Origin: an uncultured Paracoccaceae bacterium
Lineage (GTDB): Bacteria > Pseudomonadota > Alphaproteobacteria > Rhodobacterales > Rhodobacteraceae
Direction of reading: 5' to 3'
DNA: 35,856 bases
Assembly: GCA_947499635.1 (NCBI GenBank)
Contig: CANMPD010000012.1
Span: forward strand, 1 to 35,856
Positions 1 to 35,856 of the stretch are shown here, piece by piece. Below the pieces are notes generated by a model. The model did not search any database and had not been told where the DNA came from. It was given only the letters and a program-made list of their open reading frames with translations. A program made the translations under genes and the position numbers. Within the stretch, counting starts at the first letter, position 1. Each line of letters opens with the position of its first letter.

Positions 1-77
1 TGCTGTCGCCCGTTGACTTCGAGAAAAGACAGCTCAAACTGGAAAAGGCAGGTGTCTAGGAAACTAGGGGCACCTCA
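1..77 (+). mobile_element. Right end of an IS3-family insertion sequence (partial)
   Basis: The window opens inside the 3' end of an IS3-type transposase gene and the element appears to end at the TCA at 75-77. IS3-family ends are normally 5'-TGA...TCA-3', which fits the sequence GGGGCACCTCA at 67-77. Reading through the transposase stop gives Glu-Thr-Arg-Gly-Thr-Ser, which I recall as a common C-terminal tail in this family, so the terminal repeat and the gene end overlap as expected. The left end lies outside the window, so neither the target duplication nor the element's completeness can be judged. Confidence 0.65.
3..59 (+). CDS. IS3-family transposase (OrfB) C-terminal fragment
   Basis: This is the last 18 codons and the stop (TAG at 57-59) of a reading frame that enters from the left edge. 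The visible residues are LSPVDFEKRQLKLEKAGV. The LSPxxFE...LKLxxAGV pattern is typical of the C-terminus of the DDE integrase-type transposase of IS3 elements. The catalytic domain is outside the window, so activity cannot be assessed. The call rests on a short but characteristic tail plus the IS-like end that follows directly. Confidence 0.6.
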   Translation: MSPVDFEKRQLKLEKAGV

Positions 78-371
78 ATCATAAAACACAATGCTTAGCT
101 CGTCATTTGTATCTCAAGAGGCATGTGATGTAGCTAATGTAACTAAAAGCAATTCGTGAAGCTTACATTATTGGAACCCTCTTCAAAGCTGCGTGATATC
201 GGCGTTATATTGCTGGAATAGGGTCCAAACTCTTCATAGCCTAGTAAACAGAAAGTTGCTCCTGCACTTTTGAGGCGTACAGAATGTGCGACGGCCACAA
301 GATAAAACCCACGCGATACGATACAAACACCTGTTACATCGCGCTTGTAGACTGACACAAAGGAACGCCCG
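78..371. other. AT-richer spacer between the IS end and egtB
   Basis: This 294-base stretch is lower in GC than its neighbours and shows no convincing gene. It must hold the egtB promoter, but no clear -35/-10 pair was found. A ribosome binding site (AAAGGAA, about 359-365) precedes the egtB start. A 23-codon reading frame (284-355) with a GAGG sequence eight bases upstream ends just before that site. It could be a translated leader, but this is speculative. Confidence 0.5.
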
Positions 372-1634
372 ATGACCGCAACACGCGCCAAAATTTCTCC
401 CAGTTCTGTCAACGAACTTTTCACGCGCACCCGGGCGAGAACAGATACTTTGGTTGCACCATTGGCCCCCGAAGACATGATGCTACAAAGCATGGAAGAC
501 GCGTCCCCTGCGAAGTGGCACCTTGCGCACACCACTTGGTTTTTTGAAGAATTTATTCTCAAACCACGCTTGCCTACCTACGTGTCGCCGGACGATCGTT
601 TCGCCTTTTTGTTCAATTCGTATTACACACAAGCCGGCCCCCGACATGCTCGCGACAAGCGAGGGATGGTGTCTCGTCCCGACGGACAAGCCGTCCGCGA
701 CTATCGCTCTTATGTCGAAGACAGCCTCACCACTTTGATGGCCACGTCCCGCGATGACCTTGATGACATCGCCGAACTGGTTGAACTCGGGTGCCACCAC
801 GAGATGCAGCACCAGGAATTATTGGTCACAGACCTATTGCATGGGCTTAGTTTCAATCCCCTGCTGCCGGTTTACAAAGACCCGGAACCTTTGCCCGTGA
901 CCAAAGAACAACCACTCGAGTTTACCCGCCACGCTGGCGGATTGGTCGAAATCGGTCATACCGGCTCAGGGTTTTCCTATGACTGCGAAGGGCCGCGACA
1001 CAAAACCTACCTGCACACGTATGACATCGCGAACCGTCCCGTCACCAACCGTGACTGGATCGCATTTATGCAAGACGGTGGATATAGCGACAGTCGCCAC
1101 TGGTTGATGGAAGGGTTTGCTGTTTCAAAACGCGAAGCGTGGGAGCACCCGCTGTACTGGTGGCAGCAAGATGGCGAATGGTGGACCTATACCCTGCGTG
1201 GGCCGCAACCTGTTGCGCTTGATGCGCCCGTTGTTCATGTCAGCTATTACGAGGCCGATGCCTATGCCCGCTGGGCCGGCGCACGTCTGCCCACCGAAGC
1301 AGAACACGAATGCGCCTTTCGTGACACCCCCATTGCCGGGAATTTCATGGGAGATGCCGAAGCTATTGGCATGCTGCGCCCTATGCCCGGCGATGGTATT
1401 TGGGGGGATGTTTGGGAGTGGACCGCATCCGACTTTGCACCCTATCCAGGGTTTCGCCCCCCCGAAGGCGCACTTGGCGAATACAATGGTAAATTCATGG
1501 TCAACCAACGCGTGCTGCGCGGCGGATCTTGTGCGACACCACGCGAACAGATGCGTACGACCTATCGCACCTTTTTCTATCCCCATCAGCGTTGGCAGAT
1601 GATGGGCTTTAGACTGGCCAAGGATGTGGCATAA
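372..1634 (+). CDS. egtB: Ergothioneine biosynthesis protein EgtB (iron-dependent sulfoxide synthase)
   Basis: EgtB joins hercynine (trimethylhistidine) to a thiol donor, gamma-glutamylcysteine or cysteine, using O2 and a non-heme iron, to give the sulfoxide precursor of ergothioneine. The 420-residue protein has an N-terminal DinB-like domain (about 20-165) and a C-terminal formylglycine-generating-enzyme-like domain (about 190-418). The iron-ligand pattern is visible as KWHLAHTTWFFE (His50/His53) and HEMQHQE (His143, His147). The C-terminal domain carries GDVWEWT and a VLRGGS...GFRLA ending. The start has a good ribosome binding site and the stop overlaps the egtD start (TAATG). No egtC amidase gene is nearby, so the thiol donor is uncertain. 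Cytoplasmic. Confidence 0.95.
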   Translation: MTATRAKISPSSVNELFTRTRARTDTLVAPLAPEDMMLQSMEDASPAKWHLAHTTWFFEEFILKPRLPTYVSPDDRFAFLFNSYYTQAGPRHARDKRGMVSRPDGQAVRDYRSYVEDSLTTLMATSRDDLDDIAELVELGCHHEMQHQELLVTDLLHGLSFNPLLPVYKDPEPLPVTKEQPLEFTRHAGGLVEIGHTGSGFSYDCEGPRHKTYLHTYDIANRPVTNRDWIAFMQDGGYSDSRHWLMEGFAVSKREAWEHPLYWWQQDGEWWTYTLRGPQPVALDAPVVHVSYYEADAYARWAGARLPTEAEHECAFRDTPIAGNFMGDAEAIGMLRPMPGDGIWGDVWEWTASDFAPYPGFRPPEGALGEYNGKFMVNQRVLRGGSCATPREQMRTTYRTFFYPHQRWQMMGFRLAKDVA

Positions 1635-2590
1635 TGGACGGGACAAGGACAACGCAGCAATGCGAAACTGCCGCGAACTTGCTGGATGATGCCCTTATGG
1701 GTCTGTCTCGCACGCAAAAAACGCTTTCGCCCAAATGGCTGTATGATCAGCGGGGCAGCCATCTATTTGAACAAATCACCAGCCTTCCGGAATACTATCC
1801 GACCCGCACAGAAACCGCTATTTTACAACAACATGCCCAGCGCCTTGCTAATGTAATCCCCAACGGCGGCGTACTGGCTGAGTTCGGCTCGGGTGCATCG
1901 ATAAAGACCCGTACACTCCTTGATGCGGGCGCACATTTTTCTGCCTATGTGCCAATCGATATCTCTGCAGACTTCTTGTTTGAAACTGCTCAGGATCTGC
2001 AACGCCGTTACCCCCAGATCAATATCGTGCCACTGGTCGGAGACTTCACCGCGCCGCTCTCCCTTCCCTCAAGCGTTGCAGGTCAGCCGACCGTTGGCTT
2101 TTTCCCCGGCTCGACAATCGGCAATCTACCGCACGACCTTGCCGTAGATTTGCTGGCCCAAGCCCGACTTTGGTCTGGCAGCTGCGGCTTTATCCTTGGC
2201 GTGGATCTGGTCAAAAATCCCCAAACGCTGGTTGCCGCCTACGATGATGCCCAAGGGGTGACGGCGCAGTTTATTTCAAACATCCTCGTGCGCCTAAATA
2301 CCGAAGTTGGAGCCGATTTTAATTTGGCAGGCTTTGACTATCGCGCCACATGGGATGCCGACATCGCGCGGATCAATATGGCCCTCGTGTCAAATCACGC
2401 GCAATCCGTGACACTGGCTGGACACGAAATCACTTTTGCTGACGGCGAAGAAATCCATGTCAGTGCGGCGCGAAAATTCACGCCAGCCTCGCTTGGTGCG
2501 CTGGCCGGTCAAGCAGGCTGGGCAGTTGATGACATGCTGACCGATCCTACGGAAAAATATGCTGTGGCGCTTCTGCGTCCACAGTCCTGA
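1634..2590 (+). CDS. egtD: L-histidine N(alpha)-methyltransferase EgtD
   Basis: EgtD trimethylates the alpha-amino group of histidine with three S-adenosylmethionine molecules to give hercynine, the substrate of EgtB. The 318-residue length is normal for the family. Visible family landmarks are LSPKWLYDQRGSHLFEQI with LPEYYPTRTE near residues 30-60, the SAM-binding LAEFGSGASIKT near 80, and the PIDIS segment near 110. The start codon overlaps the egtB stop by one base, so the two are translationally coupled. Together they form a minimal two-gene ergothioneine cassette. A strong hairpin follows the stop. Confidence 0.95.
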   Translation: MDGTRTTQQCETAANLLDDALMGLSRTQKTLSPKWLYDQRGSHLFEQITSLPEYYPTRTETAILQQHAQRLANVIPNGGVLAEFGSGASIKTRTLLDAGAHFSAYVPIDISADFLFETAQDLQRRYPQINIVPLVGDFTAPLSLPSSVAGQPTVGFFPGSTIGNLPHDLAVDLLAQARLWSGSCGFILGVDLVKNPQTLVAAYDDAQGVTAQFISNILVRLNTEVGADFNLAGFDYRATWDADIARINMALVSNHAQSVTLAGHEITFADGEEIHVSAARKFTPASLGALAGQAGWAVDDMLTDPTEKYAVALLRPQS

Positions 2591-2594
2591 AGAA

Positions 2595-2634
2595 CATTGA
2601 CCTAAAGAGGTGCTTCCGCCCCTTTAGGTCAATG
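2595..2634. terminator. Hairpin between convergent egtD and ridA, probable bidirectional terminator
   Basis: A perfect 13-bp inverted repeat (CATTGACCTAAAG at 2595-2607, complement at 2622-2634) lies between the egtD stop and the ridA stop. There is no long U tract on either strand. Its position between two converging genes supports termination in both directions. Confidence 0.7.
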
Positions 2635-2641
2635 TGGATGT

Positions 2642-3001
2642 TTACGCAGCCCCGGATGCTGCGACGATTAAAATTTCAACTTTCAACTCGGGGCTGGCCA
2701 GTTTGGCTTCGCCGCAGGCACGTGCGGGTTCGTGGCCATTCTCAACCCAAGCATCCCAAACCTCGTTCATTTCAGCAAGATCCGCCATATCTGCCAGCCA
2801 AATCGTTGCCGATAAAATACGGTTTTTGTCGCTGCCAACCGAGCCCAGCAGATCTTCGATTTTCTGCAATGTGGTACGGGTCTGATCCGCGACACTGTCG
2901 CCACGGTTTCCAACCTGCCCGCACAGATAGATGGTGTTGTTATGTTCGACGATGCGGCTCATACGGCCGGTGCCTTGGTGGCGGGTAATCGCAAGTGTCA
3001 T
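2642..3001 (-). CDS. RidA/YjgF family protein
   Basis: RidA-family proteins hydrolyse reactive enamine/imine intermediates released by PLP enzymes, though several subfamilies have other or unknown roles. The 119-residue length is normal for the trimeric fold. The segment PARACGEAKLASPELKVEI at the C-terminus carries the conserved Arg and the downstream Glu that RidA uses for substrate carboxylate binding and water activation. The gene starts 12 bases after the stop of the exporter gene and probably shares its transcript. The exact substrate cannot be inferred. Confidence 0.9.
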   Translation of the reverse strand: MTLAITRHQGTGRMSRIVEHNNTIYLCGQVGNRGDSVADQTRTTLQKIEDLLGSVGSDKNRILSATIWLADMADLAEMNEVWDAWVENGHEPARACGEAKLASPELKVEILIVAASGAA

Positions 3002-3013
3002 AGAGCAAAGACC

Positions 3014-4039
3014 TTATACAAGAGAGGTGTAGGTAAACATCAAAGCGATCCCGAGCAAAAACAACGTCTCAAGCGCCAAGATAACCAGAAAAGACGGGTG
3101 CACACGCAACACCGCGCCCAGATTGGTACGTAACCCAATCGCAGCAATCGCCGCAACCATCATCCAACGTGCCAGCTCAGAGATCACTTCGACAACGACC
3201 TCAGGAATAGGCAAAACTGACCGCGCGATCGCCAATCCCACAAACAAAATCAAAAACCACGGAAAAGGTGACGTTCCGCTCTGGTCATTGCGCGACAACA
3301 GATGGGTTGCAAAGACCAAAATCGGCAACGTCGCCACCCGTAGCATTTTCACCAAAGTCGCGGTCAGGCCAGCTTCGTCGCTAACCGAATACCCCGCGCC
3401 GACAACCTGTGCCACATCATGGACGGTTGCTCCGATCAAAAAGCCGGTTTGCGTGTCATCAAACCCAAGATAACCAAATAAAATCGGGTACATCACCATA
3501 GCAATGGTCGACAAGACAGTGACCGCAATGACCACCAAAACCGTATCGTTCTCGCGCTCTTTGCTCTTTGGTAACACCGACGAAAACGCCAACGCAGCCG
3601 AAGCCCCACAGACAGCAACCGCGCCGCCTGATAAAATACCAAAGGTCACGCGCCGTCCCGCGATCAATGCCAATGCGGTGCCAAAGGCCATGGTTATAGG
3701 CACCATCAACACCACAGCTGCAATGGATACCCCCCCAATTGCCTGCACATCCGAAAACCCGAGGCGAATTCCCAGCAAACCCACCCCAAGTCGCAAGACT
3801 GTCTTGGCCGTAAAATTCAATCCGCCTTCTAAACTTGGCACATCCGCAAGAAACCCAAGCGACAAGCCAATTAGCAATGCGAATAACATCGTCGGCGCGC
3901 CGTAATGTTCGGACAGAAATGTCGCAGTGGCCGCAACCATCAGCGCCACAGATACCCCACGCCAGTGGCTAAGGTTCAGCTTCACACGTGCCCAACCAAA
4001 CAGCTGATCCAGTTTGGCCCAAGTCATACGATCATCCAT
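3014..4039 (-). CDS. YeiH/YadS-type family membrane exporter (putative sulfate exporter family)
   Basis: A 341-residue integral membrane protein with about ten hydrophobic segments, of the YeiH family (Pfam Cons_hypoth698). Members are often labelled putative sulfate exporters, on limited evidence. Recognisable segments are LRLGVGLLGIRL, the FGILSGGAVAVCGASAALA stretch with its conserved Cys, and IGATVHDVAQVVGAGY. I chose the start at 4039 because an AGGAG sequence lies seven to eight bases upstream. An upstream in-frame ATG at 4078 would add 13 unlikely residues. The ridA-like gene follows after 12 bases. Transport substrate not established. Confidence 0.85.
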   Translation of the reverse strand: MDDRMTWAKLDQLFGWARVKLNLSHWRGVSVALMVAATATFLSEHYGAPTMLFALLIGLSLGFLADVPSLEGGLNFTAKTVLRLGVGLLGIRLGFSDVQAIGGVSIAAVVLMVPITMAFGTALALIAGRRVTFGILSGGAVAVCGASAALAFSSVLPKSKERENDTVLVVIAVTVLSTIAMVMYPILFGYLGFDDTQTGFLIGATVHDVAQVVGAGYSVSDEAGLTATLVKMLRVATLPILVFATHLLSRNDQSGTSPFPWFLILFVGLAIARSVLPIPEVVVEVISELARWMMVAAIAAIGLRTNLGAVLRVHPSFLVILALETLFLLGIALMFTYTSLV

Positions 4040-4143
4040 AAGACCGCTCCTGTCGAAAACGTGCGAACCGTCAATCACACTCTGGATAGAGGGATACTGC
4101 AGCCATTAAATTTTGCCTAGTTAAGACTTTGCAAAGGTTTGGA

Positions 4144-6591
4144 TCAGCCCCCGCGCACCCGCTGTGACGTTGGATCGTACATCGGCCTGAGCGAAGCCGT
4201 TGCCCTGACCCGTGTGCCTGCGATTTCAATCTCATAGTCCGAGGCCAGAACCTGCGCGGCACTTTCGCCTGTACAAGGCACATAGCCCAAACCAACCGCG
4301 CCCCCCAACGTGTGACCATAGGCCCCAGAGGTCAGATAGCTCACCAACTGACCATCCCGCAAAATCGGCTCGGCGTGATACAACAACGGTTCTGGATCGG
4401 TCAGCAAAAATTGTACCATTCGCATTTGCAAACCCGACTCGCGCTTTGCCTCGACTGCAGCACACCCGAGATACGCCACATCGGTTTTTTTGACTGCAAA
4501 GCCAAGTCCCGCCTCAAGAATATGATCTTCAGCCGTGATATCATGGCCAAAGTGACGAAAGCCTTTTTCGATCCGGCAGCTGTCCATCATATGCAGACCG
4601 CATAGTTTTGCGCCCAGATCCTGCCCCGCCGTATGCAGCACTTCGAAGACATGCGCCGCCATATCGGCTGAGACATACAGCTCCCAGCCCAGTTCGCCCA
4701 CATAGGTCACCCGATGCGCGCGGGCCAACCCCATACCGATTTCAATATCCTGATAGGTGCCGAACGGATTGGTTTCATTGCTAAAGTCATTGGGCGATAC
4801 ACGTGACAAAAGTTTACGCGCATTCGGCCCCATCACACAGATCACGGCTTCGGCCGCAGTTATATCCGTAACGACCACGCGGTAATCACCCTGATGACGG
4901 CGCAACCATGTCTGATCAGCCAGACATGTGGCTGCAGGCGTCACCACCAAATAAGCCGTTTCCGACAGGCGTGTAATGGTGACATCCGCTTCGATCCCGC
5001 CAGATGTGTTCAGGAATTGACTGTAGACGATTTTGCCCACGGGCACCGACAGGTTGCTGGCGGCAACATAATTCAAAAATGCCTCAGCCTCGGGGCCTTC
5101 TACGCGGATTTTCCCAAAGGACGACATGTCATAGAGGCCAATATTTTCACGCACGGCCCTGTGTTCACGCGCCGCGTTTTCAAACCAGTTCTGCCGCTTC
5201 CAGGTATATTCATATGCAGCTGTCTGACCGGGGTCTGCAAACCAATTGGCGCGCTCCCAGCCTGCAACCTCTCCGAACACCGCCCCCTCAGCCTTTAAAG
5301 CTTCATGTAACGGAGATCGCCGTATGCCGCGCGCCGTGGCCTTTTGGCGATAGGGGAAATGGTCCGCATAAAGCAAACCCAATGTTTCCTTAGAGCGTTC
5401 AAACAAATATGTTTTATTCCCTTGGAACGTCTGCATCCGCGAGATGTCGACATCGCCCAGATCAAATGGCTTTGATCCCGTGTCCATCCATGCGGCAAGC
5501 GCCATGCCTGCGCCCCCTGCCGACTGGATCCCGATAGAATTAAAACCGGCTGCGACCCAAACATTCTCCATCTCGGGTGCGCGGCCTAGATGATAGGAAT
5601 CATCCGGTGTAAAGCTCTCGGGGCCATTAAAAAATGTATGAATCCCCGCCTCAGCCAACAAAGGCATGCGGTTCACTGCCGCCTCTAAGATCGGTTCAAA
5701 ATGATCGAAATCTTCGGGCAGTTGGTCGAATTCAAAATCCGTAGGAATCCCATCCATACCCCAAGGCTTGGCAACAGGTTCAAACGCGCCTAGCAGAATT
5801 TTACCCGCGTCTTCCTTGTAATAGGCGCATTCATCAGGCACGCGCAATGTCGGCAATTGCCCCAATTCGGGGATCGTATCGGTCACGATATAAAAGTGTT
5901 CGCAGGCATGCAGAGGAACATTCACACCCATTTGGCGACCAACCTCATGGCCCCACATTCCACCGCAGTTCACAACCATGTCGCAATCGATACGACCTTG
6001 TTCTTCGCCGCGAATCCATTGCACGCCAGTAATACGGCGCCCCTCTTTGCTATATCCAGTCACATGTGTCTGCTCAAAGATCTGCGCTCCACGGTTTTTA
6101 GCCCCACGCGCCAAAGCAAGGGCGATATTGGCCGGATCACCTTGCCCATCCTTGTCCAGATAGACCGCGCCTTTGACATCTTTGATATTAAGATGCGGAT
6201 AACGGGTTAGCACCTCTTGTGGGCTGATCCCTTCAACGTCGACTCCAAAAGCCCGGGCCATAGACGCCTGACGCAGGATTTCTTCGTGACGTTCCTCTGT
6301 CAGTGCGACCGTGATCGATCCGTTGCGGCGAAAACCTGTCGCAACGCCTGTTTCAGCTTCAAGATCACCGTATAATTCTTGGCTGTACTTAGCGAGCTTG
6401 GTCATGTTTTTGGTCGCCCGCAACTGTGCGATCAGACCAGCAGCATGCCATGTGGTGCCAGAGGTCAACTGCTTGCGTTCCAACAACACAACGTCTTTCC
6501 AACCTAATTTGGTCAGATGATACGCGACAGAGCAGCCAATGACCCCGCCTCCAACGATGACCACCCGTGCTGTGTTTGGAATGTCTTTCAT
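4144..6591 (-). CDS. FAD-dependent oxidoreductase / GcvT fusion (dimethylglycine/sarcosine dehydrogenase-like), copy 2
   Basis: This 815-residue protein has the layout of dimethylglycine and sarcosine dehydrogenases. It has an N-terminal DAO-type FAD domain (about 10-370, nucleotide-binding GGGVIG near residue 14), a linker domain (about 375-430), and a C-terminal folate-binding GcvT domain (about 440-805). SGTTWHAAG near residue 45 contains the His that carries covalent FAD in mammalian dimethylglycine dehydrogenase. Such enzymes oxidise N-methyl groups and pass the one-carbon unit to tetrahydrofolate. It lies 23 bases downstream of its paralog and in the same orientation, so it is probably the last gene of the operon led by the XRE regulator. 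The actual substrate is not determined by sequence. Confidence 0.88.
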   Translation of the reverse strand: MKDIPNTARVVIVGGGVIGCSVAYHLTKLGWKDVVLLERKQLTSGTTWHAAGLIAQLRATKNMTKLAKYSQELYGDLEAETGVATGFRRNGSITVALTEERHEEILRQASMARAFGVDVEGISPQEVLTRYPHLNIKDVKGAVYLDKDGQGDPANIALALARGAKNRGAQIFEQTHVTGYSKEGRRITGVQWIRGEEQGRIDCDMVVNCGGMWGHEVGRQMGVNVPLHACEHFYIVTDTIPELGQLPTLRVPDECAYYKEDAGKILLGAFEPVAKPWGMDGIPTDFEFDQLPEDFDHFEPILEAAVNRMPLLAEAGIHTFFNGPESFTPDDSYHLGRAPEMENVWVAAGFNSIGIQSAGGAGMALAAWMDTGSKPFDLGDVDISRMQTFQGNKTYLFERSKETLGLLYADHFPYRQKATARGIRRSPLHEALKAEGAVFGEVAGWERANWFADPGQTAAYEYTWKRQNWFENAAREHRAVRENIGLYDMSSFGKIRVEGPEAEAFLNYVAASNLSVPVGKIVYSQFLNTSGGIEADVTITRLSETAYLVVTPAATCLADQTWLRRHQGDYRVVVTDITAAEAVICVMGPNARKLLSRVSPNDFSNETNPFGTYQDIEIGMGLARAHRVTYVGELGWELYVSADMAAHVFEVLHTAGQDLGAKLCGLHMMDSCRIEKGFRHFGHDITAEDHILEAGLGFAVKKTDVAYLGCAAVEAKRESGLQMRMVQFLLTDPEPLLYHAEPILRDGQLVSYLTSGAYGHTLGGAVGLGYVPCTGESAAQVLASDYEIEIAGTRVRATASLRPMYDPTSQRVRGG

Positions 6592-6614
6592 GTCACTGTC
6601 TCTCGGTCATCAGA

Positions 6615-9053
6615 TTAAGCTTTGAGGCGAAGGTTTTCGCAATCCCACAAGACACGTCCCGACGCGACAGACGCACTGTGTCGCTTACCATAGATTTCCA
6701 CCTCGAGCTGATTGCCTGCCTTACCTGCTTTTGCGTCAACCATCGCCAATGCAATCGCCATCTGCGTGCGGTACCCATAGGCAGCCGACAGAATCTCACC
6801 CACACGCGCGCCGTTTTCGAACACCGCTGCCATATAAGGTGCGTCTTGCTCCCCCGGATCGACAGTTAATGTCACCAGACATTTACCGACACCTGCCGCA
6901 TGCTCAGCCGTCAAGGCTGACTTTCCCGGAAAATCGTGGTCTTTGTCCAATTTCACAAAGCGCGCCAGACCCGTTTCAAACATGGAATAATCGGTGGACA
7001 AATCCCCCTTCCAGGTCAGGTACCCTTTTTCGATCCGCATTGAATTCAACGCATACATCCCAAACGGTACAGCCCCCGCATCGCGGATCGCTGCATAGAT
7101 TTCCGCAGCATCATCGACCGCACAATGCACTTCCCAACCAAGTTCACCCACAAAAGAGACACGCGCCAACATGACTGTCTTGCCTGCGACGGTCGCCGTT
7201 TGATGCGTCAACCAGCCCAGCGCCAGATCTGCATCTGATATCCCTGCAAAGACATCGCGCGCCTTAGGGCCACTTACCAGAAAAGTGGTGGTCGCATCTG
7301 TTTGATCCAACAAAGACAATCCCTGTGGCAAACTGCGGGTCAGCATCTCGTAATCATGCCATTGCGCCACAGATGCCGTCATCAAAGTAAAGTCATCTTC
7401 GCCGTGGCGGATACAGGACATCTCGCTCAGCACGCGGCCTTGATTTGTTGCAAAATAGATCAAATTCAATCGGCCAACCTTTGGGAGCCCGCCCGTGATC
7501 TGTCCCCGCAACCACTGCGCCGCGCCTGCGCCTGACAAGGCATAACGCGAAAAGCCGCAAATATCGATGACGCCCACTCCGTCACGCACGGCCTCGACCT
7601 CGGCGCGAATTCGGGGCTCCCAGGGTCCGCTGCGATCCCAGGTATGCGTAGAGGTTGCACTGGTGTCGTCACCGTCTTTGGCAAACCAATTGGCGCGTTC
7701 CCAGCCGTTGTAGCTCCCCATTTGCGCGCCATCCGCAATCAGGCGGTCATGCGTTGCGGACAGTTTCTTATTACGCCCTGCCGGCCATTCGTGATGTGGA
7801 AAATGCATCGCATATTCATGGCCATAAGTTTCCAGCGCTTTGGCAGTCGTATACCCTGCATCGACATAGCCCGTATAGCGACGTGGATCGATGGCCCACA
7901 TATCCCATTCGGTGTGACCATGCATGATCCATTCCGATATGATTTTACCCGCGCCCCCGCCCTGTGCGATGCCAAAGGTAAAGCTATGCGCCTCAAACGC
8001 ATTTACCACGCCCGGCATTGGGCCAACCATTGGCATACCATCAGGCGCATAGGGAATGGGACCATTGATATTGCGCTGCACCCCTTGCGTCCCCAGTAAA
8101 GGCACACGCGCCATCGCGTCCTCGATATACCACTCCAGACGATCCAGATCATCTGGGTACAGCTGAAAACTAAAGTCGTCGGGCATATCCTGTCCAGATG
8201 CCCAACCAACCTGACAGTTCCGCTCGTAAGGGCCTAAATTCAGGCTATAGGTATCCTGACGCAGATAATAAGATGTATCCACATCCCGCACCAATGGCAG
8301 TTTACGACCGTTTTTCTCTGTCCAGTCTTTAATCTCGGGAATGGGTTCGGTCAGAAAATACTGATGACTCATTACGGTCATCGGCACTTTGCGCCCGCCA
8401 TGGGGTAAGAACCAATCGCCAATACGCGCTGCGTAATACCCACCTGCGTTGACAACATATTCGCAGCGAATATCGCCCTTTTCTGTGTGGACGATCCACT
8501 CACCTTGATCCCGGCTCACACCCGTTGCAGGGGCGAAACGTGCGATTGTGCCCCCATGCAGGCGCGCGCCTTTTGCCAATGCCTGCGTGAGCTGCGACGG
8601 ATCGATGTCTCCATCCAGCGGGTCCCATAAACCGCCCTCAAGATCATGGGTTTCCATGAATGGCATATGCGCCTGTAATTCTTCTGGGGTGCATATATCC
8701 ATCTGCAACCCTTGGTGCGCAGCCATGCCACGGACGCGTTCGAACTCCATCATCCGGCTATGACTATGCGCCAAACGCACGGACCCGGTCACATGGTAGT
8801 TGATCGGATAGCTGACCTCATTCGCCAAGGCGCGATACAGTGCCATGCTATAACGCTGCATATTCATCACACCGTAGCTGGTCGAGAAATTCGGACAGTT
8901 TCCCGCCGCGTGCCACGTCGACCCTGCCGTAAGTTCGTTTTTTTCAAGTAAAACGCAATCGGACCAACCTGCTTTGGCCAGATGATATAGCGCCGAGACG
9001 CCAACAACACCGCCACCGATAATAACAACACGCGCAGTCGTAGGAAGAGACAT
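6615..9053 (-). CDS. FAD-dependent oxidoreductase / GcvT fusion (dimethylglycine/sarcosine dehydrogenase-like), copy 1
   Basis: An 812-residue protein with the same domain order as its neighbour: DAO-type FAD domain (GGGVVG near residue 13, SGxTWHAAG-like AGSTWHAAG near 43 with the likely flavin-linking His), linker, and GcvT aminomethyltransferase-like C-terminal half with GELGWEVH near residue 635. The two proteins are clearly homologous but differ strongly after the HAAG motif (NCPNFS here, LIAQLR in the other), at the expected active-site entrance, so different substrates are likely. The start follows the XRE-cupin stop by nine bases, giving the order regulator, copy 1, copy 2. Likely role: oxidative demethylation of a methylated amine with folate as one-carbon acceptor. 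Confidence 0.88.
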   Translation of the reverse strand: MSLPTTARVVIIGGGVVGVSALYHLAKAGWSDCVLLEKNELTAGSTWHAAGNCPNFSTSYGVMNMQRYSMALYRALANEVSYPINYHVTGSVRLAHSHSRMMEFERVRGMAAHQGLQMDICTPEELQAHMPFMETHDLEGGLWDPLDGDIDPSQLTQALAKGARLHGGTIARFAPATGVSRDQGEWIVHTEKGDIRCEYVVNAGGYYAARIGDWFLPHGGRKVPMTVMSHQYFLTEPIPEIKDWTEKNGRKLPLVRDVDTSYYLRQDTYSLNLGPYERNCQVGWASGQDMPDDFSFQLYPDDLDRLEWYIEDAMARVPLLGTQGVQRNINGPIPYAPDGMPMVGPMPGVVNAFEAHSFTFGIAQGGGAGKIISEWIMHGHTEWDMWAIDPRRYTGYVDAGYTTAKALETYGHEYAMHFPHHEWPAGRNKKLSATHDRLIADGAQMGSYNGWERANWFAKDGDDTSATSTHTWDRSGPWEPRIRAEVEAVRDGVGVIDICGFSRYALSGAGAAQWLRGQITGGLPKVGRLNLIYFATNQGRVLSEMSCIRHGEDDFTLMTASVAQWHDYEMLTRSLPQGLSLLDQTDATTTFLVSGPKARDVFAGISDADLALGWLTHQTATVAGKTVMLARVSFVGELGWEVHCAVDDAAEIYAAIRDAGAVPFGMYALNSMRIEKGYLTWKGDLSTDYSMFETGLARFVKLDKDHDFPGKSALTAEHAAGVGKCLVTLTVDPGEQDAPYMAAVFENGARVGEILSAAYGYRTQMAIALAMVDAKAGKAGNQLEVEIYGKRHSASVASGRVLWDCENLRLKA

Positions 9054-9062
9054 GTAAAGACC

Positions 9063-9623
9063 TCAATAGACGGGAGGGGAAATAACCCAGACCGCAACGG
9101 CTGGGACATCATACGGATTGGCCCAGCGGTAGCTGTTGCCACGAATACGAAAACTGTCGCCGGTTGCGACAACGAAACTGTCGCCATCAATCCACAGATC
9201 CAATTGACCCGAGACCAGATAGCCCACTTCGGTGGTGGTTGGGCGAGCAATCGGTTCCGACATTTCAGCCCCCGGTAAGAACGTAGAATGCACCACCTCA
9301 AAATCGTCGGTCAGATCGGGTGAAATCAGCGTCTCAATCAAGCCACTTTCCTGCGCCCCAATAACGCGGCGCGCCTTAGATCTCACGATACGTCCGCGTT
9401 CGACTTCGGGGGCATGAGCCGTGCCGAAAAACATCGACATAGGCACATCAAAAACACCCGCAATCGCGCGCAAATCATCCATAGTTGGCACGGATAGACC
9501 ACGTTCAACCTGCGAGACCCAACCGATTGACCGACCAAGCTGTTGACTAAAAGCATCCAGCGTCATCTTACGCGCATTACGCAATGCGCGAATATCCAAA
9601 CCCAGTTGATCTTTACCAGACAT
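9063..9623 (-). CDS. XRE-family transcriptional regulator with C-terminal cupin domain
   Basis: A 186-residue regulator with an N-terminal helix-turn-helix (about 8-62; RALRNARKMTLDAFSQQLG followed by SIGWVSQVERG) and a C-terminal cupin domain (about 110-182), the architecture of PuuR/SutR-type regulators. The cupin domain usually binds the small-molecule effector. I chose the start at 9623 because GAGGG lies about five bases upstream; the longer in-frame start at 9653 has no clear site. The gene heads an operon with two FAD-GcvT oxidoreductases, so its effector is probably their substrate or product. A 12-bp palindrome overlapping a promoter sits about 60 bases upstream and suggests autoregulation. 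Confidence 0.92.
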   Translation of the reverse strand: MSGKDQLGLDIRALRNARKMTLDAFSQQLGRSIGWVSQVERGLSVPTMDDLRAIAGVFDVPMSMFFGTAHAPEVERGRIVRSKARRVIGAQESGLIETLISPDLTDDFEVVHSTFLPGAEMSEPIARPTTTEVGYLVSGQLDLWIDGDSFVVATGDSFRIRGNSYRWANPYDVPAVAVWVISPPVY

Positions 9624-9673
9624 ATAACCCTCGTTGCGATGAAGCTGTGACACCGGTAATGGTATTCATGAAA

Positions 9674-9702
9674 TATATCGCAATAATTTCACGGCGTGTC
9701 AG
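9674..9702 (-). promoter_or_regulatory. Candidate promoter of the XRE-cupin/FAD-GcvT operon
   Basis: On the minus strand CTGACA (9702-9697) and GATATA (9679-9674) are separated by 17 bases, a plausible sigma-70-type pair. The -35-like element sits in the spacer of the operator palindrome and the spacer between the boxes covers one of its arms, so a bound regulator would block RNA polymerase. Inference only. Confidence 0.5.
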
Positions 9703-9713
9703 TGAAATTATTG
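9681..9713. promoter_or_regulatory. Palindromic operator candidate for the XRE-cupin regulator
   Basis: A perfect 12-bp inverted repeat, CAATAATTTCAC (9681-9692) and its complement (9702-9713), is separated by nine bases. The core ATAATTTCA occurs exactly three times nearby: 9683-9691, inverted at 9703-9711, and again at 9755-9763. Related AATTTC/GAAATT half-sites occur between 9669 and 9740. The site lies directly upstream of the regulator gene, the usual place for an autoregulatory operator. Confidence 0.65.
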
Positions 9714-9815
9714 GCTAAAATTTCATGTCCTGTGAATTTCGCAGAATAGAAGGGATAATTTCAGTTTTTGGATTACTTTTTAGTCAGAATAAAATCTGCC
9801 CGGACCCAAGCAGAC

Positions 9816-11204
9816 CTACTGATATTGCCCGCCTTTGGGCAGGCACACTTGGAATCGTGTGCCTTCTGGTCCGGTGTGACCAAGGCTCACATGGCCACCG
9901 TGTCCTCGCGCAAGCTCGGCTGCGATAACAAGACCCAGACCAGTCCCGCCCTTACGTGCTCCGCCCTGGAACGCCGTAAACAGATTGTCCTGTGCCCGTT
10001 TGGGCAACCCAGGCCCTGTGTCGTCAATCATGATATGCCAGACGTCGGGCGTTTCCATCACTGCAACTGTGATTTTTCCAGGTTTACGGCTGGCTTCAAT
10101 CGCCTGTCGCGCATTCCGGACAAGATTCATAATGATGCGGAACACCTGCTCTTTGTCGCCGCGAAACGCCACACCGGGAGGGATTTTGTTGATCAAATCA
10201 AGATCTAGGCCCTCGGGCACCGCCAGACGTTCACTTTCAACCACATCCTCAACCAGAGCATAAAGATCCAGATGATCAAAATTCGGCGCAGCCTCTTCGG
10301 CGCGACCAAAGGTCAATGTGCCCTCGCACAGAGACACGGCACGGGTGATAGAATTCACAAGCTTTGGCGCCAACCGACGCACGTGCGGATCTTCGCTCAT
10401 TTCGATACGATCCGTGAACAATTGCGCCGACGTCAGGATATTGCGCAGGTCATGGCTGATTTTTGCCACCGCGCTCCCCAATTGTGCCAGACGCTCGCGT
10501 TGCTTAAGGGCCTGCGCCAATTCAGTCTGCAGCTTATACAGCGCGTCTTCGGCTTCGCGCAATTCGCTGATATTGGAACTGGGAACAATGATTCCGCGCG
10601 CATCCTGTGGCGCAGCCGCAAAGCGCTGCATGTGCCCGATCACACTGTTGATCGGCCTTACCAGCACCAAACGCGCCGCGAAAAACAACAACAGTGCGGT
10701 TAAAACCGAAATAACAGCCGATAAAACCAAAATCCGCACGCCATAATCAACCATAGCTGCGCGCAGTGGCGCAGTTTCCATAGTGACTTCGATCAAAGAT
10801 CCCGCTTCGCGGACCGGTGCACCAATCACGCGAATAACTTGGTTTCCCGGTGTTACAAGCCGATGCATCGCATCCATGATCAAGGTCGCCGCCGACACAT
10901 CCCGGACATCAAACGTCTCAACAATCGGTTGCGGAATGGGGGAGGACAACACCAGCTGGCGCATTTCGTCACGCCGTAAGACGACATTAAAGACGCCAGC
11001 ATTTTCAAGCAATTCCGCCTCAAGTTCCGTGTCCAGCATCGCATCGGCCAATAAGGCCAATGACGCAAGCTGGGCACGTTCAAGACGGTTATTTAAGTAG
11101 TCTTCGCGAAACCGGGCAACCGATGGTACAAAGATCATAATCTCTGCCAGCATCACAAAAACACTGGTTAGGATCAAAAAACGGCCCGAAAGCGTATTTA
11201 ACAT
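9816..11204 (-). CDS. Orphan sensor histidine kinase
   Basis: A 462-residue membrane histidine kinase. It has a first transmembrane helix (about 8-28), a periplasmic sensing region (about 30-150), a second transmembrane helix (about 157-182) leading into a HAMP-like linker, a coiled segment (about 213-240), the phospho-acceptor motif SHDLRN with His251, and an HATPase domain with N box NLVRNARQAI, G1 DDTGPGLP and G2 GGTGLGL. No response regulator lies beside it, so its partner must be encoded elsewhere. A spacer of about 190 bases separates it from the XRE regulator downstream, and 45 bases separate it from the oxidoreductase gene upstream. The signal it senses cannot be deduced. Confidence 0.93.
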   Translation of the reverse strand: MLNTLSGRFLILTSVFVMLAEIMIFVPSVARFREDYLNNRLERAQLASLALLADAMLDTELEAELLENAGVFNVVLRRDEMRQLVLSSPIPQPIVETFDVRDVSAATLIMDAMHRLVTPGNQVIRVIGAPVREAGSLIEVTMETAPLRAAMVDYGVRILVLSAVISVLTALLLFFAARLVLVRPINSVIGHMQRFAAAPQDARGIIVPSSNISELREAEDALYKLQTELAQALKQRERLAQLGSAVAKISHDLRNILTSAQLFTDRIEMSEDPHVRRLAPKLVNSITRAVSLCEGTLTFGRAEEAAPNFDHLDLYALVEDVVESERLAVPEGLDLDLINKIPPGVAFRGDKEQVFRIIMNLVRNARQAIEASRKPGKITVAVMETPDVWHIMIDDTGPGLPKRAQDNLFTAFQGGARKGGTGLGLVIAAELARGHGGHVSLGHTGPEGTRFQVCLPKGGQYQ

Positions 11205-11249
11205 CTGATCCTTCCCGGCATCTACCGTTGTTCAACAACCCCTATCATA

Positions 11250-12668
11250 CTAGGGCAGCCACTTCTGCACCAGCCCCACTATCTGTTTGACACGGGCGCT
11301 TTCAAACAGCTTAGGTGTGAAATAGGCACCCGCAACGCGTTTGTTAAGCTCTGAAATGGTCGGATAGGGAGCTACCGTTGCGGCAACCTGCCCCATTTTA
11401 AGCCGGTTTGCCAGAGCCAGCGACCACGTCGTGATCAACTCACCTGCTTGATGGCCAACAATTGTCGCACCAACAGGGCGGCCTTTGAACACCATGACCT
11501 TGATGAAACCACGGGTATGGCGGGTGGCAATCGCCCGGTCGTTGTGGCTGTAATCCACGCGAACCACATCCAGTTGCACCCCATAGACATCGCGTGCTTC
11601 GTGTTCTGTCAGACCAACCTGCGCCAGCTCTGGATCCGTATAGGTTGCCCGTGGAATATGATCATGGCGCGCTTTAGAAGGCAGTCCAAACAGGATAGAC
11701 CGGATCACAACACCCGCGTGGTAACCTGCCAAATGGGTAAATTGCCCCTGACCAGCGACATCCCCAATCGCATAAACTTTTGGATTGCTGGTGCGTAGAC
11801 TTGAGTCAACGACAATCCCCTGACGACCGGTTTCCACATTGGCAACATCAAGCCCCAAGTTATCCACGTTCGGACGACGCCCGACGGCAACCAACAGGTG
11901 TGAACCAACTATCTTTTCGCCATCTTTGCCCATAACGACAATCGAATCGCCCTCTTTGCGGACTTCGGCGGCGGCGACACCCTCTTCGATTTTGATACCA
12001 TCTTCTTTGAGCGCCTCAAGCACCACTGCCGTGGCCTCGGCATCATCACGTGCAAGTGCTTTGCCCGCTTCGATGACCGTGACTTCGCAACCAAGACGAC
12101 GGTGCGCCTGTGCCATTTCCAACCCGATAGGGCCTGCACCAATAATCACCAGATGTTCTGGCGCCTCGCGCAGCTTCCACAGGGTTTCGTTGGTCAAATA
12201 GTCGACGCCGTCCAAGCCCTTGATTGGCGGTACAAAGGGGCTGGACCCGGTCGTGACCACAATACGGCGCGCTGTAATATGGGTGTCCCCTGCCTTCACC
12301 TCGGTCGGAGAGACAAAGCGGCCCATCTCGCGGATCACGCGGACGCCGAGCCCTTCGAACCGTTCTTGGCTGTCAACCGGTGCAATGGTGTCTATCGTCT
12401 GTTGGACATGGTCTTTGGCGGCGCCATAGCTCACAACAGGTTGCGATGCAGACACGCCAAAGGGGGCGCCTTCACGCTGGGCATGCGCCATATGACCGCT
12501 GGCCAGCAACGCCTTAGAGGGCACGCAACCATAGTTTAGACAGTCACCCCCCATTTTGTGGCCTTCCAACAGGATGACATCTGCCCCCATCTGGCTGGCA
12601 CCCGCTGCAAGGGACAAGCCGCCAGATCCACCACCAATTACCAATAAATCACATTTCAAATTACGCAT
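11250..12668 (-). CDS. Pyridine nucleotide-disulfide oxidoreductase, MerA/dihydrolipoamide dehydrogenase-like
   Basis: A 472-residue flavoprotein of the class I disulfide reductase family. It has FAD-binding GGGSGG near residue 12, the redox-active pair GGDCLNYGCVPSK (Cys43 and Cys48), an NAD(P)H-binding GAGPIGLEMAQ near residue 175, and a dimerisation domain (about 345-470). Near the C-terminus the sequence is APYPTISE. True dihydrolipoamide dehydrogenases have a catalytic His in the position of the Tyr here, and mercuric reductases also have Tyr, so this is probably not the E3 subunit of a 2-oxoacid dehydrogenase. The N-terminal metal-binding domain of MerA is absent. It starts two bases after the stop of the TVP38 gene and is surely cotranscribed with it. 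Substrate unknown. Confidence 0.88.
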   Translation of the reverse strand: MRNLKCDLLVIGGGSGGLSLAAGASQMGADVILLEGHKMGGDCLNYGCVPSKALLASGHMAHAQREGAPFGVSASQPVVSYGAAKDHVQQTIDTIAPVDSQERFEGLGVRVIREMGRFVSPTEVKAGDTHITARRIVVTTGSSPFVPPIKGLDGVDYLTNETLWKLREAPEHLVIIGAGPIGLEMAQAHRRLGCEVTVIEAGKALARDDAEATAVVLEALKEDGIKIEEGVAAAEVRKEGDSIVVMGKDGEKIVGSHLLVAVGRRPNVDNLGLDVANVETGRQGIVVDSSLRTSNPKVYAIGDVAGQGQFTHLAGYHAGVVIRSILFGLPSKARHDHIPRATYTDPELAQVGLTEHEARDVYGVQLDVVRVDYSHNDRAIATRHTRGFIKVMVFKGRPVGATIVGHQAGELITTWSLALANRLKMGQVAATVAPYPTISELNKRVAGAYFTPKLFESARVKQIVGLVQKWLP

Positions 12669-12670
12669 AC

Positions 12671-13456
12671 TCAGCCCTCCGAACGGCCACGAATAGTTTT
12701 AATTACGATAGGCAATGCAGCCAGTGCACATAGGCCTAAAATGGGTCCGATAACATTAGGGTGCCACAGAATGCTAAGGTCAGGCGTACCACCTTGATCA
12801 AAGACCGCGCCCAAACCAACACCGATCCACGTAAACACGATGGCCCCCGGAATGATACCCAAGGCTGTGGTCCAGACGAAACGGGTTAGCTTTACGCCAA
12901 CCAAGGCTGGCAACAGATTGGCCACGAAAAACGGAACAGCAGGAACAAGGCGCAACAACATCAACACTTCGATTTCGTTTTCACGCAGAGCTTTGCGCAA
13001 TCCTTCAATCCGTCCGCCGCCAGAATCAAGCTTGGCCGCCAATGTCGCGCCCAATCCCCAGCGCGCCGCAAGGAAAATCGCCGTGGCCCCGATTGTGGCT
13101 GACATCACGTTAAAGATGGTTCCGCCGAACAAGCCAAACAGGAAACCACCCGTGACCGATGCCACAGCGGCGCCCGGCAGTGAGAAGGCAACCATAATAA
13201 TGTAGATCGCCATAAAGACGACAACCAAACCGATATAGTTTTGATCACGAAACGCCAGCAACGCCTCTCGGTTATCGCGCAACGTGTCAAAAGACAGGGT
13301 ATCACGCAGCGTAAAGGCCCCAACCAATGCAACAAGGACAATGGCGATTAAGGGTAAATTGCGCAGAAGGCTCTTTCCTTTTTTCCCCTCTTGCGTGTCT
13401 ATCTTTTCCTCATTTGAGCTCTGAGACGAGGTCGAGGAAGGCGTGTTATCAGACAT
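12671..13456 (-). CDS. TVP38/TMEM64 (VTT domain) family membrane protein
   Basis: A 261-residue inner membrane protein with a charged, low-complexity N-terminus (Ser/Thr/Gln/Lys-rich, about 1-30), a first membrane helix (about 32-50) and a VTT/SNARE-associated domain. The domain signature is visible as FSLPGAAVASVTGGFLFG near 92-110 and LRLVPAVPFFVANLLPALVGVKLTRF near 163-190. Relatives of this DedA-like superfamily act in lipid scrambling or ion/lipid transport. The gene is immediately upstream of the MerA-like reductase, and the two families often occur together, which suggests a shared but undefined membrane redox role. Confidence 0.9.
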   Translation of the reverse strand: MSDNTPSSTSSQSSNEEKIDTQEGKKGKSLLRNLPLIAIVLVALVGAFTLRDTLSFDTLRDNREALLAFRDQNYIGLVVVFMAIYIIMVAFSLPGAAVASVTGGFLFGLFGGTIFNVMSATIGATAIFLAARWGLGATLAAKLDSGGGRIEGLRKALRENEIEVLMLLRLVPAVPFFVANLLPALVGVKLTRFVWTTALGIIPGAIVFTWIGVGLGAVFDQGGTPDLSILWHPNVIGPILGLCALAALPIVIKTIRGRSEG

Positions 13457-13816
13457 GGGAGGGTTCCTATAATTGTTCCGACGAGAGTTGCGCTACTGAT
13501 AACGTCAAAATAATCCTCTTGCGATGACTTGAACCGGCCTCTCACAGCGGGTTGATGGTCTTACCCATTTTCGTGAGACTTAGTGCGGTTGTGTTACAAT
13601 ATTTGCTCATAACTGTAACATACGTGGTTAGAAGCAGATCACGACCGATATTTCTGGTGGTTTTTAACAGAAATATTGCAGAGTCGGCCCAAAAGCGGTG
13701 AACGGGGGTTTGACAGTGAGGCGTTTGCCTTCTATGCACCGGCTTCGAGATAAATCCCCTTGTGGCGATTCCACTGCTTGGATGACTGACCACAACCAAT
13801 TCTGGAGACCGGAGCG
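13457..13816. other. Divergent intergenic region between the TVP38 operon and rpmH, with two inverted repeats
   Basis: This 360-base spacer separates the minus-strand TVP38 gene from rpmH. It contains a 9-bp perfect inverted repeat, ATATTTCTG (13648-13656) with its complement at 13668-13676, and a 6-bp one, GTTACA (13593-13598) with TGTAAC (13614-13619). Both lie upstream of the rpmH -35 box. Neither has a U tract and nothing transcribed from the left needs terminating here, so they are better read as possible protein-binding sites. No DnaA boxes or small gene were recognised. Confidence 0.55.
13710..13738 (+). promoter_or_regulatory. Near-consensus sigma-70 promoter of rpmH
   Basis: TTGACA (13710-13715) and TATGCA (13733-13738) are spaced by exactly 17 bases. 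This is the best promoter match seen in the window. Transcription would start near 13745 and give an rpmH leader of about 70 bases. A strong promoter is expected for a ribosomal protein gene. Confidence 0.8.
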
Positions 13817-13951
13817 ATGAAACGCACCTATCAGCCTTCGAACCTGGTTCGCAAACGTCGTCACGGTTTCCGTGCGCGCATGGCCACCAAGGCAGGCCGC
13901 AAAATTCTGAACGCACGTCGTGTACGCGGCCGTAAATCTTTGAGCGCATAA
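13817..13951 (+). CDS. rpmH: 50S ribosomal protein L34
   Basis: A 44-residue, Arg/Lys-rich protein beginning [18 protein letters not shown] and ending in RKSLSA, which is the canonical bacterial L34 sequence and length. GGAG at 13804-13807 is at a suitable distance from the ATG. It is the first gene of the rpmH-rnpA-yidD cluster and follows a strong promoter. A hairpin with a U-rich tail separates it from rnpA. Confidence 0.98.
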
Positions 13952-13993
13952 GACTTAGCCGTCGCGATCACAGATGCGTTTAGACGCAAAAAC

Positions 13994-14056
13994 ACCGCCG
14001 AAGGGCCCTCATAACGGTTTATCCGTGTCTGAGGCAAACCTTCGGCGGTTTTTGTT
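13994..14056 (+). terminator. Hairpin attenuator/terminator between rpmH and rnpA
   Basis: ACCGCCGAAGG (13994-14004) pairs with its perfect complement at 14039-14049, followed by a T-rich run. The 34-base loop contains further pairing (GCCCTCA with TGAGGC, ACGG with CCGT), so a long multi-part stem forms. It should cut transcription after rpmH, leaving a smaller fraction to read into rnpA. This would explain the large difference in demand for the two products. A terminator at this position is known in E. coli. Confidence 0.8.
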
Positions 14057-14071
14057 TGTGCAGGACATAAA

Positions 14072-14467
14072 ATGCCATCTCTCATAGAGTTCCCAGAGCC
14101 TCAAAGCGACACGCCATCGCCCAAATCCCGTGCAGGCTTATGCCTCTTGACCAAACGTGCAGAATTTATAGCTGCATCGCGTGCCAAAAAGCAGGGAACC
14201 AAATCTATGATGGTACAAGGCCGTCCGCGTCAGGACGATGCACCGCTGCGCGTTGGCTTTACCTGCTCAAAAAAGGTGGGGAATGCAGTCGCGCGCAATC
14301 GTGCCAAACGTCGCCTGCGCGAAGCAGCCCGTCTGATTCTGCCTGAGCATGGCAACATTGGGTGGGATTACGTGCTGATTGGTCGAAACGACCACACTGC
14401 GGCGCGTGATTTTGAAGATTTACAACGTGATCTGATCTACGCCCTGCGCAAGCTGCACAGCCATTAA
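14072..14467 (+). CDS. rnpA: Ribonuclease P protein component
   Basis: The protein cofactor of RNase P, which together with the catalytic RNA removes 5' leaders from pre-tRNAs. The 131-residue protein contains the signature RNRAKRRLREAAR (about 75-87) and the upstream LRVGFTCSKKVGNAVARN stretch that forms the conserved RNA-binding face. The N-terminus has a short Pro/Ser-rich extension typical of rhodobacterial homologs. It follows rpmH after a terminator-like hairpin. Its own promoter was not recognised, so expression probably depends on read-through. Confidence 0.97.
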   Translation: MPSLIEFPEPQSDTPSPKSRAGLCLLTKRAEFIAASRAKKQGTKSMMVQGRPRQDDAPLRVGFTCSKKVGNAVARNRAKRRLREAARLILPEHGNIGWDYVLIGRNDHTAARDFEDLQRDLIYALRKLHSH

Positions 14468-14584
14468 CCCCTGCGGGAGCCGATCTCTCCCGCCCGTTTC
14501 CTCTGCATGAAACATGCACAGTCTACAGTTGGGCCGCGCGCCGCTTACGCGGCGCTTGCCGTTTCCCTCGCCAGCGCGTAACCA
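14468..14584. other. Spacer rnpA-yidD with two small GC-rich hairpins
   Basis: CGGGAG (14474-14479) pairs with CTCCCG (14487-14492), and GCGCCGC (14538-14544) pairs with GCGGCGC (14549-14555) across a four-base loop. Neither has a U tract. They may stabilise or process the polycistronic message. Confidence 0.45.
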
Positions 14585-14590
14585 GTGGTC

Positions 14591-14851
14591 ATGCGCTCCT
14601 TTGCTTACATCCTGTCTCTGCCTATTCACGCCTATCGTTTGCTGTTTAGCCCCTGGGTCGGCTTTAACTGTCGATATCAGCCGACATGTTCCGCATATGC
14701 CTTGGAAGCCCTAGAAACGCACGGCGGCTTTAAAGGGGTATGGCTCATTTTACGCAGAATTGGCCGCTGCCATCCGTTAGGCGGCACTGGATATGACCCT
14801 GTCCCTGGAACAGATCCGTCCCAGGACGCTGATATTACACGGGACCCTTAG
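14591..14851 (+). CDS. yidD: Membrane protein insertion efficiency factor YidD
   Basis: A small protein of 86 residues that helps YidC-dependent insertion of inner membrane proteins. Family features are [28 protein letters not shown] (the conserved Cys pair in CRYQPTCS), the [18 protein letters not shown] segment with the third Cys, and the GGxGYDPVP ending. I start at the ATG at 14591; a GTG two codons upstream (14585) is possible. The neighbours rpmH, rnpA and yidC are the usual context, although ttcA and a GGDEF-EAL gene separate it from yidC here. Confidence 0.93.
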
Positions 14852-14892
14852 CTTTTCTTGCGCTTTGACCTGTTTTTGCGTATCCGGCACTC

Positions 14893-15777
14893 ATGTCTGA
14901 ACTGTCCAACGAAATCCACCCGCTGTTTTACGGCGCCCCGACCACCACTGAGTTCAAAAAGCTCCGCAAGCGCATCGTCCGCTATGCAAGAGAAGCTATT
15001 GAACAATACGGTATGATCGAGCCCCAAAAAGGCGACACCCGCCCCAAGTGGTTGGTCTGCCTGTCGGGTGGCAAAGATAGCTATACCCTTCTTGCAGTTC
15101 TCTATGAGCTCAAATGGCGCGGGCTTTTGCCTGTGGATCTGTTGGCCTGCAATCTTGACCAAGGGCAGCCAGGGTTCCCCGCCACTGTGTTGCCGGCCTT
15201 TCTGGAAAAAATGGGTGTTCCGCATCGCATTGAATACCAAGACACCTATTCGATCGTAATGGACAAAGTCCCAAAAGGGCGGACCTATTGCGCCCTATGC
15301 TCGCGGCTGCGGCGCGGTAATCTTTACCGAATCGCCCGCGAAGAAGGCTGCAGCGCCGTGGTTTTAGGCCACCATCGCGATGATATTCTTGAAACATTCT
15401 TTATGAATTTATTCCACGGCGGGCGTTTGGCCACCATGCCGCCCAAACTGGTAAACGAGGATGGTGACTTATTCGTCTTTCGGCCCCTCGCTCATGTTGC
15501 AGAGGCTGACTGTGAGAAGTTCGCCAACTCCATGAAGTACCCGATCATCCCCTGCGACCTATGCGGAAGTCAAGATGGCCTGCAACGTCAACAAGTTAAG
15601 CAGATTTTGGATACTTGGGAAACGAACAGTCCTGGCCGCAGACAAGTTATGTTTCGTGCCCTGATGAACACGCGACCGTCCCACCTTTTGGATCCCAAAC
15701 TCTTCGACTTTGCGAATTTAACACGCCAGAGCCCTTCTGACGCCGAAGAAAAAGATAAAATTCCGCTGTTGCGTTAA
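14893..15777 (+). CDS. ttcA: tRNA 2-thiocytidine(32) synthetase TtcA
   Basis: TtcA thiolates cytidine 32 of certain tRNAs using ATP activation and an oxygen-sensitive 4Fe-4S cluster. The 294-residue protein contains the PP-loop SGGKDS (58-63) and the two CxxC motifs, CALC (133-136) and CDLC (221-224), that together supply the cluster ligands in this family. [16 protein letters not shown] (about 159-174) is also characteristic. The start ATG is 41 bases after the yidD stop and lacks an obvious strong ribosome binding site. Confidence 0.95.
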
Positions 15778-15842
15778 CCCTACGGTCAGACCCGAACCAT
15801 AATCTGTTCCCAAGCCTAAAAGAGGCAAAGGGAATATCTTTT

Positions 15843-17387
15843 ATGACACATCACAACACTGGGATTTGGTCGCGCGTTAAAGACAAACTATCGCATGTGG
15901 CACATGGCCCTGTGATGCTGGCCTGCCTACCTGCCCTAACGCTGGCAACTTATTGGCTGGGGGGAGAAACCTCGCTGATGGTGCTCGCGATTGGATTGCC
16001 GGTGTTTTTTGCCTGTTTTGGCTTGTTTTCATCCTTCTCTGTACAACCTCTGCTGCAAGATCATTTGGGCGGTGTACTCTCGCCAGAGAATTTCAGAACG
16101 CACGTCAAAGATGTATTCGACCGCACAAACGGTTCAGGTCTCAAATCTGCTTTGATGGTGCTTGAGATCGACGAATATAAAACTTTGGTTGCGACCCATG
16201 GCGAATCTGCCGCTGACGCGGTTGTGCAGCGCACCAGTGACCGGATTGGATCAACTCTACGGCAGCGTGATACTTTGTCCAAAATTGGAGACGGCCGTTT
16301 CGCAGTTTGCCTGAACCCAATCGCACAGATAGATCTTGAATCTTCGCTCCAGTTGGCTGGTCGTGTTCAAGCCGCGATTGAGGAACCTATTTCAATTGGT
16401 GGCATGTCTGTCTTTATTTCCAGCTCGCTGGGCGTTTGCTTGCGTCATCGCTCCCCAGGGAGCACCGCCGTGGATTGGATGGATGCAGCCGCCAACGCTC
16501 TGGAAGAAGCCAAAGTCATCGCTCCCGGTGGGATTCGTGTCTTCTCCAAGGACACCGTGACCGAAGGTTATAACTACACCGACCTGCAAGACGAAATGGC
16601 CCATGCGTTGGAAACGGGCATGATCAAGGCCTGGTTCCAGCCGCAAGTGGACACCGACACTGGCCGCGTTTCCGGTTTTGAGGCCCTAGCACGTTGGGAA
16701 CACCCTGTTCGTGGCATGGTGCCACCTGCATCATTTTTACCTGCCCTTGAAGCGGCTGGCTTGATGCAAAAGCTAAGCAAACACATGACAGAGCAAGCTT
16801 TGACAGCCCTTAAATCATGGGATGCAGCCGGCCTTAAAATTCCTTGTGTTGGCGTAAATTTCGCCAGTGACGAGTTACGTGACCCGGGTCTTGTCGATCG
16901 TATTCGCTGGGATCTTGAACGATTTGGCATGACACCCGATCGCCTCTGTATCGAAGTGTTGGAAACCGTTATGACAGATACACCCGACGATATGGTGTCA
17001 CGCAACATCGCTGCCCTTGGCGAATTGGGGTGCCGTATTGACTTGGACGACTTTGGGACAGGTCATGCTTCGATTGCCTCTGTGCGCCGTTTCCGTGTCG
17101 GCCGGATCAAGATTGACCGATCTTTTGTAACCCATGCCGATCATGACCCCGACCAGCAAAAATTGATCGCCGCGATTTTGACAATGGCAGAGCGTCTGGA
17201 TCTCGATACTTTGGCCGAAGGTGTTGAAACTGTGGGTGAACATGCGCTGCTGGCGCAACTGGGATGTGGCCACGTTCAGGGCTTTGGCATCGGTCGCCCT
17301 ATGCCTTTCAAACAAACTTTGGACTGGGTTGTCGCCCATGAAGCCAAGCTTCAAGACGCACCTGAAATTGGCACGCATCGCAGTTAA
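15843..17387 (+). CDS. GGDEF-EAL protein with degenerate GGDEF: probable c-di-GMP phosphodiesterase
   Basis: A 514-residue membrane-anchored protein with two N-terminal helices (about 22-40 and 44-66), a GGDEF domain (about 95-240) and an EAL domain (about 248-500). The GGDEF signature is replaced by IGDGRF (148-153), so diguanylate cyclase activity is unlikely; the domain may bind GTP as a regulator. The EAL domain looks intact: EALARWEHP at 280-288, IEVLETV, DLDDFGTGHAS near 393-403, IKIDRSF, and AEGVET followed by QGFGIGRPMP. It should therefore hydrolyse c-di-GMP. Nothing nearby indicates which process it controls. Confidence 0.93.
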   Translation: MTHHNTGIWSRVKDKLSHVAHGPVMLACLPALTLATYWLGGETSLMVLAIGLPVFFACFGLFSSFSVQPLLQDHLGGVLSPENFRTHVKDVFDRTNGSGLKSALMVLEIDEYKTLVATHGESAADAVVQRTSDRIGSTLRQRDTLSKIGDGRFAVCLNPIAQIDLESSLQLAGRVQAAIEEPISIGGMSVFISSSLGVCLRHRSPGSTAVDWMDAAANALEEAKVIAPGGIRVFSKDTVTEGYNYTDLQDEMAHALETGMIKAWFQPQVDTDTGRVSGFEALARWEHPVRGMVPPASFLPALEAAGLMQKLSKHMTEQALTALKSWDAAGLKIPCVGVNFASDELRDPGLVDRIRWDLERFGMTPDRLCIEVLETVMTDTPDDMVSRNIAALGELGCRIDLDDFGTGHASIASVRRFRVGRIKIDRSFVTHADHDPDQQKLIAAILTMAERLDLDTLAEGVETVGEHALLAQLGCGHVQGFGIGRPMPFKQTLDWVVAHEAKLQDAPEIGTHRS

Positions 17388-17521
17388 TAAGATGGAAAAC
17401 GGGCAGTCGTCGCATCAAATGTGATCAAACGCTTTACCCTGTTTGAACCGATTTCCCTTGACCTTTGGGCCTTACCTCTGTTGAACCACCCTGTCATTGC
17501 ATGCACGAGGTGGCTGTCCAC

Positions 17522-19321
17522 ATGGACGATCAAAACAAAAATCTAATACTAGCGATTGTACTCAGCGGCGCCGTGCTGCTGGGATGGTCCCTGCTAGTCC
17601 CCCCGCCAGAGCCAACAGCCGAGGTTGAACTTCCCCCTGCCCAATCACAACCAACTGAGCTTGCGCCTGCAGCCAGTGTGATTGCGGCCGACACAGATGC
17701 GACAACGCCAGGTGGGCTAACCGATGAAGATGCTCCGCGCATCACAATCGAAACGCCTCGCCTTGAGGGGTCGATCTCATTGTTGGGTGGTCGTATCGAC
17801 GATCTGAAGCTCAAGGATTATCGCGACACACTGGATGAGGATTCTCCAATTGTGACGCTGCTGTCCCCGGCCAGTAAAGATCACGCCTATTACGCCCTGT
17901 TCGGTTGGGCCCCAGGCACAGGTCTTGGTCTCGATGATGTCCCGGGTGCGAACACTGTGTGGTCCATCGTTGACGGAGACAAGCTGACCCCTGACACACC
18001 TGTCACCCTCGCTTGGCAGAACAGTAGCGGCCTTACCTTTAATCGTACGATCGCGATCGACGATAATTATATGTTCGACGTCACCCAAAGCGTGCAGAAC
18101 AACAGTGGTCAAACGGTCGTCCTTGCACCTTACGGCACCTTGGCGCGTCACGGCGAACCAGCTGACTTGCAAAACTTCTTTGTTTTGCACGAAGGCTTGG
18201 TCGCGATGGCAGACGGTGAATTGTCTGAAATCGATTATGATGGGATGACTGATTTCGATTTAGACCCGCGTGACGGTTCTCAATCGGAAACCACAAATGT
18301 CACCGAAAGCGGCTGGGTCGGCTTTACCGATCACTTCTGGATGTCGGTATTGGTTCCTTCCGCTGATGCGCCATTCCGTTCGGTTGCAAAATACGACGCA
18401 GGTCGTGACTTGTATCAAACAGATACAGTCGCCCAGACCGTCACCCTTGCCGCAGGTGAAAGCAGCAGCACAGAGACCAAACTGTTTGCAGGTGCCAAAG
18501 AATGGGCCACCATCCGCGAATATGAGCGTTCTGGCATCCCCGGATTTATCGATTCGATTGATTGGGGCTGGTTCTTTTTCTTGACCAAACCGATCTTTGC
18601 CGTGCTGCATTACATGCATCAGTTCATCGGCAATATGGGTGTTGCGATTATCGGCCTGACCGTCTTGATCAAAATCCTCGTCTTCCCGCTGGCGTATAAA
18701 TCTTATGCCTCCATGGCAAAGATGAAAGAGCTCCAGCCAGAGATGGAAAAGCTCAAAGAACGCGCAGGCGACGACCGCCAAAAAATGCAAAAAGAAATGA
18801 TGGATCTGTACAAGCGTGAAAAGGTCAATCCTGCCGCGGGTTGTTTGCCGATCTTGATTCAGATCCCGATCTTCTTTTCGCTGTATAAGGTGATCTTTGT
18901 GACCTTAGAATTGCGTCACGCCGCCTTCTTTGGTCCCTTTACCGATCTGTCATCCCCGGATCCAACTTCGCTGTTTAACCTCTTTGGTCTGCTCCCTTGG
19001 GCACCGCCAGAAGTGGGCAGCACATTGGCGTTGGTGTTCCTTGGCATTCTCCCCCTCTTCATGGGTGTGTCGATGTGGCTACAGCAAAAGCTGAACCCAG
19101 CCCCAACGGACGAGACGCAGGCCATGATCTTTGCTTGGATGCCTTGGGTCTTTATGTTCATGATGGGCGGCTTTGCCTCAGGTCTGCTGGTTTACTGGAT
19201 CTCGAACAACGTGATCACCTTTACCCAGCAATATCTGATCATGCGGTCACATGGCTACACGCCTGATGTGTTTGGGAACATCAAGAAAAGCTTTAAAAAG
19301 AAAGCGAAAGCAGACAAGTGA
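17522..19321 (+). CDS. yidC: Membrane protein insertase YidC
   Basis: YidC inserts and folds inner-membrane proteins, alone or with SecYEG. The protein is 599 residues from the ATG at 17522 (MDDQNKNLILAIVLSG), the standard N-terminus for the family. A TTG 19 codons upstream (17465) is in frame but unlikely. The order is a first membrane helix (about 6-24), a Pro/Ala-rich linker, a large periplasmic beta-sandwich domain (about 70-330), then the conserved core of five membrane segments starting near residue 350. The core includes FPLAYKSYASMAKMKELQPE and NPAAGCLPILIQIPIFFSLYKV, and the protein ends in a Lys-rich tail. The next gene overlaps its stop codon. Confidence 0.97.
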   Translation: MDDQNKNLILAIVLSGAVLLGWSLLVPPPEPTAEVELPPAQSQPTELAPAASVIAADTDATTPGGLTDEDAPRITIETPRLEGSISLLGGRIDDLKLKDYRDTLDEDSPIVTLLSPASKDHAYYALFGWAPGTGLGLDDVPGANTVWSIVDGDKLTPDTPVTLAWQNSSGLTFNRTIAIDDNYMFDVTQSVQNNSGQTVVLAPYGTLARHGEPADLQNFFVLHEGLVAMADGELSEIDYDGMTDFDLDPRDGSQSETTNVTESGWVGFTDHFWMSVLVPSADAPFRSVAKYDAGRDLYQTDTVAQTVTLAAGESSSTETKLFAGAKEWATIREYERSGIPGFIDSIDWGWFFFLTKPIFAVLHYMHQFIGNMGVAIIGLTVLIKILVFPLAYKSYASMAKMKELQPEMEKLKERAGDDRQKMQKEMMDLYKREKVNPAAGCLPILIQIPIFFSLYKVIFVTLELRHAAFFGPFTDLSSPDPTSLFNLFGLLPWAPPEVGSTLALVFLGILPLFMGVSMWLQQKLNPAPTDETQAMIFAWMPWVFMFMMGGFASGLLVYWISNNVITFTQQYLIMRSHGYTPDVFGNIKKSFKKKAKADK

Positions 19322-20058
19322 CATCAATCACGCTTGCAGAAATCTGGCGGCACCCGATCAAAGGGATCGGGGCCGAGCCACTCGACAAGGTCCGCCTCTT
19401 TGCAGGCGGACCTATGCCGTTTGATAGGGCCTTTGCTGTATTAACAGGAAAGTCTGAGGACACAGGCGCGTGGCAAAAATGCAAAAACTTTGCGCGCGGC
19501 TGCTTTGGTGCAGAGCTGATGGCCGTCACGGCCCAGACCAACAGCGATATGATCACTCTACGTCATCCTAAATGTGCGGATTTAACACTTAATCCGCTGA
19601 CCGATGGCGCAAAATTGGTGGACTGGATTCGGCCACTCTACCCATCCGAACGTCCACAACCACATACATTAATCACAGCCCCCAAGGGGGGGATGGCCGA
19701 TGCAAGTTTCTCAGCCGTTGCCATATTAGGCCGCAGCTCTCTGGCAGCTTTAGGCGATACACTGAACCAAGAACTGGATGTACGTCGCTTTCGGGGTAAT
19801 CTATGGATTGACGGCAGCGCACCTTTTGAAGAACTCAATTGGGTCGGCCGCGAGTTGAAAATTGGGACCGTCCGCCTAAAGGTCATTGATCGGATCGCGC
19901 GTTGTCGTGCTACCGAAACAAATCCAGACACGGGTGTCCGCGACGCGGAAACCTTAAAGGCGCTGCGCACCCACTGGGGTCATACCGATTTCGGGATTCG
20001 CGCCGAGATCCTGACAGATGGCGAAATTAAACGCGGCGACAGCCTCGAGGTACTCTGA
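19318..20058 (+). CDS. MOSC domain-containing protein
   Basis: A 246-residue protein with an N-terminal MOSC beta-barrel segment (LAEIWRHPIKGIGAEPLDKVRL, about 6-27) and a C-terminal MOSC domain containing RCRATETNPDTG, whose Cys is the conserved molybdenum-cofactor sulfur position of the superfamily. Relatives handle sulfur for, or carry, the molybdenum cofactor (YiiM, mARC, C-terminal Moco sulfurase). The GTG start overlaps the yidC stop by four bases, and the stop overlaps the engB start by one base, so it is translationally coupled to both. The specific substrate is unknown. Confidence 0.88.
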   Translation: MTSITLAEIWRHPIKGIGAEPLDKVRLFAGGPMPFDRAFAVLTGKSEDTGAWQKCKNFARGCFGAELMAVTAQTNSDMITLRHPKCADLTLNPLTDGAKLVDWIRPLYPSERPQPHTLITAPKGGMADASFSAVAILGRSSLAALGDTLNQELDVRRFRGNLWIDGSAPFEELNWVGRELKIGTVRLKVIDRIARCRATETNPDTGVRDAETLKALRTHWGHTDFGIRAEILTDGEIKRGDSLEVL

Positions 20059-20708
20059 TGCAATTGCAATTCCCGCTGGCCGAAACGCCTGACAAAACCG
20101 AAGCCGAAACCGGACGCAAGCTTTTTGCAGGCGAATCCACCTTTGTCAAAGGTGTGGTTGCTATGTCTGGTCTCCCCGAAGCAGACCGGGTCGAGGTATG
20201 CTTTGCTGGACGGTCTAACGTGGGCAAATCATCTCTGATCAATGCCCTGACGGGCACAAAAGGCCTTGCACGTGCATCCAATACCCCCGGGCGCACCCAA
20301 GAGATTAACTTCTTTACCCAAGGGCCAGAGCTCTACCTGGTCGACCTGCCCGGCTATGGCTATGCCAATGCGCCTCTGCCAGTTGTTGAAAAATGGCAAA
20401 AGCTGCTCAAGCAATATCTCAGCGGTCGCCAAACTCTGCGCCGTGCCTTTGTCTTAATTGACACGCGTCACGGGGTCAAAAAAGTTGACGAAGAAATCAT
20501 GAGCCGCCTAGATTCCTCGGCGGTGACGTTTCAATGTGTGATGACCAAGGCTGATAAGGTTAAAGACAAAGATCGTGCCGCTGTTTTGGATCAGGTTCGC
20601 GCAGCGCTCTCGAAACACCCCGCCGCCTATCCTGAGATCATTTTGACCTCATCTGAAAAGGGTGACGGGATTTCCACGCTGCGTTCTATTATCGCAAATC
20701 TAGAGTAA
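20058..20708 (+). CDS. engB: Ribosome biogenesis GTP-binding protein YsxC/EngB
   Basis: An essential GTPase in many bacteria, needed for late assembly of the 50S subunit. The 216-residue protein has all G motifs: G1 GRSNVGKSS near residue 53, G2 TPGRTQEIN near 75, G3 DLPGYGYA near 95, G4 TKADKVK near 162 and G5 TSSEKGDG near 196. The start overlaps the MOSC gene stop. Placement after yidC is common in alphaproteobacteria. Confidence 0.96.
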   Translation: MQLQFPLAETPDKTEAETGRKLFAGESTFVKGVVAMSGLPEADRVEVCFAGRSNVGKSSLINALTGTKGLARASNTPGRTQEINFFTQGPELYLVDLPGYGYANAPLPVVEKWQKLLKQYLSGRQTLRRAFVLIDTRHGVKKVDEEIMSRLDSSAVTFQCVMTKADKVKDKDRAAVLDQVRAALSKHPAAYPEIILTSSEKGDGISTLRSIIANLE

Positions 20709-20954
20709 TCTCGCACCGATTACTGGACAGTCCCGCTTGTTCCTTATGCTCATCGCGGGGCTTGTTTCCCTCAGGCAAGCGAGACAAGCAGCGATTTATC
20801 GGGCGCATGCGTTCTACGTCCGATTGACCGCCAGCTCTATGTACCACGCGGCGGATCAGTCTTGGCAATAGCTGCCGGATGCGTTAGGGAAACCTTAATT
20901 TCATACGCAGCGACACACGCATCGCAGCCGTGACCTGACAAGTGACCCTCGACA
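20709..20954. other. Intergenic region engB-argB, no gene recognised
   Basis: This 246-base spacer should hold the argB promoter. TTGGCA (20862-20867) followed 17 bases later by TAGGGA is a weak candidate. No conserved RNA, arginine-rich leader peptide or strong hairpin was recognised. Confidence 0.4.
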
Positions 20955-21815
20955 ATGAAGACCCAAGATATGAACCGCAACTGGATCGCCACCGCCGCCA
21001 CTCTCTCTAGCGCTTTGCCTTATATGCAACGCTATGATGATGCAGTTGTGGTTATTAAGCTGGGCGGTCATGCGATGGGCAGCGACGAAGGTATGGAAAG
21101 TTTCGCCCGCGACGTGGTTCTTTTGCGCCAAGTTGGGGTGAACCCTGTGATCGTGCATGGCGGTGGTCCGATGATCAATGCGATGCTCGACAAGCTGCAG
21201 ATCACCTCAGAATTTGTAAACGGCAAGCGTGTTACAGATGCGGCAACCATGGAAGTGGTTGAGATGGTGCTATCCGGCATGGTTAACAAACGGATCGTAC
21301 AAGCCATCAATGCACAGGGCGGCAAAGCTGTGGGTCTGTCCGGTAAAGATGCAAATTTGATCACATGCGCGCAGACCAATCCAGATCTTGGCTTTGTTGG
21401 GACACCCTCAGCGATCGACACCAAAGTGTTGCATACGTTGTTTGAAAAAGAAATGATCCCTGTCATTGCCCCAATCGGCACAGGTCACGCAGGTGAGACG
21501 TTTAATATCAATGGCGATACGGCCGCAGGCGCAATTGCCGGCGCACTCAAGGCTGATCGCCTGCTGTTGCTGACTGATGTCGCCGGCGTAAAGAACGCAC
21601 AGGGGGAGGTCGTCACCGAACTTAGCGCGGCTGACGTAGAAGCCATGACACAAAGTGGTGTGATTGCCGGTGGGATGATCCCAAAAACCGAAACCGCCAC
21701 ACAAGCGGTGCGCGATGGCGTGCGCGCTGCGATTATCGTAGATGGCCGTGTGCCAAACTCTGTACTGTTAGAGCTGTTCACCGATCATGGCGCAGGATCT
21801 ATGATCCGCGACTAA
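20955..21815 (+). CDS. argB: Acetylglutamate kinase
   Basis: ArgB phosphorylates N-acetylglutamate with ATP, the second step of arginine biosynthesis. The 286-residue protein shows KLGGHAMGS near residue 34, [14 protein letters not shown] near 68-81, the [28 protein letters not shown] stretch near 183-210, and [10 protein letters not shown] near 239. The length and N-terminal helix match arginine-sensitive hexameric forms, so feedback inhibition by arginine is likely; this is inference. A second ATG at 20970 is an alternative start. Confidence 0.97.
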
Positions 21816-22118
21816 GCGGCCTGCCTTACCACAACACTGCCATCTATTTGCACACCTCTATAGATCTTCCTCATATAGGCGGGGTACTCCCGCCCCCACG
21901 TGTGCCTGACATAGTCAGACCCATCGATGGTGTTGGGCCGGGCATTCTGCCCAAAGGGCAGAATGCCGCGCCGCAGGGTACTGCGGCGCCACGCCCAACG
22001 GGGCAGTCTGCTTTTTAAAGCAGATCTTGAACGGGCGGGAGCGCGCCGTCGCTTTATCAGAAATTTCGTCTCAAGATTTAACGTTGCTATTTGAGACCTA
22101 AAGGCGCAAGCTAATCTT
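21816..22118. other. Densely palindromic non-coding region downstream of argB
   Basis: About 300 bases without a convincing gene. From left to right it holds GGCGGG/CCCGCC (21878-21894), CTGAC/GTCAG (21906-21918), the palindrome CCATCGATGG (21921-21930), a three-way-junction element (21932-21999) and an 8-bp hairpin TCTGCTTT/AAAGCAGA (22007-22024). The last 90 bases before the next gene show nothing clear. A minus-strand frame ending at 21812 reads through all of it but is not recognisable. Confidence 0.7.
21932..21999. repeat. Three-way-junction palindromic element
   Basis: An outer 7-bp stem, GTTGGGC (21932-21938) with GCCCAAC (21993-21999), encloses two perfect hairpins that abut with no spacer. 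One has a 12-bp stem and AAA loop (21941-21967); the other has a 9-bp stem and GGTA loop (21968-21989). The single-stranded joints are only two and three bases. Because all stems are Watson-Crick perfect, either strand can fold this way. It could be a mobile palindromic repeat, a structured RNA or a complex terminator. Only one copy is seen in the window. Confidence 0.6.
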
Positions 22119-22832
22119 ATGGTTGAAAGCACGCGCGACAGGCAGATCGAACACGCCGTCTCGCCCCATGGCCTTTGCGTTATGGGCACTGTTAACTTGC
22201 CCATTTCCCCTGCCCCTACAGCACCTTACGACCTGCAAAACGGGTATCTCTGCCTATTGGGAACGGACGCGACATTCTGGACCCGGTTTCAATCCGCACC
22301 CGAAGCCTCTGACGGGCAAGACCACCCTATTGATCGCTGGTCGCGACGTGTTCTGAAAACCGTCGCATCACAATTGGACGCCACCGTTTATTTTCCATTC
22401 GATGGTCCGCCTTATACGCCGTTTGTTGCCTGGGCTCTGGCAAGCGGGCGCTGTTTCACATCTCCGTCGAAAATTCTGGTGCATGATACGTTTGGTATGA
22501 TGTTTTCATTGCGTGGCGCTTTGCATTTTGACTCTGTTACCACACAGCCAATCAACGAATTACCTGCGCGCGCGCCTTGCACCGATTGCATGACCACACA
22601 TGCGTCAGACCCGCCCTGCTTATCCAGCTGCCCTGCTCGGGCCCTCTCGGCACACAAGCGCTATGACCTTGAGAGCTGCCACGCCCATCTTGACACTCCA
22701 GCAGGGGTCGACTGCCTAAGCCATGGCTGCCGCGCCCGTCGGGCCTGCCCGCTCAGTTCTGGTGCAAAGCGCACCCCCGCCCAATCCGCGCATCACATGC
22801 GTTATTTCCACAATATATCGGTGACATCATGA
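22119..22832 (+). CDS. Ferredoxin-like/QueG-like iron-sulfur protein
   Basis: A 237-residue protein of uncertain function. The first ~150 residues are not recognisable beyond the segment YFPFDGPPYTPFVAWA. The C-terminal third has a Cys arrangement resembling the ferredoxin-like region of epoxyqueuosine reductase: CTDCMTT, then PCLSSCPARAL, then a second group CHAHLDTPAGVDCLSHGCRARRACP. This could hold one or two 4Fe-4S clusters. A cobalamin-binding catalytic domain is not evident, so it is probably not QueG itself. Its last four bases overlap the start of the SixA-like gene, which indicates coexpression. Start choice is uncertain because no good ribosome binding site is visible. Confidence 0.75.
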   Translation: MVESTRDRQIEHAVSPHGLCVMGTVNLPISPAPTAPYDLQNGYLCLLGTDATFWTRFQSAPEASDGQDHPIDRWSRRVLKTVASQLDATVYFPFDGPPYTPFVAWALASGRCFTSPSKILVHDTFGMMFSLRGALHFDSVTTQPINELPARAPCTDCMTTHASDPPCLSSCPARALSAHKRYDLESCHAHLDTPAGVDCLSHGCRARRACPLSSGAKRTPAQSAHHMRYFHNISVTS

Positions 22833-23338
22833 CCTGCTCTCTATTGCTAACCCGCCATACGAAATCAGACTGGAACACGGAGGCTCCGAGTGATCACCAA
22901 CGCCCGTTAAATACCCGCGGGCAACGGTCTGCCGAAGTTCTGGGTACTTGGATTCGTGGCCTCTCCCCGCGATACCAACCGCGCAAGCTGCTGTCTTCTT
23001 CTGCCGAGCGCACCCGAGAGACCTTTGAACGTATGGACCTCGACATCCCTTCGTTCTTTACCGAACGCCTCTACCTCGCCACACCTGAGATTATTTTGAA
23101 CGTGCTGCACAATGCCGAAGAAAAGCATCTTTTGCTAATCGGACATAATCCCGGATTGATGGAGTTTGCACATCAGGTGGTGAAACACCCGCCACATCAT
23201 TCCCGCTTTGGCGACTACCCCACCGGCGCAACCTTATTGATCGAGTTTGATATCGACACATGGAGCGATCTACATCTTGGCACCGGCCGCAGTATCGATT
23301 TTGTTGTTCCACGTGAATTGTTAGGTGAACCCGCCTAA
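22829..23338 (+). CDS. SixA-like histidine phosphatase family protein
   Basis: A 169-residue histidine phosphatase. The phospho-acceptor motif is LLLTRHTKSDW (Arg9, His10) instead of the usual LxRHG, a form common in SixA-like proteins. LLIGHNPGLMEFAH near residue 102 supplies the second catalytic His. SixA removes phosphate from the His of phosphorelay or nitrogen-PTS proteins in E. coli; the target here is unknown. The start overlaps the upstream Fe-S gene by four bases, and a strong terminator follows eight bases after the stop. Confidence 0.9.
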   Translation: MTCSLLLTRHTKSDWNTEAPSDHQRPLNTRGQRSAEVLGTWIRGLSPRYQPRKLLSSSAERTRETFERMDLDIPSFFTERLYLATPEIILNVLHNAEEKHLLLIGHNPGLMEFAHQVVKHPPHHSRFGDYPTGATLLIEFDIDTWSDLHLGTGRSIDFVVPRELLGEPA

Positions 23339-23345
23339 AACGCAA

Positions 23346-23376
23346 AAAGCCCCGCAAATTGCGGGGCTTTGCTTTT
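23346..23376. terminator. Bidirectional rho-independent terminator between sixA-like gene and aapP
   Basis: AAAGCCCCGC (23346-23355) and its complement (23361-23370) form a perfect 10-bp GC-rich stem with a five-base loop. T-rich sequence follows on the plus strand, and five T on the minus strand. It serves the converging sixA-like and aap operons. Confidence 0.92.
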
Positions 23377-23393
23377 GGGTATTTAACCAGCTT

Positions 23394-24185
23394 TTAGTGA
23401 CCCAAAATTTGGCTCAGGAACTGCTTGGTCCGATCACTTTGAGGATTGTTAAAGAACTCTTCTGGCTCGTTCTGTTCAACAATCTGACCATCGGCCATAA
23501 AGATCACGCGGTTTGCCACCTGACGTGCAAACCCCATCTCGTGGGTCACGCACAGCATGGTCATACCTTCTTCGGCCAGTTCGATCATTGTATCCAGAAC
23601 CTCTTTGATCATCTCTGGGTCCAATGCCGAGGTTGGCTCATCGAACAACATGATGCGTGGCATCATGCACAGGCTGCGTGCGATGGCCACACGTTGCTGC
23701 TGACCACCTGACAACATGCCCGGATATTTATGCGCCTGATCAGGGATTTTCACCTTCTCTAGGAAATGCATCGCCCGCTCTTCCGCTTCTTTCTTGGGTG
23801 TTTTACGTACCCAGATCGGCGCCAATGTGCAGTTTTCCAAAATCGTCAGATGTGGGAATAGGTTAAAGTGCTGAAAGCACATCCCCACCTCGGAGCGGAT
23901 CTTGTCGATGTTTTTCAAGTCGCTCGACAAAAGTGTGCCATCCACCTCAATCGTGCCCGCCTGATGCTCTTCAAGCGCATTGATACAGCGGATCAAAGTC
24001 GATTTACCCGACCCTGACGGGCCCGCGATCACAATCCGTTCGCCGCGATTAACGGTCAAATTGATGTCGCGCAGCACGTGAAACGAGCCATACCACTTGT
24101 TCATATTATTGATCGTGATCGCCACCTCATCCGAGACGGCCAGTTTTGAACGATCTACTTTACGGTCAATTGCCAGTTCAGACAT
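23394..24185 (-). CDS. aapP: General L-amino acid ABC transporter, ATP-binding protein AapP/BztD
   Basis: The ATPase of a polar amino-acid importer. From the ATG at 24185 the protein is 263 residues; the longer frame upstream runs into aapM and is not credible. It has Walker [10 protein letters not shown] near residue 56, a Q-loop near 100, the signature [14 protein letters not shown] near 157-170, Walker [15 protein letters not shown] near 177-190 and the switch His in CVTHEMGFA. It is last in the aapJQMP operon, 11 bases after aapM. Close relatives are Rhizobium AapP and Rhodobacter BztD. Confidence 0.95.
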
Positions 24186-24196
24186 ATGTTGAACTC

Positions 24197-25492
24197 CTAT
24201 CGGTGATCTGTGGCGAGACGACGCTCCAACCACTGAGAATATTGAGAAATGCCATAGCAGACGATAAAGAACAGAACGGCAGCAAAGCCGAGAAGTTCCC
24301 AATAGACGCCATTCCATTCGGTTGCCGCCAGAATTGGTCCGCGGATCATACCAACCAGATCAAACATCGAGATGACTGATACCAGCGTGGTGTCTTTGAA
24401 CAGGCCAACTGCAACGTTTACGATACCCGGGATCGAGATCTTCAGCGCTTGGGGCAGGATAATCAGACGCATCGCTTGCGCATAATCCAATCCCAGACTG
24501 TCTGCCGCCTCATATTGACCTTTGGGCAATGCAGCCAGACCGCCACGGATCACTTCGGCGATATAGGCCGCAGAGAACATGGTGATCATGATCACAACCC
24601 GCAAGAACAGATCCACTGTCGCGTCCGGTGGGAAGAAATAGCTCAGCATAACCGAGGCTACGAACAACAGGGTGATCAGCGGTACGCCACGTATAAATTC
24701 AATGAAAACAACGCAGATACCCTTGATCAACGGCATGCTCGACTGACGTCCCAAAGCCAGTGCAATCCCCAATGGCACAGACAGTGACACACAGGTGACC
24801 CCCAACATCAGGTTGAGCATAAAGCCCCCTAGATCTCGTGACGCAACCGCCTGCAACCATGTGCCATCGGTGCTTTCAGGAATGGCAAAACCCGTTATTT
24901 TCCACACAATCAAGGCCGCGACGATACCGCCAAAGAACCCAAGTGCAAAATTTGCTTTACCATATTTGTTAAACACCCATGCCGCCGCCGCACAGCCCAA
25001 CAGGGCCACGATCGGTGTGATCACCGGGCCACCCCAAATCAGCCAAAACGCCAGAAATGGATAAACAGCCGTAAAGGTTAGCAATTTACGTGGCAGGTCA
25101 AAGAACAAGACAGGTGCGGCTGCAAACAACATCAGCACCAACGCCAAGTTGGGGCGCCAATATTGATCAGACGGGTATTTGAACCCGTACAGCAACTGGT
25201 TCCAACGCTCGGTCAATACCGAGAAACAACCAGCAACCGTTCCATCCAAAACATCACGGCATTCAGCCAGAGATTTGGTATTCCAGACACCATTTGCAAT
25301 CCACGGAATGGTGTTCATCCCGATTTTATAGATCAGAGCCAGCGCCACGAGGGTAAGTATGCTGTTCGGAATGCTCGAGAATAAGTTCTCGCGCATCCAC
25401 TTTACAGCACCAGCTTCCAGTGCTGGAGGTGGCGATTGAGGGATATCACCCGACGCCACAAAAGCGATAGAGTTTGTCGATTGATCTGACAT
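24197..25492 (-). CDS. aapM: General L-amino acid ABC transporter permease AapM/BztC
   Basis: A 431-residue inner-membrane permease with eight or so membrane helices. The C-terminal half carries the BPD_transp_1 domain of the HisM type, with the EAA-loop segment [32 protein letters not shown] (about 330-362) that contacts the ATPase. The long N-terminal extension with extra helices (about 40-200) is typical of AapM/BztC and distinguishes it from short HisM-type permeases. It pairs with AapQ to form the transmembrane channel and starts three bases after the aapQ stop. Confidence 0.94.
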
Positions 25493-25495
25493 GTC

Positions 25496-26728
25496 TCAGC
25501 GCTCCTTCAGTTTAATTGAGGCGTTATAGAGGTTCATCGCTCCTGAAATCATCAAAGACGCGGTGAGATAGAACAACATTAGCAACAAGACGCATTCAAT
25601 CGCGCGACCTGTCTGGTTCAAGGTAATCCCCCCGAGTGTCGCCGTGATATCTGCGTATCCTACCGCAATCGCCAAAGACGAGTTTTTGGTGATGTTCAAG
25701 AATTGTGAAATCAGCGGTGGCACGATAATGCGCAGGGCTTGTGGCAAAATCACCAGCTTCATTACACGCCCCTGGCGCAATCCCAAGGCTGCCGCAGCTT
25801 CGCTTTGGCCTTTTGAAACCGCCTGAATACCGGCACGCACGTTTTCCGCGATAAAGGCACCCGTGTAGATCGATAAAGCAAACCAAAGCGCGATCAATGG
25901 GCGACCAATCTGTGTCCCGCCTGTGAAATTAAACCCCTTGAGATAAGGGTAATCCCAAGTCAGTCCCATGATCAGCATCAAAACTGCAAACGGTACGACA
26001 AAAATACCAAGGTTGATCCATAGCGTTTGGGGTCGGTCACCTGTCGCCTCTTGCTGTGCATTTGCCCAACGCCCAACACGAGTCGATGCAAAAAGAGACA
26101 CACCCAAAACCACGAGAACCAACAGCCAGTTGGCCGATGCGCTTGCAAAAATACCATGCTCGAGCAAAGGCTTAGGAATATAAACACCACGGTTGGTAAA
26201 GGCCACCGCATCAAATATCATGCTGGCTGTAGCATCTTCTCCACGAAAGGCACGCGGCAAAGGCATCGAAGATGCGACAATCGTCGAAATGATGATCAGC
26301 CAAATCAGAACTGGAATATTGCGGAAAATCTCCACATAAACCGCCATCAATTTGGACACCAGCCAGTTGTTTGACAGGCGTAGAACACCTGCGGTCACGC
26401 CCAAAATAGTTGCCGACACACAGGATAAAATCGCAACCAAAAGCGTATTCAACAGTCCCGCAATAGCCGCACGCGCATGCGTGGATTCGCTATCATAAGG
26501 TACTAAACTTTGGTTGAGATCATATCCGGCGCGTTCGCCTAGAAAACTATAAGAAATATTCAACCCTGCAGCGCGCAGGTTGTTGATAAGGTTGTTGCCC
26601 AGATACGCAAACATCAACAGCAATGCGATAAATGCAATAACCTGAAAGGTCATAGATCTATAGCGCGTGTCGCTGAATAGCTGGGACAGCCGAAAACCCG
26701 AATTCGGCGGGTCGGTCATAATTGTCAT
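25496..26728 (-). CDS. aapQ: General L-amino acid ABC transporter permease AapQ/BztB
   Basis: A 410-residue permease, partner of AapM. The N-terminus MTIMTDPPNSGFRLSQLF leads into a first membrane helix near residue 28. The domain contains the coupling motif EAAAALGLRQGRVMKLVILPQALRIIVPPLISQFLN near 312-348. A large periplasmic insertion between helices (about 155-265) is typical of this subfamily. It is the second gene of the operon, separated from aapJ by a 126-base structured spacer. This suggests it is made in smaller amounts than the binding protein. Confidence 0.94.
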   Translation of the reverse strand: MTIMTDPPNSGFRLSQLFSDTRYRSMTFQVIAFIALLLMFAYLGNNLINNLRAAGLNISYSFLGERAGYDLNQSLVPYDSESTHARAAIAGLLNTLLVAILSCVSATILGVTAGVLRLSNNWLVSKLMAVYVEIFRNIPVLIWLIIISTIVASSMPLPRAFRGEDATASMIFDAVAFTNRGVYIPKPLLEHGIFASASANWLLVLVVLGVSLFASTRVGRWANAQQEATGDRPQTLWINLGIFVVPFAVLMLIMGLTWDYPYLKGFNFTGGTQIGRPLIALWFALSIYTGAFIAENVRAGIQAVSKGQSEAAAALGLRQGRVMKLVILPQALRIIVPPLISQFLNITKNSSLAIAVGYADITATLGGITLNQTGRAIECVLLLMLFYLTASLMISGAMNLYNASIKLKER

Positions 26729-26769
26729 GGATTAATTTCCCCGAGGCGAACAGGGTCTGTAATAACCGT

Positions 26770-26796
26770 CGGGGTTTGCCCCGATCTGTACAGATC
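26770..26796. repeat. Two adjacent small palindromes in the aapJ-aapQ spacer
   Basis: CGGGG/CCCCG with a TTTG loop (26770-26783) abuts the perfect 14-base palindrome GATCTGTACAGATC (26783-26796). They lie downstream of the aapJ terminator hairpin in the transcription direction. They may stabilise the 5' end of the permease message or bind a protein. Confidence 0.5.
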
Positions 26797-26813
26797 TGTC
26801 ACGTTTTAGATAG

Positions 26814-26840
26814 GAAAAGGGCGCGGTTTACCCGCGCCCT
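26814..26840 (-). terminator. Attenuating terminator between aapJ and aapQ
   Basis: On the minus strand AGGGCGCGG pairs with CCGCGCCCT around a short loop (26840-26818), followed by TTTTCC. It starts 14 bases after the aapJ stop. Partial termination here would give the usual excess of binding protein over permease. Confidence 0.78.
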
Positions 26841-26854
26841 ATACCTTGGATGAC

Positions 26855-27871
26855 TTAACGGAAAGGTGGTGAATACATCAGACCGCCATCGGTCCATTGT
26901 GCATTCAGACCACGTGACAAACCGATCTGAGTTTCTTCACCGATGTTCGCTTCGAACACTTCACCATAGTTGCCCACGGCGAGGATCGCGTTTTTCGCCC
27001 AGTCGTCAGACACACCCAGCATCGCGCCCAAAGAGCCATCAGAGCCCAGCAGACGGTTGATTTCAGGGTTGCTTGTTCCTGCAGCCATCTCTTCTGCATT
27101 TGCAGATGTGACGCCCAGCTCTTCAGCTGCGACCAATGCGTTCAATGTCCAGCGAACAACATCGCCCCATTCGTTGTCGCCGTGGCGAACCAATGGGCCC
27201 AAAGGCTCTTTAGAGATGATTTCTGGCAGGATAACGTGTGCCGTTGGATCAGCAAACACTGTACGAGACGCCGCCAAACCAGATGCATCTGTTGTCAGAA
27301 CATCGCAAGTACCTGCCGCATACTGCTGCTGGGATTCTGCGTTGGTTTCAACAGGAACGGGCTCATAAGAGATGCCGTTGATACGGAAGAAATCCGCCAG
27401 GTTCAGTTCGGTTGTTGTACCGGTTTGAACGCAAACAGTCGCCCCATCCAGTTCCTTGGCTGAGGAAACACCCAGCTCTTTTGGAACCATAAAGCCTTGA
27501 CCATCGTAGTAGTTCACACCGATGAAATCGAACTTAAGGTCGACATCGCGAGAGAATGTCCATGTGGTGTTACGTGCCAGCATGTCGATTTCGCCAGATG
27601 CCAACGCAGTAAACCGTGTTTTTCCGGTAGTTGGAACAAACTGAACTTTGGTTGCATCGCCCAAAACAGCCGCGGCAACAGCGCGACAGATTGATACGTC
27701 AAAACCTTCCCATTCGCCCTCGGCGTTAGGTGCGGCAAAGCCAACCAAACCGGTTGCAACGCCACAGTTCAGTTCGCCACGTGCTTTGACATCGTCCAAT
27801 GTGCCAGCAGATGCTGCACCTGCGGCAAGACCCGCAAAAGCCATTGCACCAAAGAATACAGAGTTTTTCAT
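26855..27871 (-). CDS. aapJ: General L-amino acid ABC transporter, periplasmic binding protein AapJ/BztA
   Basis: The solute-binding protein of a broad-range L-amino acid importer. The protein is 338 residues from the ATG at 27871, which has an excellent ribosome binding site (GGAAGAGG). A frame extending to 27895 is less likely. A signal peptide (about 1-22, ending ASA before GTLDDVKARG) directs it to the periplasm. The conserved LNCGVATGLVGFA near residue 33 and the SBP_bac_3 fold match AapJ/BztA. Its operon may respond to nitrogen status, as in relatives, but no clear regulator site was recognised upstream. Confidence 0.96.
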   Translation of the reverse strand: MKNSVFFGAMAFAGLAAGAASAGTLDDVKARGELNCGVATGLVGFAAPNAEGEWEGFDVSICRAVAAAVLGDATKVQFVPTTGKTRFTALASGEIDMLARNTTWTFSRDVDLKFDFIGVNYYDGQGFMVPKELGVSSAKELDGATVCVQTGTTTELNLADFFRINGISYEPVPVETNAESQQQYAAGTCDVLTTDASGLAASRTVFADPTAHVILPEIISKEPLGPLVRHGDNEWGDVVRWTLNALVAAEELGVTSANAEEMAAGTSNPEINRLLGSDGSLGAMLGVSDDWAKNAILAVGNYGEVFEANIGEETQIGLSRGLNAQWTDGGLMYSPPFR

Positions 27872-28146
27872 TTTAACCTCTTCCTGAATTCCCACCTTTT
27901 ATGGTGGTGTTTTTTGCCCAACGGCTACAGACCGCCGAACAATGCGACGAGGTTTCCCTCATACGCGACACCGATGTGATGGGATTCATAACAAAAGGTC
28001 AATAGATCGATCACCAATTTCGATGAACAAATAGGCAATTTTATTCACGATATAAATGCTGGCCTCGTCTGACCCTTGCGTGAGACACTTTTCCTTACCT
28101 TAGGTCAACATCCTGGCAAGCAAGGGTTGAAAACAACAACGCTCTC
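27872..28146. other. Upstream region of the aap operon, no gene
   Basis: A 275-base AT-richer spacer that should contain the aapJ promoter on the minus strand. TTGACC occurs twice on that strand, but without a convincing -10 partner. Only a weak CCACC/GGTGG hairpin near 27890-27906 was seen. Confidence 0.4.
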
Positions 28147-28869
28147 CTAGGTTGTTGCGCCCTCTTGGCAAGCATCGAAAAAGCGCAAAGCATGCTCAAA
28201 GCTTGCTTTTTTAACAACTTTTGCCTCTTCGGCCAGTTCATCCACGCCCCATTGTTCTTCTTGCCAATGTTCGTCTAGGCGCGAAATTTCCCACAGCTCC
28301 TCGACAGGTCGCAGGTGGTGTGTCGCCGCAAAACCTAAAATTAACGACCCAGACAAACCAACTAAATCGTGAAAAGCTGCCAATTCAAATGGCGAAAATT
28401 TAAGCGTTAACGCGCGTAAACTTTCCAAAGCCTCTGCATTTTGCCCTTGATGCATCACGCCTTTGCGCGGTTCCAAGCGTGCATTCAGTGTTTCAGCCGC
28501 CCAATCCAGAATCACATCCCATTTTTCTGACTGCAATGCGACCAACTCTGCCGGGCTATCCGCACGATAACACAATAAATCGCTATCGCCATAATCAGCT
28601 AACATCTCTGCAACTTCGGCGAATTGATGCGCAACCTTGTCGATTGCGGCATTGGCTGATCGGGTAAATGGCATTGTCAGCGGGTCAACCGTCTCGCCTT
28701 GAGCCTCCCATTCGGCTGCAATCGCTTGCGCCATTGTCAATGTTGGGACGATCAACGGCGTCTTAGCCGGTGTCTTAATCTTGCGCCCATCCAACGCGAC
28801 GGCAAAGCCCGCGCCTTCAGCGACAACCGTTACCTCGGTCCAGAATCGTTTTTGTTTCCACTCACTCAT
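28147..28869 (-). CDS. ATP12 family chaperone for F1-ATPase assembly
   Basis: A 240-residue protein of the ATP12 family, which in mitochondria binds the F1 alpha subunit before assembly and is widespread in alphaproteobacteria. It starts MSEWKQKRFWTEV at 28869. Visible features are VALDGRKIKTPAKTPLIVPT near 22-41 and AIAAEWEAQGETVDPLTMPFTRSANAAID near 49-77, both characteristic of the family. Four bases separate it from the HAD gene upstream, and it is the last gene of the degP-rarA-crcB-rluC-HAD run. The longer frame to 28908 lies inside the HAD gene and is not credible. Confidence 0.93.
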   Translation of the reverse strand: MSEWKQKRFWTEVTVVAEGAGFAVALDGRKIKTPAKTPLIVPTLTMAQAIAAEWEAQGETVDPLTMPFTRSANAAIDKVAHQFAEVAEMLADYGDSDLLCYRADSPAELVALQSEKWDVILDWAAETLNARLEPRKGVMHQGQNAEALESLRALTLKFSPFELAAFHDLVGLSGSLILGFAATHHLRPVEELWEISRLDEHWQEEQWGVDELAEEAKVVKKASFEHALRFFDACQEGATT

Positions 28870-28873
28870 GAGA

Positions 28874-29545
28874 TTAATCTTTCCAAATGGTCTCCAGCAG
28901 CGGCCCAAGTTCAGCGAAGTTGTGGATCAGGTAATCGCCACCCAGTTTTTCGGTGTCATGATACCCCCAATCAACGCCAATCGTGACCACCCCTGCAGCC
29001 CGCCCCATATCCATGTCAAAGGTCGTATCACCGATCATCACGCAGTTTTCAGGTTCAACCCCTGTCTCAGACAAGGCGGTCAACACCATCGAAGGATGTG
29101 GCTTGGACGGGTGGTGATCTGCCACTTGCCGCGTCACGAACATATCCAGCCCGTGCCCCTCGATCAGCCCATCAAGGCCGCGTTTGGATTTTCCGGTCGC
29201 CACACCCAACAGGTAATGCGGCACAGCGTGCAACGCATCCAGACACGCACGAGCACCCGTGAAAAGCGGCGAATGCGCCGCCCCCATCTGTTCACGTGTG
29301 CGCATATAACTGTGCTTATACCCCTCAATCAACGCAGCCTGGGTGGCGGCATCTTGCGCTGGGGCCAAAATCGCCATGGCCTGTGGCAAGGACAGCCCAA
29401 CAATCGACAAAACTGCACTATGCGCGGGGGCCACAAGCCCGTGTGCGGCAAAGGCTTGCTTCATACAGGCGACAATTGTTGCTTGGCTGTCGACCAATGT
29501 TCCGTCGACATCAAACAAAACCAGTCTAAGCGCAGTGTCTGGCAT
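28874..29545 (-). CDS. HAD-superfamily hydrolase, phosphoglycolate phosphatase-like
   Basis: A 223-residue HAD phosphatase. The nucleophile motif is LVLFDVDGTLVDS (Asp12, Asp14), motif II is in VATGKSKRG, and motifs III/IV are PHPSMVLTAL and MIGDTTFDMDMGRAAG. The cap domain inserted after motif I is of the subclass I helical type, as in phosphoglycolate phosphatase and PGMB-like enzymes. The substrate cannot be called from sequence. The start codon overlaps the stop of the pseudouridine synthase gene (TAATG), so translation is coupled. The extra upstream residues in the longer frame (to 29593) fall inside that gene. Confidence 0.92.
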   Translation of the reverse strand: MPDTALRLVLFDVDGTLVDSQATIVACMKQAFAAHGLVAPAHSAVLSIVGLSLPQAMAILAPAQDAATQAALIEGYKHSYMRTREQMGAAHSPLFTGARACLDALHAVPHYLLGVATGKSKRGLDGLIEGHGLDMFVTRQVADHHPSKPHPSMVLTALSETGVEPENCVMIGDTTFDMDMGRAAGVVTIGVDWGYHDTEKLGGDYLIHNFAELGPLLETIWKD

Positions 29546-30591
29546 TAAAATAAGCTTTCGAAAGGGTCTTCGGCAGCCATCTGCGGCTCCCAACCAAAGG
29601 TATCCCAGCTTTCAGCCATATGTGGCGGCAGCTCGGCCTCGATCGAGATCGGTTTATTGGTTTTCGGATGTTCAAACTGCAGACGTCGCGCATGCAGGTG
29701 CAGCTTTTTGGAGATAATCCCTCCAAGTTGCGCCCCCCAACCGTCGCCCATGTTTTCCTGACCCGAGCCACCGTATTTACCATCACCCGCAATGGGATGC
29801 CCCATGCCGGCCATATGGGCGCGCAACTGGTGGGTGCGGCCCGTGATTGGCTCCATCGCGATCCAGCTGGCACGGCTGCCAACACGGTACAGTGTCGCGT
29901 AATAGGTATGTGCGCGCTTGGCACCGGGCGTTGACTTGATCTCTTCGGGGTGCACGGCGATCATCTTTTCACCTTCGCCGGATTTACCATGGCCTGCAGC
30001 CTTGACCAGTCCTGTCTTGATCTCGCCAAGGTAGGGTGTCGGGACACCCGCAACCAGCGCCCAATAGATCTTGCGTGTATTCTTGTGCCGAAACGCCGCG
30101 GTCAACGCCTGTGCAGACAAGCGATTGCGTGCCATAACCAGCACGCCCGACGTATCCTTGTCGAGACGGTGCACCAGACGCGGCTTTTCTTCCGCATCAA
30201 AGGTCAGTGCCGCGCTAAGCCCATCGACGTGTTTGGACATTCCAGACCCACCCTGCACGGCCAGACCCGCAGGTTTGTTGATCGCAATCACATCGTCGTC
30301 TTTATAAATAACGCAGTCGCGGATCATTTTTGCATCTGCATCGGAAATCCGCATTTCCCGCGGTTCGGCCGGTTTCAGATCGCTTGCGGCCAGTGGCGGT
30401 ACACGCACAACCTGCCCCGCCTCAACACGACTGCTGGCCTTGACCCGTCCACCATCCACACGCAATTCACCCTTGCGACACATCTTTTCGACGCGGCCCT
30501 GGTTCACATGCGGGAACAAACGCCGCAACCAACGGTCGACACGTTGGCCACCGTCATCTTCGGTCACCGTAATCATTTGTACACCGCTCAT
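29545..30591 (-). CDS. RluA-family 23S rRNA pseudouridine synthase (RluC-like)
   Basis: A 348-residue pseudouridine synthase with an N-terminal S4 RNA-binding domain (about 16-65) and a catalytic domain containing HRLDKDTSGVLVMAR. In this motif Asp144 is the expected nucleophile. PITGRTHQLRAHMAGMGHPIAGD near residue 245 is also characteristic. The domain order and length fit RluC, which modifies 23S rRNA positions 955, 2504 and 2580 in E. coli. The exact sites here are inferred. The ATG directly follows the crcB stop. A start five codons later (MITVTEDDGGQRVD) is possible. Confidence 0.93.
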   Translation of the reverse strand: MSGVQMITVTEDDGGQRVDRWLRRLFPHVNQGRVEKMCRKGELRVDGGRVKASSRVEAGQVVRVPPLAASDLKPAEPREMRISDADAKMIRDCVIYKDDDVIAINKPAGLAVQGGSGMSKHVDGLSAALTFDAEEKPRLVHRLDKDTSGVLVMARNRLSAQALTAAFRHKNTRKIYWALVAGVPTPYLGEIKTGLVKAAGHGKSGEGEKMIAVHPEEIKSTPGAKRAHTYYATLYRVGSRASWIAMEPITGRTHQLRAHMAGMGHPIAGDGKYGGSGQENMGDGWGAQLGGIISKKLHLHARRLQFEHPKTNKPISIEAELPPHMAESWDTFGWEPQMAAEDPFESLF

Positions 30592-30969
30592 CTAAAACAT
30601 TCCTCGCGTCACGACTAAGCCCAAGGCCAATGCTCCAAGAGACAGCCCAACAGAAAGCAACACATATAGAACCCCGTGAACAATGTCACCGCGTTCTATC
30701 AAAGTGATGGTTTCCAGCGAAAACGAGGAAAACGTGGTAAACCCGCCCAAAAATCCGGTCATCGCAAACGGCGCATACTGTGTCAGTCCGCGCTGCGAGG
30801 CGATCACGACAAACACACCCATCAGGAACGAGCCGATAATATTGACCGAGATCACTCCCAGCGGAAACGCGGTCTGTCCAAACATCCGCAACATAGCCAC
30901 GCCGGTCAAATACCGTCCCGCAGCCCCCATCGCGCCACCCAGCGCTACATATATAACATTTGCCAACAT
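30592..30969 (-). CDS. crcB: Fluoride exporter CrcB/Fluc
   Basis: A 125-residue membrane protein with four hydrophobic helices, the dual-topology fluoride channel. The signatures are GGAMGAAGRY near 11-20, SVNIIGSFLMG near 41-51 (the conserved Asn of the pore) and GFLGGFTTFSSFSLE near 72-86 (the Phe box and the central TFS break). A single-gene form with all motifs should be a functional homodimer. No fluoride riboswitch was recognised in the 84 bases upstream, so expression seems to be by operon read-through from rarA. Confidence 0.95.
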   Translation of the reverse strand: MLANVIYVALGGAMGAAGRYLTGVAMLRMFGQTAFPLGVISVNIIGSFLMGVFVVIASQRGLTQYAPFAMTGFLGGFTTFSSFSLETITLIERGDIVHGVLYVLLSVGLSLGALALGLVVTRGMF

Positions 30970-31053
30970 ATATCGGCCTTTGCCGAGGCTGGATCAGATG
31001 TCAAGATCGATGACACGATAGACCCCAAAACGGGAGGCAGATTTGACGTTATG

Positions 31054-32400
31054 TCATGTCTCGCCGTCATCTTCGGCCTGGCGCTGTGCGCGCAGTTTGG
31101 TGAAATACTCAACCCGTTTGCGCAAATCACGCTCAAAGCCGCGTTCGACCGGTTGATACAAATCAGGGCGTTCGATCCCGTCGGGGAAATAGTTTTGCCC
31201 CGAAAACCCGTCTTCGGCACTGTGATCATAGGCATAGCCTGCGCCATAACCTTGGTCTTCCATCAACTTGGTCGGAGCGTTCAAAATATGTTTGGGCGGT
31301 GGTAACGACCCTGTTTTCTTGGCCAAGGCACGCGCCGCCTTATAGGCCATATAGCCTGCGTTGGTTTTTGGGGCGAGCGCCAGATAGATCACCGCCTGCG
31401 CCAAGGCCAACTCGCCCTCGGGGCTGCCAAGACGTTCATAGGTTTCCCATGCTTCTAGACAAATGCCCTGTGCCTGCGGATCAGCCAATGCGATGTCTTC
31501 GACGGCCATCCGCGTTAGGCGGCGCGCCAGATAGCGTGGGTCTTCGCCACCTTCCAACATCCGTGCATACCAATACAGCGCCGCATCCGGGTCTGACCCG
31601 CGCACGGATTTATGCAGCGCCGAGATCAGATTGTAATGCTCTTCACCAGACTTGTCGTATTTCGCCGCGCGCCGCATCAGCCGCGTCGCCAAAGCCTCGC
31701 GGTTCAAAGGCGCTGCAACACGCCATGCGGCAACCTGTTCGATCAAATTCAACAACGCCCGACCATCGCCATCGGCCATCTCGTGCAAGGCCAACCGCGC
31801 TTGCGGGTCTAGTGGCAAAGCGCGCCCCAACTCGCCCTCTGCACGCTGGGTCAATTGTTCTAATTCATCCGCGGACAGGCGTTCCAGCACCATTACCTGC
31901 GCGCGCGACAGCAAAGCAGCGTTTAATTCGAAACTGGGATTTTCGGTGGTGGCGCCGACCAACAAGATGGTGCCATCCTCCATAAAGGGCAAAAACCCGT
32001 CCTGTTGCGCCTTGTTAAAGCGGTGAATTTCATCCACGAACAACAATGTCCCCTGACCGGTCTGGCGACGGACTCGCGCGGCCTCAAACACCTTTTTCAG
32101 GTCAGGAACCCCAGTAAAAATCGCAGAGATTTGCACAAAGTGCAGATCCGTTTCCTGTGCCAACAGCCGCGCGATGGTGGTTTTCCCAACCCCTGGCGGC
32201 CCCCAGAAAATCAGGGATGACAGACTGTTTGCCGCCAGCATCACCCCAAGCGGCGCTTCTGCTCCTAGAACCTGCGCTTGTCCAATCACCTCAGACAAAG
32301 TTTGCGGCCGCAGCCGGTCTGCCAACGGGCGCGGCGCACTGCGCGTGGGGGTTTGCGGCGCGATATCTTTGGGTCCGCCCGAGTCAAACAGATCCGCCAT
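31054..32400 (-). CDS. rarA: Replication-associated recombination protein A (RarA/MgsA, AAA+ ATPase)
   Basis: A 448-residue clamp-loader-like AAA+ ATPase acting at stalled replication forks. It has Walker A GPPGVGKTT (67-75), Walker B LLFVDEIHRFNKAQQDGFLP near 118-137, sensor 1 in GATTENPSFELN, and the MgsA C-terminal tetramerisation domain with YMAYKAARALAKKTGSLPPPKHILNAPTKLM near 346-376. ATG overlaps the stop of the degP-like gene (TGATG). Length and motifs are normal. Confidence 0.96.
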   Translation of the reverse strand: MADLFDSGGPKDIAPQTPTRSAPRPLADRLRPQTLSEVIGQAQVLGAEAPLGVMLAANSLSSLIFWGPPGVGKTTIARLLAQETDLHFVQISAIFTGVPDLKKVFEAARVRRQTGQGTLLFVDEIHRFNKAQQDGFLPFMEDGTILLVGATTENPSFELNAALLSRAQVMVLERLSADELEQLTQRAEGELGRALPLDPQARLALHEMADGDGRALLNLIEQVAAWRVAAPLNREALATRLMRRAAKYDKSGEEHYNLISALHKSVRGSDPDAALYWYARMLEGGEDPRYLARRLTRMAVEDIALADPQAQGICLEAWETYERLGSPEGELALAQAVIYLALAPKTNAGYMAYKAARALAKKTGSLPPPKHILNAPTKLMEDQGYGAGYAYDHSAEDGFSGQNYFPDGIERPDLYQPVERGFERDLRKRVEYFTKLRAQRQAEDDGET

Positions 32401-33803
32401 CAGAGTCGAAACCGCAATTTCAATCGCTGCCCTTGACGTAGAATATCCAGACTCAGGCGTTGCTCAACCTTGCGCATTTGGCGACGCAGCGTGTCCGGCG
32501 TATCGATTTCAACATTGTTCACACCAGTCACAATATCCCCCACACGCAAACCAGCACGGCGACCGTAAGGACCGGTATCCAGCACCACAACCCCCTGCGC
32601 TGACAACGGCAATTGCATCTGATTGATCAGACGGGGATTGATCGCGGCCACCTGTATTTGCGGCAATGGTGTGCGCTTTCCAAGCGTGAGAGGATCGGCA
32701 GCCGGCGTATCCGGAGCCTCGATCAAAGTGACCGTAATGTCTTCGCGCACGCCATCACGCAGGCGCGTGATAGCACTGTCGTTATTCAGCCCCGACACGG
32801 TCAGCCGGAACAGCATCTCGGCCGGAGAATTCACTGGTTGCCCGTCCACTGCCAAAACCACATCGCCCGGTTGAAATCCCGCCACGGCAAAAGGGCTCGC
32901 AGGGTGCAATTCGGAAATCAGCATACCATCCACAGTCTGCAATCCCAGCGCTTCGGCAAGGTCATGTTCCACCGGCTGCCCCGTCATTCCTGCCCAAGGC
33001 CGTTCAAAGGTCTCACGGCCCGCATCTGCTTGTCGTAGAAACTCAAGAACAAGATTGGCGGGAATGGCGAATCCAATCCCGTTTGACCCGCCAGAGCGGC
33101 TCAGAATGCGGGTATTGATCCCGATCAGATCACCGTTCACATCAATAAGCGCGCCGCCGGAATTACCCGGATTAATCGGCGCATCCGTTTGAATATAATA
33201 GCCAAACCCTTGGCCACCGCCGCCACCCGTGCGCGCAAGCCCCGAGATGATCCCAGAACTTACCGTTTGCCCCACACCAAACGGGTTACCGATGGCCAAC
33301 GCTAGCTCACCAACTTCGACCGCATCGCTGTTGCGCAGGTCCAGATATGGCAAATCCGCCGCGTCTTCGAGTTGCAGTAACGCCAGATCCGAATGCTCAT
33401 CCGCCAAAATCACCCGCGCATCATATTCACGCCGATCACTGGTCACAACACGGATATCCGTCGCCATCCCCACCACGTGATAGTTCGACACCACAATGCC
33501 GTCGTCTGACAGAATAACGCCGGACCCAAGCGAGTTTTGAACCCGTTGACGCGGTTGGCGTAGACCGCGAAAGAAATCCTCGAAAAACGGATCCCCCGCA
33601 AAAGGGCTGCGTTGTTGGGTGACAATCTTGGCGTAGATATTCACCACAGCCGGGGCCGACTGTTTGACCAGCGGCGCAAAACCAAGCGCGATTTCAGTTT
33701 GGTTTTGTGGCACGCGCGTCTCGGCCATGGCCGGCGCGAGCGCCGTTATCAGACTACAGGTCGTCACAACAAAGGCACAAAGCGTGAAAAGGCGACGTAT
33801 CAT
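32400..33803 (-). CDS. Do/DegP-like periplasmic serine protease with two PDZ domains
   Basis: A 467-residue HtrA-family protease. I start at 33803 (MIRRLFTLCAF), where GAGGAG lies upstream; this gives a clean signal peptide ending APAMAE near residue 28. The catalytic triad is visible: SNYHVV (His109), HSDLAL (Asp139) and NPGNSGGAL (Ser215). PDZ1 covers about 265-350 and PDZ2 about 370-465. The Q-linker/LA loop region is short, as in DegQ/DegS-like forms. It degrades or refolds misfolded envelope proteins. It is the first gene of a six-gene run that includes rarA, crcB and rluC-like genes. Confidence 0.95.
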   Translation of the reverse strand: MIRRLFTLCAFVVTTCSLITALAPAMAETRVPQNQTEIALGFAPLVKQSAPAVVNIYAKIVTQQRSPFAGDPFFEDFFRGLRQPRQRVQNSLGSGVILSDDGIVVSNYHVVGMATDIRVVTSDRREYDARVILADEHSDLALLQLEDAADLPYLDLRNSDAVEVGELALAIGNPFGVGQTVSSGIISGLARTGGGGGQGFGYYIQTDAPINPGNSGGALIDVNGDLIGINTRILSRSGGSNGIGFAIPANLVLEFLRQADAGRETFERPWAGMTGQPVEHDLAEALGLQTVDGMLISELHPASPFAVAGFQPGDVVLAVDGQPVNSPAEMLFRLTVSGLNNDSAITRLRDGVREDITVTLIEAPDTPAADPLTLGKRTPLPQIQVAAINPRLINQMQLPLSAQGVVVLDTGPYGRRAGLRVGDIVTGVNNVEIDTPDTLRRQMRKVEQRLSLDILRQGQRLKLRFRL

Positions 33804-33821
33804 GATCAATCTACTCCTCGA

Positions 33822-33850
33822 CTGTTGCTTCAGCATATGCGGAGCAACAG
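33822..33850 (-). terminator. Hairpin between aroG and the degP-like gene
   Basis: CTGTTGCT (33822-33829) and its complement AGCAACAG (33843-33850) form a perfect 8-bp stem with a 13-base loop. There is no U tract, and the degP ribosome binding site follows within 10 bases. It could be a weak aroG terminator or a processing site in a shared transcript. Confidence 0.5.
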
Positions 33851-33869
33851 CCCAGAATGCAAGAACCGC

Positions 33870-34970
33870 TTAGCCTGCCAGACGTGCGATATTCTGACGG
33901 CGCGTACTGATGGCGTCGGCCAGCTTGCGCAGCTCGGCTTCGGTATCGGCCCAACCAATGCAGCCGTCTGTGATAGATTGCCCATAGGTCAAGGTCGACA
34001 GATCCCCATCTTTGGGCAAATCTTGGCGGCCATGAACCAAGTGACTTTCGATCATCACGCCAGTGATACGGGTTTCACCACCTTCGATTTGGCCGCGTAC
34101 ATCTGCCAAAACCTCGGGTTGTTTTGCCGGATCTTTGTTCGAGTTGGCATGGCTAGCATCAATCATCACGTGACCACGAATGCCATCCGCCTCGGCTTTG
34201 TCACAGGCTGCGTTCACGCTGTTTGCGTCGAAATTGGTTCCCCCGCCACCGCGCAAGATCAGATGGCAATCAGGGTTGCCAGCCGTATGTGCGATTGCTG
34301 CCAAACCGGACTTTGCCAAGGCCATAAAGTGGTGCTGCGTCGCCGCGGAACGCACTGCATCAATTGCGATTTGCACATTGCCGCGTGTGCCGTTCTTGAA
34401 CCCGACAGGACAGCTGAGCCCCGAGGCCATTTCGCGGTGGATCTGGCTTTCGGTTGTACGTGCCCCAATCGCGGCCCAGCTCACCAGATCTGCGATGTAT
34501 TGCGGAACAGAGGCATCCAGAAATTCCGTCCCCACAGGCAAACCCAGTTCAGAAATTTCGAGGCATAGTTTACGGGCCTGCGACAAGCCACGATTGATGC
34601 GAAAGCTGCCGTTAAGATCCGGGTCGTTAATCAACCCCTTCCAGCCTGCAATCGTACGCGGTTTTTCAAAGTAGACACGCATTACAATTTCCAACCGGTC
34701 GCCCAGCTCCGCGCGCAGCGGCGCGAGGCGGCGCGCGTATTCCATCGCGGCCTCGGGATCGTGAATAGAACATGGGCCAACCACCACAATCAGGCGGTCA
34801 TCGCGGCCATGCAAAATATTCTGTATCTGGGCGCGGGCATCCAACACTGTCTCGCGGGCTGCATCCGTCAGAGGGTGTTTGACCTCTAACGCCTCAGGGC
34901 AGATCAGTTCCTGCATTTCTTGGATACGCAGGTTTTGTGTCGCGGGTTTTAAAGGGATCTCGGTCGTCAT
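33870..34970 (-). CDS. aroG: 3-deoxy-7-phosphoheptulonate (DAHP) synthase, class I AroFGH type
   Basis: This enzyme condenses phosphoenolpyruvate and erythrose 4-phosphate to DAHP, the first step of the shikimate pathway. The protein is 366 residues from MTTEIPLKP (34970). It shows VVGPCSIHDPEAA near 67-79, MRVYFEKPRTIAGWKGLINDP near 97-117, GARTTESQIHREMASGLSCPVGFKNGT near 168-194 and the metal-ligand segments MIDASHANSNK and MIESHL. Which aromatic amino acid inhibits it cannot be told from sequence, so the symbol aroG is by similarity. A 150-base leader carries a Trp-Tyr-Phe-Tyr-Tyr peptide and terminator/antiterminator hairpins, predicting transcription attenuation. It is the only aromatic pathway gene in the window. 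Confidence 0.95.
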   Translation of the reverse strand: MTTEIPLKPATQNLRIQEMQELICPEALEVKHPLTDAARETVLDARAQIQNILHGRDDRLIVVVGPCSIHDPEAAMEYARRLAPLRAELGDRLEIVMRVYFEKPRTIAGWKGLINDPDLNGSFRINRGLSQARKLCLEISELGLPVGTEFLDASVPQYIADLVSWAAIGARTTESQIHREMASGLSCPVGFKNGTRGNVQIAIDAVRSAATQHHFMALAKSGLAAIAHTAGNPDCHLILRGGGGTNFDANSVNAACDKAEADGIRGHVMIDASHANSNKDPAKQPEVLADVRGQIEGGETRITGVMIESHLVHGRQDLPKDGDLSTLTYGQSITDGCIGWADTEAELRKLADAISTRRQNIARLAG

Positions 34971-35021
34971 ATCGTTGGTCCTGTATGTCGTCTGTATTGT
35001 GCTAAGGACCAAGGCGGAGGC

Positions 35022-35057
35022 TAAAAATAAAAAAACCGCCCGGATCCTGGGGCGGTT
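35022..35057 (-). terminator. Attenuator terminator in the aroG leader
   Basis: On the minus strand AACCGCCC (35057-35050) pairs with GGGCGGTT (35041-35034) around an eight-base loop. A run of seven T, an A and five more T follow. It ends about 50 bases before the aroG ATG and 28 bases after the leader-peptide stop. Located upstream of the gene it would control, it is an attenuator and not an end-of-operon terminator. Confidence 0.88.
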
Positions 35058-35123
35058 GGTTCTGGTATCTCATGTTACGCGATTTTACTGCGCGACAGAC
35101 CCTCCGACCGCCTGGTGGCTCGG
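35051..35123 (-). promoter_or_regulatory. Antiterminator and competing 1:2 hairpin in the aroG leader
   Basis: Segment 2 (GGCGGT at 35112-35107 plus GGTCTG at 35101-35096) can pair with segment 3 (ACCGCC at 35056-35051 plus CAGAACC at 35064-35058, one bulged A). This pairing would consume the left arm of the terminator. Segment 1 (CCGAGCC, 35123-35117) can instead pair with segment 2 (GGC...TCGG). Segment 1 directly follows the aromatic codons, so a stalled ribosome would mask it and favour the antiterminator. A ribosome at the leader stop would cover the GGTCTG part and favour termination. Confidence 0.75.
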
Positions 35124-35162
35124 ATAATAAAAATACCATGAGGATGAAAAAGTCTGTGTCAT
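35085..35162 (-). CDS. Aromatic amino acid leader peptide of the aroG attenuator
   Basis: A 25-codon reading frame beginning MTQTFSSSWYFYYPSHQ and ending at TAA (35087-35085). The five consecutive codons TGG TAT TTT TAT TAT (35138-35124) encode Trp-Tyr-Phe-Tyr-Tyr, so translation would stall when any charged aromatic tRNA is scarce. The segment 1 pairing region begins at the very next codon, the right distance for stall-controlled folding. Only a weak purine-rich ribosome binding site (AGG, about 15 bases upstream) is seen. It lies 114 bases upstream of aroG on the same strand, and no other gene could use it. The reading is mine from sequence; expression is not demonstrated. Confidence 0.82.
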   Translation of the reverse strand: MTQTFSSSWYFYYPSHQAVGGSVAQ

Positions 35163-35217
35163 GTCGAAACGCTAGCCTAGAATTCCTAACCTGTCGATAG
35201 GAAAAATCGCCCAAATG

Positions 35218-35829
35218 TTATTTCGCTTTACGCGGCCCGCCCGTGCCACTTTGACCAATTTCAAAATTCCATACCAGCATCATGTTGGTGATGGCTGCAC
35301 CAAGAACCGAATATATAAGCTCTTGAGATGAAAGCACAAAAAAGGATGATCCAAAGACCACACCATCCACTAACAGCTGAAACCACCCGGCCTTAAAACC
35401 AGTTTGCTGTTCGATGATAACGCCCAAAATCGTCGTGCCGCCCGCCGAAGCATTGTGGCGAAACGTCGCGATCAACCCGATACCTGCACAAGCGCCACCT
35501 AGAATCGCGGCCCAAAGTGTCGGCAGAACGGCAAAGCTGATCTGGGATTGCATAACCTGCGAGACGACGGAAATCCCCACAACTGCACACAGTGTCCGTG
35601 CGGCAAATACTGGCCCGCGTTTGATCCAAGCCAACACCAAAAACGGTGCCCCAATCAAAGCAAAGACCAATCCGAAAGACACGGGCGCAACATAGGACAC
35701 CAACAGCGCAATTCCCGCGGTCTGTCCTGTGACCAATCCACCGGCATGTAAGAACGTCACGCCCAAGCTGGTCAATAAAATCCCAAAGACCAACCCTTGG
35801 AAATCAAAAAATGGCATAAAGTTCTTCAT
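35218..35829 (-). CDS. YitT family (DUF161) integral membrane protein
   Basis: A 203-residue membrane protein with five to six hydrophobic helices. The N-terminus reads MKNFMPFFDFQGLVFGILLTSLGVTFLHAGGLVTGQTAG, where LHxxGLxTGxxxG is the typical first-repeat motif of YitT proteins. The second repeat has FRHNASAGGTTILGVIIEQQTG near 120-141. It lacks the long C-terminal DUF2179 domain of Bacillus YitT, matching the short proteobacterial form. The function of the family is not established. It lies upstream of the aroG leader in the same orientation, separated by 55 bases from the leader peptide start. Confidence 0.85.
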   Translation of the reverse strand: MKNFMPFFDFQGLVFGILLTSLGVTFLHAGGLVTGQTAGIALLVSYVAPVSFGLVFALIGAPFLVLAWIKRGPVFAARTLCAVVGISVVSQVMQSQISFAVLPTLWAAILGGACAGIGLIATFRHNASAGGTTILGVIIEQQTGFKAGWFQLLVDGVVFGSSFFVLSSQELIYSVLGAAITNMMLVWNFEIGQSGTGGPRKAK

Positions 35830-35856
35830 TCCGCCATCTCTCCTGCATCGTTTGAA

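Follow-up and report, generated by a model that had tools for sequence, protein, structure and literature searches.

A putative ribosome-mediated attenuator with an aromatic codon run upstream of class-I DAHP synthase genes in Proteobacteria

Introduction

DAHP synthase stands at the entry to all of the aromatic amino acids and is a main target of metabolic engineering. In a stretch of 35,856 nucleotides from an uncultured Paracoccaceae bacterium (hereafter the window, meaning the whole stretch that was analysed), a class-I enzyme of this kind is encoded downstream of a short open reading frame (ORF) that contains five aromatic codons in succession, and an earlier note on this DNA had described the interval as an attenuator that senses tryptophan, tyrosine and phenylalanine together. 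Is this leader a ribosome-mediated transcription attenuator and, if so, which of the three amino acids would it read? These questions are addressed here by folding of the leader, by its comparison among class-I aroG loci and by modelling of the position of the ribosome on the transcript.

The locus and its leader

The leader lies on the minus strand between yitT and the class-I DAHP synthase gene, and the 25-codon frame with its aromatic run is present exactly as first read. The features of the locus are as follows:

33870..34970, minus strand: class-I (aroFGH-type) DAHP synthase gene, the proposed target of control (TIGR00034, 514.5 bits; PF00793, 317.3 bits)
35085..35162, minus strand: leader ORF, ATG to TAA, 25 codons, MTQTFSSSWYFYYPSHQAVGGSVAQ; the ORF is shared by relatives
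35124..35138, minus strand: aromatic regulatory codons TGG TAT TTT TAT TAT, read from the sequence, position exact
35218..35829, minus strand: yitT (PF02588), upstream neighbour, assigned by domain match

Upstream regions were judged by fixed criteria, namely an ORF of 15-45 codons with at least four aromatic residues in six, and a terminator that starts no more than 90 nt past the stop codon; on both strands of the window, the sole combination of this kind is the leader ORF at 35162-35085. The genome encodes a second DAHP synthase, of class II (G000:C1:207368-208678), which differs from the class-I enzyme at 33870-34970, and no such leader was found in the 450 nt upstream of this match. If attenuated, the class-I enzyme would be the starvation-responsive one of the two.

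Folding recovered the three hairpins (1:2, 2:3 and 3:4) that had been proposed for the interval between YitT and aroG, the flanking genes being matched by PF02588 and PF00793. These hairpins are built from the following elements, to which the T-rich tract is added:

35117..35123, minus strand: segment 1, CCGAGCC, from folding; kept in the genus, this register not kept family-wide
35104..35112, minus strand: segment 2, GGCGGUCGG, within the ORF; a copy of the terminator 3' arm that pairs with segment 1 or segment 3
35050..35057, minus strand: segment 3, AACCGCCC, which forms the antiterminator with segment 2 or the terminator with segment 4
35034..35041, minus strand: segment 4, GGGCGGTT, the terminator 3' arm, from folding and comparison
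35023..35035, minus strand: T-rich tract, TTTTTTTATTTTT, the predicted end of transcription, from the sequence

Read 5' to 3', the order is aromatic run, segment 1, segment 2, stop codon, segment 3, and segment 4 with the T-rich tract. Segment 1 had been said to start at the codon after the run, and CCGAGCC is found there, its start coinciding with that codon. The terminator stem pairs 35057-35050 with 35041-35034 and is the only terminator-like site in 34900-35300 (mean of 0.3 in shuffled sequences). The stop codon had been placed where a terminating ribosome would cover part of segment 2, but by the usual ribosome footprint a ribosome at this codon would reach back only to about 35102-35105 and barely touch segment 2 (35112-35104), and the placement is not upheld.

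Local folding energies are -8.5 kcal/mol for 1:2, -20.8 kcal/mol for 2:3 with its internal helices and -14.5 kcal/mol for 3:4. With segment 1 free, the lowest-energy fold remains 2:3 and not 1:2, so that 1:2 would be a weak protector at equilibrium and the blocking of segment 2 by a moving ribosome would matter more. For the leader as a whole, the folding energy is unremarkable (z -1.06; a value reached by 28 of 200 shuffles), and it is therefore on comparison that the case rests.

Conservation of the leader upstream of class-I aroG

Class-I aroG was matched in all 18 genomes of the genus, one match being a contig-edge fragment devoid of upstream sequence, and the leader is present in each of the 17 members with upstream sequence. 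These leaders have 25 codons (29 in L003, counted from the first in-frame ATG) and runs of WYFYY, WYYFY or WFYFY. Class-I aroG is rare in the family sample, being found in 8/120 genomes including that of the window, one of them weakly (E 3.5e-4); all six new strong matches carry the leader, with runs WYSFY, WYFYY, WYYFY, WYFYA, WYFYR and FYWF. Class-I aroG occurs in 11/196 genomes of the order sample, and the seven new ones likewise all possess the leader. The earlier note had made its reading depend on relatives that keep the small frame and the aromatic run, and this they do within the genus, in both of these wider samples and beyond the family. A model (R1) built from the 23 leaders found first matched 7/120 family genomes, which are precisely those with a strong aroG match, and under strict filters gave no match in the 113 others; only these 113 negatives are informative, because all seven positives were in the model.

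Further loci were drawn from named genomes (by protein scan, best 80 loci), from a class sample (class-I match in 10/289 genomes; nine new loci used) and from a phylum sample (class-I match in 172/299 genomes; 40 loci used, made up of 19 strong alphaproteobacterial loci and 21 picked by hand). Loci with at least 230 nt of upstream sequence were testable, which left 157, two more being too short. By the fixed criteria, an aromatic leader ORF with its terminator is found at 118 of the 157 testable class-I aroG loci and is absent from 39, compared with 9 of 15,700 dinucleotide-shuffled upstream regions and 0/157 on the reverse strand; the set was chosen by similarity and not at random, some genomes entered twice and the rows are related, so that these counts are not independent. 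The positive loci, which correspond to 106 distinct leader DNAs, comprise 17/17 from the genus, 6/6 from the family, 7/7 from the order, 51/79 from the named genomes, 7/8 from the class and 30/40 from the phylum.

Among the positives are Tritonibacter, Leisingera, Phaeobacter, Thalassovita and Roseovarius, and further ones are found in Caulobacter, Phenylobacterium, Novosphingobium, Inquilinus and Pseudoxanthomonas. By the fixed criteria, no locus of Escherichia, Vibrio or Pectobacterium in this set has a leader, and the same scan found none at the plasmid-borne class-I aroG copies of Cupriavidus EM10 and Caballeronia NK8. In Paracoccus denitrificans PD1222, an FYWF leader precedes PDEN_RS23850 on a megaplasmid, with no gene annotated at the site, though the gene table concerned is incomplete; the upstream neighbour in this species is not yitT but a gene for 5-formyltetrahydrofolate cyclo-ligase, which is encoded on the other strand. 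As a separate observation on plasmids, a stretch that resembles class-I DAHP synthase is present in 350 Escherichia plasmid records.

Compensatory changes in the alternative helices

Covariation was assessed in an alignment of 36 diverse leaders, with 500 shuffles as control. Of the terminator cells, 96.0% are paired, with two-sided changes at 4/9 pairs; no shuffle was as high on cells paired or on covariation, and 7/500 were as high on the number of two-sided pairs. For the antiterminator 2:3, 83.2% of cells are paired and two-sided changes occur at 4/8 pairs, with 0/500 shuffles as high on cells paired or covariation, 4/500 on the two-sided pair count and 107/500 on pair types. At antiterminator pair 64-136, G-C has been replaced by A-U in 2/36 leaders, and the competing terminator pair has become U-G. 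This replacement keeps the antiterminator and weakens the terminator, as selection on the antiterminator predicts, and constitutes evolutionary evidence for alternative pairing in these two leaders.

In the window's register, the 1:2 helix is formed in the 17 genus leaders, save one pair in two of them. Across the 36 leaders this register has 56.3% of cells paired, a value equalled by 212/500 shuffles, and four pairs of the helix show two-sided changes, a count equalled by 14/500; other lineages may use another register. Two expectations had been set out for related genomes, synonymous variation in the codons and compensatory changes in the stems: the former was observed, and the latter were observed for 2:3 and 3:4; the 1:2 helix, in the register of the window, lacks support across the wider family.

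Codon content of the aromatic run

The 106 leaders encode 94 peptides and contain 46 different runs, with Trp, Tyr and Phe codons together in 98/106 and Tyr and Phe codons only in the other eight. Given this variety of runs and the presence of all three aromatics in 98/106, the feature that is kept is, on comparison of the sequences, a class of codon and not one peptide. Within the run, codons ending in U are preferred, which is opposite to the habit of the downstream aroG. At the named loci, TTT:TTC is 86:29 in the runs versus 15:261 in aroG, and TAT:TAC is 92:26 versus 95:167; in the genus, the corresponding ratios are 20:13 versus 21:76 and 39:11 versus 30:44, the p-values for this bias being overstated because the rows are related. 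Slow decoding or a lack of structure are possible reasons for the preference.

Downstream of the run, GGCGG, the copy of the terminator 3' arm, is contained within the ORF of 64 of the 68 leaders compared (those left of the 106 after equal arms were merged, omitting L032, L135 and L136, whose stems lack CCGCC). The residues that are kept after the run are explained by this pairing segment within the ORF. A sub-group formed by L024, L032, L135, L136 and L197, which includes Paracoccus denitrificans PD1222, has a compact run, FYWF or FYWY, with Arg directly after it. Segment 2 (AGCGG) has changed jointly with segment 3 in L032 and L135.

Predicted promoter and start of the transcript

Two promoter elements are predicted upstream of the leader ORF:

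35192..35197, minus strand: predicted -35 element, TCGACA; GACAG is found here in 17/17 genus leaders
35169..35174, minus strand: predicted -10 element, TAGCGT, 17 nt past the -35 element and 6 nt before the ATG

Over the 106 leaders, [CT]GAC occurs most often at 34-36 nt upstream of the leader ATG (counts of 43, 19 and 8). Column information in the promoter region is low, exceeding 0.5 bits at column -1 only, and a consensus promoter scan (at least 9 of 12 positions) did not return the proposed promoter, which scores 8/12, its sole match being on the other strand. In the Shine-Dalgarno zone (-16 to -4), any GGA or AGG is found in just 9/106 leaders. Transcription probably begins at the leader AUG or next to it, and a leaderless transcript is likely, judging from a predicted -10 element only 6 nt before the ATG and from the scarcity of Shine-Dalgarno-like GGA/AGG. 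Such transcripts are reported from other Alphaproteobacteria, with 375 leaderless mRNAs described in Caulobacter crescentus (PMC4117421) and a leaderless trpL transcript in Sinorhizobium meliloti (PMC10117765).

Folding with a ribosome on the leader

The effect of the ribosome was modelled by masking the RNA as far as 13 nt downstream of the first base in the A-site codon, omitting the RNA upstream of the ribosome and folding the remainder to the terminator loop; P(antiterminator) denotes the equilibrium value. For the window's leader, this probability is 0.73-0.75 with W, Y, F, Y or Y in the A site and then drops to 0.61, 0.35, 0.18 and 0.01 at the four codons that follow the run. The modelled switch is not a clean one, given a value of 0.40 in the absence of a ribosome and a lowest-energy fold that is 2:3 even with segment 1 free.

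Over the 106 leaders, the mean P(antiterminator) is 0.66 in the run versus 0.19 from the third codon after it, with values of 0.66 and 0.21 for a footprint of 9 and 0.62 and 0.18 for one of 16; the run value is at least 0.5 in 93/106 leaders and lower in 13/106. As controls, the codons downstream of the run were shuffled to give 2,120 sequences. The steepest fall lies no more than one codon from the last aromatic in 63% of the leaders versus 17% of these controls, and the run mean is at least 0.5 in 88% versus 52%. That the run lies above the codons after it in 106/106 leaders was set aside as evidence, because freeing more RNA always helps pairing. Among the Trp codons, 85/98 give P(antiterminator) of at least 0.5 at equilibrium; in L004 the value is 0.32 at Trp versus 0.53-0.55 at the four aromatic codons that follow it. 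If folding were treated kinetically, the Trp codon, which is the farthest upstream, could turn out to be weaker.

Evolution of the gene and its leader

On a tree of 81 class-I enzymes, built by a quick method and rooted at its midpoint, the leader label requires three changes, compared with 23.2 in shuffles. One group of 53 (support 82, unstarred) unites rows from Rhodobacterales, Caulobacterales, Novosphingobium, Inquilinus and the gammaproteobacterial Pseudoxanthomonas; 51 of these have the leader, one is untestable and one (L067) is negative, its upstream ORF retaining only three aromatics. A single leader-positive row, L081, falls outside the group. This distribution suits a gene and leader that travel together, with transfer itself unproven. 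Two records, L045 (titled Nocardioides marinus DP1N28-1) and L058 (Mycobacterium sp. KBS0706), have an aroG nested among alphaproteobacterial rows and look mislabelled or contaminated.

A broader leader model (R2) was run on the phylum sample of 299 genomes and gave 40 full-length matches of at least 42.8 bits, followed by a gap to 34.7; the weaker matches are mostly partial and mainly terminator-like. All 40 strong matches precede a class-I aroG in the same orientation and at a distance of no more than 150 nt (compared by eye), ten of them being rows of the R2 alignment and many others their near relatives. Under strict filters, a strong R2 match was present in only 40 genomes of the phylum sample versus 172 with a class-I match.

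Proposed mechanism and alternative explanations

At this locus, codons for the end products are gathered in a short ORF, a terminator precedes the gene, an alternative antiterminator is supported by folding and compensatory changes, and the codons are so placed that, in the equilibrium model, a stalled ribosome favours the antiterminator. On these grounds of sequence and modelling, the leader is very probably a ribosome-mediated transcription attenuator of the class-I DAHP synthase gene. A transcript beginning at the leader AUG, or beside it, would be translated at once. When charged aromatic tRNA is scarce, the ribosome would wait in the WYFYY run, leaving segment 2 free to pair with segment 3, and polymerase would read on into the DAHP synthase gene. 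When the supply is good, the ribosome would cover segments 1 and 2, 3:4 would pair and transcription would stop in the T-rich tract.

Attenuators that read several amino acids exist, the E. coli ilvGMEDA leader being an example. It is somewhat more likely than not that all three aromatic amino acids are sensed here through one run, as the codon content of 98/106 leaders suggests. Sensing might in practice be confined to Tyr and Phe, with the Trp codon too far upstream to matter, and this we hold as a tentative alternative, on the doubtful side. With TGG (35138-35136) in the A site, a ribosome of the usual footprint does not cover segment 1 (35123-35117), and pairing of 1:2 is possible before segment 3 has been made; the low value at Trp in L004 and the eight leaders devoid of Trp point the same way. 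A comparable discrepancy between codon and response is reported for the Corynebacterium glutamicum aroR leader, in which a Tyr codon is present, yet Tyr supply has no effect (PMC11802643). Against such a restriction stand the retention of Trp in 98/106 leaders and the 85/98 Trp codons that favour the antiterminator at equilibrium, together with a rough scan in which no Trp-rich leader with a terminator was found upstream of L165, the best trpE match in the window's genome.

The leader peptide itself might act, either as a TnaC-like arrest peptide responding to a free amino acid or in trans, in the form of a peptide or a small RNA; the trpL of S. meliloti yields both a functional peptide and a functional RNA (PMC10117765), and a leaderless transcript is likely here as well. 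As the 106 leaders encode 94 peptides with 46 run orders, there is no fixed arrest sequence, and the residues past the run follow the RNA pairing segment GGCGG, which makes this explanation improbable in place of attenuation, though an added role in trans may exist beside it. A simple intrinsic terminator downstream of yitT, accompanied by an ORF that arose by chance, would agree with the position of yitT upstream on the same strand and with the ordinary folding energy of the whole leader (z -1.06). This explanation is scarcely credible and was rejected: the combination of ORF and terminator occurs at 118/157 loci against 9/15,700 shuffles, the copy of segment 2 lies inside the ORF in 64/68 leaders, and not all carriers have yitT as the gene upstream, Paracoccus denitrificans being one exception.

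Attenuation by aromatic codons, in its fullest form, would make this a proteobacterial leader family, matched by no family of Rfam 15 in the searches made, in which the charging of three tRNAs, for Trp, Tyr and Phe, is integrated by a single ribosome race that sets the shikimate pathway's committed step, and in which leader and gene form a self-contained cassette that moves between lineages. For this combined proposal we judge the case to be evenly balanced. Under it, the leader and the class-I gene would travel as a cassette because no protein regulator is needed. Were all three end products read at once, the leader would provide compact, protein-free cumulative control and a useful sensor part, and would point to the way in which the DAHP synthase step is controlled in carriers from Rhodobacterales, Caulobacterales, Sphingomonadales and Xanthomonadales.

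Comparison with known systems

No Rfam 15 family reaches its gathering score in the window, and in nine relatives nothing does so at the leader, the only match at this score being a cobalamin riboswitch. The latter, in L135 (29-214, minus strand; 116.2 bits), lies upstream of the aroG locus on the other strand. The best weak match on the leader's strand and at its place is Phe_leader (RF01859), with 22.4 bits and E 0.14; membership of this family was rejected, the score being below the gathering score of 55. Membership of Trp_leader (RF00513, accession taken from PMC4046766) was also rejected, as it is absent from the four matches at E of 10 or below in 34950-35250, none of which reaches a gathering score. 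No description of the present proteobacterial leader was found in the part of the literature that was searched; in PMC2965389 and PMC4833913, no mention of aroG, aroF, DAHP or aromatic was found. DAHP synthase attenuators are known in kind, and by the searches made the present leader family appears to be new.

A close likeness, by published description, is with aroR-aroF of C. glutamicum, in which a leader peptide containing Phe-Tyr-Phe precedes a DAHP synthase gene and Phe limitation is reported to raise transcription via ribosome stalling (PMC11802643, PMC4046766). That system belongs to another phylum, and its run, as described, is shorter and lacks Trp. Also similar by description is uORFC-13-1, a candidate short ORF with one or more Phe codons and an intrinsic terminator before aroF of Acholeplasma; it differs in being reported only from Acholeplasma and environmental sequences, in possessing a ribosome binding site and in that only Phe is noted (PMC8632094). 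In E. coli, an attenuator that senses Tyr-tRNA has been proposed for aroF (PMC2659441, with reference to Camakaris 1980; see also PMC8632094); attenuation of a DAHP synthase gene is common to both, but that proposal is a hypothesis only and concerns Tyr. The trpL of S. meliloti is likewise an alphaproteobacterial attenuator leader with a leaderless transcript, but is reported to respond to Trp only and to control trpE (PMC10117765). The pheA, pheST and trp attenuators of E. coli share the kind of mechanism and the logic of the segments (PMC1183508, PMC11802643), but control other genes and sense one amino acid each. If the reading of three tRNAs proposed here is true, one leader would do what E. 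coli does with isozymes and the TyrR and TrpR repressors.
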